Positions 1 through 46,857 of a DNA stretch of 46,857 bases are shown here, piece by piece. Under the pieces are notes generated by a model. It ran no database searches. It was not told the DNA's origin and saw nothing but the letters and a program-made list of their open reading frames with translations. Both the position numbers and the translations under genes were made by a program. Origin of the DNA: an uncultured Lachnospiraceae bacterium (GTDB lineage Bacteria; Bacillota; Clostridia; Lachnospirales; Lachnospiraceae); assembly GCA_944381405.1 (NCBI GenBank), contig CALWLA010000018.1:1-46857 (forward strand). Reading direction: 5' to 3'. Each line of letters starts with the position of its first letter. The first letter of the stretch is position 1.

Positions 1-326
1 ACACAATGGCCAAGTGTCGGATAGGAACGGCAAAATTTTTTGCACTTCTATTGCTTCTTTATCACACATAAGCAAATGCTCATGTCATTGAAGCATATAT
101 CTAAAATTTTCTATTGAATCCGGAGAATTGCAAGAAGAAGCAGAGCAGTTGTTTCCAAAACGGAAACAACCGCGGCAGATGGTAAACGATATAATTGTGA
201 AACCTCCGGCTCTGTGCCAATGTTCAAGTTGACCGTTTCGTGATAAAATCATGGTGTAAGGAAATAAGAAAGCCAAAAACTGAAATGAAAGGCGATACGC
301 CGAAAAAGGACAGGAGGCAGTAAAAG

Positions 327-842
327 ATGCAGTACACCAGTCATTACCGTTCACCCATCGGGAATATATTATTGGCTGCCGACGAGACCGGTTTGACCGG
401 CCTCTGGTTTGAGGGGCAAAAATACTTTGCCCTCCATCTGGACAAGGAACATGAGGAAAAAGAAATCCCCCTTTTTGAAAAAGTAAAAGAGTGGCTTGAT
501 ATTTACTTTTCGGGAAAAGAGCCGGACTTTGCTGTACCGCTTCATTTTACAGGCACAGATTTTCAAAAGGCGGTATGGGAGATCCTCTGTACCATTCCAT
601 ACGGCCAGACGATGACATATGGCGAGATTGCAAAGCAGATCGCCGCCAAAAAGGGATTGCCCCGTATGTCAGCACAGGCCGTAGGCGGCGCGGTAGGGCA
701 CAATGAAATCTCAATCATTGTGCCCTGCCATCGTGTGGTGGGGGCAAATGGCAGCCTTACGGGGTATGCAGGCGGCATCGAGAAAAAAGAATTGCTGTTG
801 AAGCTGGAAAAGGTGGATATGAAACGATTCAGGAACGATTAA
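327..842 (+). CDS. ogt: Methylated-DNA--protein-cysteine S-methyltransferase (Ogt type)
   Basis: This enzyme removes alkyl groups from O6-alkylguanine (and O4-alkylthymine) in DNA by transferring them irreversibly to its own cysteine. The 171-aa product has the usual length of the single-domain Ogt family. The active-site signature IVPCHRVVG is present with the acceptor cysteine at about residue 134, followed by the conserved LTGYAGG stretch. The winged-helix part (FQKAVWEILCTIPYGQTMTYGEIA) precedes it. There is no N-terminal Ada domain, so it repairs DNA but should not sense methylation. The ATG lies about 9 nt after an AGGAGG tract. Its 3' end overlaps the convergent LysR gene by 14 bp. Identity is secure. 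Confidence 0.95.
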   Translation: MQYTSHYRSPIGNILLAADETGLTGLWFEGQKYFALHLDKEHEEKEIPLFEKVKEWLDIYFSGKEPDFAVPLHFTGTDFQKAVWEILCTIPYGQTMTYGEIAKQIAAKKGLPRMSAQAVGGAVGHNEISIIVPCHRVVGANGSLTGYAGGIEKKELLLKLEKVDMKRFRND

Positions 843-1713
843 GAAAAGAATCCTGGATCTCTGACAGGAATTTTTCCGCAACCGGAGAAAAGACCTGATA
901 TTTCTTCCATACAAGATACATCTTGTTTTCAAGCGGCGGGTCAAAGGGAATAAAAGCGAGATCGCTTTCAGAACTGGTATTGACAAGACGGTCAAGGGTA
1001 AGCAGAACGCCCAGCCCTTCTTTGGCAAAAATGGCGCCGTTGTAAGCCAACTGAAAAAATCCCTCTGGTTTCAGACCCTTTATCTTGGAACCGGCCCATC
1101 TGGGGATATCCGCATTCCATGATTGCTCGGAAACAAAGAGCGGTAAGCCAATCAAGTCATCCACACAGACGGCCTTTTTTGACGCAAGCGGGTGGCTCTT
1201 TGGCATGACCGCGCCCCATCTATCCCTTTCGGGAAATTCCAGCACGTTATATTTTTTGTAGTCGGGGGTTTCTACGATGACTGCAAAATCCAGGAGCCCC
1301 TTATCAAGGCGCTCAATGACCTGCTCGGTTCCGCCGCTTGTGATGTGGTAACGCAGATTCGGATATTTCCTTTTGAACCGCTTGATCTCCTGGGCGAGAA
1401 AACGGATCTGATAGCTTTCAGCAAGGCCGAAATACAGCTCGCCGCCGGTCAGATCGCCCATGGCGGAAAATTCATTTGTGATTTTGTCCGCCATATTCAC
1501 CAGATCCTCTGCCCGTTTGCGCAGGAGCTGTCCTTCCTCGGTAAGCTCGATGCGAAAGGCGTGCCGGAGAAACAGCGTTTTCCCCAATTCTTCTTCCAGC
1601 GCTTTTAATTGCTTTGATAAGGTGGGCTGCGTCACATGGAGGACCTGTGCGGCTCTCGTCATATTTTCTTCTCTCGCCACAGCCAGAAAATAGCGTAATA
1701 CTCGTAAATCCAA
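829..1713 (-). CDS. LysR family transcriptional regulator
   Basis: A 294-aa LysR-type regulator. The N-terminal winged helix-turn-helix is clear (LRYFLAVAREENMTRAAQ, then VTQPTLSKQLKALEEELG), followed by a periplasmic-binding-protein-like effector domain. I chose the TTG at 1713 because an AAAGGGG tract sits about 10 nt upstream and the protein then starts MDLRVLRYF as is normal for the family. Upstream ATG codons in frame would add about 21 residues with no family counterpart. It is divergent from the alpha/beta hydrolase at 1840, the classic LysR arrangement, so it probably controls that gene. The effector is unknown. It converges on and overlaps ogt. Confidence 0.9.
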   Translation of the reverse strand: MDLRVLRYFLAVAREENMTRAAQVLHVTQPTLSKQLKALEEELGKTLFLRHAFRIELTEEGQLLRKRAEDLVNMADKITNEFSAMGDLTGGELYFGLAESYQIRFLAQEIKRFKRKYPNLRYHITSGGTEQVIERLDKGLLDFAVIVETPDYKKYNVLEFPERDRWGAVMPKSHPLASKKAVCVDDLIGLPLFVSEQSWNADIPRWAGSKIKGLKPEGFFQLAYNGAIFAKEGLGVLLTLDRLVNTSSESDLAFIPFDPPLENKMYLVWKKYQVFSPVAEKFLSEIQDSFLNRS

Positions 1714-1839
1714 TGTCGATGCGCCCCTTTCAAAAGATATTCCAAAAAGGAATGATGTGATATAAATTATAACCATTAGCGGCAGGGCTTGTCAAATGCT
1801 ATAAATACAGTAACGTTTGGGAGAAGGAGGAACCGTAAC

Positions 1840-2838
1840 ATGATGAAAACAGAAGAGCTCAAACTGGTGTCAGAATGGGATAAGACCTTTGCCAAAAGCG
1901 AAAAGGTGGCCCACAGAAAAGTGACCTTTGTGAACCGCTATGGCATTACCCTTGCGGCAGATCTGTACGCGCCCAAAAATGCGGCGGGCAAGCTGCCGGC
2001 GATCGCTGTTTGCGGGCCTTTCGGTGCGGTCAAAGAACAGTGCTCCGGATTGTATGCGCAGACCATGGCAGAGCGCGGTTTTCTGACGATCGCCTTTGAC
2101 CCGTCCTTTACCGGAGAAAGCGGTGGAACACCGAGATATATGGCGTCCCCCGATATCAATACCGAGGATTTTCAGGCTGCCGTGGATTTCCTTTCCCTGC
2201 AGGACGATGTGGATGCAGACAAAATCGGCATCATCGGCATCTGCGGCTGGGGCGGGTTTGCCCTCAACGCCGCCGCCCTCGATACCCGGATCAAGGCCAC
2301 GGTCGTTTCTACCATGTACGATATGACGCGGGTGGCGGCAAACGGCTATTTCGACGCCGCCGACTCGGAGGAAGCAAGATATGAAACCAAGAAAGCCCTC
2401 AACGCCGCCAGGACCGAGGCCTACAGAACGGGCGAATATACCAGAGCCGGAGGATGCCTGCCGCTTCCCGTCCCGGAGGATGCGCCTTTCTTTGTCAAAG
2501 ATTACAGCGAATATTACAAGGGAAGAGCCTATCACGCGCGGTCGCTGAATTCCAATGAGGGTTGGAATACCATCGGGCAAATGTCTTTCATGAACCAGCC
2601 TATCTTAAAATACAGCAATGAGATCCGCAGCGCCGTTCTCGTGATGCATGGCGAAAAGGCCCATAGCTTTTACTTCGGAAAAGATGCCTTCGACGCAATG
2701 GTTCGGGACAGCAAGTACACTGGCAACAAGGAGTTTCTTGTCATCCCCGGAGCGGTACATACAGACCTTTATGACAACCTCTCTGTGATCCCCTTCGATA
2801 AGATGCAGAAATTCTTCGAGGAAAATATGATGCAGTAA
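1840..2838 (+). CDS. Alpha/beta hydrolase (dienelactone hydrolase / YcjY-like)
   Basis: A 332-aa cytoplasmic alpha/beta hydrolase with no signal peptide. The core is recognisable: ITLAADLYAPKN, the oxyanion-side CGPFGAVKEQ, then the nucleophile elbow GICGWGG with a cysteine at about residue 135 in the nucleophile position, and a C-terminal GAVHTDLYD with the likely catalytic His at about 307. A Cys nucleophile occurs in dienelactone-hydrolase-like enzymes. The Trp two residues later is bulky for an elbow. The start is the ATG at 1840, 9 nt after GAGAAGGAGG. The divergent LysR gene is its likely regulator and a terminator follows at 2909. The substrate cannot be told from sequence. Confidence 0.82.
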   Translation: MMKTEELKLVSEWDKTFAKSEKVAHRKVTFVNRYGITLAADLYAPKNAAGKLPAIAVCGPFGAVKEQCSGLYAQTMAERGFLTIAFDPSFTGESGGTPRYMASPDINTEDFQAAVDFLSLQDDVDADKIGIIGICGWGGFALNAAALDTRIKATVVSTMYDMTRVAANGYFDAADSEEARYETKKALNAARTEAYRTGEYTRAGGCLPLPVPEDAPFFVKDYSEYYKGRAYHARSLNSNEGWNTIGQMSFMNQPILKYSNEIRSAVLVMHGEKAHSFYFGKDAFDAMVRDSKYTGNKEFLVIPGAVHTDLYDNLSVIPFDKMQKFFEENMMQ

Positions 2839-2908
2839 TGCCTGCTGCCGATAAAAGAAAATATGATGCGAGAAGCCCCTGTTATGACCAGGACTTGTCC
2901 GAAAACAG

Positions 2909-2944
2909 AATGTGCCCCTGAGAGATCAGTGGCACATTTTTTTT
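2909..2944 (+). terminator. Rho-independent terminator after the hydrolase
   Basis: Perfect 8-bp stem AATGTGCC/GGCACATT (2909-2916 with 2931-2938) around a 14-nt loop, followed by a run of T to 2944. It ends the hydrolase transcript. Confidence 0.8.
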
Positions 2945-3010
2945 AAGAAATAAGAAAAATATGTAAGGGAAACTTCGGTTGCGGCTCAGTTGAGATAAAT
3001 GATATGATTA

Positions 3011-3109
3011 TAACAGAATCAGCTGTCTGGCATCATAACTTTGGCAATTATCCTTGTGGCGCTGATCATTAAGCTGATTATCAGGAAGAAGGTAAAAGGC
3101 AATGAATAA
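3011..3109 (+). pseudogene. Possible relic: C-terminal membrane helix of a lost protein
   Basis: After an in-frame stop at 3011 the frame stays open to the TAA at 3107. It encodes a hydrophobic helix (LSGIITLAIILVALIIKLI) followed by a basic tail RKKVKGNE. There is no ATG or convincing start with a ribosome binding site. The stop overlaps the start of the next gene by a few bases, as in translationally coupled pairs. I read it as the surviving 3' end of a membrane-protein gene. It could be fortuitous. Confidence 0.35.
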
Positions 3110-3608
3110 GATTATTATGGTCGCAGCGTTGGTGTTTTTCCTCTGCAGCTGCGGAAGAACTGATGCAATGGATGAGAATGCGGAGCCCCTTGGCATAGAT
3201 GTTTCCTCGGCAGAGATCATCTCCAAGGAAGACGACCACGGAGGCTTTCACGGGGACGGAACCACCTTTCTATGCCTTGACTGCTCCGGAACCGATATTG
3301 CCGATCAGATAAGGAATGGAGGGAACTGGACGCCATTTCCCCTGGATGATACCGTAAAGGCGCTTGTCTACGGGATAGAGACCAGGGAAGGCGATTCCCT
3401 GATAGGGATAGGACCTTACCTTTCTGATGAAGAGAACAGGCCCCTGATCCCTGAGATCGAAAACGGGTATTACCTTCTGATAGACCGTCAGGCGGAGGAA
3501 GGGAAAGCCACCGGGGCGGATATCCTCCACAGGGCGTCCCTCAACTTCACCCTTGGCATATATGACAGTGACGCGGACATCCTTTATTATTTTGAACTGG
3601 ATACATAA
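3102..3608 (+). CDS. Uncharacterised small lipoprotein
   Basis: A 168-aa protein with a short basic N-terminus, a hydrophobic helix and a lipobox-like FFLCSCG, so it is probably lipidated at the second Cys (about residue 17) and anchored outside the membrane. The rest is acidic and soluble with no motif I recognise. An AGGAAGAAGG tract lies about 8 nt before the ATG. It sits 14 nt before a DUF5655 gene and probably shares its transcript. Function unknown. Confidence 0.7.
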   Translation: MNKIIMVAALVFFLCSCGRTDAMDENAEPLGIDVSSAEIISKEDDHGGFHGDGTTFLCLDCSGTDIADQIRNGGNWTPFPLDDTVKALVYGIETREGDSLIGIGPYLSDEENRPLIPEIENGYYLLIDRQAEEGKATGADILHRASLNFTLGIYDSDADILYYFELDT

Positions 3609-3622
3609 GGGAGGAATTCCTG

Positions 3623-4000
3623 ATGAATACAGATACGATTATTTTTTTTAATAAACAGCCGGATGCGTTGCCGCTGTATGAGGTTTTCGCAGATGCCGTA
3701 ACAAAGTTGTATCCTGAAACGGAGATCAGAGTCCAGAAGACACAGATATCATTCTATGACGTCCACATGTTTGCCTGTGTGTCCTTTGTCCGGGTAAAAA
3801 AGAAGAAGGAGCTTCCGGATCCATATCTGGTGGTCACGCTAGGGATGCCGTACCCGCTTGAATCCTCCCGTGTGGCGGTAAAGACAGAACCATATCCCGG
3901 CAGATGGACGACGCATATCGTTATCGGGGAGACAGAGGAGATAGACGGTGAGCTTCTTTCCTGGCTGAAGGAAGCGCATGACTTTGCAAAAAGTAAATAG
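3623..4000 (+). CDS. DUF5655 domain-containing protein
   Basis: A 125-aa protein matching the DUF5655 pattern as I remember it: PLYEVFADAV near the start, the conserved centre EIRVQKTQISFYD followed by FACVSFVRV, then LPDPYLVVTLGMPYPLES, PYPGRWTTHIVIG and the end EIDGELLSWLKEAHDFA. It covers the whole domain with no extra module. The biochemical function of the family is unknown; members are often found as small stand-alone cytoplasmic proteins. The ATG follows GGGAGGAATTCCTG. It is probably co-transcribed with the lipoprotein 14 nt upstream. Confidence 0.75.
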   Translation: MNTDTIIFFNKQPDALPLYEVFADAVTKLYPETEIRVQKTQISFYDVHMFACVSFVRVKKKKELPDPYLVVTLGMPYPLESSRVAVKTEPYPGRWTTHIVIGETEEIDGELLSWLKEAHDFAKSK

Positions 4001-4125
4001 ATGATATCGAGGTGATCGATCGTGGATGAGAGAGAAAAATCATCCGCCTGTGGTTTGAAATTTTACCTCCGCAATGATCGTATATATGACAGAAGGACAT
4101 CCGTTAAAGACAGGAGGTGCGGCAT

Positions 4126-5472
4126 ATGAAAAGGTATAGGAAACTCCTTGGAGTGCTGACAGTATCTGCAGCCTTGCTCTGGGGCTGCGCAGGGATAAAC
4201 AGTCACAATGATCCAGATGGCATGGAAGCCGCAGCAGTGGAGTCTGCGGAGATCCCCGCCGATGACTACGAGGCATGGAATGCGCTCCTTTCGGAAAATG
4301 ACATCAGCCAGGAATTCAGGGACAGCCTTGCATGCTTCGCGTTTGATAGCGGCAGCGCAGTGCTCTCAGAGGAAGAAGGAAATGCCGTATTCAGCCCACT
4401 GAGCCTCTACTATGCCCTGTCCATACTCGGCACCGGAGCTTCAGGCGAGACGGAGACAGAGATCATGGAGGCTCTGGGGGTCGGCGATAAAGCGGAGCTT
4501 GCGGATCAGTGTGCAAAGCTTTATCGCAGATATGCATATACAGAGGAACGGGAAAAGCTTCTGGCAGAAGAATATGGAGAGGAAGCCTCCGACAGTGCCA
4601 TCCGGCTTGCGGATTCCTTATGGATCTCCGATGATATCGCACTCAGGACAGCGTATCAGGAGACCTGTGCAGAAGATTTTTATACCTCTTCTTATCATGT
4701 GGACTTCAAGGATCCGGAGACTGCCGGGAAGATAGGAGAATGGATATCCCAACAGACCGAGGGCGTCCTTGCTCCTGAGCCGGAGCTTTCCTCTGATACG
4801 GTGCTTGCCATCATCAATACGCTGTATTTTTATGGAGGGTGGCAGGATCGCTTCAGCGAAGAATTTACGGAAGAAGACACCTTCACCAGGGAAGACGGTT
4901 CGGAGGTGACGGTGCCCTTTATGAACAGAACCGATGAGATGCGGGGATTTATAAAGGGAGACGGCTACACGCTGTCAGGCCTTTCCACCAATAACAACTG
5001 CGAGCTTTTGTTCCTGCTCCCTGATGAGGGGACCGGTATAGACGAATTCATCCATGACAGCGACAGGCTCAGAGAGATCTTTGCAGAGACAGAGGATAAA
5101 TGGACCACGGGCCAGGTCATATGGAAGATACCGAAGTTTTCCTTCGGGAGCAGCTTTGATCTGAAGGAACCCCTCATGTCCATGGGCATGGAGCGGATGT
5201 ATGACAGCCTGCAGGCAGAGTTTGCCGGTATGTCCCAGGACCCGCTTTATGTGGACAGGACCATCCAGGAAGCGCACATCGGAGTGGATGAAGAGGGTGT
5301 CGAAGGAGCCGCCTACACCATGATCGCCATAGCAGAGGGTAGCGCACTGCTAGCGGAGGAGCCGGAGGTGGCGGAGATGATCCTGGACAGGCCCTTCCTG
5401 TTCGCGGTCCATGACTACAGGAACGATGTCTGGCTGTTCCTTGGGGTATGTGCAGATCCTTCGATGGAGTAA
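4126..5472 (+). CDS. Serpin family lipoprotein
   Basis: A 448-aa serpin, a protease inhibitor that traps its target by a conformational change. The N-terminus is a lipoprotein signal ending LLWGC, so the mature protein should be tethered outside the cell membrane. Serpin hallmarks include AVFSPLSLYYALSIL with GTGASGETETEI, NTLYFYGGW, VPFMNR, and the C-terminal RPFLFAVHD. The reactive-centre hinge reads GVDEEGVEGAAYT, close to the inhibitory EEGTEAAAAT type, so inhibition is plausible; the target protease cannot be predicted. The start is the ATG at 4126, 7 nt after CAGGAGG; a GTG further up would lie inside that ribosome binding site. A GNAT gene begins 4 nt after its stop. Confidence 0.92.
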   Translation: MKRYRKLLGVLTVSAALLWGCAGINSHNDPDGMEAAAVESAEIPADDYEAWNALLSENDISQEFRDSLACFAFDSGSAVLSEEEGNAVFSPLSLYYALSILGTGASGETETEIMEALGVGDKAELADQCAKLYRRYAYTEEREKLLAEEYGEEASDSAIRLADSLWISDDIALRTAYQETCAEDFYTSSYHVDFKDPETAGKIGEWISQQTEGVLAPEPELSSDTVLAIINTLYFYGGWQDRFSEEFTEEDTFTREDGSEVTVPFMNRTDEMRGFIKGDGYTLSGLSTNNNCELLFLLPDEGTGIDEFIHDSDRLREIFAETEDKWTTGQVIWKIPKFSFGSSFDLKEPLMSMGMERMYDSLQAEFAGMSQDPLYVDRTIQEAHIGVDEEGVEGAAYTMIAIAEGSALLAEEPEVAEMILDRPFLFAVHDYRNDVWLFLGVCADPSME

Positions 5473-5476
5473 ATAT

Positions 5477-5920
5477 ATGGAGATCCTTGAGGTTACAGAA
5501 AACAAAAAAGACTATCTCGATCTGCTGCTGTTGGCCGATGAGCAGGAAGAGATGATAGATCGTTATCTCGGCCGGGGCAGGATGTATATACTGGTGGATC
5601 GGGGAGTGAGATGCGAGTGTGTGATAACCGACGAAGGCGACGGCATCCTTGAGATCAAAAACATCGCCACCGTACCTGAATTCCAGGGGCAGGGTTACGC
5701 GAAAGCCCTGATCGAATTCCTGATCGGGGAGTATAAGGATCGGTACGCCATTTTGCAGGTAGGGACGGGGGACAGCCCGCTGACGATTCCCTTTTATGAA
5801 AAGTGCGGTTTTGTCCCTTCGCATATCAAGAAAAACTTTTTCATAGAGAACTACGACCACCCGATCTTTGAGGGCGGCATTCAGCTGCGGGATATGGTAT
5901 ACCTGCAAAGGCCGTTGTGA
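5477..5920 (+). CDS. GNAT family N-acetyltransferase
   Basis: A 147-aa single-domain GNAT acetyltransferase. The acetyl-CoA binding core is EIKNIATVPEFQGQGYAKALIEFL, containing the Q-G-Q-G-Y-A pyrophosphate loop, followed by the typical PFYEKCGFVPSH late strand. The acceptor substrate is unknown. The ATG at 5477 is 4 nt after the serpin stop and has only a weak ribosome binding site inside the serpin end, so translational coupling to the serpin is likely. It converges on the ATPase gene ending at 5988. Confidence 0.85.
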   Translation: MEILEVTENKKDYLDLLLLADEQEEMIDRYLGRGRMYILVDRGVRCECVITDEGDGILEIKNIATVPEFQGQGYAKALIEFLIGEYKDRYAILQVGTGDSPLTIPFYEKCGFVPSHIKKNFFIENYDHPIFEGGIQLRDMVYLQRPL

Positions 5921-5987
5921 CCGCGGGGAAACGGAGCTTTCCATGCCGCAGAACAGCCGCTGATGAGAGACAGCCCGCCTGGAACGA

Positions 5988-7250
5988 TTAAATCAACCAG
6001 GCGGGGACATACCAGTTTTTCTGATCGACGGGAATCAAATCAGGCGGCATACAGATGACTGCTCCGGTACCGATTTTCACTTTCAGAGAGGCTGCGCCAG
6101 AAAAAACATCCTCATCGCCGGCGGCCCCTTCAATCGGACGCAAAACAGAAAAATTCTTAACGGCGTTTTTCGGGGCAGAGCTTTTTTTGATTTCAACAGG
6201 AGTCACGATTCCATCCTGGCAAATGATCAGGTCGATTTCTTTTTTGTTGCTGTCGCGATAAAAATAAAGCGGCGGTTTCCGTCCGGCATTCAGATAGCTT
6301 TTATATATTTCAGATACGACCCATGTTTCAAAGAATTCCCCGCCCATAGCCCCTGCTTCCAGGGTCTCGGCACTGCTCCATCTGGTCAGATGGGCACAGA
6401 GACCAGTGTCCAGAAAATACATTCTGGGAGCTTTGATGACGCGTTTCAGCACATTGTTGGAATACGGCTGAATGAGCGCAACGATACCGGAGGATACCAG
6501 GACAGATAACCATTGCTTGGCTGTTGGAGCAGAGATTCCGACTTCCGTAGCAAGTGCTTCATAGTTCACATTGGTGGCCGTCCTGGCAGCAACAACGCTC
6601 ATAAAGGTCAGAAAGGCAGTTGAGTCCGCTACCTGCGACAAATCTTTTATATCACGGCTGATATAAGTTTCCAGATAAGATTCATAATACTGTGCCTGAT
6701 CCACATCAGGATTTTCATAGAGACGAGGCATGGAACCTCTGAAAATCCTTTCAAAAACATCATGCAAGCCCATTGGGGCAACCTGTGACATTCGTTGCAT
6801 GAGCTCTGGAATGTCAACACGGAAGGGAGAAAAATGAACCCCTCTGATCTCATCGTTGCTTAAACCTGTCATCTGAAGGACACCGGCCCGGCCAGCCAGG
6901 GACTCGGTAACCTGCTTCATCATCCGGAAGGTTTGAGAGCCAGTGAGCCAAAAGTCTCCGCAGCGTTTTTCCCGATCTGCATAAATCTTAATATAGTCAA
7001 AAAGCTCCGGGGCATACTGTATCTCATCGATCAGAACCGGAGGCGCGTAACGTTGGAGAAATAATTCAGGCTCCGTTTTTGCAAAGGCGCGAATCGTTGG
7101 ATTATCCAAAGAGACGATCTTACGCTCTTTTTCTGCAATTTTTGTCAGCAATGTTGTTTTGCCGACCTGCCGCGGACCTGTGACGATCAACACGGGAAAG
7201 GTTTCGCTGATTTTTTTGATTGCTGGCTCAATCGTTCTTTCGTAATACAT
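5988..7250 (-). CDS. ATP-binding protein, AAA_14/DUF4143 family
   Basis: A 420-aa protein of the widespread archaeal/bacterial ATPase group with an N-terminal AAA_14 domain and a C-terminal DUF4143 domain. Walker A is GPRQVGKTT at about residues 25-33 and Walker B is VLIDEIQ at about 72-78, followed by the sensor stretch FWLTGSQ. The C-terminus carries a nuclease-like end (EIDLIICQDG then VTPVEIKKS), as in other family members. The precise role is unknown; such genes are scattered accessory genes. The start is the ATG at 7250, preceded by AAGGAGG with 6-nt spacing; ten codons further up lack this. It is a single gene with no partner in the same direction. Confidence 0.9.
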   Translation of the reverse strand: MYYERTIEPAIKKISETFPVLIVTGPRQVGKTTLLTKIAEKERKIVSLDNPTIRAFAKTEPELFLQRYAPPVLIDEIQYAPELFDYIKIYADREKRCGDFWLTGSQTFRMMKQVTESLAGRAGVLQMTGLSNDEIRGVHFSPFRVDIPELMQRMSQVAPMGLHDVFERIFRGSMPRLYENPDVDQAQYYESYLETYISRDIKDLSQVADSTAFLTFMSVVAARTATNVNYEALATEVGISAPTAKQWLSVLVSSGIVALIQPYSNNVLKRVIKAPRMYFLDTGLCAHLTRWSSAETLEAGAMGGEFFETWVVSEIYKSYLNAGRKPPLYFYRDSNKKEIDLIICQDGIVTPVEIKKSSAPKNAVKNFSVLRPIEGAAGDEDVFSGAASLKVKIGTGAVICMPPDLIPVDQKNWYVPAWLI

Positions 7251-7374
7251 ACGAGACCTCCTTGGAAACATACAGAACAACGTTTATGCAAATCCAAAAT
7301 CTGATTTTATTATTGCATAAATAATGCTTTGCGTCAAGAAATCAAATCGGGAAAGCTCAGCCTCCTGCAAAAGC

Positions 7375-7403
7375 TTTCCATTAAAGCGGGAATCCTTTAT
7401 AAT
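7375..7403 (+). promoter_or_regulatory. Probable sigma-A promoter for the MmcQ/YjbR gene
   Basis: TTTCCA (7375-7380), 17-bp spacer, TATAAT (7398-7403), about 34 bp upstream of the ATG at 7437. The -10 is perfect and the -35 weak. Confidence 0.5.
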
Positions 7404-7436
7404 AGGGGCATCAGGCAGTGAAGGGAAGGGTCAAGG

Positions 7437-7835
7437 ATGGAACCTCTGAGAAACGAAATCTTCAGATATGTCAAAAGCAAATATAACGTGGAGCCGGATT
7501 ATCCTTTTTCAACGGCGCCCAGCTACCCGGTCCTGCGTCATGGGGATACCAGGAAATGGTTTGCGCTGATCATGGACATCCCCAGGGAAAAACTGGGATT
7601 AAAGGGCGCAGAACCGGTAGACATCGTCAATGTAAAGCTGGGAGATCCTATGCTTGTGGCGATGCTGGTCCAGCAGCCGGGATATTTTTACGGCTATCAT
7701 ATTGCCCGCAGTAGCTGGATCTCCATTTTGCTGGACGGCACGGTCCCCTTTGCAGAGATCTGTCAGTGGATCGATGAAAGCTATGCTGTGACGGCCTCCA
7801 AAGGAAAACGGAAGCTTATTTCCGGCGGTAAATGA
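7437..7835 (+). CDS. MmcQ/YjbR family DNA-binding protein
   Basis: A 132-aa protein of the YjbR/MmcQ family, small cytoplasmic proteins with a CyaY-like fold described as DNA-binding. Family features are YVKSKYNVEPDYPF at the N-terminus, FALIMDIPREKLGL, VDIVNVKLGDP, and GYHIARSSWISILLDG followed by IDESYAVT. The length matches the family. It has its own promoter-like sequence and converges with the next gene, overlapping its 3' end by 20 bp. The molecular role is not established. Confidence 0.88.
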   Translation: MEPLRNEIFRYVKSKYNVEPDYPFSTAPSYPVLRHGDTRKWFALIMDIPREKLGLKGAEPVDIVNVKLGDPMLVAMLVQQPGYFYGYHIARSSWISILLDGTVPFAEICQWIDESYAVTASKGKRKLISGGK

Positions 7836-8367
7836 TAGGCATGTCGTAGCCAAAGGTGCGTTTTCCGTTTACCTCCATGGTCTCGGAAACCTCCAGGCAG
7901 TCTTCGGAAAAGCGCTCATAAAGCGTGAATTTCAGCACAGGAGAAAACATGCTGACGCTGCCGCCGGACCAGACGCCCTGCTCCAGGGTATAGAGCGCCG
8001 GCGTGAATTTTTCAGACTTCTTCAACTGCGTATAGGATACGGGCCCAAGGGCTTCATAGGTAAAGTCGGTTTTGCTGTAGCCCTCGGGGACCTCGTAGGA
8101 GGTCAGCTGCACGCCCTCTCCGGTCTCTGTAAAAAGGAACAGATGAGAGGAAGCGTGGGTTTTGCCATTGGTGGTATAATAGCTTTCTTCCACCATGAAG
8201 ATTCCTGAAAAATCAGCAGGAAGGTCCAGGATCTTGTGATTGCAGGCAGTGTTGACATGCCGGGCGTAGGGGAAATCAGTGATTCCCTGCTGCTTAAGCT
8301 CCTCAAGCTGCTTTGCGTTGTCGAACTCACCGGTCAATAAAGAAACAAAAGACTGAAGTTTTTCCAT
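7816..8367 (-). CDS. Uncharacterised protein with a repeat-built mRNA leader
   Basis: A 183-aa soluble protein without signal peptide. I do not recognise a family with confidence. The N-terminal FVSLLTGEFDNAKQ and the following run of predicted beta strands faintly recall CpeT/CpcT chromophore-lyase-like barrels, but the conserved cysteines are missing and the organism should have no phycobilins, so I do not assign that. An AAGGAAAGGAC tract precedes the ATG at 8367. The leader upstream consists almost entirely of three copies of a 51-bp hairpin repeat (8384-8530) behind a promoter at 8530-8558. Confidence 0.7.
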   Translation of the reverse strand: MEKLQSFVSLLTGEFDNAKQLEELKQQGITDFPYARHVNTACNHKILDLPADFSGIFMVEESYYTTNGKTHASSHLFLFTETGEGVQLTSYEVPEGYSKTDFTYEALGPVSYTQLKKSEKFTPALYTLEQGVWSGGSVSMFSPVLKFTLYERFSEDCLEVSETMEVNGKRTFGYDMPIIYRRK

Positions 8368-8383
8368 AATATATGTCGTCCTT

Positions 8384-8530
8384 TCCTTGATTCAGCCGTG
8401 TTTTCCACGGCATAAAGGGATGCCTGAAGGGCGTTCCTTGATTCAGCCGTGTTTTCCACGGCATAAAGGGATGCCTGAAGGGCGTTCCTTGATTCAGCCG
8501 TGTTTTTCACGGCATAAAGGTATGCCCGTA
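8384..8530 (-). repeat. Tandem hairpin/SD leader repeat, locus 1 (3 x 51 bp)
   Basis: Copies at 8384-8434 and 8435-8485 are identical over 51 bp; a third copy (8486 to about 8530) diverges at its far end. Read on the minus strand, the sense of the gene at 8367, each unit holds a short stem GCC-CTTCA-GGC, then GCCGTG-GAAAA-CACGGC (loop AAAAA in the third copy), then TGAATCAAGGA, a ribosome-binding-like tract. The last copy supplies or adjoins the real ribosome binding site. The same architecture recurs at 29667-29790 and 35742-35843. Confidence 0.85.
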
Positions 8531-8558
8531 GTATAGTACAATTTAGCGGTGTCCGCAA
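8530..8558 (-). promoter_or_regulatory. Probable promoter reading into the leader repeats
   Basis: On the minus strand: TTGCGG (8558-8553), 17-bp spacer, TATACT (8535-8530). Transcription would begin about 7 nt further on, at the edge of the third repeat copy, making a leader of roughly 155 nt built of the repeats. Confidence 0.6.
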
Positions 8559-8688
8559 CCAGGACCGGCAGCAGGTCATGGGACAGGCGCGATAGGATCG
8601 TTTTTGCAATTCAAAAATAGACGAAGGACCCATTTGGCTGATGGGTATCTCAACCACAAATACATTATAGTAGGGAGGAATAAAAAAC

Positions 8689-9726
8689 ATGAAAGCCTTT
8701 ACTTATATAGAACAGGGGAAATTTGCTCTGACGGAGAAACCAAAGCCAAAGCTGCAGGACCCAAAGGATGCGGTGGTGCGGGTCACCATGAGCTCCATCT
8801 GTACCAGCGATCTGCATATCAAGCACGGAAGCGTGCCCCGGGCAGTTCCTGGCATCACAGTGGGCCACGAGATGGTGGGCGTTGTGGAGCAAGTGGGCAG
8901 CGAGGTCCATTCCGTGCGTCCCGGGGACAGGGTCACGGTAAACGTGGAGACCTTCTGCGGGGAATGCTTTTTCTGCAAACACGGGTATGTCAATAACTGT
9001 ACCGATGAAAACGGAGGCTGGGCTCTGGGCTGCCGGATCGACGGCGGACAGACGGAATATGTCCGGGTGCCCTATGCGGATCAGGGGCTGAACAGGATCC
9101 CGGACAGCGTGACGGACGAGCAGGCCTTGTTTGTGGGAGACATTCTGGCTACAGGTTTCTGGGCAGCCCGGATCTCCGAGATCAAGCAGGAGGATACGGT
9201 GCTGATCATCGGCGCAGGGCCCACCGGCGTTTGTACCCTGCTGTGCGTCATGCTCAAGCAGCCCAAGCGCATCATCGTCTGTGAAAAAGAGGAGGACCGC
9301 CGCCGGTTTGTGCAGGAGCACTATCCGGAGGTGTTGGTCTGCAGTCCGGAGGAATGCGAGGACTTCACCCTGAAAAACTCCGACCATGGCGGCGCAGATG
9401 TGGTCATAGAAGCCGCCGGTGCGGGGGATACCTTCCAGCTCGCATGGAAATGCGCGCGGCCAAACGCCATCGTGACGGTGGTAGCCCTTTATGACGAACC
9501 GCAGGTGCTGCCTCTGCCTCAGATGTACGGCAAAAATCTGACCTTTAAAACCGGAGGCGTGGACGGCTGCGACTGCGGGGAGATCCTGTCTCTGATCCAA
9601 CAGGGAAAGATCGATACGACACCCCTCATCACCCATCGATTCCCCCTGTCGGAGATCGAGAGGGCCTATGAAATCTTTGAAAAAAAGCTGGAGGGCGTCA
9701 TCAAAGTGGCAATCACTGCGGAATAA
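8689..9726 (+). CDS. Zinc-dependent medium-chain alcohol dehydrogenase
   Basis: A 345-aa MDR-family dehydrogenase that interconverts an alcohol or polyol with the ketone or aldehyde using NAD(P). Catalytic zinc residues are visible as Cys38 (SSICTSD) and His60-Glu61 (GHE). The structural zinc loop has Cys90, Cys93, Cys96 and Cys104 (CGECFFCKHGYVNNC). The nucleotide-binding glycine motif is IIGAGPTGV. Both zinc sites are complete, so it should be active. The substrate is not predictable; the layout fits secondary-alcohol or sorbitol-type members. The start ATG follows AGGGAGGAATAAAAAAC. It reads in the same direction as the next genes but with a 61-nt gap. Confidence 0.92.
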   Translation: MKAFTYIEQGKFALTEKPKPKLQDPKDAVVRVTMSSICTSDLHIKHGSVPRAVPGITVGHEMVGVVEQVGSEVHSVRPGDRVTVNVETFCGECFFCKHGYVNNCTDENGGWALGCRIDGGQTEYVRVPYADQGLNRIPDSVTDEQALFVGDILATGFWAARISEIKQEDTVLIIGAGPTGVCTLLCVMLKQPKRIIVCEKEEDRRRFVQEHYPEVLVCSPEECEDFTLKNSDHGGADVVIEAAGAGDTFQLAWKCARPNAIVTVVALYDEPQVLPLPQMYGKNLTFKTGGVDGCDCGEILSLIQQGKIDTTPLITHRFPLSEIERAYEIFEKKLEGVIKVAITAE

Positions 9727-9787
9727 GCAGAAGACTTTGGAAGCCCGGTAACGGGATCCGGCATTTTTCTTAAAGGGTATCAGGATT

Positions 9788-10573
9788 ATGCAGAAATTGA
9801 CAGATAAGATCAAAGGATTGGGACGGTACCAAAAGGGGCTTTTGCTGTTTATGGCCGCCATGGTGCTGGTATTTACGGGCATTTACCTTGTGAGTACAGG
9901 CAAGGAGGGATTTGCCTATCGGGACACCCTTTTCTTTCCCGAAAAGGAAAATGGCACCACGGTGTATTCCGGAAGGCTCAACGGAGAGCGGGCCAGCTTC
10001 GAGATCTCCGAGGATCAAAGCCTGGTGTTCCGATACGGTGATGCCACCTATGGGCCTTATACCGTAAAAGAGGACCCTGCTGCCGTTCCGGAAAACACGC
10101 AGATACAGATGGGAGATGGAATGACTGGCATAGCGCTTTACCGGGGCGAGGACCTGCTCTTTCGAGGCGGGGCGACGGATATCGGGAACCGGAAAATCCT
10201 GTACGATGAGGACGGAAGTCCGGAAAGTCTGGGGATCCTGATCACAAGCGGTGACGGCACCTTAAGGGATGAAAGGGGCAATCTCATCGACCCCATGGAA
10301 CCCTCCGCCTCCACCATTGTCGAGCTGCTATCAGGCCCGCAGCTGACCCATAGGGGAGAATGGAGCATATGGCTGGAGGCTGTGGCGGTCTGCATCGTAA
10401 CAGCGCTTTGCATCCTGTTTGCAGACGAGCTGTTCCGCTGGAGCCTGCGCCTTCAGATTCGCCATGCCGAGGATGCAGAGCCCTCGGACTGGGAGATCGC
10501 AGGCCGCTATGTGGGCTGGACCGCCCTGGCGGCGATGGCGCTGATACTTTTTATCGTGGGATTGCTGATTTAA
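9788..10573 (+). CDS. Uncharacterised membrane protein with an external domain
   Basis: A 261-aa protein with one N-terminal transmembrane helix (about residues 16-35, LLLFMAAMVLVFTGIYLV), a roughly 160-residue beta-rich domain, and two hydrophobic helices near the C-terminus (about 197-218 and 240-261). The middle domain should lie outside the membrane. I recognise no family. The gene starts 61 nt after the dehydrogenase and ends 14 nt before the GrpB fusion gene, so it probably belongs to the same transcript as the following genes. Function unknown. Confidence 0.75.
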   Translation: MQKLTDKIKGLGRYQKGLLLFMAAMVLVFTGIYLVSTGKEGFAYRDTLFFPEKENGTTVYSGRLNGERASFEISEDQSLVFRYGDATYGPYTVKEDPAAVPENTQIQMGDGMTGIALYRGEDLLFRGGATDIGNRKILYDEDGSPESLGILITSGDGTLRDERGNLIDPMEPSASTIVELLSGPQLTHRGEWSIWLEAVAVCIVTALCILFADELFRWSLRLQIRHAEDAEPSDWEIAGRYVGWTALAAMALILFIVGLLI

Positions 10574-10587
10574 TGGAGGAGGAAGCG

Positions 10588-11508
10588 ATGCCTCAGCATG
10601 TGATCGTTTCAGAATATGATCCGGCATGGCCGGATATGTACCAGCAGGAAAAGGAACAGATCGTCAGGATCCTTGGGGAGAACTGTCTGGCTGTTTACCA
10701 TATCGGAAGCACTTCGGTGCCGGGCCTTGCGGCAAAGCCGGTGATCGATATCATGGCGGCTGTCCGGAGCCTGGAAAAAGTGGAGGAATCGGCAGACCGG
10801 TTTTCCGGGATCGGTTACGAATCCTGCGGGGAGTTCGGCATCCCCGGCAGGCGCTATCTGCGAAAGGGCGGAGATGAACGGACCCATCAGATCCATATTT
10901 TTCAAGGGGAAGATTGGGGCAATCTCGGACGGCATCTGGCTTTCCGGGACTATCTGCGTGCCCATGAAAGGGAACGGCAGGCATATGGGGACCTGAAAAA
11001 GGAGCTGGCCCGGCGGTTTCCCTATGATATAGAGGGCTATTGCGATGGAAAGGATGCTTTTGTACGGAATCTGGAGTCAGAGGCGCTGACCTGGTATGAC
11101 GGCACATGGGACAGGCTGTATCTGAAGGCCAGGATGGTACAGTATGAACGACAGCTCTCCAAAACGGTGGAAGCCGGGGGCGTTTCCGCCGCGCTGCTGA
11201 CGGACAAGGGCGGAATCTACACAGGCGTCTGCATCGACACCGCCTGTTCCCTGGGGATGTGTGCGGAAAGAAATGCCATCGCCAATATGATCACCAACGG
11301 AGAGAGCCGGATCCTGAAGCTGATCGCATTGATGCCGGATGGAAGGGCAGGAATGCCCTGCGGCGCCTGCCGGGAACTGATGATGCAGCTTGGCGAGACG
11401 GCAGGGGAGACGGAGATCCTGTTGGATCAGGAAACAAAAGAGACGGTCCGGCTGAAAGATCTGATGCCCCGGTGGTGGTATGAAAAAAGGATGAGAGAAA
11501 ATGATTGA
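10588..11508 (+). CDS. GrpB-family domain fused to a cytidine-deaminase-like domain
   Basis: A 306-aa two-domain protein. Residues 1 to about 165 form a GrpB/UPF0157 domain, which has a nucleotidyltransferase-like fold: EYDPAWPDMYQQEK, HIGSTSVPGLAAKPVIDIM, and later TYDIEG-type FPYDIEGYCDGKD. Residues about 180-300 are a cytidine/blasticidin-S-deaminase-like domain with both zinc motifs, CAERNAI and PCGACRE, so a hydrolytic deaminase site looks complete. Frame and sequence are continuous, so this is a true fusion. The ATG at 10588 follows GGAGGAGGAAGCG. It overlaps the next gene by 8 bp (operon). The combination suggests action on a nucleoside, nucleotide or aminoglycoside-like substrate, but this is inference. 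Confidence 0.85.
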   Translation: MPQHVIVSEYDPAWPDMYQQEKEQIVRILGENCLAVYHIGSTSVPGLAAKPVIDIMAAVRSLEKVEESADRFSGIGYESCGEFGIPGRRYLRKGGDERTHQIHIFQGEDWGNLGRHLAFRDYLRAHERERQAYGDLKKELARRFPYDIEGYCDGKDAFVRNLESEALTWYDGTWDRLYLKARMVQYERQLSKTVEAGGVSAALLTDKGGIYTGVCIDTACSLGMCAERNAIANMITNGESRILKLIALMPDGRAGMPCGACRELMMQLGETAGETEILLDQETKETVRLKDLMPRWWYEKRMREND

Positions 11509-12034
11509 ATATAGAGCATTACAGGAAAGGGACATCGAACGCAGCCTGTTCCAGGGATTTATCCGCCATCAGGTGGTGGACCAGTGCCTGCGGAAAGAGG
11601 CCGGCGGGTGGGTCATAAAATCCGATCCCTTTGTGGACGACTGGACGGAAGAGCAGTATCAGTTTCTGGTGCAGTGCCTGAAAAATACAGTCCGGGACGG
11701 CGGGTTTGTATGCGGGGCCTTTGTGTCCGGCGTATTAAAGGGCTTCGTGGCGGTGGAAAGCGGTCTTTTTGGCGGAGCAAACCGTTATCTCGATCTGCAG
11801 TCCCTTCATGTGTCGGAGGATATGCGCAGGAGCGGAATCGGAACCGCCCTGTTTCATGCCGCCGGTAAATGGGCGAAACAGCAGGGGGCGGCAAAGCTTT
11901 ATATCTCGGCCCATTCCGCCATCGAAAGCCAGCGGTTTTACCGTGCCATGGGCTGTGTGGAAGCGGCGGAGTACAAGAAGGAGCATGTGGAAGCGGAACC
12001 CTATGACTGCCAGATGGAGTACAACTTGATGTAA
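11501..12034 (+). CDS. GNAT family N-acetyltransferase
   Basis: A 177-aa GNAT acetyltransferase. The acetyl-CoA core is LDLQSLHVSEDMRRSGIGTALF, with the R-R-S-G-I-G loop, and the late element SAIESQRFYRAMGC. Residues 10-60 form a longer substrate-binding N-terminus than in minimal GNATs. The ATG sits inside the end of the GrpB-deaminase gene (8-bp overlap), so the two are translationally coupled. Two modifying enzymes in one operon could act on the same small molecule; the substrate is unknown. Confidence 0.87.
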   Translation: MIEYRALQERDIERSLFQGFIRHQVVDQCLRKEAGGWVIKSDPFVDDWTEEQYQFLVQCLKNTVRDGGFVCGAFVSGVLKGFVAVESGLFGGANRYLDLQSLHVSEDMRRSGIGTALFHAAGKWAKQQGAAKLYISAHSAIESQRFYRAMGCVEAAEYKKEHVEAEPYDCQMEYNLM

Positions 12035-12041
12035 AGTGTGC

Positions 12042-12069
12042 TTGACATTCCTGGAAATCCATGTATAAT
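12042..12069 (+). promoter_or_regulatory. Near-consensus sigma-A promoter of the XRE/membrane protein operon
   Basis: TTGACA (12042-12047), 16-bp spacer, TATAAT (12064-12069). Both hexamers are perfect. An operator-like palindrome begins 8 bp downstream, so strong transcription is probably held down by the regulator it encodes. Confidence 0.85.
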
Positions 12070-12076
12070 AAAGATA

Positions 12077-12094
12077 TGTAAAGGAAACTTTACA
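12077..12094 (+). promoter_or_regulatory. Operator-like inverted repeat
   Basis: Perfect 7-bp inverted repeat TGTAAAG-GAAA-CTTTACA, starting 7 bp after the -10 and covering the expected transcription start. This is the expected place and shape for a self-repression site of the small XRE regulator at 12125. Confidence 0.75.
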
Positions 12095-12124
12095 AAAGAC
12101 ACGACAAACAGAGGGAGGCCATCC

Positions 12125-12334
12125 TTGAAAAACAGGCTGGAGGAGATACGAAAACAGAGAGGTATCAGGCAGGAGGAGCTGGCGGAGGCCATGGGCGTGT
12201 CCCGGCAGACCATCAGTTCTCTGGAAAACGGGAGGTACAACCCCTCCGTGATCCTTGCCATCAAGCTTGCGCGATATTTCGGGATGAACGTGGAAGAGAT
12301 CTTTTTATACGAGGAGGCACAGGATGAAGCATAA
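12125..12334 (+). CDS. Small XRE family transcriptional regulator
   Basis: A 69-aa protein that is essentially one helix-turn-helix of the Cro/CI type: NRLEEIRKQRGIRQEELAEAMGVSRQTISSLENGRYNPS, then a short tail ending near FLYEEAQDEA. The start is TTG at 12125, 6 nt after GGGAGG; an upstream ATG at 12038 would put the promoter inside the coding region. The gene overlaps the following membrane-protein gene by 11 bp. This small XRE plus membrane protein layout is common in Firmicutes. It likely represses its own promoter through the palindrome at 12077. Confidence 0.9.
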   Translation: MKNRLEEIRKQRGIRQEELAEAMGVSRQTISSLENGRYNPSVILAIKLARYFGMNVEEIFLYEEAQDEA

Positions 12335-12731
12335 CAAATGGTTTAAGATTTCTGTGGTGGAGATTTTGATCGGTATCGCCGTCAATCTGCTGGCGTTTAC
12401 CGGCCTTGTGAAGGACCCCGGCGTTCTCACAGGCGCAGGCTCCGGCATCATGGCGGTAGGTGTGGCGCAGCTGCTCAAGGCTGCCCGGATGGAAGCCAAT
12501 CCGGAGTTGAAAAAACGGATCGAGACCGCTTCAAAAGACGAACGATACGCTTTTATTTCCATGAAGGCAAAGGAAGCTGCTTTTGCGATCTACCTGATGA
12601 TCGCCGCGGTGCTCTGCCTGGCCTGGATGCTGATGGGAAACCGGGAAGCGGGAACCCTTGCGGGCATGTCCATCTGCCTGTTGGTACTCCTTTATGCGGT
12701 GCTGTTCCGCATTCTGGCGAGGAAGTATTAA
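12324..12731 (+). CDS. Membrane protein paired with the XRE regulator (DUF2178-like)
   Basis: A 135-aa integral membrane protein with about four hydrophobic helices in two hairpins (roughly residues 8-28, 36-50, 85-105 and 108-130), separated by a charged loop (MEANPELKKRIETASKDER). It resembles the small membrane proteins annotated DUF2178, but I hold that loosely. The ATG lies within the end of the XRE gene, so the pair is translationally coupled. The role is unknown; partners of such regulators are usually controlled by them. Confidence 0.75.
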   Translation: MKHNKWFKISVVEILIGIAVNLLAFTGLVKDPGVLTGAGSGIMAVGVAQLLKAARMEANPELKKRIETASKDERYAFISMKAKEAAFAIYLMIAAVLCLAWMLMGNREAGTLAGMSICLLVLLYAVLFRILARKY

Positions 12732-12740
12732 GCAGGCGCG

Positions 12741-12810
12741 AAATAATAATTTAAAGTATAATAATCCAGAGTATAATAATTTAGAGTATAATAATTGAAA
12801 TTATAATAAC
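12741..12810. repeat. AT-rich 15-bp tandem repeat
   Basis: AGTATAATAAT recurs exactly 15 bp apart at 12756, 12771 and 12786, with partial copies before and after (ATTATAATAA at 12801). Every copy contains TATAAT. It lies between the membrane-protein gene and a terminator hairpin. Confidence 0.8.
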
Positions 12811-12820
12811 TTCGGAATGC

Positions 12821-12861
12821 GCCGCAGGCCTGTTGTGGAAAGGGGCCTGCGGTGTATTTTT
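12821..12861 (+). terminator. Rho-independent terminator
   Basis: Eleven-pair stem CGCCGCAGGCC (12821-12831) with GGCCTGCGGTG (12844-12854), one G-T pair, then TATTTTTA. It ends the XRE/membrane protein transcript. The remaining bases to 12973 hold the leader of the next gene and no other feature I can support. Confidence 0.75.
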
Positions 12862-12973
12862 ACGCAGCAAAGACTATGCAGCCAGCGCATTGTTTTCCCC
12901 TGCGGTTTTGGCATAATAAGGGATAAATCGATCTGCATTTGGTCGATCCATACAAAATCAGGAGGGGAAGTTT

Positions 12974-14275
12974 ATGAAGAAAAAATGGTTGGCAGCAGCG
13001 GCTGCCGGATTGATGGCCCTGGGCTTGACCGGCTGTCATTCCCATGAATTTGGAGAGTGGAAGGTAAAAACGCCTGCCACCTGCCTGGAGGAGGGGCTCC
13101 AGGAAAGAAGCTGCGAATGCGGCGAAACGGAAACGGAGACGATTCCTGCAGCAGGCCATTCCTTCGGGGAATGGGAAACCGTAACGCCGGTCACCTGTAC
13201 GGAGGACGGCGAGGAAAAACGGACCTGCAGCGAATGCGGCGAGACGGAGACCAGAGTGGTGGAGGCAACGGGCCATTCCTTTACACCGGCGACCCTGTTT
13301 GCACCAAAAACCTGCAGCCTCTGCGGCGAAACGGAAGGGGAAGCCCTTGGTCATGTGATCGGCATTGGGGAGGAGCAGACCGGAGAAAAGTATAAATTTA
13401 CCATTTCCGATATCTATTTTGCAACGAAAGCCAGCGAAAAGCAGGGCTTTGTGACCCATAACAGCGCAGAGGGCTATTATCTGATCATCAAGATGAGCTT
13501 TACCAATCTCGCAAATGAGACCCTGGAGCAGTGGTCTTCCGACCGAGTGGGCGAGATGCTCCTCCAGTATGACGGCCAGTATGATTATGAAGGAGAATTC
13601 CGGGTACTGACAGACGATATCGTCCCGTTGGATACGAGAAATGCCTATATCATGTATTCCGTACCGGAAACCATGGGGAAAGAGGACGGAAAGTCCGTCA
13701 ACGCCGCCTTTAAGATCGACGGGGATACCTATGTGGTTCAGGTCAGGGAAGGCGCTTTGGCGGCAGCAGAAGGACAGGCGAGCGGTGAGACGGAAGGAAC
13801 CGGTGCAGCTGGCGAGACGGACGAATCCGAAGCGGCAGCAGAAAATGAGACTGAGCTGACGGCCCAGACTGCAGTTGGGGATACCCGTACCGACGGGGAA
13901 AGCTTCCGGTTTACCTTGGATCAGGTCTACTATGCCACGAAGGTCAGCGAAAAAAGAGGCAGCACAACCTACAGCACCCAGGACGGCAATTACCTTGTGC
14001 TGAAGATGAGCTATACCAATCTGGCAAACGAAGTGGTGAAGCAGTGGTCCAGCGACCGGGTAACGGACATGCAGCTGGTATTTGACGGGCAGTATAACTA
14101 TGAGGGAGAGTTCCGGGTCCTGATAGATGACATCGTTCCGCTGGATACGAAGAACGCTTATATCCTGTATTCGATCCCGGAGATGGTGGAAACCAGCGAA
14201 GGACCGCTGGAGGCAAGCTTCAAGATCAACGGCCATGAGTTCAAGGTGGACTGCAGAGCCAATCAGACCGCATAA
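12974..14275 (+). CDS. Lipoprotein with cysteine-rich repeats and duplicated C-terminal domain
   Basis: A 433-aa exported lipoprotein (signal ending LGLTGC). Residues about 25-125 hold repeats of the type HSFGEWETVTPVTC followed by two CxxC pairs (CSECGETE), a pattern seen in clostridial cell-surface proteins and able to bind metal. Two similar beta-rich domains of about 135 residues follow (roughly 128-260 and 300-430). They share YYLIIKMSFTNLAN / NYLVLKMSYTNLAN, QWSSDRV and IVPLDTRNAYIMYS / IVPLDTKNAYILYS, and resemble DUF4352-type immunoglobulin-like folds. An Ala/Glu/Thr-rich linker joins them. The ATG follows AGGAGGGGAAGTTT. It stands alone between terminators. Probable role at the cell surface; no enzymatic motif. 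Confidence 0.8.
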   Translation: MKKKWLAAAAAGLMALGLTGCHSHEFGEWKVKTPATCLEEGLQERSCECGETETETIPAAGHSFGEWETVTPVTCTEDGEEKRTCSECGETETRVVEATGHSFTPATLFAPKTCSLCGETEGEALGHVIGIGEEQTGEKYKFTISDIYFATKASEKQGFVTHNSAEGYYLIIKMSFTNLANETLEQWSSDRVGEMLLQYDGQYDYEGEFRVLTDDIVPLDTRNAYIMYSVPETMGKEDGKSVNAAFKIDGDTYVVQVREGALAAAEGQASGETEGTGAAGETDESEAAAENETELTAQTAVGDTRTDGESFRFTLDQVYYATKVSEKRGSTTYSTQDGNYLVLKMSYTNLANEVVKQWSSDRVTDMQLVFDGQYNYEGEFRVLIDDIVPLDTKNAYILYSIPEMVETSEGPLEASFKINGHEFKVDCRANQTA

Positions 14276-14318
14276 TCACTGTCTGTGAAAGTTTGAAGAC
14301 GAAAAAAATGAAACATTT

Positions 14319-14372
14319 AGGAGGCGCTGCCCGATCATCTGTTTGGATGATCGAACCGCGCCTCCTTTTTCT
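14319..14372. terminator. Bidirectional terminator between convergent genes
   Basis: AGGAGGCGC (14319-14327) pairs with GCGCCTCCT (14358-14366), and an inner arm CGATCAT pairs with ATGATCG. T-rich sequence follows on the plus strand. It lies between the lipoprotein stop (14275) and the convergent gene end (14411) and can serve the plus-strand gene and perhaps both. Confidence 0.75.
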
Positions 14373-14410
14373 TTGGAATGCAGAACAATTTTATACCGAA
14401 AAATCTGTTT

Positions 14411-15670
14411 TTACTGAAAGATCGCCTCGGTAATATCCACCGGCTGCTGGAAGGGATTGTCGATGTCCACGCCGTTATCCGTAAACACGCAGCCGCTGAA
14501 GTTCATCTTCACATCGGTGGGCACTTCCTCCAGAAATACGGCGGTATCGTTTCCGGTAAAGCTGTTCCCGGTGAAATGGGTATCGCTGGCGGTAAAGTTG
14601 GGGTCGATGGAATTGAAATGAAAGCCAATTCCATTGTGCTCAAACACGCAGTCTGTGGTGTTGACCCAGACGTTGCCATATCCCAGAAGGGCGGTCCTCC
14701 AGTTGGAAAAGCTGCATTCCCTAGTCCAGACCCGTCCTGCGGTGGAGAGCCCGATGCCGGTCCCGTCCCCTTTAAAATCGATGCCGGTAAAATAGCTGAT
14801 AAAGAACCTTCTCGGGTTTTCCATGCGGATGCCTTCGGTAAAGGTGGTGCGCTGGCCCTCTGCTTCCGAGCCGAACAGGTTAAAGGCGTGTTCGGGAATC
14901 ACCAGCTGCTCCGTATAGGTGATGGGCGGAAGATAAACATTGATGGTGTCCTGTTCCCCGGCGATGGCCGCAGCCTGATCCAAAAGGGCCTGCAGGGCGG
15001 CGGTGTCGGACATATCCGCGTTTTCCGGGCTGTAATCATAAATGGTAGTGGGCGTGACCACGAGCCTCATGGAAAGCCGGATGGTATCCCCGTTTTTCAT
15101 ATGGAGGGTCCACAGAATATCGGCAGGGGTCTCGCTCTCACGGGTAAAATCCACGAGAGTCACCAGTATCGCATCCGGATTGACGTCTTTCATGGCTTCG
15201 GGTTCCGACCATTGGATAGGGCTGGGGCTGGTTTCAGGCTGCAGCACCGTGACGCTGACGGAATCTACCTTTTTCATAAAGACTTCCCCTGCGTCCGCGC
15301 CGCTTTCCATGTGATTGATATATAAGTAGGAAGGAAAGCGGTACCGTTCCTCCGCGCCTGCGGCTGTGTCAAGCTCCGGCAGCGGGGTATGGCGGTCCAG
15401 GGAATGGTTGGTCAGAAGCTGGTAGGAACCGTCTGCATCCGTATAGATCACCTCTCCAGCGCCTTCAAAGGTCTTGGGAAGCAGGTAATGACAAAGGCCT
15501 GCAGCCAGAAGGATGATCAGTATCAGCGGAAGGGCGATGCGCAGCAGCTTCCGGAAAATATAATGATGGGGCGGCTTCGCTTCCGTCCGGCTGTTGACGG
15601 ACTTTTCGCAAAAGGGGCAGAAGGATGCCTCCTCTGGCAGCGAAGCGCCGCAAAAAGGGCAATTTTTCAT
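14411..15670 (-). CDS. Zinc-ribbon membrane protein with beta-helix extracellular domain
   Basis: A 419-aa protein. The N-terminus has two CxxC knuckles (CPFCGASLPEEASFCPFC), a zinc ribbon facing the cytoplasm. One transmembrane helix follows at about residues 41-63 (LLRIALPLILIILLAAGL). The remaining 350 residues are outside; about 215-419 contain repeated short turns such as FKGDGTGIGLS, DCVFEHNGIGFHF, THFTGNSFTGNDTAVF and GCVFTDNGVDID, typical of right-handed parallel beta-helix (pectate-lyase-like) proteins. No polysaccharide lyase catalytic set is evident. It starts 15 nt after the kinase-like gene stop, with GAGGAAA before the ATG, so both are one operon. It may be a target or partner of that kinase. 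Confidence 0.8.
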   Translation of the reverse strand: MKNCPFCGASLPEEASFCPFCEKSVNSRTEAKPPHHYIFRKLLRIALPLILIILLAAGLCHYLLPKTFEGAGEVIYTDADGSYQLLTNHSLDRHTPLPELDTAAGAEERYRFPSYLYINHMESGADAGEVFMKKVDSVSVTVLQPETSPSPIQWSEPEAMKDVNPDAILVTLVDFTRESETPADILWTLHMKNGDTIRLSMRLVVTPTTIYDYSPENADMSDTAALQALLDQAAAIAGEQDTINVYLPPITYTEQLVIPEHAFNLFGSEAEGQRTTFTEGIRMENPRRFFISYFTGIDFKGDGTGIGLSTAGRVWTRECSFSNWRTALLGYGNVWVNTTDCVFEHNGIGFHFNSIDPNFTASDTHFTGNSFTGNDTAVFLEEVPTDVKMNFSGCVFTDNGVDIDNPFQQPVDITEAIFQ

Positions 15671-15685
15671 GATGGGTTGTTTCCT

Positions 15686-16393
15686 CTATAGCTCTGCCAG
15701 CAGGCTGAGCACATTTTTATAGCGTTTGGAGGGGCTGACCAGGGTGCAGCGGGTAACGATGCGGCCCCATTTGCCGGATGCAAGCTTCTGGGAAGGATGG
15801 CAGCCCGTCAGCAGGATGTTGATGAGAACGCCCAGAGCATAAATATCCGCGCCGGCGTCGGACTGGGACAGTCCGTACTGTTCCGGAGCGGCAAACCCCG
15901 TAGTTCCTAGGATCTGGGTGTCGCTGTCGGCCTCTTCCTTAAAAAAACGGGCGGCGTCAAAATCGATCAGCACGGCCCGGCCTTCCCGCAGCAGGACGTT
16001 TTCCGGCTTGACATCCCTGTGGACAGCGCCCATGGAATGCAGCACCCACAGGGCATAGCAGAGATCCCGGACGATCCGGCGTGTCTCCTTTGGCGTAAAA
16101 AGCGCCTCCTTCAGCATGGTCCCCATGTTGTCGCCGGAAACATATTCCTCCAATATCAGGTGATCGTATTCCCTGGAGGCCACCTCGTACACCGTGGGAA
16201 GGTAAGGCGAGGAGCAGCTCACGAGCTGCCGGTAGACGTCTGCGTTTCCCCGGAAGGACCGGAGGATATATTTGGTCCCCGAGGATTTATGACGGATCAG
16301 GGAAACAGAACCCCTTTCATTTTGTTTCAAAAGCTCCAAAGGCTCAAAAAGCTCCTTCAGAGCATCAGAGAGCCAGGTATAAATAGAAAACAC
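15686..16393 (-). CDS. Serine/threonine protein kinase-like protein
   Basis: A 235-aa protein that is a single Hanks-type kinase domain without membrane or sensor part. The catalytic loop HRDVKPEN is at about residues 125-132. The metal-binding DFG is DFD (144-146, IDFDAARF) and the activation segment ends GTTGFAAPEQYG. The glycine loop is weak (NERGSVSL), and where the beta-3 lysine is expected I see YILRSF, possibly an Arg. Activity may therefore be altered. The only upstream codons with family-like sequence are GTG at 16393, which lies inside the AGGAGGTG ribosome binding site, and ATT at 16384, 8 nt after it; ATT may be the true start. It forms an operon with the zinc-ribbon protein and is divergent from an XRE regulator. 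Confidence 0.85.
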   Translation of the reverse strand: MFSIYTWLSDALKELFEPLELLKQNERGSVSLIRHKSSGTKYILRSFRGNADVYRQLVSCSSPYLPTVYEVASREYDHLILEEYVSGDNMGTMLKEALFTPKETRRIVRDLCYALWVLHSMGAVHRDVKPENVLLREGRAVLIDFDAARFFKEEADSDTQILGTTGFAAPEQYGLSQSDAGADIYALGVLINILLTGCHPSQKLASGKWGRIVTRCTLVSPSKRYKNVLSLLAEL

Positions 16394-16422
16394 CTCCTGG
16401 AAAAGAAAAGCAAAAAAATACC

Positions 16423-16457
16423 ATATGCAGGCTGCATATTGTATTGCTTTACAATAT
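16423..16457. promoter_or_regulatory. Overlapping palindromes in the kinase/XRE divergent region
   Basis: ATATGCAG-G-CTGCATAT (16423-16439) is a perfect 8-bp inverted repeat, and ATATTGTA-ttgctt-TACAATAT (16436-16457) is a second perfect 8-bp repeat sharing four bases with it. They lie midway between the kinase-like gene and the XRE gene, the natural position for operator sites of the XRE protein. Confidence 0.7.
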
Positions 16458-16527
16458 TTTGTATTATATTCTATAGTCCGGCAGGACGGAAGTCAAGGAA
16501 AAATATACAGGGGGCGGGGGTTGAAAA

Positions 16528-16956
16528 TTGTTGAAAAACAGGACGACAGATGATCTGAAACAGGAACTGATGTCCGATGCGGACATCGATGCCTATATCA
16601 AGGAAAACCGGCATAATTTTGTGAACTGCGATATCAGCAGATTGCTCAGGATGCTTTACGAGGACAGGCAGATCTCAAAGGCGGAGCTGGCCCGGCGGTC
16701 CGGCATGAGCGAGGTGTATCTGCACCAGCTGTTTTCCGGAAGGCGCAAGCCCTCCCGGGATAAGCTGCTGTGTCTTTGCGTGGGCATGGAGCTGACCATT
16801 GAGGAAACCCAGCGGGTCCTGAAGGAAGCGGCCTATGCGGAGCTCTATCCCAGGATCCGGCGGGAGGCGGTGATCTATCACGGTATCGCCCATCATACGC
16901 CTCTGGCTGATATCAACGATCATCTGTTCGAGGAAAACGAAAAGGCGCTGTGCTGA
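16528..16956 (+). CDS. XRE family helix-turn-helix regulator
   Basis: A 142-aa regulator with a central Cro/CI-type helix-turn-helix at about residues 45-100 (ISKAELARRSGMSEVYLHQLFSGRRKPSRD), followed by a helical C-terminus with LYPRIRREAVIYHGI. The start is one of two adjacent TTG codons (16528 or 16531) behind a GGGGCGGGGG tract. It is divergent from the Ser/Thr-kinase-like operon, with overlapping palindromes between them, so it probably controls that operon and itself. The recurring pairing of such a regulator with a kinase and a zinc-ribbon protein suggests a small signalling module. Confidence 0.85.
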   Translation: MLKNRTTDDLKQELMSDADIDAYIKENRHNFVNCDISRLLRMLYEDRQISKAELARRSGMSEVYLHQLFSGRRKPSRDKLLCLCVGMELTIEETQRVLKEAAYAELYPRIRREAVIYHGIAHHTPLADINDHLFEENEKALC

Positions 16957-17005
16957 CGCATGGCGTTTTTTTTATCGGTTTTTCCAGGCCCGCAGAAAAA
17001 TAAGC

Positions 17006-17035
17006 TTGAGGAAAGGTCTGCGGATTTTATATAAT
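17006..17035 (+). promoter_or_regulatory. Possible promoter upstream of two gene relics
   Basis: TTGAGG (17006-17011), 18-bp spacer, TATAAT (17030-17035). It would transcribe the fragment at 17098 and the shortened oxidoreductase gene at 17192. Confidence 0.45.
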
Positions 17036-17097
17036 AGGAATGGAAATAGATTTTTGCTGAAAGCTGCGGCTCTGAGAGGGGAAGGAAAGGAGCATGT

Positions 17098-17145
17098 ATG
17101 CTTACGATTTTTAACCGCAGGGAACTGATCGTGACCATTTTGCAA
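17098..17145 (+). pseudogene. N-terminal fragment of a small conserved clostridial protein
   Basis: After AAGGAAAGGAGC an ATG at 17098 begins MLTIFNRRELIVTIL, which I recognise from memory as the start of a short (about 80-aa) protein common in Clostridia that begins MLTIFNRREL. After about 15 codons the resemblance ends; the frame runs on without sense into the next gene's ribosome binding site and stop. I read it as a gene whose body was deleted. The exact end of homology is approximate. Confidence 0.45.
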
Positions 17146-17191
17146 ACATCAAAAGTCGGACGGCAACATCGAAGACAGGGAGGAAACAGAC

Positions 17192-17470
17192 ATGAACAAC
17201 GTACTTTTTATCAATGCCTGCGTAAGGCCGGATTCCAGAACCCATAGGCTTGCCCGGGAGGTGCTGAAAAAGCTTCCGGGAGAAACGGAAGAACTGAATC
17301 TATACGGGGAGCAGATTCCTCCCCTTGATCTGGAAGCGCTGGCGGATACCTTTTTCGGCATTCCTGAGACGGTCTGCTTCAGCGCTCAGAATCTGGACAT
17401 CATCGGAGCTGATGTGGAGGGCATCCTGGAACAGACGATCGCCGGGATCAGAGCCGCCCGGTTCGCATAG
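17192..17470 (+). pseudogene. Internally deleted NAD(P)H-dependent oxidoreductase (flavodoxin-like)
   Basis: The first 48 residues match the start of flavodoxin-like NAD(P)H oxidoreductases (NNVLFINACVRPDSRTHRLA, then EELNLYGEQIPPLD). The remainder (LADTFFGIPETVCFSAQNLD, IIGADVEGILE) matches the C-terminal end of the same roughly 190-aa family. The central hundred or so residues, including most of the FMN-binding region, are missing although the frame is intact. So this looks like an in-frame internal deletion leaving a 92-aa product that should not bind flavin. GGAGG precedes the ATG. It lies 91 bp before a nitroreductase gene. Confidence 0.7.
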
Positions 17471-17561
17471 AACATTGCATGGTGCAACGCAAACAGTTTA
17501 GCAAACAGACCTTGGAGAGGGTCTATAAACACTACTACTTTATAATACGAGGAGCACAAGG

Positions 17562-18074
17562 ATGGAATTTACAAAGGTGATCGAGGAACGGTATTCCTGC
17601 AAGAAGTACGACGGAAGGCCTGTAGAGCCGGAAAAGCTGGAAGCGATTTTAGAAGCGGGACGGCTGGCTCCCACAGCCAAAAATCTCCAGGAGCAGAAGA
17701 TCTATGTGGTGCAGTCGCCGGAGGGCCTTGCCAAGATCGACAAGCTGACGCCCTGCCGCTACGGGGCAGGAACGGTGCTGATCGTGGCCTTCGACAGCAA
17801 AAATGTGTTCGTATATCCGGGAGAAAAGCGGGATTCCGGCATCGAGGACGCGGCCATCGTGGCGACCCATATGATGCTGGCAGCAGCCAACGCCGGTGTG
17901 GACAGCTGCTGGCTGAATTTCTTTGATCCCGATGCGGCGGCAAAGGAATTCGGCCTGCCGGAAAATGAAGAGGTGCTGATGCTTCTGGACCTGGGCTACG
18001 GGGCGGAAGGCGCAGGGCCTCTGGCTAATCACGGCAGCAGAAAGCCCCTTTCCGAAACGGTGACCTATCTGTAA
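17562..18074 (+). CDS. Nitroreductase family protein
   Basis: A 170-aa FMN-dependent nitroreductase-fold protein, of the short class. The N-terminal FMN phosphate-binding part is VIEERYSCKKYDGRPVE followed by ILEAGRLAPTAKNLQ, and the late GVDSCWLNFFD and LMLLDLGYGAEG are typical of the family. Such enzymes reduce nitro groups, quinones or flavins with NAD(P)H in the cytoplasm. The ATG at 17562 follows ACGAGGAGCACAAGG. A hairpin (18101-18125) lies after the stop. A flavin reductase and an HxlR regulator lie just downstream, so this is a redox-enzyme neighbourhood. Confidence 0.9.
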   Translation: MEFTKVIEERYSCKKYDGRPVEPEKLEAILEAGRLAPTAKNLQEQKIYVVQSPEGLAKIDKLTPCRYGAGTVLIVAFDSKNVFVYPGEKRDSGIEDAAIVATHMMLAAANAGVDSCWLNFFDPDAAAKEFGLPENEEVLMLLDLGYGAEGAGPLANHGSRKPLSETVTYL

Positions 18075-18100
18075 GTCAGCACAGTTTATGGTATATAACA

Positions 18101-18125
18101 GGACCGAAGGCTTTTCCTTCGGTCC
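18101..18125. terminator. Hairpin between convergent nitroreductase and flavin reductase genes
   Basis: Perfect 10-bp stem GGACCGAAGG / CCTTCGGTCC with a 5-nt loop. There is no T-run directly after it, so it may be a weak or bidirectional terminator. Confidence 0.5.
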
Positions 18126-18181
18126 TGAATGATTCTATGTCCTTTAGCATATCCTTCTTTATAAAAGAGCCTGAAAATGCT

Positions 18182-18760
18182 TTAAGCCTCTTTCTTCATT
18201 AAAGGAACGCCAGCGTTCCATGCCTGGCCTACTTTTGCGCCGATGGCATAGTAACCGTTCTGGAATTGATCGAAGAGGAAGGCGTTCAGCCTGGTGGGGT
18301 CGACCTTGCCCTTTTCGTTCAGTACGGATTCTTCCGCAAGAATACCTACGATCTCGCCGATCACATGAAAGCCGTAGACCTCGTTCTTTGCCTCTACGAC
18401 CTTACATTCCAGGGTAAGAGGGAACTCCTGTACTATAGGGGCGTTGACCTTTTTACTCTTGACTGCGGTAAGGCCGCTGCGCTGGAATTTGTCTGGCATG
18501 TTGTTTCCGCTGGCAATACCGAAGAAATCTGCCTCCTGTATGTGGGGGATGTCAGCGATGCTCAGGGTAAAGGCGCCGGTTTTTTTGATGTTCGCAGAGG
18601 TCTTGTGTTCCTCGCCGATATTCAGCGAAACCATGTTCTCCGCGCAAATACCACCCCAGGCCATGTTCATCACGTCTACCGTGCCGTTTTCATCGTAGGT
18701 GGCGATCATCAGAACCGGCATCGGGAAAAGATAAGGTTTTACTTTCAATTCTTTTTTCAT
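18182..18760 (-). CDS. Flavin reductase family protein
   Basis: A 192-aa protein of the FMN-binding split-barrel flavin reductase family. Seen are KPYLFPMPVLMIATYDENG, the WGGICAENMVSLNI strand, KTGAFTLSIADI and the C-terminal AFLFDQFQNGYYAIG. It should bind FMN and reduce flavin or an associated substrate in the cytoplasm. The start is the ATG at 18760 with GGAGG 9 nt upstream. It is divergent from an HxlR-type regulator across a region with a clear promoter and a long palindrome overlapping its -35, so HxlR control is very likely. Confidence 0.9.
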   Translation of the reverse strand: MKKELKVKPYLFPMPVLMIATYDENGTVDVMNMAWGGICAENMVSLNIGEEHKTSANIKKTGAFTLSIADIPHIQEADFFGIASGNNMPDKFQRSGLTAVKSKKVNAPIVQEFPLTLECKVVEAKNEVYGFHVIGEIVGILAEESVLNEKGKVDPTRLNAFLFDQFQNGYYAIGAKVGQAWNAGVPLMKKEA

Positions 18761-18821
18761 CGTGAATACCTCCAATTTTGATCAGATAATGCCAAAACGT
18801 CTTTACAACGTCTTTGGTTCT

Positions 18822-18849
18822 ATTATAAAATTGGAGAAAAGAAAAACAA
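18822..18849 (-). promoter_or_regulatory. Promoter of the flavin reductase gene
   Basis: On the minus strand TTGTTT (18849-18844), 16-bp spacer, TATAAT (18827-18822). The palindrome at 18848-18874 touches the -35 element. Confidence 0.65.
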
Positions 18850-18874
18850 GTACTGATTTTAAAATCAGGTACTT
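18848..18874. promoter_or_regulatory. Operator-like palindrome for the HxlR regulator
   Basis: AAGTAC-TGATTTT-AAAATCA-GGTACTT: the 14-bp core TGATTTTAAAATCA is a perfect palindrome and the flanks AAGTAC / GTACTT continue it after one extra G. It lies between the flavin reductase promoter and the HxlR gene. TACT...AGTA-type sites are known for the HxlR-family regulator YodB, so this is a fitting binding site. Confidence 0.75.
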
Positions 18875-18918
18875 ACCTTATAGAAAGTAATTCTGAAAAC
18901 GAAGGAGGGAGATAGATC

Positions 18919-19266
18919 ATGATCATCAACTATATTGAAAAAGCGAATTTTGAAGATACAGGTTTTAGCTATACCCTGTCTTTGATTTCCGGAAAATACA
19001 AGATGGTTATTTTGTATTGTCTGATGGAATTTGAAAAAGTTCGTTTCAATGAACTGCGGCGATATCTGAAAAAAGTGTCCGATAAGACCCTTAGCCAGAA
19101 TTTAAAGGAACTGGAAGCGGACGGACTGATCTCGCGGGTAGTGTATCCCCAGATCCCGCCAAAGGTAGAATACAGCCTTTCAGAGAAAGGAAAATCCCTG
19201 ATGCAGGTGTTGGATCAGCTCTGTTTATGGGGAGAGGAAAACAAACCGGTTTCTGCCGCTGAATAA
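18919..19266 (+). CDS. HxlR family transcriptional regulator
   Basis: A 115-aa winged helix-turn-helix protein of the HxlR type: FSYTLSLISGKYKMVILYCLM, RFNELRRYLKKVSDKTLSQNLKELEADGLISR, and YSLSEKGKSLMQVLDQL. Family members such as YodB and HypR sense electrophiles or oxidants through cysteines. This one has two, Cys35 (YCLM) and Cys103 (QLCLWG). YodB/HypR use an N-terminal cysteine at about residue 6-14, which is absent here, so sensing would differ. The ATG follows GAAGGAGGGAGATAGATC. It is divergent from the flavin reductase and probably controls it. Confidence 0.9.
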   Translation: MIINYIEKANFEDTGFSYTLSLISGKYKMVILYCLMEFEKVRFNELRRYLKKVSDKTLSQNLKELEADGLISRVVYPQIPPKVEYSLSEKGKSLMQVLDQLCLWGEENKPVSAAE

Positions 19267-19279
19267 AAAGGGTAAAAAA

Positions 19280-19320
19280 GCCTGGAACTATAAGGGATAC
19301 AGCTCCAGGCATTCTTTTTT
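19280..19320. terminator. Bidirectional terminator between hxlR and MATE genes
   Basis: GCCTGGA (19280-19286) pairs with TCCAGGC (19304-19310). A run of A precedes and a run of T follows, so it can end both the HxlR transcript and the convergent MATE transcript, whose stop codon lies in the T-run. Confidence 0.75.
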
Positions 19321-20716
19321 ACTGGGTGACCCGGTGCAGGAGCCACCTGCCGCTTTTGAACCGCAGCAGAAAGGCGATGCCCCGGATGGTCCAGTCTGCG
19401 AACATACCGATCCAGACGGCGATGGGACCAAAGCCCAGGACCCGGATCAGGAAGATGGCCAGGGTCACCCGGCAGGCCCACATGGAGGTGCAGGACAGGA
19501 TCATGGAAAACCGCACGTCGCCTGCGGCCCGCAGGCCATAGCCGGGGATAAAGGCGGCGGTCCAGACGATGGGTTTTACGATGGTGATGGCGGTCATCAT
19601 AAAGAGGCACATGGAAGCGCTTTCCGGACTGAGTCCCGCCAGCAGGGTGATGGGCTTTGTCAGTGCAAACAGGATCAGGCAGCTCAAAAAGACCGCGGCC
19701 TCAGCCGCGAGACTGAGCTTTTTGATGAAATAACGGGCCTCCTCCGGACGGCCTGCTCCCAGGCACTGGCCCACCACCGTCATCATGCCGATGCCGATGC
19801 CGACGCCCGCGATGCCGTTGAAGTTTTCCAGGATATTGGTGATGGCCTGGGCCGCGATGGCAGCGGTGCCCAGAGTGGAAACGCTGGACTGGATGGCAAG
19901 CTTGCCGAACTGGAACATGCCGTTTTCCACGCCGGAGGGAATGCCGATGCGCAGGATGTTCCGGATCAGCCTGCCCTCCGGCCTTACCCATAGGAAATTA
20001 CCGATGCGGATGCCGCCGGTTCCGGCAGGAAGAGGCCTGCGCAGGAAGAACAGAACCGACAGGGCAGCCGCGATGCGGGATAGCAGGGTGGAGATCGCCG
20101 CCCCGGCCACCCCAAGGCCAAAGCCCCAGATCAGGAGCGCGTTGCCGATGATATTCATGATATTGGTCAGGATCGTGACCGTCATGGGCAGGCGGCTGTT
20201 GTTCTGGGCCCGGAATACGGAGGAACCGGAATCGAACAGGGCGATAAAGGGGAAGGAGAGGGAGGTATAAAAGAAATAGGTGAGGGCGGCTTCCATCACA
20301 TCAGGCTCTACAGCGCCGAAAACCAGCCGCAGCAGGGGCTTTCTGAAAAGAAGGCACAGGAGCGTGATGGCAATGGAAATATAAAAGATGACGAAAAGCA
20401 ACTGATTGGCAGAATCCTCCGCCCTGTCCCGGCGGCCCTGCCCCAGAAAATTGGCGCAGACGATGGCGCCGCCGGAGGCCAGGGCATAAAAGGCCTGTAT
20501 CACAAGGATGTTGATGGAATCCACCAGGGAAACCGCTGAAATGGCGGCAGCCCCCACATTGCTGACCATCATGGAATCCGCTGTTCCCATAAAGGCCGTA
20601 AAGATCTGTTCGCAGATCAGGGGCAGGATCAGGGCCGCAAGGGCCTTGTTGTCATATAGTCTCGGGGTATTGGACGCTCCCCTTGTATCGAGGGCAGGTG
20701 TTCGATTGGCTGTCAT
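19319..20716 (-). CDS. MATE family efflux transporter
   Basis: A 465-aa membrane protein with about 12 transmembrane helices in two homologous halves, the length and layout of MATE (multidrug and toxic compound extrusion) exporters, which use sodium or proton gradients. Family-like stretches include LPLICEQIFTAFMGTADSMM, AQNNSRLPM, and VVGQCLGAGRPEEARYF with its counterpart GQGRRDRAEDSANQLL in the first half. The start is the ATG at 20716, with AAAGAGGATATCAT before it; a longer reading frame upstream has no transporter-like sequence. The substrate is unknown. It is convergent with the HxlR gene and divergent from transketolase. Confidence 0.92.
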   Translation of the reverse strand: MTANRTPALDTRGASNTPRLYDNKALAALILPLICEQIFTAFMGTADSMMVSNVGAAAISAVSLVDSINILVIQAFYALASGGAIVCANFLGQGRRDRAEDSANQLLFVIFYISIAITLLCLLFRKPLLRLVFGAVEPDVMEAALTYFFYTSLSFPFIALFDSGSSVFRAQNNSRLPMTVTILTNIMNIIGNALLIWGFGLGVAGAAISTLLSRIAAALSVLFFLRRPLPAGTGGIRIGNFLWVRPEGRLIRNILRIGIPSGVENGMFQFGKLAIQSSVSTLGTAAIAAQAITNILENFNGIAGVGIGIGMMTVVGQCLGAGRPEEARYFIKKLSLAAEAAVFLSCLILFALTKPITLLAGLSPESASMCLFMMTAITIVKPIVWTAAFIPGYGLRAAGDVRFSMILSCTSMWACRVTLAIFLIRVLGFGPIAVWIGMFADWTIRGIAFLLRFKSGRWLLHRVTQ

Positions 20717-20812
20717 ATGATATCCTCTTTTCAAAAAACAGCATATAGTATAGAACAGATTTCCAAAAAGCGGAATACCCGAATTTATAGGCGCTGATTT
20801 CGGCGCATAAGT

Positions 20813-20841
20813 TAGACAAAGCCTCCTCTTTGTGATACAAT
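20813..20841 (+). promoter_or_regulatory. Probable promoter of the transketolase gene
   Basis: TAGACA (20813-20818), 17-bp spacer, TACAAT (20836-20841), about 40 bp before the start codon. Confidence 0.6.
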
Positions 20842-20883
20842 TAGTAGAAAAGAATCCCATGTGAGCAGGAGGAGGTATCTTCG

Positions 20884-22869
20884 ATGAATGCAATCGATAA
20901 ATTATGCGTAAACGCAGTGCGTATCTTGTCCGTAGACGAGGTACAGAAGGCAAATTCCGGCCATCCGGGCATATGCCTCGGCGCTGCACCCATCGCCTAT
21001 GAGCTGTGGGCCCATCATATGAACCACAACCCGGAGCATCCGGACTGGATCAACCGGGACCGTTTCATCCTTTCCGCAGGACATGGCTCAGCCATGCTGT
21101 ATTCGCTTTTGCATCTCTTTGGCTATGGCCTGAAAAAGGAAGACCTGGAGCAGTTCCGCCAGCTGGATTCCCTGACGCCGGGCCACCCGGAGTACCGTCA
21201 CACCGTCGGTGTGGAGGCCACCACCGGACCTCTGGGTGCAGGAACGGCTATGGCAGTGGGCATGGCCATGGCGGAGGCTCATATGGCGGCAGTCTTCAAT
21301 AAGGAAGGCTATCCGGTCATCGACCATTATACCTATGTGCTGGGCGGCGACGGCTGCCTGCAGGAGGGCATCAACTATGAGGCCTTCTCCCATGCGGGAA
21401 CCCTGGGACTGTCCAAGCTGATCGTGCTGTATGATTCCAACCACATCACCATCGAGGGGGATACGGACATCGCCTTCACCGAGGACGTTTCCAAGCGCAT
21501 GGAGGCTATGGGCTTCCAGACCCTGGAGGTCATGGACGGAAACGACCTGGATGAGCTAGGGAAGGCCATCGAGGCCGCCAAGGCGGACAAGGAGCACCCC
21601 TCCTTTATCAAGATCCATACCCACATCGGCTACGGCTCCGCAAAACAGGACAGCGCCTCCGCTCACGGAGAGCCTCTGGGCGTGGAAAATGTCGCCAAGC
21701 TCAGGGAAGCGCTGGAATGGCCCCTTGCGGAAAGCTTTGCGGTTCCGGAGGAGGTTTACGATCACTGCAAGGCCTCTGTGGAAACCGGCAAGAAGGCTGA
21801 GGCAGCCTGGGACAGCATGTTCGCAGACTACTGCAAAAAGTATCCGGAGATGAAGGCCCTCTGGGATCAGTATTTCGATCCCCATGCGGCGGAAAAGCTC
21901 TGGGATAACCAAGCCCTGTGGCAGGTGCCGGAAAAGGCCGAGGCCACAAGAGCCGTATCCGGAAATATCATCGGAAAGATCAAGGACCTTCTGCCGAACC
22001 TCATCGGCGGTTCTGCAGACCTGGCCCCCTCCAACAAGACCTACATGAAGGATGCGGGAGATTTCTGCAAGGAAAACTACGCAGGCAGGAACCTCCATTA
22101 CGGTATCCGGGAGCTGTGCATGACGGCGGAGCTCAATGGCATTCTGCTTCACGGCGGCCTCAAGGGCTTCTGCGCTACCTTCTTTGTATTCAGCGACTAC
22201 ATGAAGCCCATGATGCGCCTGGCCTCCCTCATGAAGCTTTCTCCGGTTTATGTGCTGACCCACGACAGCATCGGCGTAGGAGAGGACGGCCCCACCCATG
22301 AGCCCATCGAACAGGCGGCCATGCTGCGGGCAACGCCGGGGATCCATCTGTTCCGTCCGGCGGACTACACCGAGACGGCGGCAGCCTGGTATTCCGGTCT
22401 GACCTCCGAGGGACATCCCACGGCCCTGGCCCTTTCCAGACAGAACCTGCCCCAGCTTCCCGGCTCCTCCAGAGAGGGCGCGCTGCGGGGCGCTTATGTC
22501 ATCGCGGATTCCGAAAAGCGGGTGCCGGATGTGATCCTGATGGCCTCCGGTTCTGAGGTATCCCTCTGCATCGAGGCAAAGAAGGCTCTGGAGCCGGAAG
22601 GCATCGACGTGAGAGTCGTTTCCATGCCCTGTATGGATCTCTTCGAGGAGCAGGACAACGCCTACAAGGAGCGGGTGCTTCCCAAGGACTGCAGAAAGCG
22701 TATCGCCGTAGAAGCCCTTTCCGATTTCGGATGGGGCAGATATGTGGGCCTTGACGGCGCTTATGTGACCATGCATGGCTTCGGCGCTTCCGCACCGGCG
22801 GCACAGCTGTTTGAGAAATTCGGCTTTACCACGGAAAATGTGGTGAAGGCAGTGAAAAATCTGATCTGA
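20884..22869 (+). CDS. tkt: Transketolase
   Basis: A 661-aa full-length transketolase. This thiamine-diphosphate enzyme moves two-carbon ketol units between sugar phosphates in the non-oxidative pentose phosphate pathway. Seen are the N-terminal KANSGHPGICLGAAPIAYELW, the ThDP-binding GGDGCLQEG...N region, HITIEGDTDIAFTED, the pyrimidine-domain GIRELCMTAELNGI, and DSIGVGEDGPTHEPIEQ, with the transketolase C-terminal domain after it. All three domains are present and complete. An AGGAGGAGGTATCTTCG tract precedes the ATG. Strong, typical codon usage suggests high expression. No neighbour belongs to the same pathway. Confidence 0.97.
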   Translation: MNAIDKLCVNAVRILSVDEVQKANSGHPGICLGAAPIAYELWAHHMNHNPEHPDWINRDRFILSAGHGSAMLYSLLHLFGYGLKKEDLEQFRQLDSLTPGHPEYRHTVGVEATTGPLGAGTAMAVGMAMAEAHMAAVFNKEGYPVIDHYTYVLGGDGCLQEGINYEAFSHAGTLGLSKLIVLYDSNHITIEGDTDIAFTEDVSKRMEAMGFQTLEVMDGNDLDELGKAIEAAKADKEHPSFIKIHTHIGYGSAKQDSASAHGEPLGVENVAKLREALEWPLAESFAVPEEVYDHCKASVETGKKAEAAWDSMFADYCKKYPEMKALWDQYFDPHAAEKLWDNQALWQVPEKAEATRAVSGNIIGKIKDLLPNLIGGSADLAPSNKTYMKDAGDFCKENYAGRNLHYGIRELCMTAELNGILLHGGLKGFCATFFVFSDYMKPMMRLASLMKLSPVYVLTHDSIGVGEDGPTHEPIEQAAMLRATPGIHLFRPADYTETAAAWYSGLTSEGHPTALALSRQNLPQLPGSSREGALRGAYVIADSEKRVPDVILMASGSEVSLCIEAKKALEPEGIDVRVVSMPCMDLFEEQDNAYKERVLPKDCRKRIAVEALSDFGWGRYVGLDGAYVTMHGFGASAPAAQLFEKFGFTTENVVKAVKNLI

Positions 22870-23002
22870 TCTGATCCACGAAAATTTCTGACCAAAAATT
22901 AACAATACTGGATTTTTGGCAGAACTGTGATAAAATGTAAGAAAACTGGACTGGCGGGGCCAGAGGCTCCGCCATGTCACTGTGTTAAGGGAGGATTTTA
23001 TA

Positions 23003-23293
23003 ATGAAGGCTTATGACGTTCAGAACAAGCAGGAGATCGAGGTAACTGCCGACGATCTGATCAAGTTCATCGACGCAAACCGTCAGGTAGATCTGGTGTT
23101 CGCTGAGCCCAGAACCGATGCCGATGGCTATCTTACCTGGGACCGGGAGAACTGGCTTCTGGTAAAGGAAGGCAAGTACCAGAGAAACTACTTCCTGGGA
23201 GACCGGGCTCTGAGGGACTATACCCATCACAACATCTATGATCTGATGAACTCCTTCTTCCCGGAGCAGGCCATCAAGATCGAGATCAACTAA
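23003..23293 (+). CDS. Small conserved protein of unknown function
   Basis: A 96-aa acidic cytoplasmic protein (KAYDVQNKQEIEVTADDLIK, ending EQAIKIEIN). I recognise no family. The codon use is that of a well-expressed gene and the ATG has a good AGGGAGG site 9 nt upstream, so it is real. A hairpin (TGGCGGGGCC with GGCTCCGCCA, about 22952-22976) lies in its leader, and a terminator follows at 23338. Confidence 0.75.
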   Translation: MKAYDVQNKQEIEVTADDLIKFIDANRQVDLVFAEPRTDADGYLTWDRENWLLVKEGKYQRNYFLGDRALRDYTHHNIYDLMNSFFPEQAIKIEIN

Positions 23294-23337
23294 AGAAGGC
23301 ATACACGCAGCCGGAGACCTGCGGCTGAGCCAGAAAA

Positions 23338-23368
23338 GACCGGTATGGATTCCCATGCCGGCCTTTTC
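23338..23368 (+). terminator. Rho-independent terminator
   Basis: Stem CGGTATGG / CCATGCCG with one G-T pair, extended by GAC...GCC at its base, followed by TTTTCT. It ends the 96-aa protein gene transcript ahead of coaX. Confidence 0.65.
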
Positions 23369-23423
23369 TAATCCTGCGCCTGGCAGCGCAGCACAGAAAA
23401 AACTGTTGACATGAGGAAAGAAT

Positions 23424-24203
23424 ATGATACTGGCGATCGATATGGGCAACTCCAACATCAAGATCGGCGTCCTGGAGGACGAAGAGCATATGATCGAGGA
23501 GCGGGTCAGTACGGCCTATAACAAAACGAGCATGGAATATGCCATGGACATTACGGCGATCCTGGAGTTTCATGGAATCGACAAAAAACACATTGACGGA
23601 GCGATCCTCTCCTCCGTGGTGCCCCCTTTGACGGGCACCCTGCGGACAGCAGTCCGGAAGGTGCTGGGGAAAGCGCCGCTTCTGGTGCGGAGCAACCTCC
23701 ACATGCACATCGGCCTGTCCTCCATGAAATATCCGGAAAAGGTGGGGGCTGATCTGCTGGCAGGACTGGAGGCAGCTAGTCTTGCCTATCCCGGGGAGCC
23801 TGTGATCGTGGTGACCATGGGCACCGCCACCACCATGACGGTGCTGACAAAGGAACGGGAATATATCGGCGGCGTGATCCTGCCGGGCCTGCAGGTTTCC
23901 CTGAATTCCCTGAGCGTAGGAACCGCACAGCTTCCGGCCATCAGCCTGGAAAAACCGGGCCGGGTGATCGCAAACGAAACAGCGGAGTGTATGCGCAGCG
24001 GCATTTTATATGGAAACGCCGCCCAGATCGACGGGCTCATCAGCAGGATGGAGGAAGAGCTGGGGATGCCCTGCAGGGTGGTGGCCACCGGCGGACTGGC
24101 CCGGTTTGTGGTGCCTCTCTGCAGGCATAAGATCGTGCTGGACAAGTGGCTTTTGATGAAGGGGCTTCTGGCCCTCTACAGACAGAACGTACAGGAGGAG
24201 TGA
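23424..24203 (+). CDS. coaX: Type III pantothenate kinase-like protein (CoaX)
   Basis: A 259-aa member of the CoaX family, which phosphorylates pantothenate in the first step of coenzyme A synthesis. Seen are LAIDMGNSNIKIGVLED (phosphate-binding motif 1), AILSSVVPPLT, YPEKVGADLLAGLEAA with the catalytic Asp of the GAD motif, GGVILPGLQVSLNSL and the late ATGGLARFV. The second phosphate motif, normally DxGTA, reads TMGTATT, with Thr131 in place of the Asp; the usual Arg after GAD is Leu. These changes may alter or abolish kinase activity. It is 3 nt from coaBC, matching a CoA biosynthesis operon. The ATG follows AGGAAAGAAT. Confidence 0.88.
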   Translation: MILAIDMGNSNIKIGVLEDEEHMIEERVSTAYNKTSMEYAMDITAILEFHGIDKKHIDGAILSSVVPPLTGTLRTAVRKVLGKAPLLVRSNLHMHIGLSSMKYPEKVGADLLAGLEAASLAYPGEPVIVVTMGTATTMTVLTKEREYIGGVILPGLQVSLNSLSVGTAQLPAISLEKPGRVIANETAECMRSGILYGNAAQIDGLISRMEEELGMPCRVVATGGLARFVVPLCRHKIVLDKWLLMKGLLALYRQNVQEE

Positions 24204-24206
24204 TCG

Positions 24207-25493
24207 ATGCTGAAGGGAAAAACAGTGATCTTGGGGGTCAGCGGCGGCATTGCGGCCTATAAGGCGGCGGCCCTGGCTTCGGCTCTGAAGCAAGGTGGCG
24301 CAGAGGTATATGTGCTGATGACGGAGCATGCAAAGGAATTTATCGGACCGGCTACCTTTGAGGGGCTGACAGGACATCGGGTGATCTCCGATACCTTCCG
24401 CTCCGAGGAGTTTCTGATTCCCCATATCCGGCTGGCAGCCATGGCGGACCTGTTTTTGGTGGCTCCCGCTACGGCAAATATCATCGCAAAGCTTTCCGCA
24501 GGCATCGCGGACGATATGCTGACCTCCACCTTTATCGCCGCCACCTGCCCAAAGCTGGTGGTTCCGGCCATGAACGTCAATATGTATGAGAACCCTGCCA
24601 CCCAGGACAACCTGGACCGGCTGCGGCAGCGGGGCATCGTCGTGTTGGAGCCTGCGGTGGGACATCTGGCAGAGGGCTCCGTGGCCAGAGGAAAAATGCC
24701 GGAGCCCTCTGTGCTGTACCGGATGGCGGAATACATGATCGGCTGCAACAAGGATCTCGCAGGGAAAAAGATCCTGATCACCGCAGGCCCCACCCGGGAG
24801 CCTCTGGATCCGGTGCGGTATCTCACAAACCGCAGCACGGGAAAGATGGGCTATGCCCTGGCAAAGGCGGCGGCCATGCGGGGGGCGGAGACCGTTCTCG
24901 TCAGCGGCCCGGTCCATGACGCCGGAGACGGGGTGGACAACGCTCTGCTGACAGGGGGAGGCGGGAACGCCTCTGACAGCGTGCTGCTTCCCGCCGGGGT
25001 AAAACGGGTGCCGGTACAGACTGCGGCGGAAATGGCTGAGGCGGTCAAAAAAGAGAGCCGGGATGCGGACTGCGTGATCATGGCGGCAGCAGTGGCGGAT
25101 TTCCGCCCTCTGCGGCAGGAACCGGAAAAGATCAAAAAGGCAAAGCTAAAGCAGGAAACGGATCCGGAGACCGGCGTAAGGGGATATTCCCTTTCGTTGG
25201 AAAGGACCGAGGACATCCTGGCCTGGCTCGGGGCCCACAGGCAGCCGGGCCAGAAGCTGGCAGGCTTTTCCATGGAAACGGAGAACCTTCTGGAAAATTC
25301 CAGAAGGAAGCTTGTGGAAAAGCAGGTGGATCTGATCGCGGCCAACAGTCTGAAAAAAGCGGGCGCCGGATTTGGGACCGACACCAATATCGTCACCCTG
25401 ATCCGCCAGGAGGGAGAGCGGGAGCTTCCGCTCCTTTCCAAGGAGGAGACAGCCCAGGAGATCTTGAACGAGCTTTTTGCGGAAACGGAATAA
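24207..25493 (+). CDS. coaBC: Bifunctional phosphopantothenoylcysteine decarboxylase / phosphopantothenate-cysteine ligase
   Basis: A 428-aa CoaBC protein carrying out two successive steps of coenzyme A synthesis. The N-terminal FMN-dependent decarboxylase domain (1 to about 180) has GVSGGIAAYKAA, PHIRLA with the active-site His, APATANIIAKLSAGIADD, and PAMNVNMYENPATQ. The C-terminal ligase domain has ITAGPTREPLDPVRYLTNRSTGKMG and AAAVADFRP with KIKKAK. The flap motif normally containing the catalytic Cys (LACG) reads LAEGSVARGKMPEP, with Glu156 instead. An insertion of roughly 20 residues lies in the ligase domain after VSGPV. It is coupled to coaX by a 3-nt gap. Confidence 0.93.
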   Translation: MLKGKTVILGVSGGIAAYKAAALASALKQGGAEVYVLMTEHAKEFIGPATFEGLTGHRVISDTFRSEEFLIPHIRLAAMADLFLVAPATANIIAKLSAGIADDMLTSTFIAATCPKLVVPAMNVNMYENPATQDNLDRLRQRGIVVLEPAVGHLAEGSVARGKMPEPSVLYRMAEYMIGCNKDLAGKKILITAGPTREPLDPVRYLTNRSTGKMGYALAKAAAMRGAETVLVSGPVHDAGDGVDNALLTGGGGNASDSVLLPAGVKRVPVQTAAEMAEAVKKESRDADCVIMAAAVADFRPLRQEPEKIKKAKLKQETDPETGVRGYSLSLERTEDILAWLGAHRQPGQKLAGFSMETENLLENSRRKLVEKQVDLIAANSLKKAGAGFGTDTNIVTLIRQEGERELPLLSKEETAQEILNELFAETE

Positions 25494-25551
25494 CCGGAGC
25501 AGAAGCGCCGGAAAACAGGAATGATATAAGAAAACAGGAGTTACATCAAAC

Positions 25552-26262
25552 ATGAAAAGAAACCATCTGATACAGCTTTTTGCTGCTGCGGCATTGAGCG
25601 CCATGATGCTTTCCGGCTGCGGCGGCGCAGATGCGAAAGACGCGGCGGGAACCGGAACGACAGCTGCCGGGGAGGCTGCAGGAGACGAAGCCCCGGACAG
25701 CGCCCAGGGGGCGGAGACCGGAGCGGAAGAGGGGGAATGGACGGGAACCGCTATGCCGGAGATCACTCCCTTTGAGGAGGTGTTCAAGTCCTTTACCGCT
25801 GTGGATACAGAGGGCAACGAGGTCACCCAGGAGGTGTTTGCAGACTATGATCTCACCATGATCAACGTCTGGGGAACCTTCTGCGGTCCCTGTCTGAATG
25901 AGATGCCGGATCTGGGGCAGCTGAACAGGGAATATCAGGAGGCAGGAAAAAGCTTTCAGATCGTGGGCATGGTGATCGACGCCTTCCGGGTAGACGAGGA
26001 GGGAAATATCGCTGTGGACGACAGCATGGTGGAGACAGCCAAGGATCTGATCGCCCAGACCGGAGCAGATTATCTCCACATCGTTCCTGCCGGAGGCTTT
26101 GCCTACAGCCTAGTGATATCAGGAGAAGTGCAGGCGGTCCCCGTAACGATCTTTGTTGACAGCCAGGGCAATATCGTGGACCGGCCCATTGCCGGATCCA
26201 GGTCAAAGGAAAACTGGCAGACGATCATAGACGAAAAGCTGGAGCAGACAGGCAATGAATAA
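25552..26262 (+). CDS. TlpA-like thioredoxin-fold lipoprotein
   Basis: A 236-aa exported lipoprotein (signal ending MLSGCGG) with an Ala/Gly/Glu-rich linker to about residue 65 and a thioredoxin-like domain after it. The redox motif is WGTFCGPC, with Cys111 and Cys114, and the cis-proline region is [14 protein letters not shown]. It should act outside the membrane as a disulfide reductase or oxidase of the TlpA/ResA type. Its stop overlaps the start of a CXXC microprotein gene (26255) by 8 bp, a coupling seen with CD1871A-type genes. The ATG is preceded by CAGGAGTTACATCAAAC. Confidence 0.9.
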
Positions 26263-26410
26263 GCTATTGCAAAACAGAAGAGGGCTTTTATGGCTTGGGC
26301 TGGCCCTTCTGGCAGCCCTTATGATCGCAGGGGGCGTCCTTTCCGGAGAGGCCGCTGTGGTATACCGGAAGGCCTCCATGATCTGCATGGAATGCATCGG
26401 AATCGGCTGA
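26255..26410 (+). CDS. CD1871A-type CXXC microprotein (51 aa)
   Basis: A 51-aa protein that overlaps the end of the TlpA-like gene by 8 bp. It has a basic N-terminus ([10 protein letters not shown]), one transmembrane helix ([19 protein letters not shown]) and the C-terminal tail [15 protein letters not shown] with Cys44 and Cys47. I recognise this ending as the CD1871A family of CXXC microproteins of Clostridia, which typically neighbour a thioredoxin-like lipoprotein and a 4Fe-4S membrane protein. Only the lipoprotein is present here. The tail should face outside, so it may exchange electrons with the upstream protein. Translational coupling is near certain. It is short, but context and the motif support it well. 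Confidence 0.85.
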
Positions 26411-26437
26411 GCCGTCCCGGCCGCCGGCGCTTTTTGC

Positions 26438-26466
26438 TTGTGCAAAGGATTTTTTTGTTATATAGT
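26438..26466 (+). promoter_or_regulatory. Probable promoter of prfC
   Basis: TTGTGC (26438-26443), 17-bp spacer, TATAGT (26461-26466), about 32 bp upstream of the ATG at 26498. Confidence 0.6.
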
Positions 26467-26497
26467 ATTGAACGGTAAGAAATAAGGACGGTAATAT

Positions 26498-28099
26498 ATG
26501 GATAATCAGACAGAACTCAGAAAAGAAATAGAACGCCGCAGGACCTTTGCCATTATTTCCCATCCTGACGCGGGAAAGACCACTCTGACGGAAAAATTCC
26601 TTCTTTACGGAGGAGCCATCAATCTGGCAGGTACGGTAAAGGGCAGAAAGGCGGCAAAGCATGCGGTTTCCGACTGGATGGAGATCGAAAAGGAAAGAGG
26701 TATCTCCGTAACCTCCTCCGCCATGCAGTTCGAATATGACGGAAAGGTGATCAATATCCTGGACACCCCGGGACACCAGGATTTCTCCGAGGACACCTAC
26801 CGGACCCTGATGGCGGCGGATTCCGCTGTCATGGTCATCGACGGCTCCAAGGGCGTGGAGGCCCAGACCATCAAGCTCTTCAAGGTCTGCGTCATGCGGG
26901 GGATCCCCATCTTCACCTTTATCAACAAGTTTGACCGGGAAGCCAGGGACCCCTTTGAGCTTCTTTCCGAGATCGAGGAGGTGCTGGGCATTCATACCTC
27001 CCCGGTGAACTGGCCCATCGGCTGCGGCAAGAATTTCAAGGGCGTCTATGAGCGGGATGAACAGCGCATCATCACCTTCAAGGCGGAAATGGGCGGCGCA
27101 AAGGAGCTGGAGACCCATACCTATGATCTGACGGAGGAAGGCCTTTCAGATGTCATCGGCTTCCAGAACTACCAGCAGCTTCAGGAGGACATCGAGCTTC
27201 TGGACGGAGCTGCCGACGAGCTGGACATCGAAAAGGTGCGGGCAGGCAAGCTGTCTCCCGTATTCTTCGGTTCAGCCCTGACCAATTTCGGCGTGGAGCC
27301 CTTCCTGAAGCATTTCTTGCAGATGACCACGCCGCCGCTGCCCAGAAAGAGCGATCAGGGGGAGATCGATCCGGTGACGGAGCCCTTCTCCGCCTTTGTC
27401 TTCAAGATCCAGGCCAACATGAACAAGGCCCACCGGGACAGGATCGCCTTTATGCGCATCTGCTCCGGCGAATATGAGGCCGGCATGGAGGTCAACCATG
27501 TGCAGGGCGGCAGAAAGATCCGCCTTACCATGCCTACCCAGATGATGGCCGACGAGCGGCAGATCATCCAGAAGGCCTATGCGGGAGATATCATCGGCGT
27601 TTTCGACCCGGGCATTTACAGCATAGGCGACACCCTTTGCGCCTCCGGCAGAAAATTCTGCTACGAGGGCATCCCCACCTTTGCCCCGGAGCATTTCGCC
27701 AGGGTGCGGCAGGTGGATACCATGAAGCGCAAGCAGTTTTTGAAGGGCGTTCTGCAGATCGCCCAGGAGGGCGCGATCCAGATCTTCCAGGAGTTCAACA
27801 CGGGCATGGAGGAGATCATCGTGGGCGTGGTAGGCGTGCTGCAGTTCGAGGTGCTGACCTACCGCCTGAAGAGCGAGTACAACGTAGAGGTCAACCTGGA
27901 AATGCTGCCCTACGAATACATCCGATGGGTGGAGAATCCCACGGAGATCAATCTGGACAAGCTGAACGGCACCAGCGATATGAAGAAGGTCAAGGACTTA
28001 AAGGACAATCCGCTGCTGCTCTTTGCCCATGAATGGAGCGTGCGGATGGTTCTGGAGCGGAATGAGGGCCTGAAGCTGTCGGAGTTCGGACGGAACTAA
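26498..28099 (+). CDS. prfC: Peptide chain release factor 3
   Basis: A 533-aa translational GTPase, RF3, which helps RF1 and RF2 leave the ribosome after termination. GTPase motifs are complete: SHPDAGKTTLTEK (G1), KERGISVTSSAM (G2 region), DTPGHQDFSEDTY (G3) and NKFDREARDP (G4). The characteristic RF3 insert NWPIGCGKNFKGVYER and the domain 2/3 stretch QFEVLTYRLKSEYNVE are present, and the length is that of the family. It stands as its own unit with a promoter upstream; a 27-bp repeat block follows it. Confidence 0.97.
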   Translation: MDNQTELRKEIERRRTFAIISHPDAGKTTLTEKFLLYGGAINLAGTVKGRKAAKHAVSDWMEIEKERGISVTSSAMQFEYDGKVINILDTPGHQDFSEDTYRTLMAADSAVMVIDGSKGVEAQTIKLFKVCVMRGIPIFTFINKFDREARDPFELLSEIEEVLGIHTSPVNWPIGCGKNFKGVYERDEQRIITFKAEMGGAKELETHTYDLTEEGLSDVIGFQNYQQLQEDIELLDGAADELDIEKVRAGKLSPVFFGSALTNFGVEPFLKHFLQMTTPPLPRKSDQGEIDPVTEPFSAFVFKIQANMNKAHRDRIAFMRICSGEYEAGMEVNHVQGGRKIRLTMPTQMMADERQIIQKAYAGDIIGVFDPGIYSIGDTLCASGRKFCYEGIPTFAPEHFARVRQVDTMKRKQFLKGVLQIAQEGAIQIFQEFNTGMEEIIVGVVGVLQFEVLTYRLKSEYNVEVNLEMLPYEYIRWVENPTEINLDKLNGTSDMKKVKDLKDNPLLLFAHEWSVRMVLERNEGLKLSEFGRN

Positions 28100-28107
28100 G
28101 GTCCGGC

Positions 28108-28208
28108 GGCATCCGGCAGCGGGCATAAGAGAACGGCACCCGGAAGCGGGTGTAAGAGAGCGCTACAGGCGAACGGCGCAAGAGAACGCCGTCAGGCGAA
28201 CATACATC
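28108..28208 (+). repeat. Imperfect 27-bp tandem repeats before the dipeptidase gene
   Basis: Units at 28108-28134, 28135-28161 and 28162-28187, with a partial unit to about 28208. They share a pattern of GGC-NNCCGG-AGCGGG-NNTAAGAGAAC. The second unit forms a perfect hairpin CACCCG-GAAG-CGGGTG and the third spans ACGGCG/CGCCGT. The block fills the gap between prfC and the dipeptidase gene. It differs in sequence from the GCCGTG repeats. Confidence 0.7.
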
Positions 28209-28236
28209 TTTTTTCAGTAACAGCAGGAGGCAGAAA

Positions 28237-29661
28237 ATGGATATCAAAGAGAAGATCAGCAGCTATATCGATGAGCATGCAGAAGAAATGGTGGCAGATA
28301 CCATGGAGCTTTGCCGCATCAATTCCGTAAAGGGCGAGGCAGAGCCCGGGATGCCCTTTGGAAAGGGCCCCAGCGAGGCCCTGGCAAAGGCGGCGGAGAT
28401 CTGCGGAAAGTATGGCTTTTCTGTTACCAATTACGATAACTATGTGATCACCGCGGACATGAACGACAAGGATCGCCATCTGGATATCCTGGCCCACATG
28501 GACGTGGTGGCAGCAGGAACCGGCTGGACCGTGACGGAGCCCTTTGACCCCATCATCAAGGACGGAAGAATCTACGGCCGGGGCAGCTCCGACGACAAGG
28601 GACCGGCCATGGCGGCCCTTTATGCCATGCGGGCGGTCAAGGAGCTGGGCCTGCCCCTGTCCAAAAACTGCCGTCTGATCCTGGGAGCAGACGAGGAGTG
28701 CGGCTCCTCGGATATCGCATATTATTATGGAAAGGAGCCGGAGGCGGAAATGACCTTCAGCCCCGATTCCGAATTCCCCCTTTACAATGTGGAAAAGGGA
28801 CAGTACCGGGCAGATATCCATAAGGAGTTTACGGATCAGGGCAACGGAGCAGTGCTGCTGGCCCTGGAGGGGGGCACCACCGTCAACATCGTGCCGGGCA
28901 AGGCCTTTGCACTGGTACGGGGCGTTTCCCAGGCAGACCTGGAGGCGGCCTGCGTAAGGACCGCAGAGGAGACCGGCGTCCATTTTGAGATCGAAAAGGA
29001 AGAAGAGGACGGATTTTCCATCTACGAGACCTATCGGATCCTGGCAGAGGGCAAGGGTGCCCACGCTTCCACTCCAGAGGAGGGAAAGAATGCGGCGCTG
29101 GCGACCCTGAAGCTGGTGCTGGCCCTGCCCCTTTCCGACTGCCAGCAGATGGATGCCCTGCGGAAGCTCTGGGAGCTTTTCCCCTACGGAGACCATTACG
29201 GAAAGGCGCTGGGCGTGGCGCTTTCCGACGAGCTTTCCGGAAACACCACCCTGTCTCTCAATATCCTGAAGGTGGACGAGCATTCCCTTTACGCAAAGTT
29301 CGACGCCAGGACCTGCGTGGCTGCCGATGAGAAAAACACCGTGGAGCCGGGAGCAAAGCGGCTGGAAGAGGCTGGCTTTACCGCGGAGACCGCTTTCAAT
29401 CCGCCTCATGTGGTAGACGCGGACAGCGATTTTGTCAAGACCCTCCTGTCCTGCTACGAGCAGGTGACCGGAGAGCCGGGAAAAACAGCCTCCATGGGCG
29501 GCGGCACCTATGTGCATGAATTAAAGAGAGGCGTTGCCTTCGGCGCGGTGGGAGAGTTTACCGATACCCATATGCACGGACCGGATGAATTCATGGTCAT
29601 CGAGGAGCTGAAGACCGCCGCCAAGATCTTTGCGCTTTCCATTGCGGAGCTGTGCAGATAA
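28237..29661 (+). CDS. Sapep/PepV-type M20 dipeptidase
   Basis: A 474-aa metallopeptidase of family M20 (PepV, Sapep subgroup), a cytoplasmic enzyme that cleaves dipeptides and needs zinc or manganese. Metal-binding signatures are LDILAHMDVVAAG (His-x-Asp), the bridging Asp in GRGSSDDKGPAM, DEECGSSD (catalytic Glu and ligand), FSPDSEFP, and a late His in DTHMHGPDEF. The lid domain sits between about residues 190 and 385. The length is normal. A GCAGGAGGCAG site precedes the ATG. It is followed directly by hairpin repeats and metN; peptide-derived methionine uptake and use would be a sensible grouping but this is inference. Confidence 0.93.
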   Translation: MDIKEKISSYIDEHAEEMVADTMELCRINSVKGEAEPGMPFGKGPSEALAKAAEICGKYGFSVTNYDNYVITADMNDKDRHLDILAHMDVVAAGTGWTVTEPFDPIIKDGRIYGRGSSDDKGPAMAALYAMRAVKELGLPLSKNCRLILGADEECGSSDIAYYYGKEPEAEMTFSPDSEFPLYNVEKGQYRADIHKEFTDQGNGAVLLALEGGTTVNIVPGKAFALVRGVSQADLEAACVRTAEETGVHFEIEKEEEDGFSIYETYRILAEGKGAHASTPEEGKNAALATLKLVLALPLSDCQQMDALRKLWELFPYGDHYGKALGVALSDELSGNTTLSLNILKVDEHSLYAKFDARTCVAADEKNTVEPGAKRLEEAGFTAETAFNPPHVVDADSDFVKTLLSCYEQVTGEPGKTASMGGGTYVHELKRGVAFGAVGEFTDTHMHGPDEFMVIEELKTAAKIFALSIAELCR

Positions 29662-29666
29662 CGGAG

Positions 29667-29790
29667 GGCAACAAGGAGGAGCGCCGTAGAACGGCATACC
29701 TATATGCCGTGGAAAACACGGCAACAAGGAGGTAACGCCGTAGAACGGCATACCTGTATGCCGTGAAAAACACGGCAACAAGGAGGAAAC
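29667..29790 (+). repeat. Tandem hairpin/SD leader repeat, locus 2 (2 x 54 bp plus a partial)
   Basis: Units at 29683-29736 and 29737-29790 with period 54, preceded by a partial copy (GGCAACAAGGAGG, 29667-29679). Each unit has GCCG-TAGAA-CGGC, then TGCCGTG-GAAAA/AAAAA-CACGGCA, then ACAAGGAGG. The last unit's AAGGAGG is the ribosome binding site of metN (start 29793). The layout matches the loci at 8384 and 35742, but the first stem has a different sequence that still pairs. Confidence 0.85.
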
Positions 29791-29792
29791 CA

Positions 29793-30791
29793 ATGGCGGA
29801 AAACATGATAGAGCTCCGGGAGCTGGGAAAAACCTTCAACACGGCAAACGGTTCGGTGACAGCCCTGGAGAATATCAACCTTACCATAGAAAAGGGGGAG
29901 ATCTTCGGCATCATCGGCCTGTCCGGCGCCGGAAAATCAACCCTGGTACGATGCATCAACTATCTGGAGGTGCCCACCTCCGGCTCCGTGATCTTCCAGG
30001 GAAAGAACCTGGGGACCCTGAAGGAGCAGGAGCTGCGGGAGGCCCGGCGGGAAATGAGCATGATCTTTCAGCAGTTCAATCTGCTGGCCCAGCGGAACGT
30101 GCTGCGGAACGTGACCTTTCCCCTGGAGCTTTCAGGGACCCCCAAGGCGGAGGCCCGGGAACGGGCCATGGAGCTTTTGAAGATGGTAGGCCTGGAGGAC
30201 CGGGCCAAGGCTTATCCGGCGCAGCTGTCCGGCGGACAGAAGCAGCGGGTGGCCATTGCCAGGGCCCTGGCCACAAGGCCCAAGGTGTTGCTGTGCGATG
30301 AGGCCACCTCGGCCCTGGATCCCAACACCACAAAGCAGATCCTGGAGCTTTTGAAGCGCATCAATCAGGAGCTGGGCGTCACGGTCATCGTCATCACCCA
30401 CGAGATGTCCGTCATCGAGGCCATCTGCGGCAGAGTGGCCATCATCGATCAGAGCCACATCGCCGAGGAGGGGCCGGTGGCGAAGATCTTCTCAGAGCCC
30501 AAGACCCGAATCGGTAAGCAGCTGATCCTGGGAGATGCCGGAAAGAACGTGGAGTTCGGCGAGCGGAAGGTGCGCCTGGTATTTGACGGAAACGTTTCCC
30601 AGGAGCCGGTGATCTCCAACCTGGTGATGACCTGCAAGACGCCGGTGAACATCGTCTTCGCCAACATCAAGGAGATCAATGGAAAATCCTTCGGCCAGAT
30701 GGTGCTGGAGCTGCCTGCGGATGAAACGGAGCGCAGCAGGGCCCTGCATTTTCTTGCGGCAAACAAGATCCCTTACGAGGAGGTGCGCTAA
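29793..30791 (+). CDS. metN: Methionine ABC transporter, ATP-binding subunit
   Basis: A 332-aa ATPase of the MetNIQ importer for methionine. Walker A is GLSGAGKST, the signature motif is QLSGGQKQRVAIARAL, and Walker B is VLLCDEATSALDPNT. The C-terminal 75 residues form the NIL domain (RLVFDGNVSQEPVISNL), which in MetN binds methionine and inhibits transport allosterically. The start is the ATG at 29793 because AAGGAGG lies 7 nt upstream, inside the last leader repeat. An upstream in-frame ATG would translate part of the repeat. metI follows with no gap. Confidence 0.95.
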   Translation: MAENMIELRELGKTFNTANGSVTALENINLTIEKGEIFGIIGLSGAGKSTLVRCINYLEVPTSGSVIFQGKNLGTLKEQELREARREMSMIFQQFNLLAQRNVLRNVTFPLELSGTPKAEARERAMELLKMVGLEDRAKAYPAQLSGGQKQRVAIARALATRPKVLLCDEATSALDPNTTKQILELLKRINQELGVTVIVITHEMSVIEAICGRVAIIDQSHIAEEGPVAKIFSEPKTRIGKQLILGDAGKNVEFGERKVRLVFDGNVSQEPVISNLVMTCKTPVNIVFANIKEINGKSFGQMVLELPADETERSRALHFLAANKIPYEEVR

Positions 30792-31451
30792 ATGAACGCT
30801 GAAATGATCCCCATGATGTGGGAAGGGGTGCTGGAAACCCTCTATATGACCCTGTGGTCCACGGGACTGGCGTATCTGATCGGTATCCCCCTGGGCGTGA
30901 TCTTAGTGGTCACGGAGGAGGGCGGGATCCGTCCGGTGAAGCCGCTCCACGACGTACTGGGATTTTTCGTGAATATCTTCCGTTCCATTCCCTTTATCAT
31001 CCTGCTGTTTCTGATGCTGCCCCTGACTCTTTTGCTGGTGGGCACCCAGATCGGCTCCATCGCCATCATTCCGCCTCTGACCGCTTCTGCGGCTCCCTAT
31101 GTGGCGAGAATGGTGGAAAGCTCCTTAAAGGAAGTGGATTCCGGCGTGATCGAAGCGGCGAAATCCATGGGAGCCAGCACCTGGCAGATCATCTGGAAGG
31201 TGCTGCTTCCGGAGGCAAAGCCATCCCTGCTTTTGGGGGCGGCCATCGTTATGACCACCATCCTGGGATACACGGCCATGGCGGGCATGTGCGGAGGCGG
31301 CGGCCTTGGCGCCATCGCCGCCAACTACGGCTATTACCGCTGGCAGGCAGATGTGATGATCGTGGCGACGGTGCTGCTGGTGGTGATCGTGCAGATCATC
31401 CAGGAGCTCTGGACCAGAGGCGCAAAGGCCTCAGACAAGCGCATCCGCTGA
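30792..31451 (+). CDS. metI: Methionine ABC transporter, permease subunit
   Basis: A 219-aa permease with five predicted transmembrane helices. The EAA-type coupling loop is EAAKSMGASTWQIIWKVLLPEA, followed by the family's LGYTAMAGMCGGGGLGAIA, where other MetI proteins have AGAIGGGGLG. It starts on the base after the metN stop and precedes metQ. It forms the membrane channel for methionine. Confidence 0.95.
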   Translation: MNAEMIPMMWEGVLETLYMTLWSTGLAYLIGIPLGVILVVTEEGGIRPVKPLHDVLGFFVNIFRSIPFIILLFLMLPLTLLLVGTQIGSIAIIPPLTASAAPYVARMVESSLKEVDSGVIEAAKSMGASTWQIIWKVLLPEAKPSLLLGAAIVMTTILGYTAMAGMCGGGGLGAIAANYGYYRWQADVMIVATVLLVVIVQIIQELWTRGAKASDKRIR

Positions 31452-31543
31452 TCCCGGTCTCGTTGAGGTTGAACGTCAGAGGCGTTTGATATAAAAGCTA
31501 TGAACTGCCAGAAGGCAGGAACATTTTGAGGAGGAAAACGATT

Positions 31544-32494
31544 ATGAAGAAAAAAGCACTTGTGCTGGCAATTTCAGCTGCGCTTTTGGGCGCACTGGTT
31601 GGCTGCGGAAACAGCACCCAGGAGACAACGGCAGCCCAGAGCCAGGAAACGGCTGCCGAGGTGGAGGCTTCCGCCACTGCAGCTGAGGAGGCTGCTGAAA
31701 CTGAGGCATCCGAAGGAGAGAGCAGCGAAGCGGCTGAAGGCGGCGAGGCAGAGGCTCTGGCGGAGCCGGTGGACGTCAAGATCGGCGCTTCCATCACCCC
31801 CCACGCAGAGATCCTGAACTATGCAAAGGACGCCCTTGCAGAAAAAGGCGTCAACATCGAGGTAGTGGAATTTACCGACTATGTGCTGCCCAATACGGCT
31901 CTGGAAAACGGAGAGCTTCAGGCAAACTATTTCCAGCATAAGCCCTATATGGATCAGTTCAATGTGGAGAAGGGCACCCACCTGGTTTCCGCAGGCGTCA
32001 TCCACTATGAGCCCTTCGGCATTTTTGCCGGCAGCAAGGCAGACCTCGGAGAGATCGCCGAGGGAGACCAGATCGCAGTTCCCAACGACACCACCAACGA
32101 GGCAAGAGCCCTTCTGCTGCTGGAGGCCCAGGGTCTGATCACCTTGAAGGAGGATGCGGGACTGACCGCCACCAAGCAGGATATCGTGGAAAACCCCATG
32201 AACCTGGACATCGTGGAGCTGGAGTCTGCGCAGATCTCCAAGTCCCTGCAGTCCGTAGCCTTTGCAGTCATGAACGGAAACTATGCGATCCAGGCAGGCT
32301 ATAAGCCCACCGACGCTCTGGCCATCGAGGATGCGGAGTCCGTCGGCGCCCAGACCTACGGCAATGTCATCGCCGTAAAGGAAGGCACGGAAAACGAGCC
32401 CTGGGTAAAGGTCCTGGTGGATGTGCTGCATTCTGAGGACGTAGCGGACTGGATGAATGAAACCTATGAGGGGGCTGTGGTTCCCCTTGATTAA
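31544..32494 (+). CDS. metQ: Methionine ABC transporter, substrate-binding lipoprotein
   Basis: A 316-aa NlpA/MetQ-type lipoprotein. The signal ends LLGALVGCGN (lipidation at the Cys). A long Ala/Glu/Ser-rich linker to about residue 75 precedes the binding domain, which starts VKIGASITPHAEILNYAKD and includes YVLPNTALENGELQANYFQHKPYMDQF and IAVPNDTTNEARAL, all typical of MetQ. It captures methionine outside the membrane and delivers it to MetNI. The start at 31544 follows GAGGAGGAAAACGATT. A terminator at 32518 closes the operon. Confidence 0.95.
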   Translation: MKKKALVLAISAALLGALVGCGNSTQETTAAQSQETAAEVEASATAAEEAAETEASEGESSEAAEGGEAEALAEPVDVKIGASITPHAEILNYAKDALAEKGVNIEVVEFTDYVLPNTALENGELQANYFQHKPYMDQFNVEKGTHLVSAGVIHYEPFGIFAGSKADLGEIAEGDQIAVPNDTTNEARALLLLEAQGLITLKEDAGLTATKQDIVENPMNLDIVELESAQISKSLQSVAFAVMNGNYAIQAGYKPTDALAIEDAESVGAQTYGNVIAVKEGTENEPWVKVLVDVLHSEDVADWMNETYEGAVVPLD

Positions 32495-32517
32495 AGCGGG
32501 TGAATGTAGTAGTATTA

Positions 32518-32548
32518 AGCGTATCGGAGCTTTCCGGTACGCTTTTTA
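32518..32548 (+). terminator. Terminator of the metNIQ operon
   Basis: Eleven-pair stem AGCGTATCGGA (32518-32528) with TCCGGTACGCT (32533-32543), one G-T pair, 4-nt loop, followed by a T-run. Confidence 0.85.
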
Positions 32549-32590
32549 TGATTTACGGGATTTTCAAAAATCCCCTGTAAGGAGGATATA

Positions 32591-32860
32591 ATGGCTGAAG
32601 AAAAAAATGCTGTATCCCGTGCCAACGCCCTTTCCGTGGCGTCGCTGATTCTGGGCATCCTGTCGATTCCGCTGAGCCTGATCTTTATCGGCATCGTATT
32701 TGCGGGACTGGCGGTGACCCTGGCGCTTCTTTCCAGAGGAGACCAGCGCATGAGCGGCACCGCCATCGGGGGACTGGTCTGCGGCCTTGTTGGAATCTTT
32801 CTGCTGGCGGTTTTCATTATTCTGATGTTTTCCTTTGCCGGAGCAGTCGGAACGATGTAA
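32591..32860 (+). CDS. DUF4190-type small membrane protein
   Basis: An 89-aa protein with two long hydrophobic helices (about residues 15-45 and 57-83), joined by a short loop with SRGDQRMSGTAIGG. The order ANALSVASLILGILSI, GTAIGGLVCGLVGI matches DUF4190-type proteins. The role is unknown. The ATG has AAGGAGGATATA upstream. It begins a cluster that continues with DUF975, nrdR and yqeG. Confidence 0.8.
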   Translation: MAEEKNAVSRANALSVASLILGILSIPLSLIFIGIVFAGLAVTLALLSRGDQRMSGTAIGGLVCGLVGIFLLAVFIILMFSFAGAVGTM

Positions 32861-32897
32861 ACCGGAGCGCTTCTTATGAATAATCGGGAGGATAATG

Positions 32898-33989
32898 ATG
32901 AAAATACGGGAATATAAGGCGATGGCCCGGAAAACGCTGATCGGAAAATACGGCCTTCTGGTCCTGGCCCAGATCCTGATGGGCGTGCTGGTAGGGGCGC
33001 TTATCTTCTGCGCTGTGTTCTCCTTGCTGGTGGGCATGGGCATGTTTATTTCCGGACAGGGGGCCGGAGATGCCTTTGCAGCCCTTCTGGGAGCGGAGGC
33101 TGGTTTTGTGGTGCTGTTCCTGCTGCTTCTGATCGCAGGAATCGTCCTGAGCTATATGATGGGAATCGGATATATCAGGCTCTGTCTGAATATCTGCAGG
33201 AGCGTGCCCCACGGATTTTCCGATCTTTTTTACGGCTTCCGGAAGGGCAGCCATCCCCTTCGGTATCTGGGCATCAATCTGCTTCTGGTGCTTTTGTATC
33301 TGGTGCTGATGGCAGTCTATTACCTGGGACTGTTCGTGATAACGGATATGGCAGGCATGGGAGACGGAGGCGCGATCCTCTGGTCCCTGATCTGGTTCAT
33401 CGGCTTCTGTTGGCTGTTCCTGGGCTTTGCCTTTGCTCCGCTGCTGGTGATCGATAAGCCGGAAACAAGGGTGGGAGAGGCCTTTTCCGAGTCCCGCAGG
33501 CTGATGAAGCACCGGAAGATCAAATATGTGTTGCTGAGCCTGAGCTTTATCCTCTGGTTCATCCCCCTGTATCTGACCTTTTTCATCGCAAGCATCTGGA
33601 TCTATCCTTACATGACCTTTGCGACGCTGCTTTTCTATCTGGACGCCTCCGGTGAGCTTTATGTAAGCGACTGGGACAAGCCGGAGGGAGGGCAGGCGGC
33701 AGCATCAGAGCCGCAGCAGCCGGCAGGGCCGGAGCTGCAGCAGATAGCCGGGGCAGAGCCACAGCAGACCACCGCAGCAGAGCCGCAGCAAACAGCCGAA
33801 GCAGGATCGCAGCAGACCCCGGAGACGGAGCAGGAAAAGCCTGCAGAGGAAGCTGCATTCCCCTGGCAGAGGGCGGCGTTGGAAAATGCGCAGGCAGCGC
33901 AGGGGACAGCGGATGAGCCCGGCAGCCGGACGACGGAAACTGCCCCGGAAGAAACTGAAAAAAAGGAAAATGAGGAGAACAGGTCATGA
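32898..33989 (+). CDS. DUF975 family membrane protein with Q-rich tail
   Basis: A 363-aa membrane protein. Residues 1 to about 250 contain roughly six hydrophobic segments and match DUF975 (KIREYKAMARKTLIGKYGLL at the start, SRRLMKHRKIKYVLLSLSF later). The last 115 residues are a hydrophilic, Gln/Pro/Glu/Ala-rich low-complexity tail with repeats such as AEPQQT, probably cytoplasmic. There are two adjacent ATGs; the second (32898) has better spacing to CGGGAGG. Its end overlaps nrdR by 4 bp. Function unknown. Confidence 0.82.
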   Translation: MKIREYKAMARKTLIGKYGLLVLAQILMGVLVGALIFCAVFSLLVGMGMFISGQGAGDAFAALLGAEAGFVVLFLLLLIAGIVLSYMMGIGYIRLCLNICRSVPHGFSDLFYGFRKGSHPLRYLGINLLLVLLYLVLMAVYYLGLFVITDMAGMGDGGAILWSLIWFIGFCWLFLGFAFAPLLVIDKPETRVGEAFSESRRLMKHRKIKYVLLSLSFILWFIPLYLTFFIASIWIYPYMTFATLLFYLDASGELYVSDWDKPEGGQAAASEPQQPAGPELQQIAGAEPQQTTAAEPQQTAEAGSQQTPETEQEKPAEEAAFPWQRAALENAQAAQGTADEPGSRTTETAPEETEKKENEENRS

Positions 33990-34462
33990 AATGCCCATAC
34001 TGCAATGCGGACGGAACAAAGGTGATCGATTCCAGACCCGCAGACGACAACGCATCCATCCGCAGGAGACGACAGTGTGAGAAATGCGGCAAGCGGTTCA
34101 CCACCTATGAAAAGCTGGAGACCATGCCTCTTATGGTGATCAAAAAAGATAATTCCAGGGAGCCCTATGACCGGTCAAAGATCGAAAACGGCATCCTCCA
34201 GTCCTGCCACAAGCGGCCCGTATCCACCCAGCAGATCGCAAAGGTGATCGACGAGATCGAAAACGAGCTGTTTTCCATGGAGGAAAAGGAGATCCCCACC
34301 TCTGTCATCGGGGAAAAGGTCATGCGGACCCTGAAGGATCTGGACGAGGTGGCCTATGTCCGTTTTGCCTCCGTTTACCGGGAGTTCAAGGACGTCAACA
34401 CCTTTGTGGAGGAGATCGGAAAGCTTTTGAAGAGCGCGCCGGGAAAGCAGGACGAGGCCTGA
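33986..34462 (+). CDS. nrdR: Transcriptional repressor NrdR
   Basis: A 158-aa zinc-ribbon and ATP-cone protein that represses ribonucleotide reductase genes when (d)ATP is abundant. The zinc ribbon has CPYCN and CEKCGKRFTTYE; the ATP-cone follows (VIKKDNSREPYDRSKIENGI, RPVSTQQIAKVIDEIE) and ends in RTLKDLDEVAYVRFASVYREF, as in all NrdR proteins. It overlaps the DUF975 gene by 4 bp and yqeG by 1 bp, so all three share a transcript. No reductase gene lies in this window. Confidence 0.96.
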   Translation: MKCPYCNADGTKVIDSRPADDNASIRRRRQCEKCGKRFTTYEKLETMPLMVIKKDNSREPYDRSKIENGILQSCHKRPVSTQQIAKVIDEIENELFSMEEKEIPTSVIGEKVMRTLKDLDEVAYVRFASVYREFKDVNTFVEEIGKLLKSAPGKQDEA

Positions 34463-35004
34463 TGTTCCAGCGTTTTTATCCAAAGGCATGGGTGGAAAAT
34501 GCCTATGACATCGACTACGGGGCCCTCTACCAAAGAGGGATCCGGGGGCTGATCTTCGATATCGACAACACTCTGGTGCCCCACGATGCGCCGCCGGACA
34601 GCCGCAGCGCAGCCCTGATGGAGAGGCTTTCCCGCCAGGGCTTCCAGGTGATGACCGTATCCAACAACCATGAGCCAAGGGTCCGGAGCCTGGCGGAAAA
34701 ACTGGGGATCGCTTATATCTGCGACGCGGGAAAGCCGAGCCCCAGAGGATATCTTGAGGCCTGCCGCAGGATGGGGATCACGCCCCGGCAGACCGCCTGC
34801 ATCGGCGATCAGCTGTTTACGGACGTGCTGGGAGCAAACCGGGCCGGGATCTACAGCATCCTGGTGGTGCCGGTGGACAGAGGGACGGATATCCTGCGGA
34901 TCCGCATAAAGCGCAGGCTGGAGGGGCCGGTGCTGAAGGAATACAAAAAACAGTTTGGCGGCCCTGTCAGGGGAAATACAGGATTAAATCAGGAAAACCC
35001 TTGA
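34462..35004 (+). CDS. YqeG family HAD IIIA-type phosphatase
   Basis: A 180-aa haloacid-dehalogenase fold phosphatase of the YqeG family. Motif I is FDIDNTLVPHD with the nucleophile Asp, motif II is VSNNHE, motif III CDAGKPSPRGY and motif IV GDQLFTDVLGANRAG. All four catalytic motifs are intact. The physiological substrate is not established. The N-terminal FQRFYPKAWVENAYDIDY is the family signature. The start overlaps the nrdR stop by one base (TGATG). It is the last gene before efp, from which it is separated by 103 bp. Confidence 0.93.
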   Translation: MFQRFYPKAWVENAYDIDYGALYQRGIRGLIFDIDNTLVPHDAPPDSRSAALMERLSRQGFQVMTVSNNHEPRVRSLAEKLGIAYICDAGKPSPRGYLEACRRMGITPRQTACIGDQLFTDVLGANRAGIYSILVVPVDRGTDILRIRIKRRLEGPVLKEYKKQFGGPVRGNTGLNQENP

Positions 35005-35107
35005 TTTTGCAGGCATTTTCCTATAGAATATACTAGAAATTCCGCCGTATGACCGATAGGGCGGATGCCAAGTGAAAGAAAGATTTGAAAGTTCGGAGGG
35101 AAATACA

Positions 35108-35665
35108 ATGATTTCAGCAGGCGATTTCAGAAATGGTGTAACAGTTGAAATTGACGGCCAGGTGCTTCAGATTATCGAATTCCAGCATGTAAAGCCGGGC
35201 AAGGGCGCAGCTTTCGTAAGAACAAAGCTGAAGAACGTCATCAACGGCGGCGTGGTTGAGAAGACCTTCAGACCGACGGAGAAATTCCCGGCAGCCCGCA
35301 TCGACAGAGTGGATATGCAGTACCTCTATCAGGACGGCGACCAGTACAACTTCATGAACACCGAGAACTATGAGCAGATGGCTCTTTCTGAGGAGCTGGT
35401 AGGCGACGCCATGAAGTTCGTAAAGGAAAACGATATCTGCAAGGTATGCTCCTACAACGGAAGCGTATTCTCTGTAGAGCCGCCCATGTTCGTAGAGCTG
35501 GAGATCACCGATACGGAGCCGGGCTTCAAGGGCGATACCGCTACCGGAGCTTCCAAGCCGGCTACTGTTGAGACCGGTGCTCAGATCTCTGTACCGCTGT
35601 TCGTCAACATCGGCGACAAGGTAAAGATCGACACCCGTACGGGAGAGTATCTTTCCAGAGTTTAA
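35108..35665 (+). CDS. efp: Translation elongation factor P
   Basis: A 185-aa EF-P, which relieves ribosome stalling at polyproline stretches. The N-terminal loop is [12 protein letters not shown], with the Lys at the tip (position of the modified lysine); domains II and III ([26 protein letters not shown] and [31 protein letters not shown]) complete it. The start is the ATG at 35108, with CGGAGGGAAATACA just before; a longer upstream frame lacks such a site. No modification enzyme gene lies nearby. A terminator follows at 35693. Confidence 0.97.
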
Positions 35666-35692
35666 TCAAAAGGATGATATGGAAACAAACGG

Positions 35693-35729
35693 ATAAATTG
35701 CATGGTGGACTATCATGCAATTTATTTTT
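35693..35729 (+). terminator. Terminator after efp
   Basis: Perfect 12-bp stem ATAAATTGCATG (35693-35704) with CATGCAATTTAT (35714-35725), 9-nt loop, then a T-run. The hairpin repeats of locus 3 begin 13 bp later. Confidence 0.8.
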
Positions 35730-35741
35730 GTAAAAGGGATA

Positions 35742-35843
35742 TACCCTTCGGGCACCCTTTTATGCCGTGAGGGACACGGCAAATTAAGGAAGTACCCTTC
35801 GGGTACACCTCTATGCCGTGAAAAACACGGCAAATTAAGGAAG
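35742..35843 (+). repeat. Tandem hairpin/SD leader repeat, locus 3 (2 x 51 bp)
   Basis: Units at 35742-35792 and 35793-35843, period 51. The first stem is ACC-CTTCG-GG (imperfect) in unit 1 and GTACC-CTTCG-GGTAC in unit 2. Then comes TATGCCGTG-AGGGA/AAAAA-CACGGCA, then AATTAAGGAAG, which in unit 2 is the ribosome binding site of argS. It has the same architecture as the loci at 8384 and 29667, with a different, still paired first stem. Confidence 0.85.
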
Positions 35844-35850
35844 GATGATC

Positions 35851-37710
35851 ATGAAAAAACTGACGGAGCTTTTAAATGAAATCTGCGGAGAGGGCTTTGC
35901 TGCGGCGGGCTACGATCCCGCCTTTGGCAGGGTCAGCCTGAGCAACCGGCCGGACCTCTGCGAGTATCAGTGTAACGGGGCCATGGCCTGCGCAAAGGCA
36001 GCCCATAAAAAGCCCATAGACATCGCCGGAGAGGTAGTGGAAAAGATCAGCGGACATCCCGCCCTGTCCAGGGCCGAGGCCTGCATGCCGGGCTTTATCA
36101 ACCTGGAGATCGATCCCGCTTATCTGGCGGAGTATCTTTCCGGCATGGCGGCGGAAGGGGAGACGGAGGAAGAACCCTTTTCCGCAGGAGGCGTCACTGC
36201 CTACAGAGAGGAAACGCGTCCTGCCCTTGGCGTCCAGCGGACAGAACAGCCGGAAACCATCCTGGTGGATTACGGTGGAGCGAATGTGGCCAAGCCGCTG
36301 CATGTAGGACATCTCCGCTCAGCGGTCATCGGCGAGGCCATCAAGCGCATGGGCGCCAGGATGGGCCATCATATGATCGGCGACGTGCATCTGGGAGACT
36401 GGGGCCTGCAGATGGGGCTCATCATCGAGGAGCTGAAGGATCGGGGCCAGAAGGACTTCACCCTGGCGGATCTGGAGGAGATCTATCCCGCAGCTTCCGC
36501 GAAGTCCAAGGAAAAGGACGAAGCCACCGGGAAACTGACGCCGGAGGCGGAAGCCTTTAAAGAGCGGGCGCTGCACGCCACCAGCCTTTTGCAGAACGGG
36601 GATCCGGAATGCCGGAAGATCTGGGAGCGCATCATGGAGCTGTCCTTGGCGGACTTAAAGAAAAACTACAACGCTCTGAACGTGCATTTTGAGCTGTGGA
36701 AGGGGGAATCCGACGCCCAGAAGTACATTCCGGAAATGATCCAGGGCCTTGTGCAAAAGGGCATCGCCTACGAATCCCAGGGAGCCCTGGTGGTGGATGT
36801 GCAGGAGGAAAGCGATACCAGAGAGCTGCCCCCCTGTCTGATTCGTAAATCAGACGGCGCATCCCTCTACGCCACCACGGACCTGGCTACCATGGTGGAG
36901 CGGGAGCAGCTGTACCAGCCCAAGGCTTATATCTATATCGCAGACCAGCGGCAGAGCCTTCATTACACCAGCTTTTTCCGGGTGGCGAAGAAAGGCGGGA
37001 TCGTTCCGCCGGAAACCAGCCTCACCTTCCTGGGCTTCGGCACCATGAACGGAAAGGACGGAAAGCCCTTTAAGACCAGAGAGGGCGGCGTCATGCGGCT
37101 GGCGGTGCTGATCCGGGATATCACGGACAAGGTTTACGAAAAGATCCGGGAGACCCGGTCTGAGGAGGAGATCCCCGAGGAGGAAGCGCGGCATATCGCA
37201 GGCATCGTGGGCCTTGCAGCCCTGAAATACGGAGACCTTTCCAACCAGGCCTCCAAGGACTATGTCTTCGATATGGACCGGTTTATCAGCTTTGAGGGCA
37301 ATACCGGACCTTACATCCTCTATACCCTGGTGCGGATCGGAAGCATCCTGAACAGGTATTTCGATACAAAGGATCAGGCATCCCTTGCTTGCGCCCTGGC
37401 AAAGGCCAAGGCAGACGGGGTGCTCCGGATCGCCGGTGCAGGCAGCAGGAACGAAAAGGCTCTGGCGCTGCTCCTGGCCCGCTATGGCGAGGTGATGGAG
37501 ACCGCCTGGGCGGAGCTCGCTCCCCACAGGCTCTGCCAGTATGTCTATGAGGTATCGGAGGCCTTCAATTCCTTCTACCATGACACCAAGATCCTGACGG
37601 AACCGGATGAGGAGAAAAAGAGAAGCTACCTGGCCCTGCTGGCCCTGACCAGAGCGGTGCTTTCCGACTGCATCGACGTGCTGGGCTTTTCCGCACCGGA
37701 GCGGATGTAA
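35851..37710 (+). CDS. argS: Arginyl-tRNA synthetase
   Basis: A 619-aa class I aminoacyl-tRNA synthetase that charges tRNA-Arg. The signature ANVAKPLHVGHLRSAVIGEA contains the HIGH motif as HVGH; the canonical KMSKS is not evident, with only FKTREGGVMRL in that region, which is normal for ArgRS. The N-terminal additional domain (1 to about 120) and the C-terminal anticodon-binding helices (ending SDCIDVLGFSAPERM) are present. The start is the ATG at 35851, 6 nt after AAGGAAGG; another ATG at 35845 is too close. The leader consists of two hairpin repeats, suggesting control at the translational level, though this is inference. Confidence 0.96.
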   Translation: MKKLTELLNEICGEGFAAAGYDPAFGRVSLSNRPDLCEYQCNGAMACAKAAHKKPIDIAGEVVEKISGHPALSRAEACMPGFINLEIDPAYLAEYLSGMAAEGETEEEPFSAGGVTAYREETRPALGVQRTEQPETILVDYGGANVAKPLHVGHLRSAVIGEAIKRMGARMGHHMIGDVHLGDWGLQMGLIIEELKDRGQKDFTLADLEEIYPAASAKSKEKDEATGKLTPEAEAFKERALHATSLLQNGDPECRKIWERIMELSLADLKKNYNALNVHFELWKGESDAQKYIPEMIQGLVQKGIAYESQGALVVDVQEESDTRELPPCLIRKSDGASLYATTDLATMVEREQLYQPKAYIYIADQRQSLHYTSFFRVAKKGGIVPPETSLTFLGFGTMNGKDGKPFKTREGGVMRLAVLIRDITDKVYEKIRETRSEEEIPEEEARHIAGIVGLAALKYGDLSNQASKDYVFDMDRFISFEGNTGPYILYTLVRIGSILNRYFDTKDQASLACALAKAKADGVLRIAGAGSRNEKALALLLARYGEVMETAWAELAPHRLCQYVYEVSEAFNSFYHDTKILTEPDEEKKRSYLALLALTRAVLSDCIDVLGFSAPERM

Positions 37711-37778
37711 GCGGCCCCGTCCGGGGAGGATTTTGGAGCCGGAAAAGGATAAAAACTTCATCATCAGGAAACAGGGAA

Positions 37779-38333
37779 ATGACGGTTTTAGATATTTTTC
37801 TCATCGGCGTGGGACTTGCCATGGACGCGTTTGCGGTATCCATCTGCAAGGGCCTGGCAGCTCCCGGAAGCCAGGGGAAAACGGCCCTGGTCTGCGGCCT
37901 GTGGTTTGGCGGCTTTCAGGCTCTGATGCCTCTTCTGGGGTATCTTCTGGGCACCACAGTCAGCGGCTATATCAGCCGGTATGCAGGCCTTGTGGCCTTT
38001 GTGCTGCTGTGCTTTGTGGGAAGCGGCATGATCCGGGAGGCGCTAAAGGGCGGAGAGGAATGCGATGCCTCCGGAGCGGATATCAGCCCCAGGGCGATGC
38101 TGCCTCTGGCAGTTGCCACCAGCATCGACGCCCTGGCCATCGGCGTCAGCTTTGCAGGCTATCAGATGAATATCCTTCTGTCCATCGCCATCATCGGCGT
38201 AACCACCTTTGTGATCTCAGCCGCAGGCGTCAGGATCGGATCGGTCTTCGGCACCCGCTATCAGAAACGGGCGGAGCTTGCCGGAGGAATCATATTGGTG
38301 CTGATCGGACTGAAGCTTTTGCTGGGAATATAG
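37779..38333 (+). CDS. mntP: Manganese efflux pump MntP
   Basis: A 184-aa membrane protein with six helices. It exports manganese. The family signature residues are present: GVGLAMDAFAVSICKG in helix 1 and AVATSIDALAIGVSFA in helix 4, each with a conserved Asp in the membrane. The only leader (68 bp from the argS stop) has no space for the yybP-ykoY manganese riboswitch that often precedes mntP. CAGGAAACAGGGAA lies before the ATG. A strong terminator follows at 38343. Confidence 0.93.
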   Translation: MTVLDIFLIGVGLAMDAFAVSICKGLAAPGSQGKTALVCGLWFGGFQALMPLLGYLLGTTVSGYISRYAGLVAFVLLCFVGSGMIREALKGGEECDASGADISPRAMLPLAVATSIDALAIGVSFAGYQMNILLSIAIIGVTTFVISAAGVRIGSVFGTRYQKRAELAGGIILVLIGLKLLLGI

Positions 38334-38342
38334 ACAATGATA

Positions 38343-38368
38343 CGGGCTCTTCGGAGCCCGTTTTTTTT
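38343..38368 (+). terminator. Strong terminator after mntP
   Basis: CGGGCTC-TTCG-GAGCCCG stem-loop with the stable UUCG tetraloop, followed by eight T. Confidence 0.95.
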
Positions 38369-38371
38369 CTG

Positions 38372-38403
38372 CGCTTCCAAAAATAAAAACGGAGTCCGTT
38401 TTT
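38372..38403 (-). terminator. Possible terminator of the radical SAM operon
   Basis: Minus strand: AAAAACGGA with TCCGTTTTT (a near-perfect inverted repeat at 38385-38403), followed by ATTTTTGG. It lies 80 bp past the radical SAM stop. Confidence 0.5.
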
Positions 38404-38483
38404 GCTGCACTTTCGAAAATGAAAAAAAGTGAAAGTTTTGAAAGCGGCCGCCGGAGAAACCCGGAGGCCCGGAGAAAGCTTTC

Positions 38484-39503
38484 TCAGGGCACCCCGGTGA
38501 GATCGAAGGGCGGCGTGTATTCCTCCTGGGCGCTGGTACGCTCCTGCATATAACCCCGGAGATCCAGCTCCAGCGCCTTTTTCAGCACGCTGTCGTATTC
38601 GAAGCTGGTGACCCGCCGGTCGATCTCGTGAAACTCCTTGGCCCGGTAAAAGGGCGTATACTGGCTCATGAGGCTCAAAAGGAAATGATGCTCCGGCAGG
38701 GCTTCCTTCATCCAGGAAAGGAGCGCCAGGCTGTCCTTTCTGGCGGAGGGCAGCACCATATGCCGGATGATGACGCCCTTTTTTAGGGTCTCCCCCTCCG
38801 GCGGAACCTCGAGATCAGGGACTCCCGCCTGCCGGACCATCTCCCGGATGGCCTCGGAGGCCTGCTGAAAATAGTCCGGCGCTTTGGAATAGGCTTCCGA
38901 AAGCGCCGGGCTTTTGTATTTCAGATCCGGCAGATAGACGTCCACATAGCCGGAAAGCCTGCGGATGGTTTCCGGCCTTTCATAGCCGCCGCAGTTCATC
39001 ACCACCGGGATGGAAAGCCGGTGCCGCACCCGGTCCAGGGCCCGAATCACATCCGGCAGGAAGTGGGTGGGGGTCACCAGATTGATGTTTTCCGCCCCCT
39101 CTGCCGCAAGCCGCAGGAAAATATCGGAAAGCTGCTGGTTGGTGATGGCCTTGCCAAAGCTCTGGTGGCTTAAGCGGTAATTCTGACAGTAGACGCAGCG
39201 GAGGGTGCAGCCGGAAAAAAACACCGCGCCGCTGCCGCCCCTGCCGCTGATACAGGGCTCCTCCCAGAAATGCAGGGCGGCACGGGCCAGAACAGGAGCG
39301 GTACCCATGCCACAGAAGCCGGGTTTCTGGTACCGGTCTGCGCCGCAGCGCCTGGGGCACAGGCGGCAGCAGCGGTAATCCGGATCCTCCGGCTGCGGAG
39401 GGCGATGGAGCCCGCCCTCCGGCAAACATTCCCGGAAGTTCTGGCCTTCCTGGCTGTGTGTTTCCTCAGGGCTCAAGTTTTCTGAAAAATCTGCTTCGGT
39501 CAT
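38484..39503 (-). CDS. PflX-like radical SAM protein
   Basis: A 339-aa radical SAM protein of the COG1313 (PflX) group, related to pyruvate-formate-lyase activating enzymes. The 4Fe-4S binding motif is CTLRCVYC followed by QNY, after FFSG. The N-terminus has an extra cysteine cluster (CRLCPRRCGADR, then PGFCGMG), typical of this group. The C-terminal half has VIIRHMVLPSARKD and SQYTPFY. The substrate is not known. AAGGAGG precedes the ATG at 39503. It lies 9 nt after the polysaccharide deacetylase stop, so it is the second gene of that operon. Confidence 0.88.
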   Translation of the reverse strand: MTEADFSENLSPEETHSQEGQNFRECLPEGGLHRPPQPEDPDYRCCRLCPRRCGADRYQKPGFCGMGTAPVLARAALHFWEEPCISGRGGSGAVFFSGCTLRCVYCQNYRLSHQSFGKAITNQQLSDIFLRLAAEGAENINLVTPTHFLPDVIRALDRVRHRLSIPVVMNCGGYERPETIRRLSGYVDVYLPDLKYKSPALSEAYSKAPDYFQQASEAIREMVRQAGVPDLEVPPEGETLKKGVIIRHMVLPSARKDSLALLSWMKEALPEHHFLLSLMSQYTPFYRAKEFHEIDRRVTSFEYDSVLKKALELDLRGYMQERTSAQEEYTPPFDLTGVP

Positions 39504-39512
39504 GAAGCCTCC

Positions 39513-40514
39513 TTAGCGGATGGAATAGTATACCTGATTGGCGGTCAGGGCCTTGCCCTTGAACTGGGCCAGCTCGCTGACGGTCACGAACTGGAAGCCC
39601 TGGGCAGCCAGCTGAGGCACAAAGGTAGCGGTGGCGTCTGCCGTAGAAGAATAAAGCTCGTGCATCAGGACGATGTCTCCGTCCTTGACCTTGCCCAGGA
39701 CCGCATCGATGGTTTTCTGGGCATTTTTTGTTGCCCAGTCCCTGGTATCGATGTTCCAGAGGATGATGGGCATGCCGATGTTCTGCCGGACGGTGGCGTT
39801 CTGATTGCCGCCGGGCAGGCGCATCAGGCTGGGCCTTACGCCGGTGACCTCCTGGATGACCTGGTTGCACTGTTCTACCTGTGAACGGATGGAGGCTGCG
39901 TCCAGCTTGTTCAGATATTTGTGGTTGTAGGTGTGATTGGCTACCTCATGGCCGTTGGATACCATGCGCTTGACTTCTGTAGCATAGTTGCGTACCCGGT
40001 CGCCGACCATAAAGAAGGTGGCCCGGCCGTTGAACTGTTCCAGCACGTCCATGATCTTGTTGCCTACCGGGGCATAGGGGCCGTCGTCATAGGTGAGGGC
40101 GATCATGGGCTTCCGAAGATCCAGCTGCCGTCCGCCGCTGGTGACGATGTTAGGATCCTCTGCGGGGGCGGTTTCCGTTGCCGGAGGCGTGGAGGGCTCG
40201 CCGGCTGTTTCTGCAGGGGGAGCCTGAGGCGTCAGGGAAATGGCCTCCGTGGTACCGTCAGGGTTGGTGAGGCTTACGGGCTGACCATCGATATAGGTAA
40301 CGCTGTGATCCTCCGGGACATCGAAATGGCTTTCCGCATCGGGAGCCGGCTGGTGGGAAGCATTTCCCTCCGGTGTCTGTTCCTCGATCCACTGGGCTGC
40401 TCCCGGGCCAAGGTGCTCGTTTTCCCAGGCTGCCATGGCAGGGAAGGAAAGGAGCAGGCTCAGAGACAGGGAAAGGGCCGCTGCTTTTTTCAGTAGGTTC
40501 AGGTGTTTCTTCAT
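39513..40514 (-). CDS. Polysaccharide deacetylase (NodB-type)
   Basis: A 333-aa exported protein with a signal peptide (LSLSLSLLLSFPAMA, cleavage after AMA). A Pro/Glu/Ala-rich linker to about residue 125 precedes the NodB deacetylase domain. Catalytic motif 1 is IALTYDDGPYAP (Asp-Asp), motif 2 is NGHEVANHTYNH (metal-binding His pair), motif 3 is RLPGGNQN, and FDTRDW-like ILWNIDTRDW follows. These are the complete metal-dependent set that removes acetyl groups, most likely from peptidoglycan GlcNAc. I chose the ATG at 40514, with GGAG 9 nt upstream; an earlier ATG at 40529 lacks a site. It is co-transcribed with the radical SAM gene. Confidence 0.93.
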   Translation of the reverse strand: MKKHLNLLKKAAALSLSLSLLLSFPAMAAWENEHLGPGAAQWIEEQTPEGNASHQPAPDAESHFDVPEDHSVTYIDGQPVSLTNPDGTTEAISLTPQAPPAETAGEPSTPPATETAPAEDPNIVTSGGRQLDLRKPMIALTYDDGPYAPVGNKIMDVLEQFNGRATFFMVGDRVRNYATEVKRMVSNGHEVANHTYNHKYLNKLDAASIRSQVEQCNQVIQEVTGVRPSLMRLPGGNQNATVRQNIGMPIILWNIDTRDWATKNAQKTIDAVLGKVKDGDIVLMHELYSSTADATATFVPQLAAQGFQFVTVSELAQFKGKALTANQVYYSIR

Positions 40515-40581
40515 AAAATAAATCTCCATTTCGTTTCAGGGGGAGTTCCCCTTGATTGTTCCTTTAGTATAACATAAAAAC

Positions 40582-40610
40582 TCGACAAGTTCTGAAAAAG
40601 GTACTATCAT
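40582..40610 (+). promoter_or_regulatory. Probable promoter of the FabG-like gene
   Basis: TCGACA (40582-40587), 17-bp spacer, TATCAT (40605-40610), about 50 bp before the ATG at 40662. Confidence 0.5.
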
Positions 40611-40661
40611 AGAACAAGAAATAAGGAAAACTTAAGGGAAACAGGAAAAAGGAGCGGAAAG

Positions 40662-41432
40662 ATGCAGCCGGATTTCAAAAGACTGACGAAAAAAAAGACG
40701 GTGCTGGTGACCGGGGCCTCCCGGGGTATCGGCAGGGCGGTAGCGGAGCTTTTTGCGGACTACGGGTATCTGGTGGTGCTGAATGCCTCCGGAGAACGGG
40801 AGCTGAAGGAAACTGCCAGCGCCATCGAGACAAAGGGCATCCCCTGCGTCATGGCCCAGGGAGATATCGCCAATCCTGCCGTAGTGCAGAACCTGTTCCG
40901 CTCCATCGAAAAGATCTCACGGGAGCAGGGCTATGAAAATACCCTGGATATCCTGATCAACAATGCGGGCATCGCCCATATCGGCTTGCTGCAGGATATG
41001 ACCAGGGAGGAGTGGGACCGGATCGTCAACGTCAATCTGGGGGCGGTCTTCAACACCTGTAAGGAGGCCATTCCCTATATGATGAAGCATCACAGCGGCA
41101 GGATCCTGAACATTTCTTCTGTCTGGGGCGTGACGGGAGCCTCCTGTGAGGTAGCCTATTCCGCCACAAAGGGCGGCGTCAACGCCTTTACCAGGGCCCT
41201 GGCCAAGGAGCTGGCTCCCAGCGGCATCGTTGTCAACGCCATCGCCTGCGGCGCCATCGATACGAGCATGAACGATCATCTGGATGCGGTGGAAAAGGCG
41301 GAGCTCTGCCAGGAGATCCCCGCAGGGAGGATGGGTACTCCAAAGGAGGTGGCGGAGGTGTGTCTTAAGCTCTGTACCATGACCCCTTACCTGACGGGAC
41401 AGGTGATCGGCCTGGACGGAGGCTGGATCTAA
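40662..41432 (+). CDS. SDR family oxidoreductase, FabG-like
   Basis: A 256-aa short-chain dehydrogenase/reductase. The cofactor motif is VTGASRGIGRAVAELF, followed by ILINNAGIAHIG, the catalytic Ser in LNISSVWGVTG and Tyr/Lys in AYSATKGGVN, and the C-terminal GQVIGLDGGW. These fit 3-oxoacyl-ACP reductases (FabG), but other SDRs share them, and no fatty-acid genes lie nearby. All catalytic residues are present. The ATG follows AAAAAGGAGCGGAAAG. It is an isolated gene between its promoter and a strong terminator. Confidence 0.88.
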   Translation: MQPDFKRLTKKKTVLVTGASRGIGRAVAELFADYGYLVVLNASGERELKETASAIETKGIPCVMAQGDIANPAVVQNLFRSIEKISREQGYENTLDILINNAGIAHIGLLQDMTREEWDRIVNVNLGAVFNTCKEAIPYMMKHHSGRILNISSVWGVTGASCEVAYSATKGGVNAFTRALAKELAPSGIVVNAIACGAIDTSMNDHLDAVEKAELCQEIPAGRMGTPKEVAEVCLKLCTMTPYLTGQVIGLDGGWI

Positions 41433-41445
41433 AAAGGCATAGTGC

Positions 41446-41478
41446 GGGCGGGCAGTTTCAGCTGCCCGCCCACGTTTT
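41446..41478 (+). terminator. Terminator after the FabG-like gene
   Basis: GGGCGGGCAG (41446-41455) pairs perfectly with CTGCCCGCCC (41462-41471), followed by ACGTTTTG. Very GC-rich stem. Confidence 0.85.
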
Positions 41479-41487
41479 GTCCAATGA

Positions 41488-41527
41488 CCCTATAACCCTA
41501 TAACCCTATAACCCTATAACCCTATAA
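41488..41527. repeat. Simple 8-bp tandem repeat (CCCTATAA)x5
   Basis: Five perfect head-to-tail copies of CCCTATAA covering 40 bp, in the gap between the two converging terminators of the FabG-like gene and hpf. Confidence 0.98.
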
Positions 41528-41540
41528 ACACCTATCATTC

Positions 41541-41573
41541 AAAAACGGCGGCAGTGATCTCTCACTGCCGCCG
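41541..41573 (-). terminator. Terminator after hpf
   Basis: Minus strand: CGGCGGCAGTGA-GAGA-TCACTGCCGCCG, a perfect 12-bp stem followed by TTTTT (41541-41545). It ends hpf transcription. Confidence 0.9.
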
Positions 41574-41614
41574 GAATGTTTTACTTGCTTTTTGGAACGC
41601 GCTTTTTTGTTCCG

Positions 41615-42145
41615 TTAGTTCTCAGGCTCGATCAGGCCGTAGGTGTCGCCCTTTCTCTTATAGACAACGCAGGTCTCATCGGTCTCTGCATTCTTGAATA
41701 CGAAGAAATTGTGACCCAGAAGTTCCATCTGGAGGCAGGCCTCCTCGGGATCCATGGGCTTGAAATCAAATTTCTTGATCTTGGCGATACGGATCTCATC
41801 CTCTTCATCGGGAGCGTCCTCCTCGGCAAAGAGCTTGGAGAAGGATTCCGCGCTCTGGGTGCGGTCGATGAGTTTTTTCTTGTGGCGGCGGATCTGGCGC
41901 TCGATGATCTCCTGTACGAGATCGATGGAAACATACATATCGCTGGAGCCCTCCTCCGCACGGATCAGGCCGCCCTTAACGGGTATGGTGACCTCGATGG
42001 TCTGGATATCCTTCTGCACCGACAACGTAACGTTGGCAATGGTGTCAGGAGAGAAGTATTTGGAAAGCTTCCCCAGCTTTTTCTCAACCTGGGCCTTCAG
42101 GCTCTCCGATAAGTTGATGTTGCGTCCTGTGATCTTGAATTTCAT
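41615..42145 (-). CDS. hpf: Ribosome hibernation promoting factor, long form
   Basis: A 176-aa long-form HPF that dimerises 70S ribosomes into inactive 100S particles in stationary phase. The N-terminal S30AE domain starts MKFKITGRNINLSESLKAQV and contains HVTLSV-like NVTLSVQKD; the C-terminal dimerisation domain contains RIAKIKKFDFKPMDPEEA and ends RKGDTYGLIEPEN. I use the ATG at 42145, with AAGGGAAGTG before it, since the preceding 24 codons are not family-like. It is a single gene with a strong terminator at 41541. Confidence 0.95.
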   Translation of the reverse strand: MKFKITGRNINLSESLKAQVEKKLGKLSKYFSPDTIANVTLSVQKDIQTIEVTIPVKGGLIRAEEGSSDMYVSIDLVQEIIERQIRRHKKKLIDRTQSAESFSKLFAEEDAPDEEDEIRIAKIKKFDFKPMDPEEACLQMELLGHNFFVFKNAETDETCVVYKRKGDTYGLIEPEN

Positions 42146-42262
42146 AGAGTCACTTCCCTTCTTCATTAGGATAAACTTATTGTAGCATAAAAAAACCAAA
42201 AATTCGACTGGTTTCACAAAAATTTTATGGAAAAGTCATAAAGAAATCACAGAAACAGCGCC

Positions 42263-42925
42263 TCAGGAATCTTCCAGGATCCGGATCAGGGCATTCCGGT
42301 CAAGCAGCAGATAGCCCCTGCGGGTCTTCTGCAGGATCCCGGCTTCGCAGAATTCCCGGAGGGTCCTGAGCAGATGCCGGTAGCTGGTGTTGAGGATGGC
42401 GGCGCTGGTGGTCAGACGGGCAGAAAAGATATCCTCCGGGGAATGCTCCAGGATATACCGGGCCAGCCGCACGTTCATGGGCTCCAGCAGGGAGGTGACC
42501 ACCCGGGCGTCGTTGTTGAGGCGGATGCCCATCACATAGCCGATGTACCGGAGAAAGGTGAGATCTGATAAAAGCTGTTCCCGGTACAGGGAAAGGTTCA
42601 AGGCAACACAGGTGCATTCCGTCATGGCCCGGACGCTGAGAAAGGGCGGCCGGTCCCAGAGGGAGGAGGCCTCTCCGATCATGCAGACCCCCTTCAGATA
42701 ATTCACGCAGGTATTTTTTTCCGCAGTGGAATAAGAAAAAAAGATGGCCTCGCCCCGGATCATAAAGTACAGATAGTCGGAAACCTCTCCGGCATGCACC
42801 AGGTACTCGTCCTTCTGGAAAACAAAAAGCTCCGCAGCAGGCAGAAGCTCCATATCCATGTAGCTTTGCAGCCTGTGCTTCTGAATGTAGGAGCGCAGCA
42901 GCGCTTCGTCCATGATCTTTTTCAA
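42263..42925 (-). CDS. Crp/Fnr family transcriptional regulator (YeiL-like)
   Basis: A 220-aa regulator with an N-terminal cyclic-nucleotide-binding beta-barrel (ELFVFQKDEYLVHAGEVSDYLYFMIRGEAIF) and a C-terminal Crp-type winged helix (LTTSAAILNTSYRHLLRTLREFCEAGILQK). The length and layout resemble YeiL. The usual cAMP-binding Arg/Ser signature is not obvious, so the ligand is unknown. The start is TTG at 42925, 6 nt after GGGGAGG. It is divergent from the phosphonate-type transporter operon, and a CRP-like half-site pair lies in the gap at 43072-43087, so it probably regulates that operon. Confidence 0.87.
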   Translation of the reverse strand: MKKIMDEALLRSYIQKHRLQSYMDMELLPAAELFVFQKDEYLVHAGEVSDYLYFMIRGEAIFFSYSTAEKNTCVNYLKGVCMIGEASSLWDRPPFLSVRAMTECTCVALNLSLYREQLLSDLTFLRYIGYVMGIRLNNDARVVTSLLEPMNVRLARYILEHSPEDIFSARLTTSAAILNTSYRHLLRTLREFCEAGILQKTRRGYLLLDRNALIRILEDS

Positions 42926-43071
42926 TACGCGCCTCCCCAGGCAGAGCCTGTTCTTCGACCCTCGGAAACGAAAGCAGCCGGGGCCTTTGCAGCTTTTTTT
43001 CATTATAACGGATGGAGCCCCTTTGCCGCAACGAAAAAGCGCAGTAAAATCTCCGTAAAAAGAATGTAAAA

Positions 43072-43087
43072 TGTGACACAGGTCATT
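43072..43087. promoter_or_regulatory. CRP/FNR-like site upstream of phnD
   Basis: TGTGA-CACAGG-TCATT: the left half is a perfect CRP half-site and the right matches 3 of 5 (TCACA). A core TGAC-ACAG-GTCA inverted repeat lies within. It is placed about 105 bp before the phnD start and 147 bp before the Crp/Fnr gene start. I see no other feature in 42926-43190. Confidence 0.45.
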
Positions 43088-43190
43088 TTCAACTTTTCCG
43101 GAACTTGTTATTGTTGCAGTTAAGAGAGCGGAAGCCATCCGCATCGGGAAAGCTTTATGAAAAATTCAAATCAAAGGAGATCAGAAAACC

Positions 43191-44129
43191 ATGAAACTCA
43201 GAAAAGCAGCGGCAGGAATGATGATTTTGGGACTGAGCCTTGCGGCCCTTACAGGCTGCGGCGGAAGCGACAAAGAGGCCTCCGGCGCCGGCGAAGGAGG
43301 CATGCCCTCTGAGCTGAACGTCCAGTTCGTCCCCACCAACAACGACGGCAGCATGCAGGCCAAGGCCAAACCCTTTGCGGACTATCTGTCCGATAAGCTG
43401 GGCACCACGGTAAACGTGACCCTGGCAACGGACTATTCCACCATCGTGGAGGCGATGGCTTCCGGTCAGGTGGATATCGGCATCATGCCTCCGGCAGCCT
43501 ATGTGCAGGCCCGGGATATGGGGGCTGCGGAAGCGCTCCTGACCTCTCAGCTGGGGGCTTATGACAGAGAGACAGGACTTCCCATCGAGGGAGAGCTGAC
43601 GGGAACCTTCAAGGGAGAGATCCTGGTGAGAAGCGACAGCGACATGCAGGAGCTTACGGACCTGGCAGGCAAGAAGATCGCCACCCTGAGCCCCAACAGC
43701 GCCAGCGGATATATTTATCCGGTCGCCGAGATGAAGGAGGCAGGCATTGATCCGGTGACAGACTGCACCCTTACCACTGTCAACGACATCCCCAGCGAGA
43801 TGACCGCCGTGCTGAACGGCCAGCAGGACGCCTGCTTTGTATTTGAGGGCGCAAGAAACGTATTCGCAGGTTCTTTCTCAGACTATGACCTGATGAAGGA
43901 TCTTCGTGTGCTGTATCTGACGGAGGGAGATATCCCCAACGATGCCATTGCGGTACAGCCGGACATGGACCCCGCAGTCAAGGAGCAGGTAAAGGAAGTG
44001 TTCCTGAACATGAAGAACGACGAAGAGGGCGCTGAGGCCATGAACCTCTGGGGCCACAAGGGTTATACGGAAGTGACGGAAAGCGCTTATGATACCATCC
44101 GGGACTACACGGAATTGGCAGCGGAGTAA
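43191..44129 (+). CDS. phnD: Phosphonate/phosphate-type ABC transporter, substrate-binding lipoprotein
   Basis: A 312-aa lipoprotein (signal ending LAALTGCGG) of the PhnD family, which captures phosphonates, phosphite or phosphate esters outside the membrane. Seen are [54 protein letters not shown] and the hinge region [21 protein letters not shown] with [20 protein letters not shown]. It is the first gene of an operon with phnC and two phnE genes. The substrate cannot be read from the sequence, and the gene order suits either phosphonates or phosphate esters. Confidence 0.92.
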
Positions 44130-44146
44130 GCGGCTGGGGAGACGGT

Positions 44147-44920
44147 ATGATCAGCTTTGAACATGTATCCAAAACCTATCCCAACGGCGTTAAAGGCCTT
44201 GCGGACATCAACCTGACCATCGGAGACGGAGAGTTCGTGTCCATCATCGGCCTTTCCGGCGCAGGAAAGAGCACCCTGCTGCGGTCCATCAACCGGTTGA
44301 TCGACATCACTGAGGGAGAGATCCTTGTGAACGGCGTATCCGTTACCAAGGCCGGCAAAAAGCAGCTGCGGGAGATCCGCCGCCATATTGGCATGATCTC
44401 CCAGAGCTTCAACCTGGTAAAACGGAGCACGGTGCAGAAAAACGTCCTTTCCGGACGGCTGGGATATTATTCCACCTGGAAGAGCCTTCTGGGGCTTTTC
44501 ACCAAGGAGGATTATGAACGGACCAGGGAAGCTTTGGAAAATGTGGGACTTCTGGACAAGCTTCACTCCAGGAGCGACGAGCTTTCCGGCGGCCAGCAGC
44601 AGAGAGTCTCCATCGCCCGTACCCTGGTGCAGCAGGCGGACCTGATCCTGGCGGACGAGCCGGTGGCGTCCCTGGATCCCATCACCTCCAGAAAGATTCT
44701 TTCCGATCTGCAGAAGATCAACCAGACCATGGGGAAGACCGTCCTGGTGAACATTCATTCCGTGGAGCTGGCAAAGGCTTTCTCCACCCGGATCATCGCC
44801 ATGAAAAGCGGCGCCATCGTCTTTGACGGAACCCCGGAGGAGCTGACAGGGGAGGCCCTTAAGGCCATCTACGGAAAGAACATCCTGGAAGAAGAGGAAG
44901 AGGCCCCAGATGAAGCTTAA
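44147..44920 (+). CDS. phnC: Phosphonate-type ABC transporter, ATP-binding subunit
   Basis: A 257-aa PhnC ATPase. Walker A is GLSGAGKST, the signature motif is [16 protein letters not shown], and Walker B is [15 protein letters not shown]. The stretch [39 protein letters not shown] is typical of PhnC. It overlaps the first phnE gene by 11 bp and is 17 nt after phnD. It energises uptake through the two PhnE subunits. Confidence 0.95.
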
Positions 44921-45689
44921 GGATACCATTCATTTTAACTGGTATAAAAATCTGTTCGTGGTATTCCTGCTGTTGGTCTGCGCAGGAGGAAGCGCGGCCC
45001 TGACAGGAGCGGATTTTTCAGAGGTCTTTGAGAACGCCGGCCAGATCGGCATTTTCATGGGGCGTCTGGCTCATCCGGATTTTTCCTATATCCCGGATAT
45101 CCTGAATCCCATGCTGAAGACCCTGCAGATGTCGGTGGTGGGAACGGTGCTGGGGGTATTGTTTGCCATTCCCTTTGCCTTTCTGGCCACCACGGTAGTC
45201 ACCAGAAACCGGGTGGTGACGGGTGTGATCCGCTTTTTGCTGGATGTGATCCGGACCATTCCCAATCTGCTGCTGGCGGCCCTCCTGGTGGCAGTGATCG
45301 GCATCGGCGAGGCTACCGGCGTGCTGACCATCGCGGTGTTTACCTTCGGCATGGTTTCCCAGCTGATCTACGAGGCCATTGAAACCATCGACGAGGGGCC
45401 CATCGAGGCGGCGGAATCCGTAGGGGCCAACAAGGTGCAGATCGCAGCCTGGTCCATTGCGCCCCAGATCCTTGCCCAGATCGCCAGCTACACCTTTTAC
45501 GCCCTGGAGGTGAACGTCAGGGCCTCCACGGTGCTGGGCTATGTAGGGGCCGGCGGTATCGGCGTTATGCTGAATTCCTCCCTCGCCCTTTTGAAATATG
45601 AAAGAGTGTCGGTCATCATCCTCACCATCCTGATCGTGGTGGCCATCGTGGACGCCCTCAGTGAAATGATCAGAAGGAGGCTCGCATGA
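44910..45689 (+). CDS. phnE: Phosphonate-type ABC transporter, permease subunit 1
   Basis: A 259-aa permease with about six transmembrane helices. The PhnE pattern is present: [29 protein letters not shown], the coupling loop [25 protein letters not shown], and [21 protein letters not shown]. It starts inside phnC (11-bp overlap) and ends inside the second phnE (4-bp overlap), so it is translationally coupled on both sides. It pairs with the next gene to form a heterodimeric channel. Confidence 0.93.
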
Positions 45690-46468
45690 CGAAACAGAAA
45701 ACAAGCCTTCAGCAGTGGCTGATTGCGGCGGCAGTCATACTGGTGATCCTTTTTTCCGCCGCAGGCATCGATTATTCCAGCCTGGCAGCCTTTACCCCCA
45801 GCATGGGGCTGGAGGTGCTGAAGGGCCTGATGCACCCCAACTGGGGTTTTGTGTATGACGGAAGCGGGGAGGATCTGCTGAGCCTTCTGCTGCTGACCAT
45901 CGGCATCGCCTTTCTGGGCACCGCCATCGCCACGGTGCTGGCCATCCCCATCATGCTGCTGTCGGCCTCCAATCTCTGGAAGGCGCATCCCTGGGTGGCC
46001 CGCATCGGAAAATTTGTCTGCAACGTGCTGCGGGCATTCCCGGAGCTGGTATACGCCATCATCTTTGTACGGGTGGTGGGCCCCGGCCCCTTTGCAGGGG
46101 TGCTGGCCATCGGCGTCCATCAGATCGGTATGCTGGGAAAGCTCTATACCGAAGAAATGGAAGCCATGGACGAGGTGCCGGTGGAGGCGGTACGGGCAGT
46201 TGGAGGCAACTTCTGGCAGGCCATGCTCTATGCCAGAGCGCCTCAGCTGATGCCCATCTACAGCTCCCTGTCCCTGAATCACTTTGAGATCGCCGTCCGG
46301 AGCGCCTCTACCCTGGGACTGGTAGGGGCCGGAGGAATCGGAGCGCCTCTGATCTTTGCCATTCAGGCCAGGAACTGGGCCCAGGTAAGCATCATCCTTC
46401 TGGGCGTCATCATTACGGTATTTTTGCTGGATCTTCTGACCGGCTACATCAGAAAGAAACTTAGATAA
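45686..46468 (+). CDS. phnE2: Phosphonate-type ABC transporter, permease subunit 2
   Basis: A 260-aa second PhnE-type permease with the same plan: LTIGIAFLGTAIATVLAIPIML, DEVPVEAVRAVGGNFWQAMLYARAPQ and NHFEIAVRSASTLGLVGAGGIG. It resembles the first permease but is clearly divergent, so the duplication is old. A metallophosphoesterase gene begins 2 nt after its stop. The symbol denotes only the second permease. Confidence 0.92.
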   Translation: MTKQKTSLQQWLIAAAVILVILFSAAGIDYSSLAAFTPSMGLEVLKGLMHPNWGFVYDGSGEDLLSLLLLTIGIAFLGTAIATVLAIPIMLLSASNLWKAHPWVARIGKFVCNVLRAFPELVYAIIFVRVVGPGPFAGVLAIGVHQIGMLGKLYTEEMEAMDEVPVEAVRAVGGNFWQAMLYARAPQLMPIYSSLSLNHFEIAVRSASTLGLVGAGGIGAPLIFAIQARNWAQVSIILLGVIITVFLLDLLTGYIRKKLR

Positions 46469-46470
46469 CC

Positions 46471-46857
46471 ATGAATTTGCTCCATATTTCAGACATCCAT
46501 TTCCGGAAGAACTATCCCCAGGCAGAAAACGCCTACGGGCAGATGCTCTGCCGGATGGAAAACCCCATCATCCCCCTGGAATACGCCCTGAAGCAGGCCC
46601 TTTCCAGGGAACCGGTGGATGCGGTGCTTCTCACCGGGGACCTGACGGAGGACGGGAGCCCGGAGGATTACCGCTTTCTGCGGGAACGGCTTGCAGCTCT
46701 CTGCGGCGGAAAGCCTCTGCTCATAACCCCCGGCAACCACGACAGCAAGAAAAACCTGCGGGAGGGCTGGCTTTCAGAACCGCCTTCCCAGGAGCCTCTA
46801 CATCAGGTGTACGATCTGGGAGAATACGGCGTGATCGCCTTTGATTCAAGCCCCCAG
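46471..46857 (+). CDS. Calcineurin-like metallophosphoesterase (partial, cut by window end)
   Basis: The first 129 residues of a metallophosphoesterase; the frame is open at the window edge. Metal-binding motifs are complete so far: LLHISDIHFRK (Asp-x-His), LTGDLTEDGS (GDxxxxG) and ITPGNHDS (GNHD). There is no signal peptide, so it acts in the cytoplasm. Starting 2 nt after the second permease gene, it belongs to the phn-type operon. A hydrolase for an imported phosphate ester is the natural reading; the length and C-terminal half are not seen. Confidence 0.9.
   Translation, partial: MNLLHISDIHFRKNYPQAENAYGQMLCRMENPIIPLEYALKQALSREPVDAVLLTGDLTEDGSPEDYRFLRERLAALCGGKPLLITPGNHDSKKNLREGWLSEPPSQEPLHQVYDLGEYGVIAFDSSPQ

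Follow-up and report, generated by a model that had tools for sequence, protein, structure and literature searches.

A double-hairpin tandem repeat before start codons, probably a small repeat of Shine-Dalgarno sites in Lachnospiraceae

Three gene leaders in the window, by which we mean the whole 46,857-nt stretch of DNA that was analysed, are each built of two or three head-to-tail units of 51-54 bp directly 5' of a start codon, and each unit comprises two hairpins and an AAGGA-type tail. Rather than an inherited regulon, these arrays probably represent a small non-autonomous repeat of Lachnospiraceae that occupies Shine-Dalgarno (SD) sites and grows locally in tandem; we infer both its non-autonomous mobility and its SD-directed insertion. 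The features concerned are:

7816..8367, minus strand: gene after array 1, encoding a 183-aa protein (Pfam/NCBIfam profile search)
8379..8382, minus strand: AGGA, probable SD of the array 1 gene, directly 3' of the last unit
8383..8534, minus strand: array 1, three head-to-tail units (8383-8434, 8435-8485 and 8486-about 8534)
29667..29680, plus strand: 5' flank of array 2, GGCAACAAGGAGG(A), its letters identical to unit tails
29681..29788, plus strand: array 2, two units (29681-29734 and 29735-29788)
29780..29786, plus strand: AAGGAGG, probable SD of the metN-like gene
29793..30791, plus strand: MetN-like ABC transporter ATPase (best match MetN)
35741..35842, plus strand: array 3, two units (35741-35791 and 35792-35842)
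35837..35845, plus strand: AAGGAAGGA, probable SD region of argS
35845..37710, plus strand: argS, arginyl-tRNA synthetase (Pfam domains)

Arrays of the window and anatomy of the unit

The two-hairpin tandem repeat that a sequence-only reading had described at three loci was confirmed, with the earlier coordinates matched by the sequence and by Tandem Repeats Finder (8383-8526 on the minus strand, 29667-29788 and 35742-35843 on the plus strand; periods of 51, 54 and 51; 86-97% matches), and all three arrays indeed stand directly before start codons in the sense of the gene. The downstream genes had been named as an uncharacterised protein, metN and argS. The Pfam domains bear out argS, and the 183-aa protein has no Pfam or NCBIfam match at E<=0.001; metN can be called only MetN-like, scoring 357.5 bits with the MetN model, below that model's cut-off of 499.7. 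The last unit of array 1 ends 15 nt from the ATG, and argS has two possible starts, ATG 35845 or 35851. In array 2, stem 1 is GCCG/CGGC, stem 2 is GCCGTG/CACGGC and the tail reads AACAAGGAGG; its 5' flank, GGCAACAAGGAGG(A), may stem from duplication of the SD or be what is left of an earlier unit. The claim that the first stem varies yet pairs holds in general, as in the second unit of array 3 (GTACC/GGTAC), with exceptions in the first unit of that array, where stem 1 is imperfect, and in the outermost unit of array 1 (8486-8534), where it is broken or imperfect. Exact GCCGTGN5CACGGC occurs seven times in the window, every time inside one of the three arrays, and with up to two mismatches nine times, against 2.06 expected and a maximum of 6 over 100 shuffles. 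The three leaders also fold more stably than dinucleotide shuffles (z-scores of -6.1, -4.8 and -3.8). Three further tandem repeats were noted in the window: a perfect 8-bp repeat, ACCCTATA, at 41487-41527 (5.1 copies), which is unrelated to the hairpin arrays; a 24-bp repeat at 33692-33817 (5.2 copies), perhaps, as a guess, coding; and an AT-rich 15-bp repeat, ATAATAATTTAAAGT, at 12743-12809 (4.5 copies).

Read in gene sense, the unit consists of ACACC-loop-GGTGT, ACC, three bases, ATG, the second hairpin and an A-rich tail with GGAA or AAGGAGG at its end; across the family Lachnospiraceae the repeat is ∼45-54 bp long and the tail mostly ends in GAA. The second stem, described earlier as invariant, is so within the window, and because it differs between genomes this constancy is a local feature: GCCGTG/CACGGC is the form of the window's own genome and of Candidatus Pseudolachnospira avium, with GCCC/GGGC in genome G418, GCCTT/AAGGC in G302 and GGCC/GGCC in G138 and G435, while in G015 GCGCTG/CAGCGC is commonest and GCCGTG is present too. 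Minor forms (GCCATG/CATGGC, GCGCTG/CAGCGC and GTCGTG/CACGAC) accompany the main one in the own genome.

Both stems covary beyond a tree-based null, so that the covariance model and covariation check proposed with the earlier reading gave a positive result. Pairs 3-35 in stem 1 and 48-71 and 50-69 in stem 2 were supported at E<0.02, with scores of 98-155 compared with 16.7 (E 11.6) for the best pair outside the structure; this null is our own re-implementation rather than R-scape (FastTree, parsimony-placed substitutions and 60 simulations), applied to 98 distinct units, one per array, in an alignment fitted to the structure. The other eight structural pairs, including 49-70 (score 45.8, E 0.78), were not significant under the tree null. 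Seven structural pairs lack signal partly from near-invariance, and pairs 1-37, 2-36 and 52-66, which are variable at one or both positions, are still unsupported. Double-changed cells numbered 97-143 against 29-41 in shuffles, and the shuffling and sliding controls support the structure as a whole, with two of five measures in one shuffle test reached by 15-17 of 500 shuffles. Together these data support selection on the structure, as proposed, and the hairpins that selection has kept may serve mobility, the mRNA, or both.

Position, spread and leaders without the array

Of 152 testable arrays, 134 are followed within 30 nt by the start of a sense open reading frame of 80 aa or longer (31/32 in the own genome; 41/48 in the contig set, a count biased because its search pattern demanded AAGGA; 62/72 in the family set; the model sets likewise score an AAGGAA tail), compared with a fraction of 0.25-0.32 for random positions, and the proposed placement in sense before start codons is thus supported. 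By the test used, 18 of the 152 are not directly before a sense frame; on reading, some of these exceptions, such as L188, are followed by further units that the model missed. The count leaves out five of the 157 arrays, which lie close to the end of a contig or locus and among which L114 and L126 show an antisense frame where the sense one fell outside the test, as well as duplicate loci (L119, L143, L145, L120, L139, L088 and L169 in one set; L173, L175, L178, L183, L169 and L170 in the other). None of the testable arrays was antisense-only at 80 aa; one weak match was at 50 aa (L180), and 21 of the 134 sense arrays also pass the antisense test. Copies in both orientations or at 3' ends, which would have spoken against the earlier reading, were therefore little seen, being confined to L180 at 50 aa and to C1:90055-90105 (L062) in the own genome. 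At L062 the order is gene end, unit, terminator-like hairpin and HisJ-family (PHP) gene; it was counted as sense via an in-frame GTG only, the likelier start lies ∼70 nt on, behind the hairpin, and it is the one possible 3'-end copy noticed in this genome.

In the own genome (2.0 Mb in 41 contigs) the covariance model matches 58 copies at E<=1, which form 34 arrays with one to five units each; E is below 1e-4 for 51 copies, and the last few are weak and may include chance matches. The pattern ATGCCGTGN5CACGGC matches it 33 times, with 0 matches for the reversed control. Among 61 genomes, comprising this one and relatives, matches at E<=0.01 numbered 56 in the own genome, 18 in G015 of the same genus and one, weak, in G022, and 22 of 25 genomes of the same genus had no match at this threshold. 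Searches with models of widening scope, in each case with the own genome counted, found the repeat in 49 of 397 sampled genomes of the family, presumably Lachnospiraceae (E<=0.001), in 14 of 392 at the level of the order (E<=1e-4) and in 4 of 391 at that of the class, of which one, with a single copy (G1048), lies outside the family; at most 14-15 candidate stretches per genome were scored in the large scans, so copy counts are minima. The repeat is sporadic even inside one genus and across Lachnospiraceae. Ca. Pseudolachnospira avium, assigned by the NCBI taxonomy to Clostridia incertae sedis, has 117 matches at E<=0.01. A pattern scan of genome contigs gave 46 stretches, 38 of them in Clostridia-type records, and positive taxa include Ca. 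Pseudolachnospira avium, Ca. Scybalocola, Mediterraneibacter, Lachnoclostridium An169, Ca. Choladousia, Ca. Limivivens, Sporofaciens, one MAG labelled Bacilli and others. The remaining eight, from Proteobacteria, were dismissed as chance-like: seven, from Burkholderiales, lie within apparently one coding sequence, which we take to be of the YajQ type, and one is from Acidisoma. Locus L275, which looks coding, was likewise set aside. An origin in phages or plasmids was rejected, there being no match in viral contigs with two exact patterns, which variants would escape, nor in phage and plasmid records to one array.

In the own genome a unit with the rarer stem GCCGTG/CGCGGC stands at the end of one contig (C19:46645-46699, L080) and at the start of another (C30:1-74, L085), where it precedes a NifS-type desulfurase gene. 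Because one unit type ends C19 and begins C30, the repeat probably broke the assembly; for annotation, such repeats can break assemblies and mimic regulons.

Array positions are not conserved between species. The nearest relative seen, G006, whose matches to the window show 78-86% identity, lacks the array at 13/13 leaders of best-matching genes, orthology being taken as best DNA match and the 13 comprising 11 usable of sixteen own coding pieces plus metN and argS, out of 33-34 arrays; in G015, which has its own copies elsewhere, it is absent at 7/7 leaders compared. With the model run unfiltered over these 20 loci, the best E was 0.039. The cleanest case is metN, where the own genome has two units between copies of CAACAAGGAGG and G006 has a single GGAAGGAGG. 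One degenerate unit-like sequence does precede a start codon in G006 (L274, E 0.0095), and GGCAGAATCAAG is retained in the rnfC leader there; the pattern may therefore reflect some loss in G006 as well as gain in the own lineage.

Identity between own units is 89% within an array versus 69% between arrays, as would be expected if dispersal is rare and is followed by tandem growth in place. The leader of a sugar-ABC ATPase gene (presumably of the mglA type) has one unit in three species of one genus and at least seven in G660, with stem 2 being GCCC/GGGC in the three and GTCC/GGAC in G660. A compensatory change of this kind between corresponding leaders points to selection acting on copies in place, which is more than a dead passenger would need. 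The G660 array of at least seven units (L248, L258 and L267; G660:C33:264018-264413) is interrupted by a stretch with an N. Copies also lie directly 5' of serine recombinase genes in other genomes (L180 and L185), 33 nt 5' of a possibly N-truncated one (L184) and 5' of a sortase gene (L189), which suggests that integrative elements may ferry the repeat. In five genomes (L189, L191, L246, L253 and L266, with the sortase domain identified by search in L189 only) one or two units with alike flanks stand before a sortase gene, a case of copy-number variation at one site, perhaps in an integrative element.

The 5' flank of an array resembles its own tail more than other tails (4.89 versus 3.42 nt over 111 arrays, p 0.0002), and this also holds for the 60 arrays without visible remnants (4.33 versus 3.39 nt, p 0.0002); the test is a within-genome permutation, and remnants of older units could give like similarity. 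On reading, flank and tail share 9-11 letters, including the host SD, at the proC, polA and C8:77154 arrays. Mobilisation by a resident Y1/RAYT enzyme was rejected, as no Y1 transposase (PF01797, E<=0.001) was found in the own genome (G000); at the same threshold none was found in the repeat-bearing G418, G138, G435, G284, G330 and G061, and PF01797 matches occur in G063, G099, G302, G355, G387, G420 and, weakly, G015, and in repeat-free genomes too. Neither an autonomous long version nor terminal inverted repeats were seen, nor any insertion that distinguishes strains of one species.

A mobile REP- or MITE-like repeat that preserves the SD, raised earlier as an alternative, is the best fit to these comparative data. 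On this reading copies would enter at the SD, typically at the junction of GAA and AGGAG, and in gene sense; a working SD would remain beside the start codon because the host SD either stays downstream or is duplicated, and the unit would then multiply locally into head-to-tail arrays. Insertion could be the work of an enzyme or, equally possibly, of microhomology between AAGGA tracts, and the likeliest effect on the host mRNA would be mild, either stabilisation or none. More tentatively, the insertion machinery may recognise the SD itself, duplicate or rebuild it and then amplify the repeat into copy-variable structured leaders. If true, such an SD-homing repeat could land 5' of nearly any gene, even an essential one, and leave translation unimpeded, and in gut Clostridia copy-variable structured leaders in front of dozens of core genes would offer ready expression variation. 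Restriction to ribosome-binding sites, and there to a single strand, would be an unusual way for a mobile element to solve the problem of harmless insertion.

Regulatory readings of the leaders

Many last units run directly into the host SD (AAGGAA, then AGGAG, then the ATG), so the earlier assignment of an SD-type tract to each unit stands only in part: in many arrays the likely functional SD lies 3' of the last unit. SD-like tails (AAGGA, AGGAG or GGAGG) are present in 65 of 104 internal units and missing from 39, and because host SDs adjoin the last units and these 39 tails are not SD-like, the repeated SD is partly a by-product. For 29 own arrays, opening the start region is predicted to cost 6.33 kcal/mol with the array, 6.78 without it and 6.12 when it is shuffled (p 0.18 and 0.73 for array versus none or shuffled), and SD sequestration or insulation was rejected because these energies are alike.

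The genes that follow arrays in the own genome encode formate-THF ligase, HydF, a TM1266 regulator, NrdD, Hsp33, LeuA, MnmE, ProC, RnfC, a NifS desulfurase, PolA and ArgS and, at scores below the model cut-offs, DHFR-, ZapA-, glutamine synthetase-, formate transporter- and MetN-like proteins, and several have no profile match; we see no common pathway among them. This argues against a cis-regulatory RNA regulon, in which the double hairpin would bind a trans-acting protein or sRNA on ∼30 mRNAs and unit number would tune the response, as do the array-free sister species that retains the genes, the stem 2 sequence that is not conserved between genomes and the SD access predicted to be alike with and without the array. 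Covariation in both stems and the sense, SD-adjacent position are in its favour, as are the purine-rich second-hairpin loop in the own genome and a similar proposal for TAACTGA repeats (PMC4679880). Stem 2 in alignment A3 has 9 G.U and 0 A.C cells, as expected of the mRNA strand, but other counts weaken this signal. Alignment A5 comprises the best 150 of 183 matches (A2 the best 150 of 159); in it the five outer pairs of this stem have 7 G.U and 0 A.C and the innermost adds 2 G.U and 9 A.C, the latter perhaps from misaligned loops, and pair 2 of stem 1 is C.A in 33 of 75 arrays; the strand asymmetry is mixed. On balance we consider a regulon unlikely.

We give little credence to a generic mRNA-stabilising leader, likened to STAB-SD or aprE-type leaders with their 5' exonuclease block, in which hairpins and SD-like tracts would block RNase J and arrays would expand for dose. 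It draws on the evidence for transcription: a co-directional open frame of at least 100 codons stops no more than 40 nt ahead of 13 of 33 own arrays, and a -10-like motif lies upstream of 9 of 33 (a raw count without control), so that the units should be in mRNA, as structured leaders at the 5' end or between cistrons; in Bacillus subtilis a 5' hairpin or strong SD stabilises mRNA (PMC3997798). However, it leaves unexplained the dispersal, the copies between cistrons that lie at a distance from any 5' end and the internal units without an SD-like tail. That the repeated SD acts as a decoy, ribosome landing array or on/off leader, as first suggested, is very improbable: a majority of internal units carry SD-like tails and folds that pair ACC(U) with the SD exist, but internal SDs are not conserved, opening energy is unchanged and no significant covariation under the tree null lies outside the two hairpins (the near-invariant CC/GG positions being invisible to that test).

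Likeness to known elements

The view that the repeat is not a described riboswitch was borne out by Rfam, which gave 0 matches in the window and a best score of 18 bits against 49.9 required for array 2. A riboswitch or other known RNA was rejected since no Rfam family reached its gathering score on the arrays; across 20 related loci (E<=1) T-box, cobalamin and just sub-threshold TPP matches all lay outside them. We found no description of the repeat in the literature covered, which is weak evidence, as subscription literature was mostly outside it.

The repeat is like MITEs (PMC10969869) in being short, non-coding and dispersed with possible target duplication, and unlike them in that no cognate transposase was seen and terminal inverted repeats are absent, the unit having two separate hairpins and non-complementary ends (alignment A1, by reading). 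With REP/BIME elements (PMC3733652) it shares many-copy short palindromes in families that differ between genomes. Unlike REP/RAYT systems, it is head-to-tail and SD-tied, with no Y1 transposase in the own genome; multi-unit arrays are head-to-tail on reading, not in the alternating order of BIMEs, though grouping joined same-strand matches only.

BOX of Streptococcus pneumoniae (PMC3049150) is a small interspersed hairpin repeat with a tandem internal module of variable copy number and reported effects on nearby gene expression; it is over-represented between convergent genes, and 70 of 86 copies lie upstream of a CDS. It has boxA and boxC ends, whereas here each unit is complete and no end modules were seen; on reading the arrays by themselves the order boxA-boxB-boxC does not appear, and the present arrays, unlike BOX, stand mostly in sense directly before an open reading frame.

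TAACTGA repeats of Beggiatoaceae (PMC4679880) resemble the present ones in being tandem, mostly just upstream of start codons and forward, with sporadic phylogeny and no common downstream function, essential genes included. There the unit is 7 nt long and overlaps the ribosome-binding site, mostly without an SD, whereas here it is a 52-nt double hairpin that keeps the SD.
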